Positions 1 to 64,000 of a stretch of 64,000 nucleotides of DNA are shown here, piece by piece. The position numbers were made by a program, and so were the translations under genes. How positions within the stretch are numbered: position 1 is the stretch's first letter; each line of letters starts with the position of its first letter. The notes under the pieces are model-generated. The model searched no databases. It was not told the DNA's origin and saw only the letters and a list, made by a program, of their open reading frames with translations. The stretch covers positions 13,954,348-14,018,347 of the forward strand of contig CAIIXF020000006.1 in assembly GCA_903813345.2 (NCBI GenBank), written 5' to 3'. Source of the DNA: Owenia fusiformis. Its lineage: Eukaryota; Annelida; Polychaeta; Sabellida; Oweniidae.

Positions 1-345
1 TAAAATCAAATTATCAAAGGAAATATGACAAAAAATAAAACATAGAGCTTATATTAGTGACCTGTAATGTAAAGATACAATAATTCATATGTAAATTGTT
101 CATTGTTTATAAACATCAAGTGCTTTGCTACATCTACAGGACTGTTCGTGAGCTGATGAGTGGGATGGAGCTTTGGGTAGTATGAGCTTGGCTGTCTCTG
201 TCGTCAGGCTTGTGACTGACCTTTGGCTGGTTTAAGATCTTTGATGGTACCAACACTCCCATTCCAGAGACTGAAGCTTTGGGACATTTCATTTGGTGGT
301 TGAAGAATGATGGAAAACTTCTTTGTTTTATTGGTGGGTCCATTT
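1..345 (-). repeat. 3' tail of a non-LTR-like retroelement, also present at 25.6 kb
   Basis: About 220 bp of this stretch recur in the opposite orientation at about 25585-25803 with only a few differences. Read on the minus strand it lies directly downstream of the endonuclease-like ORF fragment (344-431 and 1339-1542), so it is best seen as the 3' untranslated tail of that element. The shared part ends at TGATGTTTATA in both copies, after which the flanks diverge. The 69-72 codon frames found in both copies are open by chance over a repeated noncoding sequence; I see no domain in them. Confidence 0.5.
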
Positions 346-1542
346 GTCACGTCTTCATATCCAGAGCCACCTGGAGCACGATTCTGAAACTGCTCTAATT
401 TCTCTCATTGCTGGTCTGAGTTGGCTAGAATTAGGGGTCACACGGTTTGAGATTTCACGGTTCAGTTCGGTTATTGCATTTTACATTTCGGTTCGGTTCT
501 GATTGCGGTTCTCACGGGCCTCGTGAATGAGCGAAAAGATATGGAATTTTCCCAAAAATCAGAAAATATACTGAGTGTGTCAGAGTGTTTTATTGTTCTT
601 AGTAAGTGTTCTTAGAACAAGTTTCACACAATTACAAAGTGAACAAACATAAAATTCCTTATCTGTATCTTATCTAGTATCTGTATAATGTCTATTGTCT
701 ATTGATCTGCATGATCAACGTTCATGTCTTTTCAACAGATAAAACAGTTCACCTACATTAAGCAAACCTACAGAACCCAAGTGCTTGCAATTCCAGATAC
801 ATCAGTTCCTTACAAGAGTTCATTGAACTGAAGCCATATTTTTCTTCAGAAAATACAAATAAATTTTGCGCAAAAAAGGTTTAGTAGTCTCAGCTTGATT
901 GGACATGTTTATCTCTTCAGAAAGACATCAAATAATATTTGAGGGAATATGATATTAAATAATATGATAACTTCATGGTCTAGTACGTGGGTTTATCGAA
1001 AAACATAACATAATTCGGATTAATTCCTCTCTAGGTCAGTTGATTGGGTTCCGGGTCAAAATGGTGACGAAAATTTATCAACATTTTCGGATTGTTTCTG
1101 TGACTTGCCGTCTCTATCAGGTATGATTTGCATAATTGTATGATGATAAACGATTCCAGATGATGTTTTGTTTAATTGGCATTATATGAGAGTCTGAAAT
1201 TAGGTTAAATGCCGAGTTTAAATTTATTGTTCTGAAAAAGTTCACGGTTCTCTCAAGAACCGCGGTTTTCAATATAGTGTACGGGCTAACCATCGTGGAG
1301 GTTAGAACCGCGGGCCATGGTTAACCGTGTGACCCCTAGCTAGAATGTACCCCAATGTCTTTGAACAATGAGTGTAGAGACAAAGCTGGGAAGCCCCTGC
1401 ATCCTACTTCTACAGGGTATAGTCTTGCTTGCCATCCTTTGCTCTGGGCTTCATGGATTAGATCTTGGTATTTGTTGTACTTCCATGGTACTGTAAGTTC
1501 TATCATTAGTATGGTCTTAGAACTTTCCGATAAAAGTAGCAT
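344..1542 (-). pseudogene. Non-LTR retrotransposon C-terminal fragment, interrupted by a hAT MITE
   Basis: The minus-strand frame 1542-1339 contains the motif ELTVPW followed by a KY pair, a GW pair and PVEVGCRGF. I associate this pattern with the C-terminal, endonuclease-like end of metazoan retrotransposon polyproteins (recognition from memory; family not fixed). The frame is broken by the 907-bp hAT MITE at 432-1338. Removing that insert and one copy of its 8-bp target duplication lets the frame continue into 431-344, where residues ending in SRWLWI fit the usual end of this domain before a stop. The upstream part (reverse transcriptase) is absent, so this is a 5'-truncated copy. Confidence 0.45.
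432..1338. mobile_element. hAT-type MITE with 8-bp target site duplication
   Basis: The ends are inverted copies of TAGGGGTCACACGGTT (432-447 and complement at 1323-1338). The element is flanked by the direct repeat GCTAGAAT at 424-431 and 1339-1346. An 8-bp duplication and short TA-starting ends are the hallmark of hAT elements. There is no transposase inside; the 907-bp interior is AT-rich with subterminal CGGTTC-type motifs (near 450-510 and 1240-1320). It must have moved with enzyme from another copy. The target was a retroelement frame that becomes continuous when the insert is removed. Confidence 0.85.
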
Positions 1543-1957
1543 GTCAGGACGTAGTGTTGTTGCTACTATGTTCTTAGGAAAGATTAACTTCTTATCTAAT
1601 AACTAATAATCTAGTACAAAAATGAGTAAACCTACAAAATGTCAAATTACAGTACCACTGTGCATATGGGCACAGACTTTTTAAATAGAGTTAAAATCCA
1701 ACCTGCACTCTTCCGAGCATTTTTGATGTAAGATAAAATGACAGAATAAAACAAAATAGATAAATGCTGAAGAAAATCTCACAAGCAGTCTTCTTTTGTG
1801 GCCAGCAAAATATTGAACTAAGGGGAAGGGGAGGAATTGAGCATTTCGACACATTTCACATCAATCCAATTAGGCTATAGTCTCAAATAAAGATATTAAT
1901 GAACTGGAAATCATCTCGTTGTCAAACTTAATAAATATTGCAAAGGTCTTTATGTTA

Positions 1958-2983
1958 TGCCTAGGTCACATAGCCGCCGGGCGCCGGCCGATGAGTAGTC
2001 GTCGGCGGATTTATAAATCGACCGGGCGCCGGTGACTTTTCACCGATGTCTTGATCTAATCGTGAGTATGGTCACATAAGTACAGGCATCGTACAGCGCC
2101 CGCAATCAATTGAATCTGAAAGACATCGCACGGGTATTGCAAGGCTATCTGCCGATGGCCGAATGGCACCCGCCACTATCGGTCGATCTACAGGCCTCTA
2201 GATTTATACTAAATTCTTGTATGTCCCAGAATGACTGTTCCAGATGGCGTGAATGCAAGATTTGAAAACGAAATATCATTCTAACTATGGGATATTAACT
2301 GTAATTGAGACAGTGAACTTATCGTATTAAAATTGTGACCCTTGAAAATACTGTACTCACAAAAACATTCAGAAGATTTTTAAACTGAATAAATGATTTG
2401 TAATGGTATATGCATGAGTGAATATACGCATAAAAATGTATCACTATTCAATGTGTATGACAGACACACATGGTTAATGTCAATATAAGAACGACTAGAT
2501 CAACCCACCCACCTAGCCATTCAAATGTGTGTCATTGTTTTACAGTAAGCCTAATCGTTCCATTTATGTTTTATAAAAAATCCCTGACAGTGTGTAGTAA
2601 TTATAATTTCTTACCTCATTATTTTTAAAACCTTTATATCAATTTATAAGTAATCATTATTCAGATTTATCCAACAAATCAGCACGCAAAATCCAAAGAT
2701 GAGCGTGCGATGCCACCGGGCGCCGTAAGATAATCGTACAACCGGACGGGACACGGCCGGGTAGGTACCGATGAGTTTGGTTGAGAAAAAATCGCCAAGA
2801 CTTCGGCAACTTTTATCTCCGCGATAAAACTCTGCCGGCGCCCGTACGATGTCTAAAAATCGGCCGATGAGTGGCGATCATCGCCCGGCGCCCGTACGAT
2901 GCCCGGGCTCGCCGGCCGATTTTGAACAAAATACTCATCGGCCGGGCGCCGTAGTGAAAATTGGAGCCTATGTGACCAAGGCA
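1958..2983. mobile_element. MITE with TTA duplication and GC-rich palindromic ends
   Basis: The outer inverted repeats are TGCCTAGGTCACATAG at 1958-1973 and CTATGTGACCAAGGCA at 2968-2983 (one mismatch). TTA lies directly outside both ends (1955-1957 and 2984-2986). A 3-bp TWA duplication is typical of PIF/Harbinger-type elements, so that class is inferred; ISL2EU-like elements remain possible. Just inside both ends are strongly GC-rich blocks built from copies of CCGGGCGCCGG and CGGCCGATGAGT in both orientations (1975-2165 and 2710-2955), in sharp contrast to the AT-rich core. No transposase ORF is present. Confidence 0.65.
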
Positions 2984-2986
2984 TTA

Positions 2987-3883
2987 GCGTGCATGAAACA
3001 TTTCCCATTTTGAGCATATTATTAAAATCATATGAAGAAAAATGAATATCATAAAGTCCATCTTAGTATGTTTCAATAGCAAAATAAAAATGTTTATATT
3101 TTCTAAAGATTTTGGAGCTTGAATTTTGGAAACATTGGTCACCATTATAAAGCACTATCAATTTGTCTTTACTGAAGTGTTTTTTTCTAATATTGGAGAT
3201 TTCTATATTAAAACTATTGATTTAAAAAACATACAAACATACACAGGAAGGATCCTGGTAGGAGTGTTTATTTGGAGCCATGTGGACAGTCCTTATCTTG
3301 TACTGCCTTCACCAGCATAATGGGGTTGGAAATTTTATGGATAACACTGCCTCGAGCTGCAAAAGCTATGCAGGCCATAATAAAATGTTGCTGTAAAAAG
3401 GAATGCCATGTGAATAGATGTTAATGTCTGAAAGCAGGACTGTTTTGCTCTGCATTTTGCAACTACATGTATAGAGAAAAGTGTGAATTGTCTCGACAGA
3501 TAGGACAACTCAAATAGTATTGAAGAAACAGAATGTGATGAGCTGTTACAGAGGAGTTGTCTCTGAGAAGCGCCAGAATGAGCGGACCTCTGCAACTGCC
3601 AGAGAGTCTTAGTTAAGTATTGATGGGTATGGCCTGTTATTGCCACAAAACCAAGGGGGTGCACAAGCCACGGGATCTCCCTCAGGTTTGCTGGTGAACT
3701 CAAATCTACAAGGTCGCGTTCACAAGTTTTCTATATGAGGTCAAAACGGTTTACTGTTGACAAGTATTAGTAGCTCTTAATTGAGCAGGTCAGGTGAGTC
3801 TTATTTGCTTGTTTTTAGCCTCTGTTGATGTCCCCGTGGCTGCTCAACTGTGTTGTGAGTAATTACAGTTTGTTTCCAGCTTT
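2987..3883. other. No gene recognised
   Basis: AT-rich spacer between the TTA-flanked MITE and the transposase relic. Short open frames exist on both strands (for example 3335-3703 minus) but show no domain, no codon bias and no convincing splice context. Confidence 0.5.
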
Positions 3884-4108
3884 TTGGGGTCCATGCCAAA
3901 CGACCCCACTTTTACTTTGTCACATGTCAGCTTAGACTCACATCGGGCACTCAGCACACTAGCATACATAAATATATTTGCAGGTAAACACAGTCTTACA
4001 ACAATAAATGCACATAACATTCAGAGGCATTTAGCTGACTGTGTAAGGAAATGTGGACCTATTTGGGCAAATCCCTATTTTGTGCCAGAATCACACAGGA
4101 AAAAATAA
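3884..4108 (+). pseudogene. Relic of a CMC/tnp2-like transposase C-terminal region
   Basis: The frame carries the pattern N-A-H-N-I-x3-L-A-D-C-V-x3-CGPIWA. It resembles the segment just before the catalytic glutamate of CMC-type transposases (a His-Leu pair, then D-x-V, then GPLW, then an aromatic/Phe-x-Glu block). The intact transposase at 57.5-59.3 kb has the equivalent GPLWNWSCFPYE. Here the Phe-x-Glu box has decayed to FVPES. The fragment runs out into the gypsy fragment starting near 4100. It is too short to say whether it derives from the same family as the large element. Confidence 0.3.
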
Positions 4109-5225
4109 TATCATCACCATCATAATGGAAAACATGTCAGAAATAACAACACCGCTGAGGGAACTGTTGCAGAAAGATGTTGCATTCCATTGGGATACAA
4201 AACACCAAAATTGTATGGACAAATTAAAACATCTTGTAACAACAGCTCCAGTACTAAAATTCTATGACATCACGAAACCAGTCACAATATCCGTAGATGC
4301 AAGCTCCACAGGAATAGGTGCTGCATTGCTACAAGAAGGTCAACTGGTTGAATATGCATCAAGGTCACTCACAATACATCAGATAAGATGGGCACAAATA
4401 GAAAAAGAAATGGCCGCTATCTTATTTGATTGTGAACGATTTCCCTCATATATACAGTATATGGACGCCACCACGTTTACAAAATATGATAATTTTTTTT
4501 TTCATCAAGAGATTTTATTGCCATTAATCATTATAAGTACATATCATACATGAGGGACTCAATCGCCAGTGGCATTATAGGTGTCCCTCAATGTAGTAAT
4601 TACAATTTGTAAACATGGTTTATACACAATTATATATTATAAGAAGAATAAAAAAGAAAGCATCTGCATTTTAAAATTGGAGTGTGGGGGGCTGCTGCCT
4701 CTGCCTATAGGGGGCTGCTGCCTCTGCCTATAGGGTCCTGGAAACAAAGATATAGTAGTATGAGTAGGGAAAAGAGGTTCGCGCCATAGTCTCCCATGAC
4801 TAAAGCATGTGACTGGTCTGTAAGATGATAATGAGGCTCCAACGTTATTCTATCAACGTAGAGTACAAGCCTGGTAACAGCCAAGAATTGATAGTATCTG
4901 ATACTCTATCCAGAGCGTATATTCCAGCGGAAAAACCCTTAATAAACGAGGATGATTTATCTATCAATCTAATCAACATTTTGCCAGTGTCAGCACAGAA
5001 ATATGAAATGCTGAAAGAGGAAACTCTGAAAGATGATCAACTGAAGGTGTTATCTAACACTGTAAGATCTGGATGGCCTGAGAAACAATCGCAAAGTTCC
5101 TCTAGTATAAGACAATACTGGAACATTAGAGATGAAGTGTCTGTATATGATGACATTTTATACAAGAACACAAATGTGTACAAAATGTCCCCACCAATGG
5201 GTGATCCCATCAAATGGTTATCCTG
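4100..5225 (+). pseudogene. Ty3/gypsy pol fragment (RT end plus RNase H), interrupted
   Basis: The first part (about 4126-4480) encodes the RT-RNase H junction with the pattern TPLRELL, F-x-W, VTISVDAS and GIGAALLQ, then the YASRSL block and an E-K-E-M helix, as in Ty3/gypsy RNase H. The second part (from 4825) resumes with RLQRY, YKPG and the D-T-L-S-R-A motif that closes RNase H, then runs into the spacer before integrase. Between them (about 4485-4824) lies foreign sequence, and roughly 15-20 residues of RNase H (the DHKPL region) are missing. It ends at a stop near 5223 where a satellite array begins. Confidence 0.75.
4485..4824. repeat. Short insertion in the gypsy RNase H region, with a 28-bp duplication
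   Basis: About 340 bp separating two halves of the RNase H frame. It starts with a run of T, which would be the poly-A tail of a minus-strand retroposon 3' end. Near 4685-4735 it contains two adjacent copies of a unit with GGGGGCTGCTGCCTCTGCC. I could not define target duplications. Confidence 0.4.
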
Positions 5226-5975
5226 AAAATGAGTAGACAAGACTTTACCAACACAATTTGAGGATGGAAAATCCAAAATGGCCACCTTAAAATTTACCCA
5301 GAATGTCCAAAATTTAGTCAGTTCTAGATTTTCATACTAAGAACCACCCCTGAAAATTTTTAATTGATCCGTCACACAGTTAACTAGAAAACATGTAAAC
5401 AAGACTTTACAGACAAGATTTTAGGATGGAAAATCCCAAATGGCTGCCTTGACATTTACCCAGAATGTCAAAAAACTAATCTGTTCCTAGATTTTCATAC
5501 TAAGAATCATCCCTGAAAATATGACATTGATCTACCAAATGGTTCACCTGAAAACGCGTAGACAAGACTTTACAGACAAGATTTTAGGACAGAAAATCCA
5601 AAATGGCTGCCATGACATTTACACAGAATGCCAAAAAACTAATCAGATGTAGATTTTCACACTAAGAATCATCCCTGAAAATTTGAAAGTGATCTACAAA
5701 ACGGTTCACCTAAAAACGCGTAGACAAGATTTTACAGGTAAGATTTTAAGACGGAAAATCCAAAATGGCTGCCTTGACATTTATCCAGAATGCCAAAAAA
5801 CTAATCAGATCTAGATTTTCATACTAAGAATCATCCCTAAAAATTTGAAATTGATCTACAGAACGGTTCACCTGGAAATGCATAGACAAGACTTTACAGA
5901 CAAGATTTTAGGACAGAACATCCAAAATGGCAGCCTTTACATTTGCCCAGAATGCCAAAAAACTAATCAGTGACA
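5226..5975. repeat. Tandem array, about 164-bp unit, 4-5 copies
   Basis: The phrase GACAAGACTTTAC recurs near 5235, 5399, 5563, 5727 and 5886, giving a period close to 164 bp. Each unit also contains AAATCCAAAATGGC and ACTAATCAG. Copies differ by about 10%. A degenerate relative of the unit (CAAAATGGC, AATCAGATCTAGA) continues to about 6335, abutting the minus-strand integrase relic. Confidence 0.85.
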
Positions 5976-6288
5976 ATAAAAAAGTGATTATGTGTTTTTG
6001 CTGATTTCTTCTTACAAAATTATCACATATAACTACTGTTAACAATAACATAGGCTTTTACAACAAAGTACATCTGAAATTATTTATAAAGCTACTAAAT
6101 AGTTAAAGTATGAAAACTCAAAAACGCCATTCAATATGATACAAAGTATTATCGTGCGCTAACTTTTCTTAAGACATTCAAAATGGCTGACATGACTGAG
6201 CTAACAGGTCCAAAACCTAATCAGATCTAGAATGAAGTGAGCTGAACAAGATATTAAAGTTTTAAAAGCAACTGTGAAGCCGTTTTTC

Positions 6289-6956
6289 TTAAAGTTTGCA
6301 GACAAGGATTTTAGCATTTGACTTCAAAATGGCCAGTTGTACTGTGTCAGGGCTTATGGTTTTATGCTCAAAATCCATTTCTTTTGCAAAGTCTTTGAAC
6401 TCTTTGCTATTGTAACATGGTTCATTATCGCTAACTACAGTTGCAGGAATACCATTTCGTGAAAATATTGACAAAAGTCCATTCTTAGCACTTTTTGTTG
6501 TTTTTTGATGTCAACTTCACTACTGCAGGATATTTGCTGTAATAATCAATGCATAGCAAATAATCACTGTTTCTGTATTCAAACAAATCAGTTCCTATTT
6601 TGTTCGATGGTAGATTGGGAATATCATGTGTTTCTTTGGTCTCTCCTATGCTGTTGACATATGGCACAATTTTCAACCATTTCTTCAATGTCAGAGTTCA
6701 TGTTGGGCCAATATATCACATCTTTCGCTCTTTTTGTACATTTTTCAATACCCATGTGGGCTTCATGCACAATTTGTAGCATTTCATTTCTCATGGATGT
6801 AGGTATTATTCTGTTTTGACAGAATATGGTCATTTCCCTTTCGTAGAGACATTGCCCATACCATGCAGATATACCTCTAGTATCACTACATCTCGACATC
6901 TTGCCTGAACACAGTCTAGAACTTCTCAAACCTTCTAGAAAGCACGACATTTTCAA
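6289..6956 (-). pseudogene. Ty3/gypsy integrase relic, frameshifted
   Basis: Read from 6956 down, the first frame holds the H2C2 zinc-binding domain (His-x3-His in VHEAHMG, then C-A-I-C in ENCAIC). After a frame change come the first catalytic Asp in IGTDLFEY and the DYYSKYP box. A further frame change leads to the second Asp in VVSDNEP, with the flanking NGIP and F-K-x-FAKE. The third catalytic residue lies beyond the break at about 6340. The order and motifs are those of a gypsy integrase. It faces the plus-strand gypsy relic at 4.1-5.2 kb, so two different insertions are involved. At least two frameshifts make it inactive. Confidence 0.75.
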
Positions 6957-7577
6957 GAAAAAAATGATAATTTTTCACGAAAATCGTCATAGTTTCTTCA
7001 ATTCTAGCCCTATCATCTTGAAATATTGATAAGATTAACAAAACAATTTTATATATCATCCAGATACTTCAGTTTCCAATATTATTGAAAGAATCCCGAG
7101 AAATAAATTTTTCTTTGGAAACATACGACATCAAGGAGGTTTAAGGCGTTTAGGGAATTTGATATCTACAATGAAATATATGTCCAACTGATTTTTTGGC
7201 TGCATATCGTAAACATCATAAAACATACACTACAGCTAGCCTGCACACATATCTTGTTGAGTGAAGTATGTCTATCTTTAGCCTCATTGTGTGCATGAAA
7301 TATACATTAATTTTTCTTTTGCAAATATTTTTAGCCAGTTGATTGGTTTTGGTGAGGTCCCGTAATCATAAAGATAAGCATACCCACTCAGTCACATAAG
7401 CAATGCAAGATACGTTTCAAGATACACAACTGTCGTTCAAACTAACTATACTTCTGATGCATGAAATGTCCCAAATTAAAAAGAGACGTTTTTCAAAAGC
7501 CATGCTATATGGTTGGTGTGATAATTTGCATTTGCTTTCTTGAATTAAAATTAAATGTTTTAAACCATTGTTTCAGG
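6957..7577. other. No gene recognised
   Basis: AT-rich sequence without a supported frame, repeat array or recognisable element end. Confidence 0.5.
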
Positions 7578-7709
7578 CCGTGGTTCATAAGAAGAAAACA
7601 TGCACCTTCTGTGGCAAAGGGTATACCAGTCAAGTAAATTTGTCCAGCCACATGAGGTCAGATTCAGAGGGAGAATGTAAACAGTTGTCACAATCATCTG
7701 TGGATTGAA
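7578..7709 (+). CDS. Candidate terminal exon with one zinc finger
   Basis: After a good acceptor (pyrimidine-rich tract then TTTCAG, exon from 7578) the frame reads 43 residues to a TGA at 7707-7709. It contains C-x2-C (CTFC), then GKGY, L-x2-H and a final Cys, a classical-type finger with a Cys in place of the second His. A possible polyadenylation signal (AATAAA) lies at about 7740, 30 bp downstream. This is consistent with the last exon of a gene whose upstream exons I could not place; alternatively it is the zinc-finger exon of a dead transposon. Function beyond nucleic-acid or protein binding cannot be inferred. Confidence 0.4.
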
Positions 7710-10700
7710 ATTGAGATGTTTTTTATGATAAAATGTCTGAAAATAAAGACTGAAAGCCTCATACCCAATGATACATCATGATCTTTTGCAATGTGTGAAA
7801 TAATCTTTGCCTATCAATCAAAACATTTTTTGATATATTCTCAATTATTAGTTTCTCATATACTTTGCATTGTAGTGCGCATTTGATGGAAACAAACCAT
7901 TCTTAGGTAATACATCTCAAATGATGCATTGAATTCCTGGCTAAAATCCTGATATACTAGTAACCTGTAAGTCCAGTTTAATTAAACAGCTGTCTTTTAA
8001 AAGACTTTGGAAGTGGGGACTTCAAGTCAAGAGACTTATTAGGTGCATATGACGAATACTTTCTTTTCCTAAGTGGTAAGGCTTTTGGGGTGTGATCATA
8101 TGAAAGAAGACATAATGATGGTACTTGCGAATTTTCCATAGCATTATTCCGAGAACAGTATTTAGAAATAAGTAATTAAATCTCGGTTTCCTTTTTGAGA
8201 CACCCTCTATAACATACACTGTCACTTTAAGGTTTTTTATTTCAATATATGAATCATATAACATACATTAATACACTATCAATCTATAGTATTATACTCG
8301 TCAATCACTCTAAACCTTCATCTGAACATATGAAGGAGGCACTGGCAGATATAGGGATTAAAATTCATAAAAAGATATTACTGACAGCGTTAAGGAACTT
8401 ATACATGGACGATGTCATGGATGATGACCACACAATCAAAAAGTCAATGGGAGTTTAACATGTCACTGAAACTAGGGGAACGGCTGACCCCTATCAACTG
8501 GGACAGTCTATGCTCAGTCTAAAGATGCCGACACACTGAATTGGCGAAGGTGCCTAAAACTAAAGCAAGATTTGCCTTTTTAAACTAATCAATATTCAAT
8601 GATTTGTTGTTTTGTGGCATTTTATATACCCCATCTAATTAATAACAGTAACCAAATTCTTATTTTACAGTGCAAGCATCTGTAGAGAGGATGGACAATC
8701 TGAACCCAGCAAAAGGTTATCTACATATCCCAATGTGTCAAGACCAAATGTGTCATCACAGTATGTAGCTTATACAGTGTCATAACCAACTGCATCTCCT
8801 AATGTGTCAGGACCAACTGAAACTTCTGATAAAATACATCTCAATTTCAACAAGTGTTTTTTTTGTTTGAAAGTTTAATACTATATTATGGTAAACAAAT
8901 AGATATGTACTTAACTTTGAATAATAAAATTATAAAAAAGTCATATTTTAATAAGCAGGATTTTAGTTGTTGCCATTTAAGTACTTAATCACCTGAAAAT
9001 TAAATAGATGTTAAGGCGTCAGAGACTATATGATAATAAATGGGCCAATATAGCATCAGAACAAAGAGCTAAATTGACATGAGAGTATACTGGAAAAAGA
9101 ACCTTCATCTTCACGGCCATAATTTCACTATGTTGCCCTTTGAAATGAGATTAGATTTAATTAAATATTTGTATTTAAATTTGGGCAATTACGCCTGTCT
9201 TAGCCAGATATATCCTTGGCATTGAGGGGTTATATCCCATTGTCATATGCGCATTATTATATGGTCATGAATGGTTATGTAAAAGAATAACATTTCAATG
9301 TGATTATACGTCCACCGTTGTCATAATCAATAAAGACCAAAATGTCTTGCAATCATGAAGTTAATAAGAACATTGACATGGCAAGCATGCAAATATAACT
9401 TTGCCTTTAATTCAAAACATATCATTTTCAGTGGCAGCGTTTCTGAAGAAATAAGAAGGCTCCAGAAGCAGACCAGACAAAACATTGGATCCTTACTCAC
9501 TGGCCATACTCTGGAGCTGAACAACCATTTGCGTCACATACTGTCAAGTGTGGTTGGTAGCAAGACAAAAAAGGTGTAAGTCAGTGGTTTCAAGGCATTC
9601 AAATTATTCATAGCTCACAACAACTTTCAATTCTCTCTAAGCAATCTACCTGGAATTAATGAAGAAATCCTGCTTTACTTCATATGTCACTGCTATTTAA
9701 AACTGAAATTATCGTTTTCGACTATCAAACTTTACTTGTCTGAACTTTAACTATCAGACATGATTTCTTATGGATTCCTTGAAATCACAGAGACTGGCAA
9801 TGATACTTCGAGCCATCTGAAAACAACCAGCTAAAATGACAAATACATGTAACGACAGATTACTGATAACATTTGATGTACTAGTGCATGAGTGCTCTAC
9901 TATTAAATGGACTATTAGACTATTATATAAACTTCTTGCAGTCCCAATCCACCTTTTGGTCTGCCTCTGAGACTCAAAATATCTGTCCACATCTAGGGAT
10001 TTTTTTCTAAAAACGTCCCCATATAGCAAATATATATCTAGTATAAACGTGGCACGTGCATGAAAATTAAAATCTAACTATCACAGTTCCACGTTTAAAT
10101 CAATTGGATCAAGTTCCCGTCTCAAGTAGGTCTAACATTTAGAAAGAATATTAAGTTTTTTCGTGACTTAGAATGGTAAATTGCATGTTTATTATTGACA
10201 TGTTTTTAGCCGAGATTGGCATTTATACACATATTATTTAGACAAGAGGATTCATCATGATTTTAACTTTTTAAACACGTTTAAGTTACTCTGTCATTGG
10301 CATTGTTTAGGCCTATTGATTTTAGTTTTATTTTCTTTTATTCTGCACCTATTCATCTCGGAGTAGAAGACCGACTGGCCAGTTGTCAGTCTTTTTGGTA
10401 GACCCATTTGGAACTACAAATTGGAGAAATCTACTTGGTAAGAAAGTAATTGCAACAGTCAGGCCTATTTTCCGACAGATACCCTATCATTATATAAAAT
10501 AATTCCTTGAGGATACTTTTCAAGTAGTAAATTCTGAATCGCGCAGCTGATTTGGTGATTTTTCTACTTAGCCTTTATCACATTGAAGAAAATAAACACA
10601 GTTGTTTAAAAACAGGCCTTGCAGGAATTATATTGTTCTTTGAAAAATATATTGAAACAACCTTTCCAAATATATATGTGATTTGAGTATGACGTGATAT

Positions 10701-10885
10701 CTAGCGACACTTTTCAGGCATCAATTTTAAGGCAACAATGACGTCATTGATACATAACAATGGCATCATCCGCTGCGGTCCAGATATGGGTGTTTTAAAA
10801 CCACCAAACCACCCACCAAACCACTCACATAGAGGCTGCCACAATTGACCAATTGATCACATTCAAAGACCCTAACTTGTTCTTC
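7710..10885. other. Mostly unassigned, AT-rich
   Basis: No supported gene. Two stretches look slightly exon-like (8300-8458 and 9432-9574), but neither has a recognisable domain. At 9960-10025 there is a short copy of a sequence (CTCAAAATATCTGTCCACAT) that recurs with variation at 51985-52010. A mariner-like end (TTTTTGAGACACCCT) lies near 8196 without a visible partner. Confidence 0.4.
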
Positions 10886-13080
10886 AGCCTTATTTTACCT
10901 TCTGAGGGCAACATACTCAAATACTTTTCTTTCACTGAAGATTTGGTGGGAACTATGACTAAAGTGGCAGTTCACATATGCAGCAACCACGTATGGTCAA
11001 CAATGGTCCACATTTTGTTATTCATCATGATGTGGCATCTATTTCTTCTATTTTCAATGAAGCCATGTGCCTTCTATATCAGTTGCTGTCATGTTTTCTT
11101 GAGATGGCTCATTGGATTCTAGAGATGGGGAAAGATTTATATCAAATCATTTTGTGCCTCTGTTGGAGAAAAATGAACAGCCAATTCCAGCATAAGTTTC
11201 AGCAGAAATAGGAAATAGTAAGCAAGGACAAAAAGAACCAGGAATATCAAGTTTCTTCTCCCAGGAAAGAAAAAGACATTACACTTAGCTACAGTATATC
11301 TTCCACCATTACACAAAGATTATCACATAATCATGACCGAAAGCTGAAACCATAAACATTAGACACTCGTGTTAAATGAAGCACAAAATAGCAAATCTTT
11401 ATATGTTATAATAGAAAAATTAGACAAATACTTTTCGCCATAAGTGAAGGTCATTGAAAAACATAAAACATTCAATCCCATAACAATGTAGATAGTTTCC
11501 TATGTAAGTGATACAATCAAGCTGACATTTGCTCTTTGGTAATTCTGAGTGTGAACTTTTACACCAGTTCGTAAATGGGATGAATAACCGAGATTTATCG
11601 GAGAAGATAAAAATAATAGACCATAAGAAGTTGTCACTTACCAAGGTGATAGAAATGGCCAGGATTCGTGAACATGTGAGTGCCTGAACCTTGCAAGTTA
11701 AATGGGAAACCCTGCAGAATGTTGATGATGTCACAAGATCTAGAAGGTCAGAAAGGTCAACACGTCCAAGGGACAATCTCATTCACAATCAAGTGAGACA
11801 ACTTTCAAATGCAAGAAATGTGCTTTGAACCATAAACCAAGGGAATGTGGAACATTTAGAAAAACATATTTGCAATGCGGTGGACTGAATCACTACATAT
11901 GTTGTTGCAAAAAGCAGTTCAGATGATCAGGATGATTATTACAAGGTATTCGTTGGTGAGATCATGTGCCACAATCATGAGCCTTATTTTACCTTCTGAG
12001 GGCAACATACTCAAATACTTTTCTTTCACTGAAGATTTGGTGGGAACTATGACTAAAGTGGCAGTTCACATATGCAGCAACCACGTATGGTCAACAATGG
12101 TCCACATTTTGGCCCTGCTAAATGTTATTCATCATGATGTGGCATCTATTTCTTCTATTTTCAATGAAGCCATGTGCCTTCTATATCAGTTGCTGTCATG
12201 TTTTCTTGAGATGGCTCATTGGATTCTAGAGATGGGGAAAGATTTATATCAAATCATTTTGTGCCTCTGTTGGAGAAAAATGAACAGCCAATTCCAGCAT
12301 AAGTTTCAGCAGAAATAGGAAATAGTAAGCAAGGACAAAAAGAACCAGGAATATCAAGTTTCTTCTCCCAGGAAAGAAAAAGACATTACACTTAGCTACA
12401 GTATATCTTCCACCATTACACAAAGATTATCACATAATCATGACCGAAAGCTGAAACCATAAACAATAGACACTCGTGTTGAATGAAGCACAAAATAGCA
12501 AATCTTTATATATTATAATAGAAAAATTAGACAAATACTTTTCGCCATAAGTGAAGGTCATTGAAAAACATAAAACATTCAATCCCATAACAATGTAGAT
12601 AGTTTCATATGTAAGTAATACAATCAAGCTGACATTTGCTCTTTGGTAATTCTGAGTGTGAACTTTTACACCAGTTCGTAAATGGGATGAATAACCAAGA
12701 TTTATCGGAGAAGATAAAAATAATAGACCATAAGAAGTTGTCACTTACCAAGGTGATAGAAATGGCCAGGATTCGTGAACATGTGAGTGCCTGAACCTTG
12801 CAAGTTAAATGGGAAACCCTGCAGAATGTTGATGATGTCACAAGATCTAGAAGGTCAGAAGGTCAACACGTCCAAGGGACAATCTCATTCACAATCAAGT
12901 GAGACAACTTTCAAATGCAAGAAATGTGCTTTGAACCATAAACCAAGGGAATGTGGAACATTTAGAAAAACATATTTGCAATGCGGTGGACTGAATCACT
13001 ACATATGTTGTTGCAAAAAGCAGTTCAGATGATCAGGATGATTATTACAAGGTATTCGTTGGTGAGAACATGTGCCACAA
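10886..13080 (+). repeat. Tandem duplication of a 1.09-kb gypsy gag segment
   Basis: Unit 1 runs 10886-11979 and unit 2 runs 11980 to about 13080. Both begin AGCCTTATTTTACC and end ATGTGCCACAA. They are nearly identical apart from scattered substitutions and a 12-bp extra segment (GGCCCTGCTAAA) in unit 2 near 12112. High identity over 1.1 kb means the duplication is much younger than the inactivation of the gypsy element it lies in. Confidence 0.9.
12760..13060 (+). pseudogene. Gypsy gag C-terminus with zinc knuckles (second copy)
   Basis: The frame contains FKCKKCALNHKPREC and then LQCGGLNHY followed by CCCK. These are two Cys-rich knuckles of the kind that ends Ty3/gypsy gag proteins and binds RNA. 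The first knuckle is degenerate (C-x2-C with a displaced final Cys). The first copy of the same coding segment lies at about 11665-11930. Downstream the frame decays before the protease motif at 13.36 kb. Confidence 0.55.
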
Positions 13081-13354
13081 ATATCTAAGCACGAGTGCAA
13101 AGGTGAAAGGACCAAAACTTGTAATGGAACTTAGCAAGAAAAAGCAAACTCTAAGTGCATACCAGTTAAGAAATACAAACCCCATATATCCCAAAACCAT
13201 GATCTAACGTGAAAAGAAACAATATCTAATACCCCCTTTCCACAAAATTCAAGAACTGATATCACAATCCAAGACCAGAACACCAAGGGACATTTCATTC
13301 ATACCGAAGTCATTACATGTTGAAGAAAAAATTAGAAATTGATATCCAATACTC

Positions 13355-13400
13355 ATAACATCAAAAATAGTTGTAGATACAAGTACTCATACAAGATAGA
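13355..13400 (+). pseudogene. Gypsy aspartic protease active-site relic
   Basis: A short frame reads KIVVDTSTHT, matching the V-D-T/S-G active-site loop of retroviral-type proteases with the Gly changed. It sits at the expected place between gag and RT. Its frame is closed by a stop just after, so the protein is not made. Confidence 0.4.
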
Positions 13401-14811
13401 GCATTCAGTCTCAAATGATGTGGGATAGATAAAATCCAGTCTCCAAGTCCATAGGCGTTTCAAAGGGTCAACATCCATTCACAAAAGCCATCGCCATAAT
13501 CCATAAAACACAATAATTCACATTGGTCATCAGGAGAAAAACTATGGCTGGTTTCGATCCCTATTTCTCAACCATTAATGCCATAGCAGGGATCTACCTC
13601 AAAAGGTGCCAAGTGAAAAAATTGTGAGTTCAGCGCCAATGTCTTAAACAATTCCTATATCCTTCAGCATCTCCAAGTGGTAAAACTTGAAACTTCGAAA
13701 TTAATGATTTGTATTTTTCAGCAAAGCCCAGAAAGTATTTCTTAAGCTTCATACAATTATAACCTTGACCTAACAGATCACTAAAGTATTGTGTCTTGAC
13801 TTAAAATCGAAATATTTAGAGCATGCCCTGCCATATCTAATAAGCTGGGATACATAGACCCCATATGCTGGGTTTAATGGAATATTACTGTCTAAATGGG
13901 GAAAATTCACAATATTAAAGTTGAAATCATCTCGTTTATCATACAACTAACAATATATACTGTTGTCTTGTTCAATGTTAATGAGAAGGCTCATTCATGT
14001 TCGATTCATTATATGCTTCTGGTTGGTGATATTCCAGACCCAATATTTTGGAGTGATTTGCTGATACAAGAGCTCTGTGTTGATAAATTGATAAATCTCA
14101 TATTTCAGGAGTGAATTTGAGTTCTATCGAGATGTTCTTGGTGAAATCAGACAAACAGATGATAGGACTACCCATTACCTGTGCTGGGCCCAAAGCCAGT
14201 CAACTGTTTAGGACATTCAAAGGAGAACCCCCGATAAGTAGAGCTTTTTAGAAGCACACAACTATTTTATTCTGGAAGTGATCATCATGAATTTTTACCA
14301 TACTTTTAGAATTCAATTCTCCATATTTCGTTACATTTTGCTTAAAATCAATAATTTTCCCATTACTGTACGAGCAAAATAGAATGTGGCTAAGTAACAT
14401 AATGAAGCAAAGTCTTAGTTTTCGTAGAGAAATCGATGGGCACTCCACCAGAAATATATTTTAAGAATTTTGTACGAATTGGTTCCATTATTCCATCATT
14501 CTCATGAGTGGAAAAGGTCTCCAAAACATATTTTTAGGGAAACGCCCATTGATTTCTTTTTATTTTCTAAGAGCTCAGATAAATAGGTATCTTACAACTG
14601 TGACACTTTGTTCCTATCCAATCAGGCCATACACGGATTTTAACCACAAATAAAGAGTCTAACCTTAAAAACCGAATTCATTGACTTGCAAAAAATGTTC
14701 TTAAAAAAGCAATTTTTATATCACACAAGTTGTTTTTGGGAATATCTAAGATCACCTAATTTCTAAGATCATCTCTGATGTAGTGGCTGTGTAAAGAAAT
14801 GGTGATGTAAG

Positions 14812-15380
14812 ATTATGTGTAGATCCTACAGATTTGAATAAGTCAATCAAAAGGGAACATTACCCAATACCAAAGAAGGATTTGATTATTAGTGAGATGA
14901 AAAATGCAAAGGTGTTTAGTAAGTTGGAGCATGACATGCACTTAAAAATGGCCACTTTAAAGGCTGGCCAAATACAATGTCAAGTTAAATAAAGGAAAAT
15001 GTCAAATCGGAGAATCAGAAATCACCTTTTTGGGAGAGAAACTAACTCAAGTTCAACTCAACTCAAGTTCAACTTAATGAAGGTAGGATAGATACAATCA
15101 CTAATTTAGAGAGTCCAAAAGACAAAACTGAACTTCAAAGAATATTTGGGGTGATTAATCATGCTGGAAAATTCATCCCTAATTTGAACTACTTAAAGCT
15201 TTTAGAATCTCACGTTATCTGGAAATGGGAAAAAAATCATGAGCAAGAGTTCCAAGACATAAAAAGGTCATAAGTTCATCCCCAGTCTTAGCCTATTTTG
15301 ACCCTCTAAGGAAAACAAAGAGTTTCAACAGATTCCAGTGAGGACTCATTAGGGATGGTTCTTATGCAACAGCATGGTAC
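14812..15380 (+). pseudogene. Gypsy reverse transcriptase relic up to the LTR insertion
   Basis: The first frame gives CVDPTDLNKSIKREHYPIP, the start of the gypsy RT palm, then F-S-K-L-E (D changed to E in the first catalytic motif). The central RT, including YxDD, is missing. Later pieces give KCQIGESEITFLGE, then the PKDKTELQRIFG and NHAGKFIPN blocks of the thumb/connection, and finally the start of RNase H with a D-S-S plus LMQQHG. The sequence stops at 15380 exactly where the LTR-like insertion begins; joining to 19226 gives QQHGTDWKPVAYGSKSL. Several frameshifts are present. Confidence 0.75.
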
Positions 15381-15938
15381 TGTAATGATGTTGAACCAGT
15401 TCATCCCTATGTGTGATTGATATAGTGGTACTTACCTGCCAGAGTTCACATATTGTCCCTTAAGACGATAATTACAGCAGATTGTTAAGACTTTACAGAA
15501 ATTTTATTCATTTTTCATAAACTTGAGTTAATATTGGCGACGTAAATGAGGCTGCCATATTAGTTTTGCCCATATAAGGAACGAGCTAAATTACTTCACT
15601 TTTAGCCGTCCTAGATTAAGTTAGAGGTATAGAGTTTTGAATTAGATACCTTTTAATGCCTATATCTTTATCATTCGTTAGAAATTAGAGGGAATTGCTT
15701 CGTCAAATTTCGACTAGGAAACGTTTCGAATTTAACTTCCGGTTGGTAATTTTGTCATATTTTGCAGTTTATCAACATTTTGCAAGCTCCTATCTTCTAT
15801 CAAAACATTCTAGAGTCATTTATCGTTTCAGTATAGCCCCGCCACTGTAAAACTGTTTTTAGCCCAAAACACTTGGATTACTGGCGGAGTTATATTTTCT
15901 TACCGCGAAAGGAGAACTATTTTGTTACAGGGACTATA

Positions 15939-16997
15939 CCAGGTCGTTCAATAAGTTCCCGGAAAAACGCTCTCATTTTGTTAGTTTGTAGTATATTTTA
16001 TTGAAATTTTCACAGTATGTGTAAAATTTATTTAGAATTTATGTATAGAAATATTTTTATACAATATTTCATATTTATTAACTTATCCTTGATAACGTGA
16101 CGTCATAAAAAGGTATGCGGGGCACTATTTTGACGTTAAAATTTCACAATTTTCAATTTATTCATCATATGTTCACATTTTTTTGTATTTGTTTTATTTC
16201 AACTGAATAAACAGTCCGGTTGCCATGGTAACTATGTGACATCGTATTACTGCTGTACAAGATGGAAAAATTCTTGGAATTGATGACATCATACATATTT
16301 GCATGACATCACACAACTAATGCATGACATCAGTCATTAGTCAGACACCAAAATGGCTACTGCAGTATGGGATGCAGATTTGCTCAGAAAGAACTCATTA
16401 TGCAGATAGAAGCTCTATCCATTTCTGTGTCATGGACAATGGAACTGCAAGACCAGGCACTCTATTCACATGATACGGCAGTATTAGATTTTGCTGTTTT
16501 CAACAGATTGAATGAAGCTCTGAGGGGGATTCGCTTTCGCTCAGTTGATGATCTTAAAGCAGGTGTTCAGAATGCACTAAAGGAGAAGTTTCCAGCTTGG
16601 TTCCATGACCAATACAAGCAATGGGTTCAGAGACAGAGGCTATGTATTCAACACGATGGTTCATATTTTGAGCATTTAATGTAGATGACAGTGGAGGACT
16701 ATGTGAATATATAATCTTACAAGCATACAAAGACATCAAAGGGTGTTAAATATATCGTAAAATGTGACTAAAACGTTTAGATTTAATGATCCAAACCGTA
16801 ATACTAAAGAGTGCCCCGCATACCCTTTTGTGACGTCACATGTTGTTGGATAACTTAAAAACTAGTTAGACATTTTCAAATTAATTTAATACAATGATTT
16901 GGAAATAAATTGCACACAAACTGTGAAAATTTCAATGAAAAATATTATAAACTAATAAAATGAGAGCGTTTTTCCAGGAACTTATTGAACGACCTGG
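15939..16997 (+). mobile_element. Mariner-type element with TA duplication and decayed transposase
   Basis: The inverted ends CCAGGTCGTTCAATAAGTTC (left) and its near-complement ending GAACGACCTGG (right) are flanked by TA. Subterminal sequence (GAGAGCGTTTTTCC, GTGAAAATTTCAAT) is also inverted for about 100 bp. Inside, a plus-strand remnant from about 16350 keeps a start (MATAVWDADL) and, from about 16480, a C-terminal mariner-like segment: RLNEALRGIRF, a V-D-D-L helix, then Q-x-W and a GSYFE-type ending. The DDE core is deleted, leaving an internally deleted, non-autonomous element inside the LTR. Confidence 0.7.
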
Positions 16998-17299
16998 TAT
17001 AAGGCGAAAGCGGTGAGCTTAGCTCAGTTCTTATTTCAGGTTCAGTGAATGCATCTCGAGGATCAAGTTAGTTTTTCTTTCAGGTTCAAGGGATACGTTT
17101 CGAAATTGAGTTCTTAGGTTCCAGCAATACATTCAAGTGCATACAAATCAAGAGATTCGAGTACATATTCAGGTACTTTGAAATTCTTTTACTTTGAAAT
17201 TGAAATACTTCTATAGAGACATTTTCTTGAGAACAATTGTTTATTGGAATTTAACTTAAACTTATTTGACAACTTTGGGATTTCTACTTTGGATTTATT

Positions 17300-18720
17300 T
17301 TAGGAACTTGATTTATTTTAGGGATTTTATTTCAGGACTTTGTTTGTTTCCAGAACTTTGTCTATTTTCAGATGTGAACTGGAGTTGGTTTATTTTCAGG
17401 TGTGTTCCAGATTGTTTATTACTCTCAGGTAAACCCTGCAGATGAATCAGGCTGTTCTTTCAGAGATTCCGAGGTCTGCAGATGCAATCCAGTTAGCATA
17501 TACTTTCAGGACTTTGTATTTTCAGATGTGATCCGAATCAAGAGTATGCAGGGTAGAGACTGTGTGTATTTTCAGATGCTGTCCAGACTCTTTGTATATA
17601 TTTTCAGGAGCTGTCCAGACCAGGTGTATTTCTAAAGCAGAGACTTTGTAAATTTTCAGGACCTGTCCGGACCAGGTATATTTGCAAAGCAGAGACTTTG
17701 TATATTTTCGGGAGCTGTCTGGACCAGGTGTATTTGCAGAGCAGAGACTTTGTGTATTTTCAGAAGCTGTCCGGACTAGGAGTAGTCACACAGACTGTGT
17801 ATTTTTAGGTGCTGATCCGGATCTTAGGGAGTTTGTAGAGATTTGACATATTTTCAGAAGTGATCCAGAGTCTGTGCAATTGCCGAGAACCTGGTGTATT
17901 TTCAGGAGTTTTGTATATTTCAGAGTATGCTTTGTAGGCATTCTATTTCAGAGATTACTTTGTAGGCATTCCATTTCAGAGTTTGCTTTTCAGGCACTCT
18001 ATTTCAGGGTTTGCTTTGTAGGCATTCTATTTCAGAGTTTGCTTTTTAGGCATTCCATTTCAGAGATTGCTTTGTAGGCATTCTATTTCAGAGTTTGCTT
18101 TATATTTTCAGGGTTTGCCTTCTATATATTTTCAGGGTTTGCCTTCTATATATTTTCAGGGTTTGCCTTCTATATATTTTCAGGGTTTGCCTTCTACTTT
18201 TCAGGGTTTGCCTTCTACTTTTCAGGGTTTGCTTTGTAGGCATTCCATTTCAGAGCTTGCTTTACAGGCATTCTATTTCAGGGTTTGCTTTGTAGGCATT
18301 CGATTTCAGAGATTACTTTGTAGGCATTCCATTTCAGAGTTTGCTTTCTATATATTTTCAGGGTTTGCCTTCTACTTTTCAGGGTTTGCCTTCTACTTTT
18401 CAGGGTTTGCTTTGTAGGCATTCTATTTCAGGGTTTACTTTGTAGGCATTACATTTCAGAGACTACTTTATTGGCATTCCATTTCAGAGTTTGCTTTGCA
18501 GGCATTCTATTTTAGGGTTTGCTTTGTAGGCATTCTATTTCAGGGTTTGCTTTGTAGGCATTCCACTTCAGAGATTACTCTGTAGCCATTCTATTTCAGA
18601 GATTACTTTGTAGGCATTCCATTTCAGAGTTTGCTTTGCAGGCATTCCATTTCAGAACTTGCTTTGGAGGCATTCTATTTCAGAGCTTATGTTCCGATCC
18701 AGACATTCCTTTCCAGGGAT
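17300..18720. repeat. Minisatellite, about 28-bp unit, inside the LTR-like insertion
   Basis: From about 17930 to 18680 the unit GTAGGCATTCTATTTCAGAG plus TTTGCTTT is repeated some 25 times with variants. It is interspersed with a second unit, GGTTTGCCTTCTATATATTT plus TCAG. More degenerate, longer-spaced versions built around ATTTTCAG run from about 17300. Every unit carries a pyrimidine-rich stretch ending in CAG. The open frames across it arise from the repeat, not from a gene. Confidence 0.9.
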
Positions 18721-19225
18721 TGTAATTTCAGGTTCACTGAGTAAAGAGCCTTGTTGTGGAGAGGAACAGATACATATACAGAGTAAGAGACCTTTACAAC
18801 AGAAAACCGGGCAGATACAGATACAGAAAATCAGACTGTAGCAGAATTCCAGAGAGATACAGAGATTTATAAAATTATAGACACTGAAGCAGATATAGAC
18901 ACTAATTGCAAGATATTTGGTGGCAAGAATATTGATTCAAAGACACTGGAGATATAGTCAACATCAAGCCAGAGACATTTTCGGTTTATTTTGTAAAATA
19001 TTGTGGGCTAATAACAGCCAAAATAGAGTTAACTTCTTTTTATATATAAACTTGAAATACTGTGTTTGTCACTATTTATAGGCAGTAGGCTCGGCTCAAG
19101 TAAAGTGTCAACTGACCCCGACACGCCCAAAGACGTCTCACCCCTATATAAACAAACGAACCCCAACCTTCCAAAATCATAACATCACACACACACTACC
19201 GCGGAAGTTGGAGCCGTTCGTTACA

Positions 19226-20108
19226 GTACTGATTGGAAGCCAGTGGCTTACGGTAGCAAATCCCTTACGGAATGTTAAAAAAGATGGGCCCAGATAGAAA
19301 AAGAATGGGATTAGTTGAAGGGTGCAAAAAATTTCATGAATACATATATGGGATGGATAAAATTGAACTTGAAACAGATCATAAGCCTTTGATACGAATA
19401 TCCCAGAAAAAATTCAATGACATGACCCCAAGGTTACAAAGGTTGTTCATAAAACTGCAAAAATATGATTATACAATGATATACACCCCTGGAAAAAACT
19501 TGGTACTAGCAGACACCCTCAGTAGAGCAAGTTTCAGACCAAAAAGATCAGAACCAAGAGTTTCAAAACTAGATATCAAAATACCTGTCTCAGAGAACAT
19601 AATGAGAAAAATCCAAATAGAAACAAAGAAAGATCCCATATTATCCAAGATTATTGACTATGTAAGAAATGATTGGGAAAAGGGGTCAGAGAAAATATAC
19701 TCACAAATGAAACATGAAATTACTGGAGTGGATGATATTCTTTTGAGAGGGCAAACAGTAATTATCCCAAAAAGCATGAGGAAGGAAATATTGAATAGGG
19801 TCCATGAAGGTCACTTCGGAGTAGAAAAGTGTAAGCGAATAGCTAGAAAATCAGTATACTGGCCAGGCATTAATATTGATATCTCAGACATGATAGGTAA
19901 GTGCGAAACACGTCTTGAGCTGAAGTACAACAATGCAAAACAGCCATTGATAAATGGTGGCAAAACAAAAGGCCCCTGGGAAAAGGTTGAAATAGACCTT
20001 TTCAAACTCTTTGATAAGGACTATCTTTTAGTGACTGATTATTTCTCAAACTACCCAGAATGTGTTCATCTGTCAAGTACAAAGGCAAAAGACATTATAT
20101 GGACATAT
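19226..20108 (+). pseudogene. Gypsy RNase H and integrase N-terminal half, truncated
   Basis: After the LTR insertion the RNase H frame resumes (DWKPVAYGSKSL). After one break comes the open run 19272-20120: ELETDHKPLI, RLQRLFIKLQ, YTPGKNLVLADTLSRA. Then the integrase zinc domain VHEGHFG with YWPG follows; the C-x2-C pair is degraded to KCETRLE. The core starts with KVEIDLF (first catalytic Asp) and DYFSNYPE. The frame stops at 20118, before the second Asp, so integrase is incomplete. About 280 residues without a stop make this the best kept part of the element. Confidence 0.8.
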
Positions 20109-20646
20109 TATACTTTATGAGGCCAAGTGGAGTCTGTTATTCACTTAATTAGTATGTGTAGAGTTTTACCTGTCTGCCGCTTAGATTTTGTTATTCCAGA
20201 GTGACGGAAATGACGTAAGCAGAAGTAGGTAAATTCAACCAATGAGAAGCGAGGTAAGTATTTGCTCCGTTTGATTGGCGCCATCAAGTATTACACATGA
20301 AACTAAATTTGTTCTGCAAAGTAAGAAGATTTAGAAGGTACGCACATTGTTTTATAAGTAGTATTTGGAAGCAGTTGGTTTGTGATTATCAGTGATTTAT
20401 TAAGTTAGCTTACCGTTACATGTGACGGTCGCATAGTTCCATATTTCATGGAAAATAGGTAGAAGTAATGTATTATCGCCCAATGCATATTTTTTCCTTT
20501 TAACTTAGTTTTTTTTTTAAAATTATTAAGTTACGGTAATGTTAGTGTTCCGTCGAAAAGACAATAGTATAATAAAATAGGAAAACAATTAAAAGTCATT
20601 AAGGAATACGATTATCCAATCTACATTTTACAGAAAAGCTGGTAGG
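20109..20646. other. Noncoding junction before the YR-type retroelement
   Basis: No frame. It lies between the truncated integrase and the hydrolase frame and may be the leader or terminal repeat of the next element; I could not match it to another copy in the window. Confidence 0.3.
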
Positions 20647-21306
20647 ATGGACAGATGTTTGGCCTTGGGTCATTCCTATATTCTAGAAACCCAGAATCGG
20701 TGCTTACAGTCGCCGATATTGCTAAAATCAGAAAGAAAAGGAATTGACTATGAATTTCTGGGAGAGCCGGGTGGCAAAACAGACCAGATGGAAGCATTGT
20801 TTAAGACAGTAGACACGAGCACGTACCAGATGATTTATCTACAGGTTGGGGGGCAATGACCTGAATAAAGTTATAAAGAAGGGAAATGTAGTGCCAGTTG
20901 AAAGTGCGGCAGAAGAAAAAGCTACGGCAATAATGAACCTAGCAAAATCTATAAAAAATAAGATGAAGGAAAAAACAGTTGTTTGTATAGGTCAATTAAT
21001 TGAAAGAGACATAACAATTACAAAAAAAAGAAGAAAAACGGTAGATGGACCAAAAAATGGATCAAAAATGAAGATGAGAAAAATATATATAATGAATTGA
21101 TCCATATGATTAACAAATTGCTAATAAACAAAGAAAAAAATAAAATAGGGATAAAATTTTGGGAAATACGGAGAGCAGACAAAATGAAAACGAAGGATGG
21201 GACGCATCTTGACAGTCCAAGTTTAGAACAATATGCTAAGCGAGGTTTAAAATCGGCTGCCTTGCATGTACTATCAAAGCTGGGTAGGTATTTAAACAAA
21301 CAATAA
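20647..21306 (+). pseudogene. SGNH-hydrolase-like ORF of a YR-type retroelement, frameshifted
   Basis: The four SGNH (GDSL-type esterase) blocks can be read in order: LGHSY (Ser of block I), GEPGGKTDQ (Gly of block II), YLQVGGNDL (Asn of block III) and DGTHLD (Asp/His of block V). Block III is reached only after a frame change at the six-G run near 20848, and the frame changes again in the A-rich run near 21030. All four signature residues survive. SGNH ORFs are known passengers of some Ngaro-type tyrosine-recombinase retrotransposons, which fits the gag and RT downstream. There the hydrolase is usually the last gene; here it precedes gag, so it may be the tail of a neighbouring copy. Length of about 220 residues is normal for the fold. 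Confidence 0.65.
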
Positions 21307-21469
21307 TGGTCCACATGCAGTGATAACGTTATACAAATAATAGTTTTTATAATGCTAAAGAATTATATTACAATTTCTCAGTTAGAGAATGTGAAGGGAT
21401 TTGAGTAAGAGCAATTATTATGAAACCGTTCAATATTAGGTTACAATAGAAACGTTAGTCTATTAACAC

Positions 21470-21920
21470 ATAATAATACTACAGTTATCCTTAAAAGCAC
21501 AGATATCCCTTATGCAGTTATGGGGAGAAACAATTCATAATGCCATATATGGATAAATTGACACATGGAAGTATAATGAACATTATCTAGTTATAAGTTT
21601 AGGTTAGAACAAAACCGGTACAGTTAGCCCAGGTTCAGCTACAGGGGTAAAGTTATTATCAATTTATGGGACAGTTATCCCTTGTAAAGTTATGGGGTGA
21701 AATTATTTATTTGCCATATAATGATATAGTTATCCATTATAGATCAGTGGAACTTCATGTAGCTAAAAGTTATTAGCTTTATCATACATTGGTACAGTTA
21801 GCCCTTGTCCAGTTACAGGGCGTAATAGTTATTATTATCATGGAATGGTCAGTTATCCCTTGTCCAGTTACGGGGTGAAATTAATTAATGCCATTTATTG
21901 ATGATAGTTACCCATGAAGT
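21470..21920. repeat. Degenerate repeats between the hydrolase and gag frames
   Basis: The phrases ACAGTTATCCCTT or ACAGTTAGCCCTTG followed by CAGTTA(C/T)(A/G)GGG recur about six times between 21480 and 21880, spaced 70-110 bp. Each copy can pair with itself (CCCTTG...CAGGGG). This may be a terminal or internal repeat of the YR element or an independent minisatellite. Confidence 0.55.
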
Positions 21921-22191
21921 AAAAACAAGGAAGGCAAAGTAAGGTGGAAAATTTCCAAACTTGAAACAAGCACAATGCAATGACAGCAATGGGAAAGCAC
22001 GTGCATTTGCCCTGGAGTCGTTCATTCATACATTCACCATTTGATTCCTTGTAATACTGAATGGGAAGTTTAGGGCTATAATGGAGGGTGAATAAGTTGT
22101 ACATTACATACATAAATACATATTACATACAAGTAGAAATACATTAATGCAATTTGTTGAATAATCTATATAATGGGGTTGTTTCTAGAAC

Positions 22192-23740
22192 ATGGCAAGA
22201 AAGAGAGCAAGAAAAGAAGGAGCAAAAAAGGAAGAAAGATCCTCAAAGGAGAAAAACAAAATTAAAACAAGGTCAAAGAATGGGATTGTAAAAAAGAAAG
22301 ATCGGAACAGGAGTTTTGTGTGGACAGTGACCCCAAATAAATCACAAAATTTAGTAGCAAATGACACTTCTCCTGAGTTCAACAATAGGAACTTATCAAC
22401 ACAGCTACGAGAACAACCAGGTCAGCAAATGTCAGTACAGAACATGTCACCCATATATCAAAAATCAGCAGCACTATAACCAATCATGATCAGTTTGGCC
22501 AGGAGGGTACGCATCGTCAGTAGGATTGCCTCATGACGTTTCGGACCTTAGGCCTGCTGAGAGGATACAACAAAATCCAACCATGATGACACCAGCAGCA
22601 TGCCCACTTCAGGTGGTTTCCAATAGTTTGTACCATCCACAAGCGGTGGCAAATATGGTACCATTGCCAGAACAGTTTAACTATCAGATGAACAATAATA
22701 GTCAAGTCCCAGTGCGAGAGCAAGTCATAAATGTAGTAGGACAGCCTCTACATGCCAATGACGAAACACTCTACAGATATCAGCAACCAAGTATGGCAGA
22801 GAAGACAAAAGATACACATGAGAAAGTGCATCCATTCAAGAAAAAATGAAACAATCTCGTAGGTTCAGAGAGTTTGAGCAAGACAGTTACAAATTTAATG
22901 TGCGAAATTTAAATGACTGTGCAGGCTCCCTATCCAATTCCATCCTGCCTAAATTGAGGGAAAAAATAGTAAAGGACGAATTTATAGAATTCAGCAAACT
23001 GATTGAAGATGAGGATAGTGATGAGGAGGCTGCTCAGTCAAAGGTCATCATCAAAGATAGTAATAATGCACTGTCAATCAAGGATAAAAATTCCAAGAAA
23101 TTCTTGTCATTTCATAAATGGCTAAAAGCGTTCTTTATTTATGCTGAAATTTATGTATCAAGTTTCCCAGGGGCGGGTTCGAATATTTAAGCTTAATCCT
23201 GGAACTAAAAGAGAATAAAAATTGGGGGAGATACGACCATAAGTTCAGGAAAGCAAGAGCAACCGATCCGTGCAAGTGGTCATATTTAGACCAACAATTG
23301 CGGGACATGTGCGCGACAATGCCAAAAAAGGAAATTGGAAAATTTGACAAGAGGCCTAATAATGTGGGGAAAAACCCAAAAAATGACTTCCCCAATACGC
23401 CAAATAAGGCATATTCAGAATCTGATGAAATAAAACCCTATATCCCATTCGGGTATTGCTTCAAATTCCATAAAGGGGAGGACTGTAAACCTAATTGCAC
23501 ATTGTCGCACAAATGCCCCGCAGTTGCCCATAGCAATATTTCTCATGCAGCAAATTCATGCTCAGAAGCCAAAAAAACGGCCCTGTCGGGGTTCGTGACG
23601 AAAGTGATTACGACAATTCGCTCGACAAAGGGCGCGAAATAAGCGACCACCCATCATTTTCTTCAGACCAGAACACAAATCGAGTTTTCCTAAAAGCCCC
23701 AACAAAAATTGGTAAAGGTTTAGGTTACAGAGAGAAGCAT
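22192..23740 (+). pseudogene. Gag-like ORF of a DIRS/Ngaro-type retroelement
   Basis: Starts with a very basic Lys/Arg-rich stretch (22192-22300). Then comes a Gln/Asn/Pro-rich region, and from about 22900 the conserved gag block LREKIVKDEFIEFSKLI, followed by HKWLKAFFIYAEIY. After a frame change come NWGRYDHKFRKAR and, at about 23450, a Cys/His knuckle region (GYCFKFHKGEDC, then C-x5-HKC). These blocks are typical of the gag-like protein of YR retrotransposons. At least four frame changes between 22192 and 23740 make it a pseudogene. The frame is cut by the mariner at 23743. Confidence 0.6.
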
Positions 23741-23742
23741 AT

Positions 23743-24735
23743 ACAGGGTGTCTCAAAAAAATGTGCCCAAAAGTATATCAAGAGCACAGATAAACCAATC
23801 AATATTTTCAGACCATTTTTTGCATGGTCATGTAGCCAAAACATGAACGTTTTCTCCTCAATACACCATTTTTATTTCAGTCTTGTCGTTTTGATGCTTT
23901 AACCCTTTACCTTTTACACCACATAATTGATGCAACCTCATATTTCGATGACAGCCTGTATCCTTACTGCTACATTGTTCATCACATTTGATAATAATTC
24001 CGGTGGAATGTTTTGGATTTCTCTTTAGATGTTGCCCTTAAGTTGTTCTAGGTCTTCTTGCTTGGAATGAGCATTAAAACACTCCTTCAAATAGCCACAG
24101 AAAAAGATGTTTGAGGATGACGATGACAGAACAAACACAGATAATCAGGTCAATTATCGGCAAATGATTCAGGAGTTACCTTACAGAGTTAGGCAGGCTA
24201 GCCTGGAGACCAAATGATATCCAAATGAAAACTCAGTGGTCTCAAATTGATACACACAACAAAAGCTACACTAGAATACCAGCCAATGCAGTTTCTTGAA
24301 CCTCTGACCTCTCTGTATAAGGGGGCTACAAGACATTGTGAGGGCCTCCCTATTCACCATATTTGACGACCCATCCTTTTTTCTCTGGGGCTATTTGAAG
24401 GATCATTTTTATGCCAAAGCCAAGCTAAGAGACCTAGAACAACTTAAGACCAGCATCCGAACAGAAATCAAAACATTCCACCAGAAATATCAAATGTGAT
24501 GAACAATGTAGTAGTAAGGATGCAGACTGTCATCGAAATATGAGGTTACATTGAATATGTGGTGTAAAAGGTAACGGGTTAAAGTATCAAAAAGGCAAAA
24601 CTGAATTAAAAGCTGTGTATAGGGGAAAAAACTTTCATCTTTTATCTACAAGACCATGCAAAAAATGTCTGAAAATATTGATTGGTTTGTCTGTGGTGTT
24701 GATATACTTTTGGGTACATTTTTTTGAGACACCCT
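23743..24735. mobile_element. Tc1/mariner-family element inside the YR retroelement
   Basis: Inverted ends CAGGGTGTCTCAAAAAAATG (left) and its complement at 24717-24735. Good inverted similarity over about 100 bp includes AAAAGTATATCAA and CAATCAATATTTTCAGAC. It is flanked by TA. A remnant near 24350-24500 reads FFLWGYLKDHFYAKAK, the transposase C-terminal block after the lost catalytic residue. The rest is deleted or scrambled. Its insertion separates the gag end from the RT N-terminus of the host element. Confidence 0.8.
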
Positions 24736-25490
24736 ATATATGGTGAACACGGTGCAAGTAGTGTACCACCGAGTATTAAGTCAAATTCTGAAATAGTTAC
24801 GCCGGTAAAAATCGAGAATCAGGTACCAATGTTGGACGGTTACAATCCAGACATCGTACATTTCTTACATGAAGGTTTTTCTCACGGTTTCCATATCCCT
24901 TTTGTTGGAGATACGCCTAAAACACATGGCAAAAACTTAAAATCAGCTTTCACGCAGGTAGGCATTATGACAGAAAAAATTAAGAAAGAAAAAATTGTGG
25001 GTCGCTTAGCAGGTCCATTTAGAATAAAGCCAGAAGGTTTAGTGGTTTAGTGCCGATAGGCCTGGTACCAAAGAAGGTGAAGGGTGAGTTCCGGAGGATC
25101 CATCATTTGTCATCTCCTGAAGGTGGATTGGTGAATGATGGTATCCCAAAGGAATTGTTATCAGTTCACTATGACAAGGTTCAAGATGTGGTCGAAGTAA
25201 TTAAATCGTCAGGAAAACCTTTGTATATGGCGAAAGTCGATGTGAAAAGCGCATTCAATATAGTGCCAATTCATCCAGAATCTCAGAAGTTACTTGGCTT
25301 CAAATTCGAAAATGCATTTAATGTTGATCGTACTCTGCCTATGGGTTTGTCAATCAGTTGCAAGATGTTTGAAATAGTTAGCACGGCACTGAATTGGATT
25401 GCATTGAATAAGCTGAACATCACATATATGAAACATATTCTTGACGATTTTATAATTCTTGAAGATTCGGCGGAAAGATGCAGAGTTTAA
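24736..25490 (+). pseudogene. Reverse transcriptase N-terminal part, DIRS/Ngaro type
   Basis: The linker block reads LDGYNPDIV, FLHEGFSHGF, then KIKKEKIVGRLAGPF. After one frame change the palm reads PIGLVPKKVKGEFRRIHHLS, SPEGGLVNDGI, AKVDVKSAFNIVPIHP (first catalytic Asp), LLGFKF, LPMGLSISCK and LDDF in place of YLDDF. IHHLS, VDVKSAF and L-P-x-GLS-x-SCK are the pattern of YR-type rather than LTR-type RT. It breaks off at about 25490; RNase H and the tyrosine recombinase are not found downstream. Confidence 0.8.
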
Positions 25491-25584
25491 TAGCATTTGA
25501 AGGTTTTTAGTTAGATGTAAAAAGTGTAAAGGGAATATTCCTCAGTTTTTGAGTGATAATTGAAGAATGATGGAAAAAAAATAA

Positions 25585-25803
25585 AACGAAGAAGTTTTCC
25601 ATCATTCTTCAACCACCAAATGAAATGTCCCAAAGCTTCAGTCTCTGGAATGGGAGTGTTGGTACCATCAAAGATCTTAAACCAGCCAAAGGTCAGTCAC
25701 AAGCCTGACGACAGAGACAGCCAAGCTTATACTACCCAAAGCTCCATCCCACTCATCAGCTCACGAACAGTCCTATAGATGTAGCAAAGCACTTGATGTT
25801 TAT
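25585..25803 (+). repeat. Second copy of the non-LTR 3' tail
   Basis: Inverted counterpart of the sequence at 60-345. It is preceded by a small hairpin in which GAAGAATGATGGAAAA (25563-25578) pairs with TTTTCCATCATTCTTC just downstream. It is followed immediately by the mariner remnant, so it is either a 5'-truncated insertion or a piece moved with the neighbouring element. Confidence 0.7.
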
Positions 25804-26760
25804 ATACAATGAGAAAAAAAGACTTGAAGCTATTCTTAAGTATAAGGATATAAAGTTGGGAAAATCCAAGCAATGTCATTGGATATGGACTAAAACATAA
25901 TTCTAGATCTGGGAGACCATCAAAAATAGGTGACAAAGAAAAGGAACGTATTCTTCATGAAGTGAGAACCAAGCGTAACATCAGTTCAAGGCAGCTTGGA
26001 AAATTACTTGGGATCTCCCATTGCACTGCAGCAAGGGCTAGAAATCAACTTGGCTTCAAGGCAAAAATGACAAAAGTAAGACCTGTTCTATATAAGGAAA
26101 ATATGCGGGTACATTTGAAATGGGCCAGAAAATATAAAATTCACAATGGCGAAATCATGTGATACTTGATGAAAAGTGGTTTGAATGCTTCCGAAATACT
26201 AAAAAGGGGTATTACAGAAAGAAGAGCCCAGCAACGTTTGCGCATAGTTTTAGTGCTAGATTTCCTCCTTGAGTTAGGTTTCTTGCAGCGGTTGCAAAAT
26301 CAGCCCCTGATGGGAAAATTGGATTGTGGGAATGTGTGGAAAGAAGCAGTACGCTTATAATAGTAAGCATCACAAGCAGGGGGAGGTTTATCTAAAAGAT
26401 CGCAGCGTAGACACAAATTATTATAGTGAGCTACTGAAAGATAAAGTGTTTCCTGCTATTAAACGCAAGCTACCCGACACAGCACAGGTAATTGTGCAAC
26501 AGGATCGTGCACTGCCCCATGTTGCTGAAAAAACAAAAGAACTCTTTTCCAAACAAAAACGTATATCTGCACGTTACCAACCAGCCAATAGCCCAGATCT
26601 GAATGCCAATGACTTGGGAGTATTCAAATCATTAGCAGATGCTGTTGAGGATAAACAGCCAACTACACGTGAACACCTTGTTAAGGTTGTTCGGGATGAA
26701 TGAGCGAAAATGAGTCATCGCAAGATAACCTCAATTATAAATACTGTGTGTCAGCTCAAC
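25804..26760 (+). pseudogene. Tc1/mariner-type transposase, heavily frameshifted
   Basis: The frame begins with a helix-turn-helix pair: SGRPSKIGDKEKERI, then NISSRQLGKLLGIS and C-T-A-A-R-A-R-N. Next comes KWARKYKI before the first catalytic block, where a frame change yields DEKWFE. From about 26330 another frame gives IVQQDRALPH (second Asp) and YQPANSPDLNANDLGVF with the SLADAVE helix (third acidic position D). A DDD/DDE enzyme of the IS630-Tc1-mariner group is clear. At least three frameshifts or stops inactivate it. I did not find flanking inverted ends. Confidence 0.7.
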
Positions 26761-27766
26761 ATTAAAAAAAGGGGAAATAGATTTATCATATAAATAGATT
26801 TATAACAGTACTTTGATTACAATACACTCAGCACATATTGGATTAAGCAGAATTAAGTTCACAGACACTTCATTTACATTTCTCTTACCTATTATTCTTA
26901 CTTAGCTCTATGTAGAACATGCGCCGATATTCTGTAATTTTGACGTCACAAAGTAGAAAAAGTCACATTGGTGTTTAAGGTATACTCTATGTTTTATATG
27001 TGATATTTTGAGAACAAATGAATTAAAAAATGACTTGAAATTTTAACAGTACATGTATTATGAGCCTCAGATTATGTGTAGAAAGTTTTGTCAAGAATAG
27101 TAGCCATTTACTGAAGTTACCTGAGGCTTTTCTCAATAGGAAAAGACTTTTGATACAGAGGATATAATAGTTTGCCTGTAAGGTTGGGCAAGCCATCTAT
27201 AACGTTGATAGTATAAGATGTTGATTTTGCAAAACTCTTATGGGCTTATTCTACAATATGTCAAGTAACATATATGTAAGGGTGCCAGTATGTAGTCCAG
27301 TATGTAGTAAACAAAGGAGTATTTTGGTCAACTCAATACATCTGATAAACACTACATGAAGTGTTTTCTATGTAATGATTATATACAGGCTGCTTATTCA
27401 TTGTTACTGCGAATTTCAAAAGCTTCCAAATTGTGTGGAATAGAGCATGCAATGTTTTTCAGTTTCAAGCAGGTTTTAGTACATTCTGACCAATTGTATT
27501 TTCAGACTTATTCATTTCATGATTATGTAATACTGACCTACTTATCTGCTTAACATATCTTTAAAATTCATCACATTTGAAATTAGAGCTGAATTATTTT
27601 ATTTCTGGTTGGTATTAACGTCCTACGTTATTGAAATCGAATGCGAATTGTAGAACATTCGCTTAAATGAGTATGAGTATACTGAAGTGATATATAAGGA
27701 TATAGTTGAATGAATTCAGGCATTCTACTTGTAGCAACCCTGCATTTAGAAATTTAGCCGTTCACC
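26761..27766. other. No gene recognised
   Basis: AT-rich, without domain-bearing frames. A short open frame at 27356-27553 has no recognisable feature. Confidence 0.5.
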
Positions 27767-28060
27767 ATGCCGTTGGATCAAGAATCTCTAGACCAAATAG
27801 GTCACATGCTCGACAGCAAGGTGAAATCTCTCAAGAGGGAGATATCTGTAGAAAATGATACGCTGATGAAGAAATTGAAAGTCGAAACACCAAAGCCGAA
27901 AAGGAAAAGCAACAAAGAGCAATTTAAGGTGAATCAGACAGCTATTGATGCAATGGACGGAGCAATAGATAAACTCAAATTGGCTTCATCGCACTTCATC
28001 CACAATATATATGAGATATTATGTTGGCTTTTGGTAAGGACCTGTTTAATTAAGAAATAA
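27767..28060 (+). CDS. Short gag-leader-like ORF, possibly from a YR retroelement
   Basis: The frame opens with ATG in good context (TTCACCATGC) and encodes an acidic/basic helical start, then PKRKSNKEQFKVNQ and an A-I-D-x-M-D-x-A helix. A Lys-rich patch with a K-Q-F/Y-x-x-N block is, as far as I recall, found at the N-terminus of gag-like ORFs of invertebrate YR retrotransposons. The similarity fades after residue 75 and the last 20 residues look like read-through into AT-rich DNA. No RT follows, so this is a truncated fragment or the first exon of an unknown gene. Confidence 0.3.
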   Translation: MPLDQESLDQIGHMLDSKVKSLKREISVENDTLMKKLKVETPKPKRKSNKEQFKVNQTAIDAMDGAIDKLKLASSHFIHNIYEILCWLLVRTCLIKK

Positions 28061-28564
28061 TGTACAATCATTCATAGATCATTGTCAAGAAAAGTCTTTA
28101 TTATGATTGATCATTTGCATTATTTTTATATTCCTTTATATTATAAAAGGGAGATGTAATGATATCCAGTTTCTGGTATCATCTTGCTAGCTGCCTTTGA
28201 GGTATTATGTTACTTGTACATGTGTGGGATTACAAATATACAACTTGGTCTTCTAAAGCTAGAACTTGTACTGTCCAGATCATTACAGACAGTCAAAACT
28301 GTTTATCATGACACTAAAAATAGTACACAGTATAGTGTTCCTATGTCACCCAGGCATACAGTATCTACTCTGAGTCATTCAGACCAGGTCAAAATCAGGC
28401 CTAGAAATTAGCAAACAAGTCAGATATGCTATTTAACATTATGTTATTATGAACATGCTTTAGAACATGATATGTCATACTAGTAACGCAGTGTGTTGTG
28501 TTGCATTGATGTTTAGTCTTTTAGTGACTTGACATTACATCATTATAAATGTGAACTGTTTATA

Positions 28565-30343
28565 CAGTGCGTATCAAAAAAAACGTAACAGTTAAAAACA
28601 TTGTAAAATCACAAAATTAGTGATGGCTACATCAATTTCATTTACTGTATCATAAAGCCATATTTCTCCTCTTTCCAATGATATGTCATTTATTCATATC
28701 TGGACATGGATCACTGAATAATCATTGATTTTTCTCGCATGGGTGAAAAGGCCTTTGTGCCAAGTTATGAAATATCCTCAATCAACTGCTCCTTATTGTG
28801 CAATTAGGTAAATCATTATGTAACTGGGACTGGGGATTAAAAAATCTTGTCACATGACATAACATAAGTGTCAGACTTAGTTTTACTGAGAAAAAATATT
28901 TCACATTATGTGTTTTATGTTCCATGATGGTTCAGTTAACAACAAACCAGAGTTTTTGTGGTGACTGAATACACTCGCACCAAGAGTTTAAGGGTTGTTC
29001 AGGAATCTTTCAGGGAAAGATATTCAGACCGTCCCCCCCCCCAGCTAGAAGCACAATTTTGCGAAATGTTAGGAAATACCAGGAGGCAGGGACAAGCCTC
29101 AACCTAAACAAAGGAAATTCTGGGAGACGACGAACAGGACGATCCGAGGAAAATGTCGAAAGAGTCCGTACTCGCCTTCATGAGAATCCAAGAGACACCA
29201 GTGCCAGAAGGAATGGTATTGGACTTCCACAAGCAACATTTAATAGAATCACAAGGCTTGACCTCAGGTGGCATCCTTATCAGATGAGAGTCAGACACAA
29301 GCTTCCACCAGGGGACATGCCCTGAAGACTGGCATTGCCAATGATTAATTACAAAACAATGTCAGGCAGACAACAGATTCCTTACCTACTTTGTAATAGA
29401 TGAAGCTGCTTTCTCCATGGATGGAAAGGTCTTGTCACACAATGTGAGAGAATATGCTCCAATAGGTCATCCCCCAGATTTCAACTATGATGTCAATTTC
29501 AATTGTCAAAAGGTGAATTGCTGGATTGGATAATGTGGGAATAATTTGATTTCGGGCCCCTTCTTCTTCGAACATAACTTAAATGGAATTGGTTACCTAC
29601 AGATCTTGAATGAACATGTGATTCCTGAATTAATTGAGAACTTCCCGAGACAGCGGCGAGGCGTGTTTACTGTTTAGACGTCTATGGTGGGCACAGGATG
29701 GTGCTCCTGCCCATCGATTAATTGCAGTGAGAAACAGGCTGGCTGAAATTTTTGGACATCAAGTAATTGCCCTTAATCATGATGTGGAATGGCCACCATG
29801 ATCGCCTGATTTGACTTGTTGTGACTTTTTCCTTTGGGGCTATCTCAAGAGTAAAGTATTCGCAACTCCTCCACCAGACATTGCAACGCTACAAGAAAGA
29901 ATAACCAATGAGGTTACTACTCTCAGACAAGACCCACATATGATTCAGAAGGCTGTGCTTGACATGAAGAGACGAGCCAATCTCTGTGTGGAGAGAAATG
30001 GGGGCCATGTGGAGGAGCATGGAATGTAATCTTCCTGGAAATGACAGACAATAATTGTGAGTATGAACACTTAACTGTTTATGACACAGCTTTTTCCAAC
30101 AGCAATTAGCCCTATTGAAGGCAGTGATTTTTGAAATGTTTAAAACTTGGCGCAGAGCTGATTTTGGCCAGTGGTGTAGAATGAATGATTATTCAGTGGT
30201 CCATGACCACATGTAGATAAATGACATATCGTTGGAAAGAGGAGACATGTGGCTTCATGGTAAATTAAATGAAATTGATGTAGTCATCACTGGTTTTGTG
30301 ATTTTACAATATTTATAATTGTTGCGTTTTTTGATACGCCCTG
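28565..30343 (+). mobile_element. Tc1/mariner-family element, near full length but inactive
   Basis: Ends are CAGTGCGTATCAAAAAAAAC on the left and GTTTTTTGATACGCCCTG on the right, flanked by TA (28563-28564 and 30344-30345). Further inverted similarity (TGTAAAATCACAAAA, GTCATTTATC) extends inward. The interior holds a transposase relic: an Arg-rich helix-turn-helix block (29059-29325), a region with ATFNR, a DEA start of the DDE core near 29400, then WAQDGAPAH-like and FFLWGYLKSKV blocks up to 30029. Multiple frameshifts and stops are present. The remaining FFLWGYL/ERNGGHVE C-terminus places it in a widespread invertebrate group. Confidence 0.85.
29059..30029 (+). pseudogene. Transposase relic of the 28.6-30.3 kb mariner-type element
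   Basis: Three open pieces in different frames. 29059-29325 carries GRRRTGRSEENVERVR and QATFNRI (second half of the DNA-binding region). 29395-29520 carries the first acidic block (FVIDEAAFS in a shifted frame). 29680-30029 carries the second Asp box (QDGAPAH) and TCCDFFLWGYLKSKVF with a PPPDIATLQERI helix and the terminal RANLCVERNGGHVE. Premature stops separate them. Confidence 0.7.
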
Positions 30344-30619
30344 TATAACTATGCTCTTCAGAGAGACTCTTGAGTTTTCATATCTTAAAAATGGGAGATG
30401 TCATATAATGGATATGTGTTCAATTACTCCATACTGGTGAGCGTATCTTTGGGAATAGTTATGTGATCATATATGTTATGTGGTCATTTTTTACAGTGTA
30501 ACTGTGTATATTATATTACGTTATGAATAAATAATTAGTTTAGAACTCAGTAATCTGCTATTAATGAAGTTGAAAATATTGATGATATTCTTGATTCTTA
30601 AGAGGAAGCTTACTTATGA

Positions 30620-31160
30620 GTAATTGTCTACAGAACATGAAGGTAAAAGATCAAATCTACAATCGAAAATGATCAGAAGCTTGAGAATAATATATCCAAA
30701 ACTAATGAAAAGCTTAACATTTCAGATGTTCGGCATCAGAAAAGCATCATTTGTCTCAAACACAAGCAAACTGATATGGAGGTATACTCCAGGAGAAGCT
30801 CTTAGGTCTTTGCACATCAAGGGGATACAACAGTCTACTTAACCTGAAAAATGCAAGGAACTTGTTAAAAAATTGATTATGATAAGCCATGCACAGACTT
30901 GAGTGACATTAAATATGAAAGACTGCATCATATATATAGATAATATCATAAAACAACCACGGAAAATCTTTTGTCATTTTAGGACATAACTTCATTATTG
31001 CAGGGAGAAAATATGGCATTGAAGATATCCATAGACTTCCCTACAATCCCAATCAAAGCAAAAGGTGGGCAATATTGTAACATGTTTCAACAGCAAAACT
31101 TCAAATTTGTGCACCATAATTGAGAATGGTCGGGTCTTCCACTTTATATAACAATATATT
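30620..31160 (+). pseudogene. LINE ORF1-like remnant
   Basis: In one frame a coiled-coil-like run (N-I-S-K-T-N-E-K-L-N) leads to the phrase DMEVYSRRSS. It corresponds to the D/L-E-x-Y-S-R-R-x-N motif of L1-type ORF1 proteins. A later piece reads GRKYGIEDIHRLP, like the following E-R-A-H-R-x-G block. Stops and shifts break it, and no ORF2 is found nearby. Identification rests on these two short motifs. Confidence 0.35.
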
Positions 31161-34022
31161 GGCTTCACAAAAGCTTGCATGTTCTATGACGAGGATGCAG
31201 CAAAAAGAGTCTGTGGTCATGGCTACCCAAAACCTATATACATATAAGTGAAAATATAGGATTCTCATATACAGGTTTCTTAAGGCACCTTAGGAAATGA
31301 GAGCTGAGGGAATTCTAGAGAAGCAAAGCCATCTGTGAATGTGATCCCCACGACATACATTTTGGAAAAGGGGGCAAATAAGCTGATCTTGAAGCACATG
31401 ACCTGGAAGTAAGGTCCTCAAAACAATCAGAGAAACTCTCCTTTAACCTCCTGAAGGTCAATAATATCTCTGTCTAGATCTTGATATTTAGTTTACTAAA
31501 AAAAATCCAACAAAATTTAGAAATAGGAGACTGATATGTGAGAGGGTTGTGCAATACATTTTGTAAGTGTATATATAAATCACAACGGTTCATCACTTAC
31601 CTTGTTTTTAAAAAAAAGGTTAATCCCTTACTAAGGGATTAATAGTATAGCATTTCAGTACATAATTACTCACCTTTATGAACAAGGATGTTGCAGCAGT
31701 CATGTACATACATTTAGGATATATCAAAAATGAGAAATAATTAATTCAGTTTCATATTTGGCTATCTACATTTGTGTTGTTTCTCAATATCATTTTCTAC
31801 ATTTGAAGTTGGAATAATATCAACATGAATGAATGATTTTCTCTTCTTTTTTTATGGATGAGTCAAAATACCAATGTAACTGGTCCTCACCTGGTTATAA
31901 AGATGTTACATTTTTATAACAAAATGGTAGGACTTCTGTCAGAGGAAATATTAATCTTCACTTGATCTATTTGTATCCAAATATTTTACCTGAAAGTTAA
32001 TATATAGTAACATTCAGTTACTAAAAGCCTATCAGTGACAATTACATCCATCCAAGGGCTCTAATAATTTAGTGAGACACCCTCCGCTTTAACAACCAGG
32101 ACCATTGGAGCTGCTGGATATATTTGCTTGTGACTGACTAGCCTTCAGTAACCCGATGTTAATTAATAAACATATGGATAAACATTTGGGTACAGATCAA
32201 ATTTCTTTGTTGGTGAATATGACGAAAATAAACGCTTATTTTCTCTAATGGAAGTTCATCCACTTTGTTATAGACTTTGTAACCAGGCAGGGACAAATGA
32301 AAGTCACTATATTTCTCGGTTAGACAAAGTCATCTACTGTTTTTAAACCATATGAGTTGAAGTTGAAGGCAGAATCAGATCGAACAAGATCCTGAGAACA
32401 ACTCTTGACAAAGATTGTTTCAATTTTAGAATATGTTGGGCTCATATCATTCCTTCTCATATCTATTTTCTAATAAAAAATATCCAAAGTATATACCAAA
32501 TTTGAGGAAAACAAAAGATTTTTAAAATAATGCATTTTTCTATAAATATGGTAACCATTTTCATTATTTGAGAAAATATAAACATCCTCCCATTTTGGCA
32601 CTTTGAATCCATAATAACTTCATCAATTAATAACATATCATGGATCTTTTGGGAAATATTATATATTTGAAATTGTAAGGAATATAGTGATAGGTCAACT
32701 GAACATGTTTGCAATTTTGTCACTCCCTTTAGATCTGATTCTTCCTTTAATATCATTTCCCTCCAATTCTGAATGGTTTAACTCTGAAAACTGTGGTTTG
32801 AATATACTTCATAAATGAAGTCATTACTGGAATTTGTGAACAAAACTATCAAAACAAGGCATTAACACGTCAAATGTCACCAAATGTTACAAAGAGCGAC
32901 CACCAAACTCCAAACATCTGATTACCAATCACCTTACACCATCAGCAAAAACTATAACAATATGTCACCACTTGTATCGGTGACATAATACAAAATCAAG
33001 TTATCATGAGACAGTTAAATAATATATCAAAAAGATGGAACCAAAAATTGTCATTACAATTCTTTTTGTTGATATACATGTAAAATAAAGAAGACGTTAT
33101 TTTTATCATACTGATATATACAATATTTCAATCGGTCAGAAATTGCTCTTAAAACACACATACTACTTATAATTTCAAATAATTTATTAGCATATTCCTT
33201 TGCTTTTGCTCACCCACATAATGTACAATTTATATATAAATTAAGGACAATAATTGTATGAATAGGTTTTACTGCTACAATACCATAAAATCAAATACTA
33301 TGATTTTGCAAACTAAATATACAATACTAAATGGATCACTAAAATGTGACATGTGATACTGTACGTATATTGTCAACAATTTGACTATTCACTAGGTTAA
33401 AATACTTTTTGTTATATTCTTGTTAAGCTGTAAATGAAAAAAATTACTTTGGTAGCTAATTGTTAAGATGTAAATGAACAAGTCACTTTGTCATTTCAAT
33501 GTAAACCTAGAAATGACGAAGTCGCTTTGTTTTCTCATTTATATAGTTACACCTATCAGGAATAGCACATATCACATATTAGCAAAGCTAAAAGAAAATC
33601 CCTTTGATCACCCTGACAAAGCATATCCTTCCAAAAATTAAAGTTTCAAATAATCTGACTTCTCCACAATATAATGTGTAAAACGATTTCATCATGCATG
33701 GTTCTACTCTTGCTATTTTTCTTACAAAACATGACATAAATGTTGCACTACAAGACTGTTGGAGAATGTCAATGCAATGAATTAACTGTGTACTCCTAAG
33801 TTTGGATTATTCCGAGATCTAAATTGATGAAGAGTGTGAAGGTTTCCATATTTCAAAATAAAAAAGAATAATTCATTTTTTGAAGATTTTTATGCATGGC
33901 TGAAGAAATGTTCCACTTGTTGTACAAATTGTTTGCTTTGACAGTGATATAGACAATTGTGTCCCATCTACATATAGACTTTTATTGTCGATTTGAATGA
34001 TTTTCCCTTAATATGAGTGTCA
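31161..34022. other. AT-rich flank, including the likely 3' UTR of SCYL3
   Basis: No protein-coding frame is supported. Sequence just below 34022 should be the 3' untranslated region of the minus-strand SCYL3 gene. A minus-strand AATAAA (TTTATT at about 33183) is one possible polyadenylation signal. The remainder to 31.2 kb is AT-rich with no repeat array. Confidence 0.4.
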
Positions 34023-37000
34023 TCAGATTTTGTCGAAGTCTGCATCTCCCCAACCACCATCATCCTCCCAACCTATAGCCTCCTGGAAATATATACATGT
34101 CTTTAAATACTGTGTCTAGTGTAAATAGAACTAATAACAAACAGATTTTTTCTCATGATCTGTAGAAATTTATCTAACAAGAGCTAGCTTGTGATAAGTC
34201 ATACACCCGCTAGGGGGTCATTATCACTGATATGTATAGATGTTTATATGATTTTAATAAATAAATTTTAAAAAAGTCATGAGAATTTGCAATTTACACA
34301 ACTTGTTTAATTAAGAGATTGAAATAACAATGACAAAACATTAGTCAATTTAAATACAGGGTCATGTTAAAAAAAAAACGCAACCCAAGGAAATCGCTAT
34401 ATCTTGGAAAATACTCATTCAATTATGTTCATATTTTCAGGGAAGAAAGAGGAGACTGTGTATGTATAGCCCCTGTTGTTAGATAGTTGTAAAACATGAT
34501 GTCTTGGACACTTGGTCAAAAGACAGTTGTACTAGCAAAATACGAAAAACGTGAAAATCAGAAAGAAGAGACTGTGTATGTATAGCTCCTGTTGTCGGTA
34601 AGTTGTAAAACATGATGCCTTGGACACCTACTCAAATGACATTTGTTCTAGGAAAACATGAAAACGCAGTCAAAGGTGACTGCCACAGCAATAAAACCAA
34701 ATGACTTTCTAACCATGGTGTTTTGGCACTTCAGATTTGGCACAAATTATCCTCATTCAATGTGTGGTGAATTTGTGGAGTTTCATCAAAATCACTCCAG
34801 GGACTTTAGTCATGGTCAAAATGCCTTCTTAAGTCTCCCTGAACCAGGGCATTTGACTGCGATTTGAAACCATTTCAACCATGACTGTAAAGTCCCTGAA
34901 GTGATTTTGATTTCACTTTACAGATTTACCATACAGTGAATGAAGATGATTTGTGCCAAATTTGAAGAGCCAAAACACTATGGTTAGAAAGTTATTTAAT
35001 TTTTTTGAGGTTGCAGTCACCCCTGACTGCGTTTTTCGTATTTTCCTAGTGCAACTGTCTTTTGAGCAGGTGTCCAAGGCATCATGTTTTACAACTAACC
35101 ATTTACAGGAGCTATGCATACACAGTCTCTTCTTTATTTCCTGAAAATTTGAACATAATTGAACCAGTATTTTTCAAGATATAGCGATTTCTTTGGGTTG
35201 CGTTTTTTTTTGAACACCCTGTATTTGTATTTTCTCGTATTTCAAATTTATGATTTTGAAATATGAGTGGTGTATGCTGATGTAGATGTTGATGAACATA
35301 GTTTATTTAATTTAATGTGTACAGGTACAGAGCAATGGTAAAATCTGTGATATAATAATTAAATTATTATATACTATAAATGAGGAATGATTTCACTCAC
35401 CTCACTCATATCTGTAGCTGCAAAGGAGAAATCGGTTTTATTCTTGTTTCCAGGACTAGTGTTTATTTTAAGCGTTGGTTTGACAGTTGGTGCCATATCA
35501 GAGAAAAAATCTATTTCCTCACTCTCAGTCTTCGCCATTGGCTTTATTTCTATGGCTAAAACATCGAACTCCTCTCCAAGAGCTCGTTCTGAGATATTTT
35601 TACCTTGATTTGTTTTTTTCAAATTTTCCGATTTGGTTTTGTATTGTGATGTCATTGCACTATTAAGATTAGAATATGACTTCATATCTGGTACTGCATT
35701 TTCCATTTTAATATCAGTTGAAGGTTCATAATGAACATCATTCTCCCAACTCGAGTGACCCCAGACACCATGTTCATTTCCCCAGTTATTTTGAATTTCA
35801 AGACCATCGAATTTTTGTTCACTTTGTGGGACTTCAGATTCGGGCATATTTTGGTCCCAATCAACCCATTCATCTTCATCATCTCCACTATCAATGATTT
35901 CATCATCAAAATCTGCACTCTCAGTACTTTTAACATTTTCCTTTGCTAAAGTGTCCTTTTGAGATAGTTTAAGAGCACCTTGGTGTGGTTTTGTATTAAC
36001 ATCTTTATGAGAGGATTCTGATGGTGATGTTCTACTCCTTGCATTTGACCAATCAACTGTTATAGGTGGCGATGTACGCTCTTTTTGACCAATAAATGAC
36101 TTGGAAGATCTAGAAGAATTCTGGGAATTTGATGATGAATCCAACTGCTTGAGCTCCTCTTCTATTTCATTTTCAACATCACTATCATTCTCATATTCAA
36201 ATGATTCACTATGTTGATTATTTCCAATTGTTTCTTGAGTGTCATTAGCAACATTGTTGGGTATTGGTGCCTCCAAATGTGTCACATTTCCATTTGGTTG
36301 AAGAGTGTCATCAGATATAATGTCAGCTGCAATGGAATAAAAATCAATGAATTTTCGTTTTACTTATTCAATCAGACAATTGTAGAGGGTGGGCCAAAAA
36401 TAAACAATACCCAACTTTAAATCAGACTGAAAATAGCTATGTTCAATATGATACATTGTTTTATATATCATTTTAAAGGTAATCCATTTTCGAACAATTT
36501 GGTATATAACACTATGTCATGAAACCAATATTAACGTTTTATTTTGCTCATTTCTGAGGCCGGGTCGGTATTTAAGGTATCCAGGTTTTAGGGAGAAAAT
36601 AGTAAATCTGTGGAATAATGTTAATTTTTTATTTATAGAATATCATTTTGTTAGGTGAATAAATCCTTGTATATTTGCATATTGTGTGGCTAAACTTATT
36701 GTTTATGAATTTTAGTGTTGTTTATTATCAATAAGTACTCAAAGGGGGTCTGTTAAAAGACATTAAACGTATATGTGACGAGGATTTTATTTTCCAACAA
36801 GACATTGCCTCGTACCATATATCTCAGGAGACATTGGCATTCCTTTGCAAACAAGGTGTCAATTTGATTGATCTCGATGCTCGGCCACCCAACAGCCCCG
36901 ATGCTACATGTAATGTGTTTGATTACCATACATGGAGCCATCTCGAGGAAATGGTACAATCAAAAGCATCCAATAAACAGCTTTGATGAGTTGAAACAGC

Positions 37001-38654
37001 ATCCTAAAGTGCTGAAATGAATTGCAACAGAAATCTCTCAATAAGGCTATTGATAGATTACGCTACCACTTGAAGCTTATTGTTGATGCAGAGGGGAGGG
37101 GGTGGGGGTATATTGAGCAATTGTGAAAATTGTTTAGATAGATAAAGTGTAAAATGTTATTAAACAACACTGAAATTCATAAACAATAAGTTTAGTCACA
37201 CAATGATGCAAAAATTAATATCCAAGCATGTATTCACCTAACAAATGAATGATATTCTATAAATAAAAAATAGCATAATTCCGCAGATTTACTATTTTCT
37301 CCCTTAAATCTGGAGACCTTAAATAGCAACCCGGCCTCCGAAATAAGTATAATAAAACTTTACTATTGATTTCATGACATAGTGTTATATACCAAATTGT
37401 TTGAAATTGTATAACCTTTAAAATGATATGTAAGTCAATGTACCATATTGAATGTAACTATTTTTATTCTGATTTGAAGTTGGGTATTGTTTTTTTTGGC
37501 CCACCCTGTATATTGACATGTTGTAACAGTTTTATCAATCGATATAGGTGACAATATTGTACCACAAGAATACTCCATATCATTTAAAATTTAGATTGAA
37601 AGTGAATGTACCTTCTTTCTTTTTCCTTGCTTCCTCTCTTTTTCTACGCTGTTCTTTCCTCCTTCTTGCCATATCTTCTTTTTTCTTCTGTTTTTCTATC
37701 ATTTTTCCCTCATCAATTACTTTAGGGCTAGAACAAAATACATTTTCCTAAATACTGAATTGGGACATATGGAGAAAACAAATGAAGTTAATAGTTTTAA
37801 AAGACTTATTTGTGGTTTCTACACAGTTTGCAAAACTAGCTGTTTAAGTCATTACCTCTTCACTATATGGTTATCTACTTTATGTCTAATACTATCAGGT
37901 ATAGGTGCATTTAGAACACTGCTCAAGTTCTTCCCAAGTCCCACCAATCTGTCCGTTGTAAACTGAAAATAATTTGTACATCAAGATAAGTGTGTACAAC
38001 ATATCTAGAGCTCTTTGTCTTAACTAGTGCCTGATGATCATTAAGGAAGAATTGTAAATAATAAAGATGAAACCTATATATAATAGAAGTATTAATATTA
38101 TAATGAGCGAAGTATATTTCTACACTAAACAAACTGCATACATTATCAACTCACCTTTGGTTTTCCCTCAGCAAAAACTTTCAATCTTGTTCCTCCTATG
38201 ACATGCTCCCCACCAAGAATTGGTACTATGTCTGCCAGGGCCCTGAGACTTGCTGCTACAATCTCATCATTTGTATCCCGAAGCCCAAGCAAGAGCTAAA
38301 ATGTCAACAATGCACAACAAATATCAAAATTTGCCAAATAAATTAGAATTTAAAAAATGTATTCTTGATAATTTTAGAAAAATCAAAACATAAAGGCAGT
38401 TTGTAACAGTTTGTGTCACTGTATTTTTGCCCAATCCATGCTGGATATTTGACAACTAACCTGTTTCTGTATAACTCCTGCTAAAGTATCATCATCAAAC
38501 AGATGAAAGTAGTTGTGGAAGTGCCTAAGAAGAACTAGTCGCACGTGGGAATCCCGTACATGGAATATTTTGTAAATTTCTGGAATGATATGTGCCTGAT
38601 ACAGGCTCTCTGACAGGAGTGGTGTTAGGTCAGCAGAAACAGATTCTCGGTTTT
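34023..38654 (-). CDS. SCYL3: SCY1-like pseudokinase 3, C-terminal half
   Basis: Six minus-strand exons join in frame with GT-AG borders: 38654-38461, 38295-38155, 37962-37856, 37727-37612, 36326-35401 and 34082-34023 (stop). The first two encode HEAT-like helices ([39 protein letters not shown]) that match the region after the kinase domain in SCYL3. A Lys/Arg/Glu coiled segment follows, then a 308-codon acidic, Ser-rich exon. The tail keeps family features: [34 protein letters not shown] and a Trp-Glu-Asp-rich end ([10 protein letters not shown]). SCYL3 (PACE-1) is a catalytically inactive kinase-like scaffold at Golgi and leading-edge membranes that binds ezrin. The kinase domain and N-terminus are not visible here, so the entry is 5'-partial. 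One intron (36327-37611) holds a mariner element. Confidence 0.9.
34356..35221. mobile_element. Foldback mariner-type MITE in the last SCYL3 intron
   Basis: Flanked by TA; ends CAGGGTCATGTTAAAAAAAA and TTTTTTTTTGAACACCCTG. Inverted similarity runs over at least 110 bp on each side (ACGCAACCCAAGGAAATCGC, then GAGACTGTGTATGTATAGC) and further pieces pair nearer the centre. The left arm contains the TGTGTATGTATAGC block twice about 110 bp apart, an internal tandem duplication. There is no transposase. It lies between SCYL3 exons 35401 and 34082. Confidence 0.8.
36385..37508 (+). mobile_element. Mariner-family element with long inverted ends in a SCYL3 intron
   Basis: Ends read GAGGGTGGGCCAAAAATAAAC and its complement finishing GGCCCACCCTG, flanked by TA. 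Inverted similarity is unusually long, well over 200 bp (AAATCAGACTGAAAATAG, GTCATGAAACCAATA, GGCCGGGTCGG and others). Between the arms a plus-strand remnant (about 36760-37000) keeps [11 protein letters not shown] (second catalytic Asp box) and [19 protein letters not shown] with HLEEMV (third acidic box). The N-terminal half is deleted. It sits antisense to SCYL3. Confidence 0.8.
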
Positions 38655-39400
38655 CTGAAAGCATATCAATTAACATATTTATTAATTCAAGATAATGATG
38701 CCTTCAGTTCATATATAATGTGATTTAACATCCAAAGATTGCTTTAACAGTGAACTTATACATTACTAATTTATATGAAACAATTAGAGGATATTTTAAG
38801 AATATATTTAACGTTCAAATATTAATCCTGCAGGCAGGTGTATTCAAAATACTTGAACAAATCAGTAATACGTAATTGAGATGAGGTTTGGAAAGATTTG
38901 GTTTTAATTTGCTTCAGTTTCAACTAAATCAGATCAATAACAATTCAACAAATGGAAACTTGATACATAGTAATGCTTTTGACGCTGAATGGACACTATT
39001 TTATAACACAAACATCCAGATTGTCAATTTTCTGGACAGCATAGAGAGATGCATGATTGAATGTTCCATACTTTTGGTGAAGCTTTGGTTTTGTGTGGTA
39101 TCTAAATCATGAGATGCTTGCTTTTGGGGTGCCCTGAGTGGATCAAACTATCATGGTCACTAAGCGCATAAATTTTAAAGCTATAAATATTTCAGACTTA
39201 GACATCTAATTGCAATCCCATGGGCATGTAATCAATGTTTTTTAATTTGTTCTGTGTGCATTTTAACTACCCAAAGATAATACTTGAAAGAAACATTAAG
39301 ACTTAAGTGGGTGTAACCTCTGATAAATCATTTATGAAGACTTGGCCTGTTGTGAAAATGTATCATCAATATGTGTCTTAAAAAGTATTTTGAAATAGTG
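38655..39400. other. SCYL3 intron or upstream flank, no exon seen
   Basis: AT-rich. I searched the minus strand here by eye for kinase-domain exons and found none. Confidence 0.4.
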
Positions 39401-41220
39401 GAGAATCAAGGAAAAAACTATGTTTCATTTGAGGAGCTGTATTCTAAAATCAATTCAGACAGATTACGTGATTGAGACTTTGTGATTATAAAGCAGGTTC
39501 TTTATTTGGAGTCAAAGAATACATTTTCAAAGACTCACGACAGATTTCTCACTGCAATGCAATTGCTCAAAATATTGTGAATTATTTTGAATGATATCAA
39601 GGATTTTCCAAGTATTCTACAACTATATAAAGAAACTTCATCAAATGGATTTAGGAGCAAGCAGATTGAAACCATTTTACTCAAATCTCTGGAAATTGAT
39701 AAAGATTTAATAGCTTTACTATTTACAGAAAATAATGTAAACTTTGATGAGGAATCTTGGGAGGAGAATATACGTTTTTAAATATAACTTCTCAAAGTTC
39801 TTACTTGAGGTCTCTGTAAGTGATGACCATGCCAACAAAAAGATGGGACTTTTTTCATTCTTTAAAAGAGGTCCAATCAATGGCAAGGCATATTAACTCA
39901 AAAGTAAATGAAAACTGTAAGGCTCAATGTGTTGAAACAGAAAAATTGTCAAACTTCGACACCTCCATTCCTCAGTGGCTCAATTTAGCACAGTGCCTGA
40001 ACTATAGAAGAAGGCATATCGAAGGAACTCAAAGAGTACTCTTTTGAAGGAATAAGTACAACCATCTGTACTGATGACGATGCAACAGAACAGCATAATA
40101 CTGTGTCTTGGGGTTGACAACAAATTTAAGCAAAATGAAACTGAGGAAATAGTGTTGGGAAACAAAAATGTCAAAGATGTTTTTGATATAACTTCCAAAG
40201 CAGGAATCTCCACAGGGCTTACAAAAGCTGAAGACCATTTGATTCAGCTGGCGTCTGATGATAATTGCACCTGGAGAAAGTCACTCCAAACAAATGGCAA
40301 TGCTTCTATGCGGCTATCAAGGGTTACCAAAATATCACTCTATCTGCATTGAATGGCAAGAAGACCAATGTCCAGATAAACACAACACTGATATTAACTG
40401 TACATGCAAAGAACTGACAACATTAAAACCTGATGATTTCGAAGCTACACTGTTTAAGCTAAATGAGCAGGAGCAAACTATAAAAGGCAGATACGAGTCA
40501 TTGTCTGTGTGTGGAAATCTTGCTCTTTTGAAATTCATAAAAGTGAGTATTGCGTAAAGGTTAAAGAGATTGATTGCTTTTAGGTTTACCAAGCTTAAAC
40601 TGATTAGTATTTCATATATATATAGTATATACACAATTGATAATTAACATTTCAAATGATTTGCATAAGCAAATCATTCTGAGCATTTAATATTGTATTT
40701 TCTTTATATAGTTCCAGTAATATTTGGTCTTTATTTGTATATTTTGTGAAATTTTCATTAAAACTAATTATTTTATTAGGTGCTCTTTGGAAGCAGATAC
40801 AGTTAGCGATTAATGATGAATCTAGTGCCATAGATTGGACAAGTCAGCGTGATAGTTTTTTACATGACAATGCTAAATATATAGCCATAACCAGTGACCA
40901 GCTAGAGCAAATGCTGACAGACATAGCTACTGCAGAGGTTGTATCAGACACACATGTGCAGAATGAAGACCAGATGACCAGCATAATATCTTAGCAGTCA
41001 ACTGTAGCAATGGCCAAGATGATGGTAAATTCGATGAGGTGAATTCTTTTTATTATATAGATATAGAAAATCATGCTTCAAATCCTGATGTTGCATTGCT
41101 TTGGTTAGACAACGACAGTAGTTCTGATACTGAGTCATACGACTATACTACATAAGCAGAAAGGCTTTCATCAGATACTTCATCTTGCAGTGAATTTGAT
41201 CTTGAATCACTAATATCTTA
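39400..41220 (+). pseudogene. Degenerate exon-like region, family unknown
   Basis: Several plus-strand runs read like real protein although no single frame spans them: 39430-39779 (S-F-E-E-L-Y, K-D-L-I-A-L-L-F), 39820-40047, 40074-40555 (APGESHSKQ, IEWQEDQCPD, CTCKELTTLKPDDFEATLFKL) and 40782-40994 (GALWKQIQLAI). The third ends at a good donor (AAAGTGAGT at about 40542) and the fourth follows a good acceptor (TTTTATTAG at about 40780). An acidic Ser-rich tail runs to 41220. Stops and frame changes indicate a decayed gene, possibly of a transposon or an integrated virus. I do not recognise the family. Confidence 0.4.
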
Positions 41221-41229
41221 ACCCCAACT

Positions 41230-41790
41230 GCCTCTACTTACACAGCAGGCTTCACCCCAACAGTCACTGGCTAAAACCAAACAGTCACATCCCCTGCCCA
41301 AACAATCACAGGCTCAAACCAAACAGTCACAAATGACACTGCAGGCTCAACCCCATCAGTCACATGCTGAACCCAAACAGTAACATGTACAACCCAAACA
41401 GTCAATTGTACAACCACATCAGTCTTATGCTGAACCCCAACATTCACTGGCTCAAACCAAACAGTCACAAATGACACTGCAGGCTCAACCCCATCAGTCA
41501 CATGCTGAACCCAAACAGTAACATGTACAACCCCAACAGTCACATGTACAACCACATCAGTCTTATGCTGAACCCCAAAATTCACTGGCTCAACCCAAAC
41601 AGTCACAAATGACACTGCAGGCTCAACCCCATCAGTCATATGCTGAACCCCAACAGTCACATGTACAACCCAAATAGTCACATGCTGAACCACAACAGTC
41701 ATATGTACAACCCTAACAGTCACATATACAACCCCAACAGTTACATGCTGAACCCGAAACAGTCACAAATGACACTACAGGCTCAACCCC
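41230..41790. repeat. Tandem repeat of CACAxxCAACCC-type units
   Basis: Short units such as CCCAAACAGTCACATGTACA and CCCCATCAGTCACATGCTGA alternate and are organised in a longer block of roughly 130 bp marked by ATGACACTGCAGGCTCAACC near 41333, 41472, 41609 and 41769. The 150-codon minus-strand frame across it is a repeat artefact. Confidence 0.85.
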
Positions 41791-41929
41791 ATCAACCATC
41801 CATCAACCATCCCAAGGGTGGCTTTAGCTCAGATCAAGTCAAGCCCTTCCAAACCAGTAACCATACTCCTCGTGGATTTGAGTATCCAATTTCCCATCCC
41901 ACCCCCTCATTCATCTGATCCAGTGACTA

Positions 41930-42720
41930 AGGTGGCCATTCTGGGTCACATTTTTGTCAACAGGTTGTCGAGCGCTCCAACTGCCCTTACGGGCTTTGAA
42001 TTCACACTACACAAATGGTCCGGAGTGACTGTACCACGGGTGAGGAACAAGGTAGTGAATGTATAGAACAGACTTCAAATAGACGCCAGCCTAGTGCGCA
42101 TCTAGATTTGCAAGAACATTCCTACCCCTTCCTTAGTTTGATGATGCCAGTAAACTGGCTTCAGAAAATTACAATTCAAAAAACTACCAGCGCAGGGGGG
42201 AATACTGGAGATACCCCTGCGACAAAAATCAAAATCACCAGGGGAACCATTACCAACAAACCTCTCGGCAGGTCGCACAGGGATGGAAGAAATGCCAGTA
42301 CCAGAGCCATTACCAGAATCGCAACCAAAAAGACAAGAAGGAATAGATCTACTACAGGTAACTGATGCTTTATCTGATCTTGATAGTACCTTTTTGGCAT
42401 CACTTCAACAACCAATTGACAAAACCGGTATTGCTGGAAAAATTAAAAAATCCATCTATCATTGGACAACTATTACTAAAGACCCCAACATATTAGACAC
42501 AGTACAGCATTGTCCTATTGACCTATGTGATATACCTTTCAAAAACAAACCCAAAAAACAAATAATTTATAACCCACAAGAAATGGAAATAGTGGACAAT
42601 GAAATTCATAATCTTTTCACCATGGGGGTAATCAAACAAAGCAATCATGAAAATGGTGAGTTCGTATCAAACATTTTTGTACGTCCTAAGAAAGAATATC
42701 AACTTATATACTCTCATTAA
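41930..42720 (+). pseudogene. YR-type retroelement gag end and RT N-terminus
   Basis: From about 42283 a 145-codon frame contains KIKKSIYHWTTITKDPNIL, then DLCDIPF, EIHNLFTMGVIKQS and GEFVSNIFVRPKK. This is the conserved lead-in of DIRS/Ngaro-type RT (a W-x-x-ITxDxxIL block, then GVI-x-x-S and GEF-x-SNIFxRPKK). A Gln/Tyr-rich stretch just upstream in another frame may be the gag end. The RT stops just after the RPKK motif at 42718, so the catalytic palm is missing. It belongs to a different subfamily from the element at 22-25 kb. Confidence 0.65.
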
Positions 42721-44412
42721 TGGCCCCGAATAGCAAAAACATGACAATTTTGTCCTAACAGAGATTAGGGAAGACAGATCACACAAATCCAAACATTTTA
42801 ACCTAAGCAACACGTGAAAGAAAGGGCATGTTCTTATGTTTCCTAATTGGTGTAGGGCATTTAACATCTTCCATTCAATGTATACCCTGCGATTCCCAGA
42901 ACAAGACCAGAGCCTATAAAAACATATGGTCACAGTCATTGAGCTCTACCAAATGGGACAAGGGTGGAGGATTTACGATGAAAAGTTTTGCGACGAGATA
43001 TGACTACGTGCAAAAGATTTGACCAGCTCTGCCTCCACCATATGGGCGTTCCATCACTAGGGACCTACTTATGCCATCCCTGAATCACAGGAGGTATACA
43101 TAAAAGATCCTATAAACTGATACTTCATATATATATATATATAATATATATCAATTTATGAACTATGGAGATTTCTTAAACCTCATCTAAACATTATATT
43201 TCAAAATCTTATCTCTATTAAGCATTAATGATTAACTTATGATATATTAATAACTGAATTTATAATCAACTTTTAATACAAAGGTAAAGAAGGATGTTAC
43301 CCAAATGACTCACACACATGGTACATCAATATCTTGCCAGCTAGAGAGCAATAGAGTAGTATACAGAAAACCAATACATCTTATGTTACTTTATACCATC
43401 ACCACCAGGATTTAATCACCACACATTCTCAATTTATGGAATATTGAAGACACCTACATTACACCTCAGACTCTATCCATCCAATTCTTTGGCAATGTGC
43501 TAAAATTCTTAGAAACAATATGTGCCTTACAAGTGATTTTTATAACATGCAATGGAGCTTCCCTCAATAGGAGGTTCTTTGAAATCCATAGAGCTCTCCC
43601 AGGATAACACAATGATCCAATATATTGGACAAAAAGCCTGTTTGACCCAGAGAGTAAGATTTTCTTTGTTTCTGGTCTACCTCATTTAATAAAAACTGCT
43701 TTGTCAATTCACAATCCCACAAAAATAGTCCCCTAATAGTCAAAAATGGAAAAATAATCTTATGGATACAAATTGTACGATTGCAATCAGTACACAAAGC
43801 TGACAAGATATCACATTGATTTGAGTGCTTTTAGCCAGATGAATGTTAGTCTTGCTGCACAGGTATTAAGAAAGACAGTTGTTAATATTCTTTAAGAATT
43901 ATATGAAGATATGAAATCTCTAGTACAGTAGAGTTCCTGCACTTGATGGACAAAATCTGATAATGCTGGATAAAGACTTTACTGAAAGAAACGCATTGGG
44001 AGAAGTCTTTCCTGATGCAGTGATACAAATATGCCTCTATAGATGCAAAATGGCCGCCACTTTTATTGCGGGTTTCAGCTCTCTTTTTGACATAACTTCA
44101 CAATTATTTCATAAATTTGCTTAAAATTGTATAGGTATCTTAATTTACAGGTTATTATTAATATTTACAAGTTTCAGCAAAATATGTAACAAACATTCAA
44201 AATGCTGGTCACTTTTATTGCGGAAAAATCAGGTTTTCAGCTTTCCATGTGAGCACAGTACCCATGGTACTATTCATTATTTTTTAAAAGCATCAGGTGA
44301 GAGAATATAGTATATCTGAAAATGATTAGGTAATTTTTTTTACCTATGGTTTCTATACTGGAGTTGCTGATTTTTGGTATTGTACTAATGAATGTTAAAA
44401 TTGTATTTGTAG
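42721..44412. other. No gene recognised; TA microsatellite
   Basis: AT-rich; contains a TA microsatellite at about 43125-43150. No supported frame. Confidence 0.45.
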
Positions 44413-44960
44413 GTGGAGAGTGCATATTCTAACACATCTTTTGATTTGACTGATGAAAAAGACCGTATAAGGGTATGCTTGTTCCGACGACGGATTGACT
44501 TACAAGAAAATGAACAAGTTGAAGTCCGTCATATTGAACGCTCAGATAACGTTTTCTTTTCAACAACAAAAACTGTCCATTTTCAATCTTTTAATAGAGA
44601 GATGAGCACAGAGTGCATTGGGATAAACCAAACTGAAGCATTCACACTAACAGTTGTTAGGAAGAGGGATTTAAAAAAATTAAATCACTTTTAAAAACTT
44701 TGAGAAACAACTGGAAGAGTCAACGGTAGCCTGATTAACGAAGGTTATATACCACTAATTCAGTTGGCTCAGCAATTCTTCAGTTTGAAAGCTTGCTTGC
44801 AAGATATGCAAGAAGAAAGGTATTACAACAATATCGAAGCACTGGTAGTGTAAAACTCAACTTTGAAAAGAAAGAAGCCACAACAGAGTATCATGGGCAA
44901 CTCATCAGAGCTTCATGTGAGTGTGCATTTCAAGAGCATATGACTTGTTATAATTTTAAA
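44410..44960 (+). pseudogene. Exon-like sequence of unknown family
   Basis: After a plausible acceptor (TTTGTAG at about 44411) a frame runs 93 codons with mixed composition (DLTDEKDRIRVCLFRRRIDL, then VEVRHIE and TKTVHFQSF). It is followed in other frames by LLARYARRKVLQQY. The codon use looks protein-like, but I recognise no domain. It may be the continuation of the degenerate region at 39.4-41.2 kb, separated by the YR fragment. Confidence 0.3.
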
Positions 44961-46628
44961 TGCAGGAGGTAATGGATTGGAGGATTAGGATTTATGTCTT
45001 TATGGTGCTTCCTCCTTCCAAAAGTCATCTCCAACCTCCATGACATCCCAGACTTTTTGAAGCAAGCAAAAATTCTTCAACCCTCTTACCTGTAGTACAA
45101 AGGTTATGTTTCTGTTTCATCCTTAAGGTTGTTAGCAGATCTGGTAGCTTCATGTTTGCGAGTTGTCAACTGCCACTCTAGTTTTGTCTCATCTAGTTGC
45201 ATGTCTTTGATTGGTGTTACTATGATCCATACATCAATAGAAACCCATCCAAACACTTTTTCAGAGATATCAAAAAAGGTATCATTATCAACTTTAATGG
45301 CAAAGACTAAGTCAATAAACAAACCTCCATTCCAATTCTCTACGTTAATTCAAAACATAATTTAAAACACACTCTTCATCCTGCACTCTATATGCCCTAA
45401 AACCAGAACTGCAAACTGTGAAAAAGTTCAGGGGTCTGACTCTGTAGCAACCATCTTCCAGGATGTAAAGGAATATGTGATGAGGCGTAACCTTGATACA
45501 GAGGTTCTCCATAATAAGTTCTCTGCCCTAGACCAAAGAGCTTGATGTTTAAGAGGAATTTTGCATGCATGTTCTCATTAATTTTGAATTGTTAAATAAT
45601 TGACAGAGAAAAAACTTTATAATAAACATAGTATGCAGCGGTCTCCACAGGATTTTTATCAAGTTGGTGCAAAATTCTCATTGTCACAATTCAGCCCCTG
45701 GCAAACATATGCCTATTTTTCATGATTTTTCTCATTCTCAAGTGGGTACAAATGGATTTTCAGGTGGGTGCAAGCATGTTTTCATAATCTCAGGTGGGTA
45801 CTGTGCCCACACGGTTTACTGCTGGGAGACCACTGGTATGGGTCAATTAAATTATTTTCAATGTCTATGCCGTTACAGATGACTTGAAGAAATGCTGAGC
45901 TCATTAAAGGGGAGCTTGTTGTGCATGTAAGCTGCAGTAATAAAGTATATTAGGCCATTCAATACAAAAATTAGGCAGAAATAAAATGGGCATTATTAAA
46001 AATAGTATTTTAACAATACACTTCGTACTCTTCTCGTACATTACTGATAATGATCTAGTCACTTAACAACTACCGAATTCTCTGTAATTAATGATCAGAA
46101 CTGGAAATAAGAAAACCAAAGAAGGCAACAATAAAAAATAGACATACATGGTCAAATCAGGGAATCTTTGAATTGAGTAAAATTTGCAAATCACTATGAC
46201 TAAAAAAAGACCCCTGGTAAATTAGAAATCATCAAAGGAGTCTTTAAGGGGCGATAAATAGTTAAATAAGAAAAAATAACAATGAGACTTGTTCCATAAC
46301 ATCTGACTTCAATGTTAATACTTTTTATAATTTCTTAATAATGAAATGTTATAACTCACTAGCTTCAGCATGTTTATAAATCCCTTGTATTTTATTTTGT
46401 GTTTATAACCTAAAAATATGTGTGTAGTAAGCCAAGTTCATAGTTAACATGTATTGTCTGCTGTCCACTGGGACATAAAAGTAAAATGTGTCCATGTAAC
46501 TGTGCCTGTGTCATAAACATAAACCAGTGGAGCTAAGTAACATCATTTACTGGAATTCAAAAGGTTTTGTGCACAATTTTCTACTGTATCGAAAGTCAGT
46601 TCAAAACTGAAATTACTTGCTATATATT
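44961..46628. other. No gene recognised
   Basis: AT-rich flank on the left of the large transposon. Short frames on both strands have no domain support. Confidence 0.45.
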
Positions 46629-46639
46629 CCCCGGCGAAA
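46629..46639 (+). repeat. Left terminal inverted repeat of the large transposon
   Basis: CCCCGGCGAAA, an exact inverted match to 61075-61085. GC-rich within a strongly AT-rich neighbourhood, so a chance match is unlikely. Confidence 0.8.
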
Positions 46640-48790
46640 AAGCATGGAATAATTCCTGATTATTCGTGAATTATTCATCAATATTCATGTAAAATATTCA
46701 TGAATAATCCACCAATGAAGAATAATTATTCATGAACTATTCATGAATATGCGTGATCATCAATTTGGACACTTCCCCAAAATTCTTCAAAACTGAATTA
46801 CTGGAATATTCATGAATAAACTTTCAAGGACCCGTGAAGAATAAACAAGAACAAAAAAGAAAGAAATATCAAGGAATTTTTGAAGAATAAACATGAATTT
46901 ATATTCCTTTTTATTCTTCACATTCTGATTCAGCAAAAATCATGAATTCTTCAAGCATATGCTTGAACATCAATTTGGATATTCTTCATTATTCTTCAAA
47001 ATCCTTCTATGTTCATCATTTATTACTCATTTTTCATCATATGATAACTAGCACACCTGCCATGAATTATTCAAGAATAAAGATGAATAAAAATTTTAAT
47101 TGTCGTGGAATTTTATAAGAATAAAGAAGGAGAAATTTTTATGAATCTTTAAGAATACACAAGAATGAGCATTCATGATTTTTGACGAATAAACAAGAAT
47201 TAATATTCTTCTTTATTCTTCAAATTTCTAGTAAGCAAATTCATGAATTATTCAAGCATATGCTTGAACATCAATTTGGACATTCTTCATTATTCTTCAC
47301 AATCCTTCTATGTTCATCATTTATTCCCCAAATTTTCATCATATGATAACTTGCTCACCTGCCATGAATTATTAAAGAATAAAGATGAATAGAAATCCTG
47401 ATTATCAGGAATTTTTTAAGAATAAAGAAGGAGAAATCTTTATGAATCTTTAAGAATACACAAGAATAAACGTTCATGATTTTTGACGAATAAACAAGAA
47501 TTAATATTCTTCTTTATTCTTCAAATTTCTAGTAAGCAAATTCATGAATTATTCAAGCATATGCTTGAACATCAATTTGGACATTCTTCATTATTCTTCA
47601 CAATCCTTCTATATTCATCATTTATTCCCCAAATTTTCATCATATGATAACTTGCTCACCTGCCATGAATTATTGAAGAATAAAGATGAATAGAAATCCT
47701 GATTATCAGGAATTTTTTAAGAATAAAGAAGGAGAAATCTTTATGAATCTTTAAGAATACACAAGAATAAACATTCATGATTTTTACGAATAAACAAGAA
47801 TTAATATTCTTCTTTATTCTTCAAATTTCTAGTAAGCAAATTCATGAATTATTCAAGCATATGCTTGAACATCAATTTGGACATTCTTCATTATTCTTCA
47901 CAAACCTTCTATGTTCATCATTTATTCCCCAAATTTTCATCATATGATTACTTGCTCACCTGCCATGAATTATTAAAGAATAAAGATGAATAGATTATCA
48001 GAATTTTTTAAGAATAAAGAAGGAAAAATCGTCATGAATCTCTAAGAATAAACAAGAATAAACATTCTCGTTTTTGAAGAATATATATTAATAAATATTC
48101 TTCTTTATTCTTCAAATTTCTAGGAAGCAAATTCAAGAATTATTCAAGCATATGCTTGGACATCAATTTTGATATTCTTCAATATTCTTCACAATCCCTC
48201 TATGTTCATGATTTATTCCTCAATTTTCATCATATGATAACTTGACACTTTCCATGAATTATTCAAGAATAAAGATCCTTATTATCAGGGATTTCTTAAG
48301 AATAAATGAGAAATCTTCATGAATAAACATTCATGTTTTTGATGAATAAACAAGAATTAATATTCTTCTTTATTCTTCAAATTTCTAATCAAATTGATGA
48401 ATTATTCAAGCATATGCTTGAAAACTAATTCTTAAATATTCATCGGTAATTCTTCAATTTTCAAACTTCCAGTCACTATTGAGTTCCCAAGAATAAAGAT
48501 GAATAAACATTCAGGATTATTATTATCACTTTAGAATAATGAAGAATAAATTCTTCATGAATAAACAAGGATTCCTTTATGATTTTTAAGAATGAAAATA
48601 TTTTAAAGAATAAATGATAAAAACTTACCTCATTTCTTTTTACTGAGTTATTCATGTATATGCATCATGGGTAGTAATCAGAAAATGCTTCATTATGCAT
48701 CACCTCAATTTTTTATCTGATGTTTGCACTTTCCCTGAGTTTCTCAAGAATAAATATGAATAAAGAATAAACAATTCAATTGAAGTTACA
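46640..48790. repeat. Left subterminal array, about 301-bp units
   Basis: The palindrome AAGCATATGCTT marks each unit at 46953, 47254, 47555, 47855, 48146 and 48408, giving spacings of 301, 301, 300, 291 and 262 bp. The three middle units are almost identical; outer ones are diverged. Each unit is itself built of short ATTCATGAATAAA and AAGAATAAAGA motifs in both orientations. In CACTA-type elements subterminal repeats are the binding sites of the accessory transposition protein, and the same role is inferred here. Confidence 0.9.
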
Positions 48791-48917
48791 TAGAACTGCT
48801 TTATATTATTCTTAACAAATACTGTCAAACTACAAAATGAGTGTCCTTCTACAGGAAAGTTACAAAGTTACAAATACAAGTGTCTTGTCAAGTTGCAAAT
48901 ACAAGTGTCTTACGCAT

Positions 48918-51443
48918 CTACATTCTATTTTTTAAGCGTAATGCCTTTTGAATGTTAGCAATTTTTTCCTTCGTAATTTTTGGAGAAGTCTTACAATGTC
49001 TTTCCACTAAAGTTAGCACTCTGTTAACATTAGTCTGGTCTAGTGGGGGTCTAGAGCTCTCTGAACGACTTGATTTTTTCCCGGTGACACTATGGAGTAT
49101 CAACTCTTCTTCTGTGAAAAAATAGCTTACCAGCTTTTTTGTCACTGAACGGACATCACTTGCTGGTAGATGCTTAATAACATCATAAGCAATGTCATTT
49201 TCGTCCATATGCATTGCTTTTCTTATTTCAGCAACTTGGTTCTCGAGGTCCTTTACTCTCCTCTTTAGGCTTCTAATAGTTCTAGCAGACCTATATTGAA
49301 ATAAATTGGAGACATTCAAAATCACAGGTATTTTTTCATACTTTTTTCTGAAAGGTAAACATGGTCATACAGGGGTTTCAATAAATATGTTTTCAACAGG
49401 CTTTTTTGGCGATTTCAATAGGCTGGAACTTATTTCACCAAAATTGCTAAGGACAATGAATTTTTTTCTCAATATTTGAACAGGCATACTTGTGATTTTT
49501 TGCCGTCTGCCTGACTCATTATGAAAAGGCCAGAGGGATTAAAGAAGTAGTTTAAGTAAACCTCTTTCAGTAACTAGTAATTTATGCTTGAGTTAACAAC
49601 GTGAAATAAATAGGTAAAAATTATCTTACTTGTTCCCAGAGTTTGGGGGATTTTCTTCTTCCAAGTCTTTCAATGAATGCTCATCTTGGTTGGTTTTAAT
49701 TTTTTCCCTTGATGCCTTTGCAGATCTGTTATAAATAAATTGGTGGCATATTTAAAATCTGAGGCATATTTTAATTTTATACTTTATTTCTGAAAGGTGA
49801 AACATGGTCATGCAGGAGTTTCAATAAATATGTTTTTAATAGACCTTTTGGCAATTTTAATAGGATTTCACTAAAATTGGTAATTTCTCAAAATTTGAAC
49901 AGGCTTAATTGTGATTTGAAATGGTTTTTTGCCATCTGCCTTTGACTCATGGTCAAAATGGCAGAGGGAATTCTTTGAAGTATGGTAGTTAACTTAAAGG
50001 GGCAATAAGGCTTGTAGAGAGAAAATAGGAAAATTTCAACTTTTTCTGAGCTATCAAGGCAACATTTGGCTTAACATCTTCTTTGACATACCTATTTTCT
50101 TAAAATGTATGGATAAACTATCAATTTCAGCATTAAGAAGTGTAAATTCAGTTCAAAGCTAAATGGGACGTCCACTTTTATATTTTTAAGATCCACCATG
50201 TTTCAAGAGGAATATCAGCTGAAATAATGTTTATCTAGAGACTAGCGGGTTTCATTGTAGATAATAAAAATAGATGTTAGTCTTGATGAAGTATCCAAAC
50301 TTAAATATATTTTGACACTGGTCCATGATCGTTAAATAGCCCCTCTGCACTAATTGTTGCACCTAAATTATGCTTGACTTAACAACATGAAATAAATAGG
50401 TAAAAATTATCTTACGTGTTCTCAGAGGCTGAGGCATTTTCAGAGGCTGAGGCATTTTCTGGCGAACTAGCCATATCATCTGTGTCACTCGATGAATGCT
50501 CATCTGTCATGTCTGTCTCCCTGTCCCCGGCATCTTCAATGCAACCACCTCGGTTGCGTGCGATGTTACCCCAATATGCCTTGATTAGACATATAATCTC
50601 ATCTTGGGTTAAATTCTCATCAATGTACTTATCTGTCTTTTTGGCAGCTTGTACAAGCTCTGCATCGGACAATGATGCTAAAATAATAAGAGAAATTTCT
50701 CAGTCTAAAACTCAATCAGTCTCTAACTATAATGTTAGCCTGTAAGCGCAAGTCTTCAGTGATCAAAATAGAATAAAATCAACAACCCCAAAATTTTACG
50801 GGTGACAAAGTTTTTCATCCGTCAAAATAACCTACCTGTCAATATTTCGACAGATTAAAATTAGTTCCCTTCGAATGATGACCTGCAGGCCCTTAGCCAG
50901 GATTTGCCAAGGGGGGGTTCACTTTTCAGAAAAATTCCAGGGGGGTTCACGTTGACAAAGTTGACCCAAAATCACATGAAAATGCTCAGAATGGTGATGC
51001 ATGATTTTGAAAGAATGTTTGGCCAGGGGGGGGTCCGAACCGAATCGACCCCCCCCCCTGGCTACGGGCCTGACCAAAAGGTCAAAAGTCAATCACACGA
51101 GTCGCAACTGACAGAGAGAGAAAAGTTGTTGGGCCAAATGTGTTACAGGGCCTCAATTAATGTGCCTTTATGTCATTAAAAGGCCTTTAAGGGCCTCATT
51201 TTTAAAGAAACTGACCCTAAATTTTCAAAATTTTGAATTCTAACAGTCTTGCTTACCTCCGATCCCCAAGCAAATAGCGTCGTGTTCTTTAGCTTTCTTT
51301 CCAGCACCAAATCTACAAACGACAAATTCACCTAGTTCTGGGCATGTTCCTTTAGATCTATTGACAAGATTCCTGGCAGGCTCGATACTTTGTGTAAAAT
51401 CTTCCACCCAAAGTAGCAATAAATAGTCTGTTTTCTCCGCCAT
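48918..51443 (-). CDS. BEN-domain-like protein encoded by the transposon
   Basis: Four minus-strand exons, 51443-51257, 50677-50416, 49725-49630 and 49290-48918, join with GT-AG borders and matching phases into 305 codons without a stop. The ATG at 51443 has a strong context (AAGATGGCGG). Residues 1-62 form a compact N-terminal region (YLLLLWVEDF, C-R-F-G-A-G-K-K) like that preceding BEN domains in other invertebrate proteins. A linker rich in Ser/Asp/Glu follows (about 110-180). Then a coiled helix (RSLKRRVKDLENQVAEIRK, 188-206) leads to a BEN-like domain (about 225-300) with LVSYFFTEEEL, HSVTGKKSSR, PPLDQTNVNRVL and a terminal basic helix. BEN domains bind DNA and recruit chromatin factors. 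Transcribed away from the transposase gene; the intergenic gap is 3.8 kb. Inferred role: accessory DNA-binding or regulatory protein of the element. An unrelated host gene captured by chance is less likely given the intact context. Confidence 0.8.
49321..50420 (-). repeat. Tandem duplication of an exon with its flanking introns in the BEN gene
   Basis: The donor side of exon 2 (50345-50425) and of exon 3 (49575-49640) share AACAAC(A/G)TGAAATAAATAGG and the following GTAAAAATTATCTTAC. The introns downstream of exon 3 and upstream of it also share AACATGGTCATGCAGGAGTT-like sequence (49360 and 49805 regions) plus GACTCATGG/GACTCATTA. The pattern is that of a duplicated block of about 0.4-0.8 kb containing one short exon; the 96-nt exon 3 is a multiple of three, so the duplication preserved the reading frame. 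Confidence 0.6.
50885..51075. mobile_element. Small MITE in the first intron of the BEN gene
   Basis: Ends CAGGCCCTTAGCCAGG and CCTGGCTACGGGCCTG are inverted copies with one or two mismatches. Inside are poly-G (left and centre) and poly-C (right) runs that can pair. It lies in the intron between exons 51257 and 50677. No target duplication could be read with confidence. Confidence 0.55.
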
Positions 51444-51959
51444 CTTCTTCGAAAATTCGCGCGTCTGAAGATTGACGTAATGAAATATTAACCAATCAGC
51501 AGCAATGATGCTGTACCCAGGATGCATCGGGGAAGTGAAAGAAAATGGCAAAATTTACTCTGTGATTTTGTATCGGATTTGTTAAATATTATTATTGATG
51601 TGCATACAAACGTAAATGTTATCCTATTTTCGGTATAAATACGTACAAAACTACAGTATAATAAGAGTAAAACAGTCTGATTTATGGAATTTACATTAAA
51701 AGTAAAGGCGCGACGGTGTAATTTCGTTTAGTTGAGGTTTCAATTTAGACAGATTAACTACTTCCGGCAAATCCGTAAAAACAATTTTAGATCAATATTT
51801 TGATTAAAAATAACAAATCAGGTTAGTAAATTCAATCTATTTCCATGCATAGATGCCGGCAAGATTATTTTTTAGAAGGATAGCTCAATATTATATTATT
51901 CAGATGGGACGGTCCCCTCGAAAAAAATCAAATTTAAAATTTACGTCAACGATCACGAG

Positions 51960-52290
51960 TCGGGGGGGGGGGGGTGCCGCTGAGACTCAAAATATCTACC
52001 CACATCTTGGGATTTTGTTCTCTAAAAATGAACCCGGTTTTCTTTCAAAAATAGACCCACTTCAAGGTAATTTTTAAAACACAAGACCCACTTCCGGCGA
52101 TTTTTTTCAAAAACAATACCCAGTTTTAGGATTTTTCCAAAAATAGACCCATCTCTAGGGATTTTTTCCCAGATTTTTTTTATCAAAATGAAACCTCAAT
52201 CTAGGGTTTTTTCTTCAAAATGGGACCCACACCTAGGGATTTGGCGAAAGAGTGACCCATTTTAGTGGCACGTCCCCATATATTACTCGA
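51960..52290. repeat. Poly-G tract and degenerate 35-40-bp repeats
   Basis: A run of 13 G at about 51962-51974 is followed by about seven diverged units of the form ACCCA(C/T)(C/T)T(A/C)GGGATTTTTTC plus AAAAATG/AAATAGACC. A shorter relative occurs at 9955-10025. It ends at TGGCACGTCCCCATATATT. Confidence 0.7.
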
Positions 52291-53810
52291 GTCTCTAGCT
52301 TACAGCTAGATGTAACTTGATTGATTTCGTATGTTTTCCTGAAAAAATGTCATACACGCACCTTGAACTCATTTTTAATAGTTTCTATAAATATTTATAA
52401 GAATATTAATCATATTGATGTAGAAGCTTTGCTTGTCTGAATTTAGATATTTCAAAATTTCTTTTCGGAAAAACATTCAAACTCAATGGATCCGCCATTT
52501 ATACACCTCAGTGACCTCATTCGCAGAAAAATGGTGGCCATTTTAAAATGAAATTTCGTTTTGCGAAATTAAATGCTAAATACACTCGATTAAGACGGGG
52601 ATATGAGCTGATTTTCTGCAAATGTATGCATAAAGGTATGTTTCATATAATAATGACGAAACAACTGTGCGTGGTCACCATGCATTGGCAAATATTGAAT
52701 ACCACAGCTGCTGTAACAGTGGCTCAAAGCCAGATCATAGAGAAGGCTTTGGAACTAAGTAACCCATATAGATCTAGCCAATATATGGGGGTTGGTTTAT
52801 ATCCTTTCTTTGAGGTGCTTTAATGTCACCTAGGTGGTCTCTAGTGCTGGTTTTGTCTCTTGTACATTTAGTTTTGCGATTAGCTACTCTTGTGGTTTGT
52901 AGAGTCCTTTTTTGTTTTATATAAAATCCTGTACAGGTTGGCTAAGATCATATTCATAACTGCGATTGTTATTCACATTGTCGTGCAGCCATTTCAAAAA
53001 AATATGAGACATCTCATATCAAATCATATCTCATTCGAAGCGTCTTGTTATTCTTTAACTTTCTTATCACTAACGAATCGTATACAAACAATTAGACAAA
53101 ATAGTGATATATATTCAATATTGGTGGAAGGCTGTCCAAATCTGAATGTGCTTCTGTGATCCGAGAAATGTGAAGTCAGCATTACAATTATATTTGAATA
53201 CACAGGATCCCAGAACAAGATTCGGTGTCTCATCTTGAGGAATATTTATTGAGCTTCTGATCCCTACTACAAAAGAATTTTGCTGGCATCTATGTTTCCA
53301 TGTACGTTTTTACTGAAAATACATGTCGCATTTCTAAATTGACTTTTTCCTAGAAATTCAAAATTTTGAACCTTAGTCTACAGCACATACAGGGAACAGA
53401 TAGTACACTGACTGAAATTCTCTCTGTACCCAGTAGGTAAATTTTGTTCGGTGTACTAAAACTATCTGTTCCCAGGCCTATGGTCTACACAGCCCTAAAG
53501 GCTAGAGTTGGAGGAAATGTAAGTTGGTAGTCGACTTTTTGTGATTTTGATGTCATTTCTGCATTTCACAATCCACAATCGTGTGATTCATAATTGAAAA
53601 TTAACATGTGACTCTATTGAGCGTTGCAACAAAATTCACCCTGACCTTTACACCAGATTCAAATTTGTCCCACTCACTTTCGATTTATATTTCTCACATG
53701 ACAAAACAATAATCAAAATCAAAAAAGTAGGAGATATATCTAATTTGGTAAATTTTGTATCAGGATTTCCCATCACAAAAAATAATGACTGCAGACTTGC
53801 CAACCTAAAA
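52291..53810. other. Transposon interior between the divergent genes, no frame supported
   Basis: Holds short open frames (52548-52823, 52890-53159) without recognisable domains. It probably contains the divergent promoters and 5' untranslated sequence of the two genes. Confidence 0.35.
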
Positions 53811-53814
53811 TGAA

Positions 53815-54330
53815 AAATTTGCGTGAGATTTTCAAAAAATTGCGGTACTTTTACATGAGAGTTCTCCAAAATACGGTAGTTTTTGCGGGAGATTTTTGAA
53901 AAAACTAGAGTTTTTTACGCGCGATTTTTGAAAAACTGGAGTTTTTAAGGGAGAGTAGTTTTTAAGTAAATTTTATAAAAAGTGGTAGTTTTTGCGGGAG
54001 ATTTTTGAAAAAACGGAAGGTTTTGCGGAGGATTTTTTAAAATACAGGAGTTTTGCGGGAGATTTTTGAAAAACGGGTGTTTTTGTGGGAGATTTTAAAA
54101 ACGGCGATTTTTATGGGAGATTTTTGAAAAAAGGGAGTTTTTACGGGAGAGTTTTGATAAAACAGGAGTTTTCGTGGGAGAGTTTTGAAAAAACGGCAGT
54201 TTATGTGGGAGAGTTTTGAAAAAAACGGCAGTTTTTGCGGGATATGATTTTGAAAATAAACGGAAGTTTTTGTGGTAGACTTTTGACAAACGGTAGTTTT
54301 TGCGGGAGATTTTTGAAGAAACTGTAGTTG
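53815..54330. repeat. Minisatellite, about 30-bp unit, in the transposon interior
   Basis: About 15 copies of GTTTTTGCGGGAGATTTTTG followed by AAAAAACGGA. A few diverged copies recur at 54975-55090 (TTACGGGAGA-type). Both blocks lie upstream of the transposase start codon. Confidence 0.9.
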
Positions 54331-55269
54331 TTGCGGAAGAAAAAATGGGAGGAGCAGATTTTATTATTCTAGAAGCTGATTAAACATGCGTAAAATGCAT
54401 GGGGCGTGCTACCACTGATCATATCAGACTAAATCATGCAAAGTATGCAAACTATAGACTCTAAAAAGTAGTTCTTATCATTTCCATCCCGTTTTGAACG
54501 ATATCGCCGATTCATACATGAATCTGTGACATTAAGGATGCAGTACAGGGTTAGCGTAGCTTACGTTCCAGATATTAGATTATGCTCATATTTTTCGCAC
54601 TGTATCACAATGATGTTATCATTAGCCAAGTGCAATATAAAGAGGACTGACCAGCTGGTTACTACAAGATAAATTATTTACATTGACGGAATTTTTGAAA
54701 AAGATTTCTATGCATTTTTCATTTTCGGGTCACAGTTTCTTCATAAATATTGACTATGTCCAATAGAAACTTCATCTACCGACAGAAATATAAACCATCT
54801 ATATTACGGATCCATAAAAATGATAAATGGCATGCAAACAGTTAAAAATGTATAAACATATATAAAATGTGCAAACAGATAAGAAAATTGTTGAAAAAAT
54901 GAAACGGTCCCCGAGTTTGCAAAATGTAACGCCCAATGCGGAAATCGAACCGAAGACCTTTCGTTCCCAAGAGAGATTTTAGTAGAAATACGGTACGGGA
55001 GTGTTTACGGGAGAAAACGGTACAGGAGTTTTGTTATTTTTTACGGAAAAACAAAAAATTTACGGGAGATTCCCGTAAAAAAACGGGAGGTTGGCAAGTC
55101 TGGACTGCAAACTTACATTTCTGCTGAGAATAGATATATGAGACTGGCGCCAAATTTTGCTCCCCAACTTCTTACTTTCACTGTGCAGCTTGTGGATTGA
55201 TTATATACATATCATCATAAAAATTTGTCTTTTTTATTTTGCAGTTAATAGCTTGACTCACCATTTATT

Positions 55270-58200
55270 ATGAATGAATGTGAGAATACAAACCAAAACA
55301 GTCCAGGTTTCTTGGTTCTGCAGGAAAATGGAAAGAAACAATTTGAGTGCAGGGAATGTAGGCGGACTTTTACAAATAAAAGAAACATTGAAATGCATCT
55401 ACATTCAAGTCATGGCTATTGTAAGTTTCCATTTTTGAAGTTCAAAAAGTGGTTTTTGAAGGACTTTTTGTTGGAAAATTGTGAATTTGTTTAAAACTAA
55501 CTTTTAGAGGCCACACGTATCAATCGCCCATATACAAATGCATGTAGCATTCTCACATAAATAGTCATCATAGTAGTCATATACTATCAGATACATGAAG
55601 ATTGATCCACTAGAACTGATGAATATTCAAGTTCAAAAGAACCTTTTTCTATACTTGCTATGGTATCTGACCCGATGTAGCCACCTTGTGGTGAAATTGG
55701 TAACTACCTACTGGCATCTGGGTAATTAAAACTCGATGAATTTTATAATTTATTTTTGAATCCATTTCCCATTGTGGAGTTAACAAATATATTTTCTTAC
55801 AGCTTCACCAGTGAAGAAGTATAAATTGTACGAAAACAAACCAGGATTAAAAGAGAATGTACCAAGGAGTACCGTTTGGTATAGAGCAAATAGGAGTAAA
55901 TTGGAGAAAGAGCAGGAAGGTAAATAATTTAGATTTATGTAACCTCATCTTTTAAGCTCACATGGGTCACGGGCTTATCTACCTTGATCCAATCTTATGT
56001 TACTATTGTTTTAGTATAGGATTCCCTAATATATAAATATGCTTATTCGGCAAGTTTGAAAAGTGCAGCCCCTCTCTATAGGGAAAACCTCTGAACAAGG
56101 AAACTTTCCTCCAGTCTCAAGAGCATTCCCTGTTCGCAGGTTTTACTGTACATATAATTTAATTAAATTGTGCACTTTTCAGGTACAGATGATCAAGGGC
56201 CAGATGGAGAACGTCAAAATGATCAGAAAGATTCACAGGATGACATCACCCCTGAGTATTCAGACAAGGCCTATACAATTTCTGAAAAAAGTGAAACCAC
56301 TAGTATTGAACTTGAGAATTCTATTGCTATTTCATCACTCGTGGGTAATGGTACTGTAGTCCAATCTGTCACTCAATTATCAGATTACAATCATGGTGAC
56401 AAGATTGATGAAAGTTCATCTGCAACTGACTATGTTAATGGTAGCGAGCCATATGGCAAACTTGATATTGACTCAGACTCAACATCTATGAACTCGCATT
56501 CAGAATTGGACTCTGACGGTTATGAAAATATATTTTCTGACTCTGAATTTGATTCTTATAGTGATTCAAGCATATACAGTTGTTCATCTGATTCGGAGAC
56601 TGAACGCACATCCTGTTCAGAAATTGAAAATGACTCACTTGATCTTGACAAAGATATAATTGGCAGTGATGTGTATTTAAAGATACTGTCATGTTTTATT
56701 CGCAATGAACTTTCAGCTACAGCTTGCAAAGATGTGTTACAAACATTTCAGAAACTAACTCCAGAATCTCAGGTTTGGAATCAAATATCATATGACAAGA
56801 TATGGAGCATAGTGGATAATGTTACCAAGCAAATTCATTATTGCCCAGATTGTAGCAGGATATTTCCCGAGGATGACGTTGACTGTGTGGAATGTCCGTG
56901 TGGTGGTCTAAGATATATTGGTACAGCAGAGGAACAGAGAAAAGCTAATCGACAACCATGCAAAAAGTTTGTGTTTCTTGATCCAAAGAAATACATAAAG
57001 GACCTACTTGAGCTACCAGGTAAAGTATTATTGGAATGTTTCAGTTCAATTGAATAATTTGGCATTATTTTCTAAAATCCTACTTTTCAAGATGGCCACT
57101 GAATTTCAAAATGGCGGCCATTTTCCCTTAAAAAAACGTAATCTTTGATAACTTAAATACCAGTGAACGGATTTGGTTCAAATTTTATATGATGATGCCT
57201 AGGGACAAAGTAGATCTGTTCGAGTAAGAATTTTCAAGATGGCAGCTGAATTTCAAAATGGCGGCCATTTTTCGTAAAAAAAATAATCTTTGATAACTCA
57301 AATACCAGTGAACGGATTTGGTTCAAATTTTATATGCTCATACCTAGGGACACAGTAGCTCTGTTCAAGAAAGAATTTTCAAAATGGCCACTGAATTTCC
57401 AAATGGCTGCCATTTTTATAAAAGAAAGTAATCTTTGATAACTCAATTGCTAATTGACGCACAAGACTGTGGGTCCTTTATTACATTGTCCTAATTATCT
57501 TTTACAGGAACTTATTTTATTTATCTTTTACAGGAATGTGGGATGGCCTACAGAAAAACAAAGGAGTCATACTCGAACGCTATGAAACTAGTGATGGGGT
57601 ACTAAAAGATGTTACAGATGGTGAGGTCTACAGAAACCTAATAAAAACTGGATTTTTATCAAATCCTCACAATATTAGTGTCATGATGAATACAGATGGT
57701 GTTAACCTCTATAAATCAACAGGTGTTGAAATATGGCCGATTTTCCTATCAGTGACTGAACTCCCTCCTGCAGAGAGGTTTGCTCGTGAAAATATGATCC
57801 CAGCTAGTTTATGGCAAGGAAAGGGTAAGCCACCTTTCCAACAGTACATGGAAGTATTCTCATCGGAAATGAACAAACTATATACAGAGGGCATAGATAT
57901 TCATGTAAATCAAGAAATGATAAATGTGAAAGTAGTAGTCATTACATCACCAGCAGACCTACCAGCTAGGGCAAATATGATGAACATGACATATTATAAC
58001 GGCCAGTATGCTTGCACAACTTGTGAAATACCAGGCAAAACTGAAGTACAAGGTGGTGGACACACTAAAGCATTTCCAGCCCAGCACACCTACAAATACA
58101 GAACAGACAAGGAGATTCGCGATTGCATGACAAAAGGCCAAGAGAAAAAAAGAATCCTGGGTTTTAAAGGTAAATCTGGGCTCTATGATCTGAAAGGAGT

Positions 58201-59284
58201 GGACTTGAGCAAACTTTGCCCACCCGACTACATGCACTGTGTCTGTATGGGTGTAATCCCAAAAATTAATAAAAGGTGGTTTTCTTCTGAAAACAGCAAT
58301 GAAAGTTACCATGTTGGTAAAGAAATAAAAGAAATTTCAAGAAGAATGCAGTATATTAAGCCACCAAACATGATAGAAAGGTTACCACGAAACCTGGAGA
58401 AACATTATTTACACTTCAAGGCAACTGAAAATCAAACATGGATGCTTTTTTATGCAGTACCTTGCCTCGAAGGAATCCTCCCTAAGAAATACTTGGACCA
58501 TTTCAAAAAACTCTCTGAAGGCATACACATTTTGCTTGGTGACAGTATAACTACAGAACAAATTAACAGAGCAGAACTTCTCCTCAAAGAATTCTACGTT
58601 GAATACCCCAAGCTATATCCCCCTGGAGACTGTACATTGAACTTGCACTACATTGGAGCCCATTTCGGATATTGGGTCCAACAATTGGGACCATTGTGGA
58701 ATTGGAGCTGCTTTCCCTATGAAGATTCAAATGCACATATATTAAAAATGTGCCATGGAACAGGGGATGTAACAACACAGATAATGAGGCAAAAAACAGC
58801 TGAGATTAAAATAAGGACACAAAATCAACCAGTCAAAATCAAAGAGTTGAATACAACTGAGGAAAAACTTAAAATACATGGTAAAACAAGGCCATTATCT
58901 GATTCTGATCATGATCTGGACTCTGTGCCTCAGAACTGTACATCAGTGGCTTCACGAATCTCCATAAATGGAGAGATGTTCTACTCTGATGAGTATGCAC
59001 GCATGAAGAGGAGAATTTGTAACTGTGTGGAATTAAAAAATGGAAAACGTGGTTTCATTAAGAGGTTTGTTACTGATGGCAAAGAAACACATTTTGCAGT
59101 AATTGATATGCTCAGAGTGCAGAGAGGTTCAACTTATGCAAATAAAGCAAAACCTTCAGGGAAAACAGAGCTGTATCACATAAGTGAGCTAAAGAGAAAA
59201 CTTGTTTTAGTTCAGTGTGGAGAAAATATGCAAATGTATGTTCTAGCAATGCCTAATGGCATTGGACGCTCCGTTTTCAAATAA
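55270..59284 (+). CDS. CMC/tnp2-like transposase with zinc-finger N-terminus
   Basis: Four exons, 55270-55420, 55803-55919, 56183-57019 and 57534-59284, splice with GT-AG borders and matching phases into 951 codons. Residues 27-48 form a C2H2 finger (C27, C30, H43, H48). Residues 90-240 are acidic and Ser/Asp-rich. Around 310-335 is a Cys cluster (CPDC, then CVECPCGG) like a zinc ribbon. The catalytic core in the last exon has MNTDGVNLYKS (candidate Asp 423), the downstream SLWQGKGKPPF block, PPDYMHCVCMGV (candidate Asp 600) and LGPLWNWSCFPYEDSN (candidate Glu 765) followed by HGTGDV. This order matches tnp2/CMC-type DDE transposases. No stop or frameshift is present, unlike nearly all other mobile genes here. 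The C2H2 exon probably adds end-recognition. Plavaka-like relatives cannot be excluded. Confidence 0.85.
57060..57450 (+). repeat. 2.5-copy tandem repeat, about 146-bp unit, in transposase intron 3
   Basis: CAAGATGGC/CAAAATGGC followed by CACTGAATTTCAAAATGGCG begins near 57087, 57235 and 57380. Each unit also has AATACCAGTGAACGGATTTG. An ATCTTTTACAGGAA is duplicated at 57498 and 57524, giving two possible acceptors; only the second (57534) continues the reading frame used here. Confidence 0.75.
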
Positions 59285-59700
59285 AGCATCTGTTCGGGCG
59301 ATAACTGAAATATTTTCCATTGTGTTCCTTACACCATATTGAACATAATATTCACATGAAATTGACTTTTATAAAGTTCTTATGCATTGACAATAATCAT
59401 AATTCTTGAATATTAGAATATTTGTAGAATATTTTCCAGGACTTAGATATTTCACTTTATTCTGAAAAAGCTCTGCAAGTGTTGCCAGGATGAATATATA
59501 TTGAATATTAAATACACAGTAAAATAATTTGTATCTTTAATACAAAATAATGTTTTATTTTGAATAAATTCTGTAAGTGTTCTTAAACCTAGTACATAGC
59601 GTTCTTGAACCTAGGTAAATAACAATTTTATGTAATAAAACATACTATAACATACTAGTATGTTGCTGTTGGATTCAAATACAATTTCTTACAATATACT
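59285..59700 (+). other. 3' untranslated region of the transposase gene, inferred
   Basis: AT-rich sequence after the stop at 59284. Plausible polyadenylation signals include GAATAAATT at about 59562. The right subterminal array starts soon after. Confidence 0.4.
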
Positions 59701-61074
59701 TAAATACTTTTTGAACTATAATTCAGAATTCCTGTTATTCTGAAGATAATTCTTGAATTTATATATATATATATAATAATAATATGTATAAAAGTCAAAA
59801 TTCTTAGTGTACATACTAAATATAATAAAATAATTTGAAATAAAAGCAGAGAAATTCTTCCTACATGTTTCTTTATTTAAACATCTTTCTTGAAGATTTT
59901 TAAATAAAGAAACATGTAGGAAACATGTGGTGAAAAAGTGAAGAATATCTGAGAACATATTTTTTAGTTCTTCATTATTATTCAAATATCCTTCAAAGAA
60001 GTAGGTGAAAATAAGAAGAATTTCCAAGATTACCAATAATTCAAAATGTTCTTTGTTATTCTTAAGATATTCTTCAAATAAGCTGGTGAAAAATTGAAGA
60101 ATATCTAAGAACACATAAGTTCGTCATTATTATTCAAATATCCTTTAAATAACATGGTGAAAATATGAAGGATTTCCAAGATTACCAGTAGTACAAAATG
60201 TTCTTTATTATTCAACAAATATTCTTCAAATAAGGTGGTGAAAAATTAAAGAATATCTAAGAACATAGAAGTTCTTCACTATTATTCAAATATCCTTTAA
60301 ACAAGGTGGTGAAAATATGAAGAATTTTCAGGATATCGAACAATACAAAATGTTCTTTATTATTCTTCAGATATTCTTCAAATGAGGTGGTGAAAATGTG
60401 AAGAATATCTGAGAACATTGTAGTTCCTCATTATTATTCAAATATCCTTCAAACAAGTTAATGAAAATATAAAGAATCTCCAAGAATACCATAACTACAA
60501 AATGTTCTTCATAATTCTTCAAATATTCTTCAAATGAGGTAATGAAAAATTGAAGAATATCTAAGAACATAGAAGTTCTTCACTATTATTCAAATATCCT
60601 TTAAACAAGGTGGTGAAAATATGAAGAATTTTCAGGATATCCAACAATACAAAATATTCTTTATTATTCTTCGAATATCCTTCAAATGAAGTGGTGAAAA
60701 AATGAAGAATATCTGAGAATATTTTAGTTATTCATTATTATTCTCTCATTCCTTAAACAACATGGTGAAAATATGAAGAATTTCCAAGATTTCAAGAAAT
60801 AGAAAATGTTATTCATTATTATTCAAATATTCTTCATTCAGGGTGGTGAAAATATGAAGTATTTTGAAGAACATGAAACATTCTTTATTTTTCTTCAATT
60901 ATTCACCATAGAATTTGAAGAATATTCAAGAACATAAATTATTCTTTATTATTCTTCAAAAATACAAGAATATGGTTAAATCTTTATTCTTCACAATTTA
61001 TCTCGATATTACAATATTCATCACACCTGAATATTCATGAATAATTCATGAATATTCATATCACAAGAATATCA
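59700..61074. repeat. Right subterminal array, about 151-bp units
   Basis: ATGTTCTTTATTATTCTTCA-like phrases recur near 60048, 60199, 60351, 60503 and 60653, so the unit is about 151 bp. Each unit also holds TCAAATATCCTT(C/T)AAA and GGTGGTGAAAATATGAAGAA. The last 150 bp before the right end switch to the ATTCATGAATAATTCATG motif shared with the left end. The two ends thus have different long repeats but a common short motif. Confidence 0.9.
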
Positions 61075-61085
61075 TTTCGCCGGGG
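61075..61085 (-). repeat. Right terminal inverted repeat of the large transposon
   Basis: TTTCGCCGGGG, exact inverted match to 46629-46639. Confidence 0.8.
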
Positions 61086-61431
61086 CTGTAAGTGATCTGT
61101 ATACATAGAAGGATTGAGACTGTCTGGGGAAGACTTTACCTTATTATGGAAAAAATCAGGTGACTTTGAAAAAGTGACTATAGATGGACTGAAAGATAGT
61201 GACTTATCCAGATCAGTCAGTGTAATGACCTCATTGATGTAATACCATATGTTGTACTGAATGACCATTGACCAGATGTACCATATGTATGATCTTACCA
61301 GGAAACATCCTGATGCATCAGTTGTAGAAATATACACCATGAGCAAACACCATCATCTAGTGCTTGTCATATATATTATTCTATGAACTCACATCATTAT
61401 ATCAATATCTACCGATCAACATATCATTACA

Positions 61432-61995
61432 ATGGCGACGAGGATCAACAACATCACGTTCCCACCATTTGACATCCACCAAACCAACGCATCCACCGCG
61501 TGGAAGAAATGGATTAGGCGATTCGAGACTAGACTAGAAATGTCTCGAATCGCCTAACCCATTTCTAGTCGCTGAAAATATAACCAATGCAAGAAGGCAG
61601 AGGGCAATGCAATTGCATTTCGGAGGCCCCTAACTCCACGATTTATCTGAAACTTTGGGAAATACTGGATCGGACGATAATTTTGAATCTGCGAAACAGA
61701 GCCTCTTGGAGTATTTTGAACCAAGGAAGAATATTGATTTCGAAATCATTAAATTCAGACTGCTCAAACAAGAAGAATCTGAAACCATTATGCAGTTTTA
61801 CTCACACCTGAGATCACAAAGCGTAAACTGTGACTTCAACGACCAGGAAGATATCGAGGTGAAAAGGCAAATCATTGTCGGCACTGATGACACCTTGCAA
61901 AAAAGGCACTGAACCAATCAAACAATTGGGACCTCAAGAAATTACTGGACTATGCCAGGTACCACATTACAGTCAGCATTGATTTTGACAACCAT
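61432..61995 (+). pseudogene. Ty3/gypsy gag fragment
   Basis: Starts MATRINNITFPPFDIHQTN with AWKKWIRRFETRL, the usual opening of gypsy gag. A 19-bp inverted templated insertion (see findings) breaks the frame at about 61553. In the next frame come RRQRAMQLHFGG, then FESAKQSLLEYFEPRKNIDF, FRLLKQEESETIMQFYSHLR and VKRQIIVGT, the central gag (capsid-like) domain. The zinc knuckle is missing. It ends near 61990 where unrelated LRR-like sequence begins. Confidence 0.75.
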
Positions 61996-62011
61996 TTGTG
62001 CACAACACTGG

Positions 62012-62392
62012 TACAGGCCCGAAATGTTACTTGGTTACAACTTGATTTCACAAGCACATCTACTCTGGTGTTTTTGAGATATCTACCAAACTTAGAATAT
62101 CTTTCTGTTGCAAGCTGTGACAATTTAGTGCCCCATGAATATAAAGCAATTAGACACTGCAGACACTCACTTCAACATCTATATTTACAGCATACAAGCA
62201 AAGATGCAAGGACAATAGCGAACTTTGCAAGAACAGTATCCACATTTATTCACCATAGATTGCCAAGGCATTGGTTTCATTTTTATTGAGGTTTTTCGTC
62301 TGACAGAAGCATTGGAGAACCTGCAAAACTGCAGATTATCTTTATTTAGTACTTTGAAATTAAACACATTCAACACAGTGTTCAGATTCAGG
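62012..62392 (+). pseudogene. Leucine-rich-repeat-like exon fragment
   Basis: A frame from about 62015 (after ACAG at 62014) reads VTWLQLDF, LVFLRYLPNLEYLSVASCDNL and LQHLYLQHT, with the Leu spacing of F-box/LRR-type repeats. A frame change near 62220 leads to DCQGIGFIFIEVFRLTEAL and LKLNTFNTVF, ending at a good donor (TTCAGGTAAGT at about 62391). It could be one exon of a host LRR gene with a frameshift, or a captured fragment. No specific gene is recognised. Confidence 0.35.
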
Positions 62393-62660
62393 TAAGTGGT
62401 TTTATTAAGATAATTCAGTTCTACGTTTAGACAGTTAGACATGGTTTATTAGGAAACAGCCCAATAGTTTGTATATAACATAACTATACTTTTGAGTCGT
62501 TAGATCTTGTTTAGCAGGAAATAAATCATTTTCATGCAAATATTTCTAAATTTATTTTGATGTAGTGGTATGGTCCTTTGCATTATGGATGTTAAATTAT
62601 CATTCAAACTGTCAATGGGCGCATGTTTTGTTGCATAATGGGAATTGAATAATTTTCTAT

Positions 62661-62903
62661 TTGGAATTTATTCCATCTGACATCTTCGTAGGCGATGCTA
62701 CAAGGGAGTACATAGAACTCCTACATAGAGATGGCCTGCTTGAAAGAATACAATGCAGGTTATTCTTTGACAGGGTGAAGGAATTCTTCACTGTAGGCAC
62801 AACAAACTTTAAGGCAAATGTCAAGTTAGACGATCCAATATGGCACCATTCTCAATTTATCGACTATTTACTAAAAGAGCCACTGCAAGGGTGGCTTCTG
62901 TGA
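62661..62903 (+). CDS. Exon-like frame downstream of the LRR fragment, unknown
   Basis: 80 codons with mixed, protein-like composition (SDIFVGDATREYIELLHRDG, then RLFFDRVKEFF and DYLLKEPLQGWLL). It may belong to the same gene as the LRR fragment 270 bp upstream. No domain recognised and no clear acceptor. Confidence 0.25.
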   Translation: MEFIPSDIFVGDATREYIELLHRDGLLERIQCRLFFDRVKEFFTVGTTNFKANVKLDDPIWHHSQFIDYLLKEPLQGWLL

Positions 62904-64000
62904 GGTATTTCTACAACAGGTGGGTTTCCTCAATTAATAGGACTAATTAAGACTGTCACGAGTAACTATAACAAGACCCATTCATCATAATGGCGATGTA
63001 GTTTCGTTTGACACTTTTATCTATGATTAACAAGTCTATATACAGTATAATCGTGTATGAACCAAAATGAGCCAAAATTTCGTCATGATACTGTACTTCT
63101 AATTAATTTGACAAACATTTAAATTTGCACTGGAGGTTGAGCCTCCAGTGCAATGTAACAGATGTAAGTAAATTAAATGAAATATGTAAAATGTTAACAA
63201 ATATTTCATGTGTATTATCTTGTATAATGTGTTTGTGAGTGGGGTACACAAGAGTGTGGTGCAGGACTACCTTGTATGAAGAATGTGTGTATGTTAGTAG
63301 AGTGCACAAGTGCTTGAGGTGAGAGTACCTTATTTTGTTGTTTTGTCCAGATGAATGACATTTTTGTGGACTGATGAATGCCAGAAGTCCTTGGAGATAC
63401 TCACAGGAAAATATTGTAATGGAAATGCCATTTATTGTCTCCATATAGCAGATATTCCTGGTGAAGTAAATAAGGGGGGATAGGCTATTACTTAATGGCA
63501 GAATCTGATCTATAGGTGACAAAATAACAAGCAACATGCGTAATTGACCTACCATTCTATTCCTTACAATATCAAATAAAATATCTCCGAAAAGATTCAC
63601 AATATGTTATAAATTGGTGAAGTTATTAATGATTCACAGTGCAAAAATGAGTGAAAAATGTTTAAATTCTCCCAAATAATAAGAATGGTAACCATTCTTA
63701 TAGAAAAATAATACATTATTGTAAAAATCTTTAGTTTTCCTAGAATAAAGTATGCACTTTTGTGATTTTTAGAAAATAGACATGACAAGGAATGACATGA
63801 GCCAAAAATATTCTAAAATTGAAACAATTTTTTGTTTAGCCTGCTCGCTATATCTGATTCTCTCTTTAAGTTTAGTTCAGTTAGTTTATTTGTGCAGGAT
63901 GATACAAACTCGGGAGTGTCATGAAATTTCCCACTACATTAAGCAACTCTTTTAGTAAAAAAACAAAACAAAATTACCAAAATATATTTTAAATGGAGTT
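62904..64000. other. No gene recognised; one hairpin
   Basis: AT-rich. Contains a perfect 12-bp inverted repeat, TTGCACTGGAGG at 63125-63136 and its complement at 63142-63153. The 165-codon minus-strand frame at 63103-63600 has no recognisable domain. The last 120 bp look like a minus-strand retroposon tail but cannot be assigned. Confidence 0.4.

Follow-up and report, generated by a model that had tools for sequence, protein, structure and literature searches.

A recently mobile transposon of Owenia fusiformis carries a Transposase_21 gene and a divergent BEN-domain gene

The plant elements En/Spm, Tam1 and Tgmt* combine a transposase with a DNA-binding partner and carry subterminal repeats on both sides, which in En/Spm are recognised by TNPA; in Spm and Tgmt* this TNPA/TNP1-type partner is spliced from the same gene as the transposase (PMC2613891). 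Among animal TRC elements, SmTRC1 encodes Transposase_21, has ends starting with CCC and an internal tandem-repeat region, and shows 2-bp target-site duplications at only 7/14 copies. It measures 4.5 kb, with 54-bp ends and a 560-aa ORF, and the available parts of its description do not mention a BEN protein (PMC1636069). Spongebob_HMa, a Hydra TRC element of 5.8 kb, likewise has CCC ends and 2-bp duplications; its transposase frame is broken, and a second gene is not mentioned in the accessible part of its report (PMC4298943). An extra gene alongside an EnSpm transposase is described for the fungal TET/JBP transposons, where it encodes a methylcytosine dioxygenase (PMC12730594), while in bacterial transposons of the Tn3 family DBD1, the main specificity domain of the transposase TnpA, has a BEN-like fold and recognises the inverted repeat (PMC9579193). 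BEN domains, of which DUF4806 has been termed a subtype (PMC11075544), are otherwise described in animal chromatin and transcription factors. A literature search outside Repbase and the main BEN surveys, at the level of titles and the opening lines of abstracts, found no BEN-encoding eukaryotic transposon.

The locus described here lies in a 64,000-nt stretch of the Owenia fusiformis genome (the window: assembly GCA_903813345.2, contig CAIIXF020000006.1, 13,954,348-14,018,347, forward strand). Like the plant elements it has subterminal repeats at both sides and a gene for a possible DNA-binding partner of its transposase, but its ends (CCCCGGCGAAA) begin with CCCC rather than CACTA, matching copies show a 2-bp instead of the 3-bp target-site duplication of Tgmt*, and the BEN partner has its own divergent gene. 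Unlike SmTRC1, it extends over 14.5 kb, has 11-bp ends and carries this separate gene. Its extra gene differs from that of the fungal elements, and its BEN domain was detected at the sequence level in a separate protein, whereas that of Tn3 was found by structure within the transposase; in contrast to other animal BEN/DUF4806 proteins, it is borne by a transposon. Because of its CCC ends, 2-bp duplications and Transposase_21 domain, we place the element, on sequence features, in the animal TRC branch of CACTA/EnSpm (CMC), which narrows the CMC-like assignment of the original prediction.

The features of the element are collected in Table 1. CCCCGGCGAAA occurs on either strand of the window only at the two termini listed there, and a pattern search recovered both ends genome-wide as the ends of independent insertions (reversed-pattern controls gave 0); the BEN-side end together with the next 16 bp was found ten times. 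The original prediction had proposed an intact element of about 14.5 kb with exact 11-bp inverted ends, subterminal arrays at either side and a divergent pair of genes, each of four exons, with matching splice phases and complete frames, and all of these were recovered: ends, arrays and open frames are present, and the phases fit. Two nested insertions lie within the interior that aligns across 9/9 copies; we take the shorter, in BEN intron 1, to be hAT-like, going by its end motif.

Table 1 Features of the transposon, in positions of the window
Feature	Position	Strand	Remarks
Whole transposon	46629..61085	.	14,457 bp; exact 11-bp inverted ends; other copies have the same boundaries
BEN-side terminal inverted repeat	46629..46639	+	CCCCGGCGAAA
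Left subterminal region	46640..48760	.	301 bp x 4.7 tandem array at 46876-48276; 26 TGAAGAAT
BEN gene exon 4	48918..49290	-	BEN domain at aa 232-298, preceded by a predicted helix that may form a coiled coil
BEN gene exon 3	49630..49725	-	identical in 9/9 copies
BEN gene exon 2	50416..50677	-	identical in 9/9 copies
Nested short repeat, BEN intron 1	50886..51072	.	
BEN gene exon 1	51257..51443	-	identical in 9/9 copies
Nested older insertion, between transposase and BEN genes	53792..55102	.	exact 15-bp inverted ends; flanked by 5-bp GACTG
Transposase exon 1	55270..55420	+	C2H2-like finger at aa 25-48, scoring under the Pfam cut-off
Transposase exon 2	55803..55919	+	
Transposase exon 3	56183..57019	+	acidic stretch and Cys-rich stretch
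Transposase exon 4	57534..59284	+	Transposase_21; D423, D510, C529xxC532, E667
Right subterminal region	59300..61074	.	152 bp x 6.2 tandem array at 59927-60874; 18 TGAAGAAT
Transposase-side terminal inverted repeat	61075..61085	-	exact reverse complement of CCCCGGCGAAA

The transposase frame, of four predicted exons, is open over 951 aa, and the BEN frame, also of four predicted exons and transcribed divergently, over 305 aa. All six introns, as predicted from the sequence, are GT-AG with compatible phases. Transposase_21 (PF02992) was detected in the transposase at E 2.8e-15 (56.6 bits, against a curated Pfam cut-off of 28.6), and BEN (PF10523) in the 305-aa protein at E 2.6e-10 (40.8 bits, cut-off 23.2). 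The pattern of the CMC superfamily, D, D and E with C(2)C between the second D and E, is present: D423, D510, C529xxC532 and E667 are the same in a two-sequence alignment with the second family described below, and D423, D510 and E667 are probably the catalytic residues. By eye, this alignment showed no common histidine pair of the H(3-4)H type between the second D and E; ISVMMNTDGVNLYKSTGVEIWPI is a candidate for the published motif I and PDYMHCVCMG for the eumetazoan motif A (D-x-L/M-H-x3-L-G), each with one or two departures: M at an aliphatic position in the former, P in front of D and M in place of L in the latter. The BEN protein has weak sequence similarity to the solved BEN structures 4ix7, 7yul and 4x0g (E 0.0066, 0.016 and 0.12). 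Structure prediction without an alignment gave unusable models for the transposase exon (mean pLDDT 30.9) and the BEN exon (mean pLDDT 58); the best PDB fold for the latter, BEND6 at E 1.7, is not evidence. In viral contigs, patterns of the transposase exon had no match, and 28 pattern matches to the BEN exon were followed up with none confirmed.

The transposase exon is found 100% identical at nine places in the genome, on C1, C6, C7 and C9. The BEN exon protein has 23 genome matches, of which the 100% ones fall at the same nine places, and all eight exons of both genes are letter-identical in 9/9 copies. Over about 14 kb, any two copies are separated by 0-2 substitutions; the total is four, each confined to one copy. 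Such near-identity might also be expected if a single host locus holding two ordinary genes had been segmentally duplicated or multiplied by an assembly artefact. We regard this as a very remote prospect, and it is already refuted by the way the copies are bounded: identity stops exactly at the 11-bp ends, the flanks differ between copies, and target-site duplications and uninterrupted sites accompany copies spread over these four sequences. Matching 2-bp duplications were found at 5/9 copies (CT, CG, TC, AA and TG), an outcome with a probability of about 1e-4 if each pair has a 1-in-16 chance of matching; the window copy, flanked by TT before and CT after, and three others have no matching pair. 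Two insertion sites have uninterrupted counterparts in the genome. For one, the joined flank scored at 40 genome places, two being the halves around the insertion itself and 38 spanning the junction uninterrupted; the other copy sits inside a 39-bp tandem repeat whose period is restored by taking out the element plus one CT. The element is thus a complete, recently mobile DNA transposon. This agrees with the recent or current activity originally proposed. Neither of the outcomes set beforehand to refute the original prediction, lack of a second copy with these ends or absence of the BEN gene from all other transposase-carrying copies, was observed: nine copies have these ends (the ninth is 4 bp short at one of them), each with the BEN gene beside the transposase.

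Partial relatives were also present. The transposase-side end pattern recurs at seven further places with no family-1 BEN-side end nearby (family 1 being that of the nine copies). Four of these were compared. Three resemble one another at 95-99.7% over 2.3-2.4 kb, and the fourth resembles these three at 97% over 1.2 kb. They share the transposase-side end and have arrays 75-84% like those of the window element; the genome list of transposase matches held none within 100 kb of them, and a search for their other ends found none. Judged by these sequences, we take the four as related non-autonomous copies. Separately, the BEN-side end at C7:32808690 breaks off after 1,413 bp of left-end sequence.

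A second family has the same divergent layout, with a transposase 43% and a BEN protein 35% identical to those of family 1. Its two copies with both ends known show 2-bp duplications: an element of 9,617 bp on C12 with TA at both sides, and one of about 10,052 bp on C4 with AT at both sides. The family-2 end is homologous to that of family 1 but begins with CCTT, so that an inverted repeat starting with CCC is particular to family 1. Transposase_21 was detected at E 1.2e-9 (38.1 bits); the BEN stretch stays below the Pfam cut-offs (DUF4806 0.0013, BEN 0.036). No match to the N-terminal 187 residues of the 305-aa BEN protein was found within the family 2 element, and no subterminal motif stands out there in an unbiased 8-mer scan.

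The BEN gene could be a captured host gene riding as a passenger on an element moved by its transposase alone. Outside family 1, 24/29 transposase matches have none of the 14 diverged BEN loci within 20 kb (a BEN exon of family 1 lies about 12 kb from one of them, C9:413060), so that BEN is not needed by every CMC element. SmTRC1, for which the available parts of the description mention no BEN protein, points the same way. Of the diverged BEN loci, 5/14 have a transposase match within 20 kb, and only 2/14 have one in the same head-to-head layout. However, pair and orientation have been kept between families at these low identities, and the catalytic frame (588 aa in family 2) and the BEN-exon frame are open in both, whereas decay is what one would expect of a useless passenger. 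We consider the passenger explanation improbable: linkage in nine copies and the family 2 layout indicate that the element carries the BEN gene as an inherited component and not as a one-off acquisition. They also oppose the idea, which we rejected, of a BEN gene forming a nested transposon of its own; no inverted-repeat pair bounding it alone was seen among the 25 of 31 pairs listed.

A clue to the role of this inherited gene comes from the subterminal regions, where TGAAGAAT is abundant on both sides (Table 1); the 10.5-kb interior has 0 occurrences. Across 200 dinucleotide shuffles, no shared 8-mer exceeded a count of 6 on the side where it was rarer. Neither array is enriched in CGCG or CCAATTGG, which are known BEN targets, CATG is enriched in the left array only and TTCATGAA mainly in the left, and we therefore claim no BEN binding site.

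We think it rather probable that the element is an autonomous TRC transposon, recently or currently mobile, whose BEN protein most likely binds the subterminal motifs as a partner in transposition. That BEN binds the arrays and is needed for transposition we infer by analogy: TNPA is one precedent, the inverted-repeat-binding domain of Tn3 transposase another, and BEN domains are known to bind short DNA motifs, with BANP forming oligomers via a coiled coil (PMC11472053). The Transposase_21 protein would cut and join at the CCCC ends, producing the 2-bp duplications, while the BEN protein, made from the divergent partner gene, would bind the repeated subterminal motifs as an oligomer. Bound BEN would draw the ends together and recruit or license the transposase, and, like TNPA in plant elements, it may also control the promoters of the element itself. 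Alternatively, BEN might act mainly as the element's regulator or anti-silencing factor (a repressor, insulator or chromatin opener) outside the transposition complex, as could be expected from the chromatin and transcription functions of animal BEN proteins and from TNPA, which represses the Spm promoter when this is unmethylated and reactivates it when it is methylated (PMC1636069). The repeated motif, however, lies at both ends and is absent from the interior that holds the start regions of both genes, and we hold a mainly regulatory role to be rather unlikely.

The published two-protein CACTA systems compared here are, in the parts available, from plants, and this animal element uses a different DNA-binding fold. 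That fold is BEN, for which structures of DNA recognition have been solved, and this opens the accessory role to testing; nine near-identical copies in a single genome make activity directly testable. Should the pairing be general, it would offer a source for lineage-specific expansions of BEN and DUF4806 genes. DUF4806 genes number 69 in Hydra viridissima and 54 in H. vulgaris, against 0-6 in five other cnidarians, counts taken from a table dominated by transposase-type domains (PMC7642931); a possible link between these expansions and such transposons is a lead rather than a finding. As a tentative extension, BEN/DUF4806 proteins might be standard DNA-binding partners throughout one branch of animal CMC transposons, co-diverging with the subterminal repeats as is thought for plant TNPA-like proteins, and might be the source of many lineage-specific multi-copy BEN/DUF4806 genes and perhaps of some host BEN factors.

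The 14,457-bp element at window positions 46629-61085 is bounded by CCCCGGCGAAA at its start and by the exact reverse complement at its end, and within the 64-kb window this sequence occurs only at these two termini. Two divergent genes lie inside the terminal repeats, flanked by tandem arrays on both sides. The 951-aa product of the first matches Pfam Transposase_21 (E 2.8e-15) and has a C2H2-like finger at its N-terminus that scores under the Pfam cut-off, while the 305-aa product of the second carries a C-terminal BEN domain (E 2.6e-10). All six introns have GT-AG borders, and both genes are predicted to be spliced as four exons each. The exact 11-bp inverted ends, subterminal arrays and divergent four-exon genes with complete frames of the original prediction were thus all confirmed. 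Two stretches, 49578-49655 and 50364-50441, each running across the 3' end of a BEN exon and the donor after it, match at 88% over 78 bp, a likeness that suggests that BEN exon 3 arose through intragenic duplication.

Features of the element and of its diverged relatives (family 2)
Feature	Position	Strand	Description
Transposase gene		plus	4 exons, in-phase joins; open 951 aa
BEN gene		minus	4 exons joined; open 305 aa
Left tandem array, flanking the genes			301 bp x 4.7
Right tandem array, flanking the genes			152 bp x 6.2
Short repeat in BEN intron 1	50886-51072		CAGGCCC...GGGCCTG; presumably hAT-like
Nested insertion between the two genes	53787-55107		exact 15-bp inverted ends CAGACTTGCCAACCT; 5-bp GACTG duplication; ~30-bp tandem units inside
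Transposase intron 3 tandem repeat	57084-57446		145 bp x 2.5; rich in AATGGCGGCCATTTT
Family 2 element	contig C12		9,617 bp; flanked by TA on each side; termini CCTTGGTGAAA and CCTTGTCGAAA; read whole
Family 2 element	contig C4		~10,052 bp, measured by its ends; AT on both sides

By eye, open stretches at 4047-4553, 19257-20120, 25023-25490 and 61634-61912, the last just outside the element, look like fragments of retrotransposon reverse transcriptase, RNase H/integrase and gag, and 41271-41767 contains tandem repeats of 138 bp and 21 bp together with a repetitive open stretch read from the minus strand.

In a search of the whole genome to which the window belongs (498 Mb in 525 contigs), we found transposase exon 4 (1,751 bp) at 100% identity in nine places; a protein search with BEN exon 4 gave 23 matches, nine of them at 100%, each adjoining one of the nine identical transposase exons on the opposite strand. 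Eight of these nine copies (family 1) have the exact 11-bp ends on both sides, and the ninth, at C7:33.1 Mb, lacks the final 4 bp on the transposase side. Six of the eight measure 14,455-14,460 bp, and the other two reach 16,019 and 18,594 bp through additional insertions. The eight exons are letter-identical throughout, so that the BEN gene is absent from none of the nine. Only four substitutions separate the copies in all, each private to one copy and none exonic, and any two copies are 0-2 substitutions apart over 13.8-14.5 kb (short indels are left out of the count, and the C7 copy enters it up to its final 0.67 kb; aligned to the window element over its whole length, that copy likewise shows 2 mismatches). 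Such a star-like pattern means a very recent burst; of the recent or current activity originally proposed, the recent part is borne out. Because the interior holding it aligns in all nine copies, the nested insertion between the genes predates this burst.

Five of the nine copies have matching 2-bp repeats immediately at their two flanks (CT, CG, TC, AA and TG; chance of at least five ~1e-4, at 1 in 16 per copy). The flanks differ in four: the window copy (TT/CT), C6:16.87 Mb (AT/TA), C1:24.2 Mb (TG/TA) and the C7 copy with the clipped end (AG/TG). The copy at C9:16.1 Mb sits in a genomic repeat; among the 40 of 1,728 candidate matches to its joined flank that were scored, 38 cross the junction, judged by match ranges, and two are the halves at this insertion itself. 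By eye, this flank resembles the repeat in BEN intron 1. At C9:20.3 Mb the element inserted in a 39-bp tandem repeat, and taking out the element with one CT restores the 39-bp period. These uninterrupted counterpart sites support precise insertion. Published marks of TRC elements, the animal branch of CACTA/EnSpm (CMC), include ends in CCC, duplications of 2 bp and a Transposase_21 protein (PMC1636069; PMC4298943), in agreement with the CMC-like assignment first made; SmTRC1 of Schistosoma, like family 1, is described with ends starting CCC and 2-bp repeats in part of its copies (7/14) (PMC1636069). The element is therefore a TRC-branch member, one carrying an apparently new partner gene: full-text literature searches, with Repbase and the main BEN surveys outside their scope, listed no eukaryotic transposon described as encoding a BEN protein.

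The transposase exon search gave 38 matches, 29 of them outside family 1. Two, C4:5892269-5893969 and C12:9372611-9374311, are 43% identical to the transposase exon, have open 588-aa frames and are each arranged head-to-head with a BEN relative (35% identity). The C12 element carries its BEN stretch at the left, on the minus strand, and its transposase at the right, on the plus strand. Its transposase part includes equivalents of the catalytic exon, of the finger exon (41% over 32 aa, E 0.003) and of the acidic/Cys-rich exon (41%); neither the N-terminal 187 residues of the family 1 BEN protein nor transposase exon 2 has a significant match there. D423, D510, C529/C532, the DYMH block and E667 (full family 1 protein numbering) are identical in the catalytic-exon alignment of the two families, and their BEN-side termini are homologous (CCCCGGCGAAAAAGCATGGAATAATTC versus CCTTGGTGAAAAAGAATGGAATTGTTC). 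The family 2 BEN stretch is under Pfam cut-offs (DUF4806, E 0.0013; BEN, E 0.036), and its homology follows from its tblastn match to the family 1 BEN protein (E 6e-11 to 7e-11).

The family 1 element has 26 occurrences of TGAAGAAT on the left (BEN) side, 18 on the right and none in its 10.5-kb interior, and the 49.5 kb of window outside the element contain 8; in 200 shuffles the best shared 8-mer got no higher than 6 on the side with fewer occurrences. Enrichment of TTCATGAA is mostly confined to the left, with 9 occurrences there, 2 on the right and none in the interior. TGAAGAAT is absent from the family 2 element, where TTCTAGAA, a motif chosen after looking, occurs 3 times left, 9 right and 0 in the interior (against no more than 1 per side in shuffles of its own); an unbiased scan that took in every 8-mer of this element did not exceed shuffles. 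These counts suggest that the subterminal motif may have changed along with the diverged BEN protein.

A degenerate 27-bp BEN-side end pattern (at most 2 mismatches) gave 16 matches, against none for the reversed control: ten family 1 ends, from the nine copies and one fragment, and six resembling family 2 ends, two of which carry 1-2 mismatches. The fragment (C7:32808500-32812500, end at C7:32808690) is 100% identical to the BEN-side end for 1,413 bp, then continues as unrelated sequence, and is possibly an aborted or broken insertion. The transposase-side pattern likewise matched 16 places (control 0): nine belong to the family 1 copies, with 3 mismatches at the clipped C7 end, and seven lie elsewhere. 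The four of these seven examined (L055-L058, on C2, C11, C6 and C2) share the transposase-side end and arrays with family 1; three of them agree at 95-99.7% over 2.3-2.4 kb, the fourth at 97% over 1.2 kb, and none has a transposase within 100 kb among the transposase-exon matches listed. They are probably related non-autonomous partners.

Five of the 14 diverged BEN loci have a transposase match within 20 kb, against a mean of 0.05 under random placement on their own contigs (0 of 20,000 trials reached five; placement was uniform, ignoring repeat clustering, with the size of contig C3 a guess). Among these five, the head-to-head layout of family 1 is seen in just two, the elements on C4 and C12. 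Three other diverged loci tested, L018, L021 and L022, are above the Pfam BEN cut-off. Sequence resembling the family 1 left subterminal region adjoins the BEN genes of L018, L020, L021 and L024, and a TIR-like CCCCAGCGAAA begins ~2 kb from that of L022. Neither at L022 nor at L021 did the adjoining 9.9 kb reveal a transposase, so many diverged BEN loci are decayed or partial. Of the transposase matches, 24 of the 29 outside family 1 have none of the 14 diverged BEN loci within 20 kb, and the BEN partner therefore marks one subgroup of CMC elements.

Protein precedents exist for such a partner. In plant En/Spm, the tnpD product is described as the putative transposase and TNPA as recognising subterminal repeats, with transposition requiring both; TNPA and TNP1 are said to share little similarity and suggested to be non-homologous (PMC2613891; PMC1636069). 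BEN domains are described as sequence-specific DNA binders, NACC1 preferring CATG-containing DNA and BANP, which has a coiled coil, acting in oligomeric form (PMC11472053). A BEN-like fold is already used for transposon-end recognition in bacteria, where DBD1 of a Tn3-family transposase is reported to bind box B2 of the inverted repeat (PMC9579193). The BEN exon of our element opens with a confidently predicted helix (residues 1-20, pLDDT ~90), which is compatible with a coiled coil. In the simplest model, for which we infer binding, pairing and dependence, a BEN oligomer would coat both subterminal arrays and, so bound, would pair the element ends and bring in the transposase.
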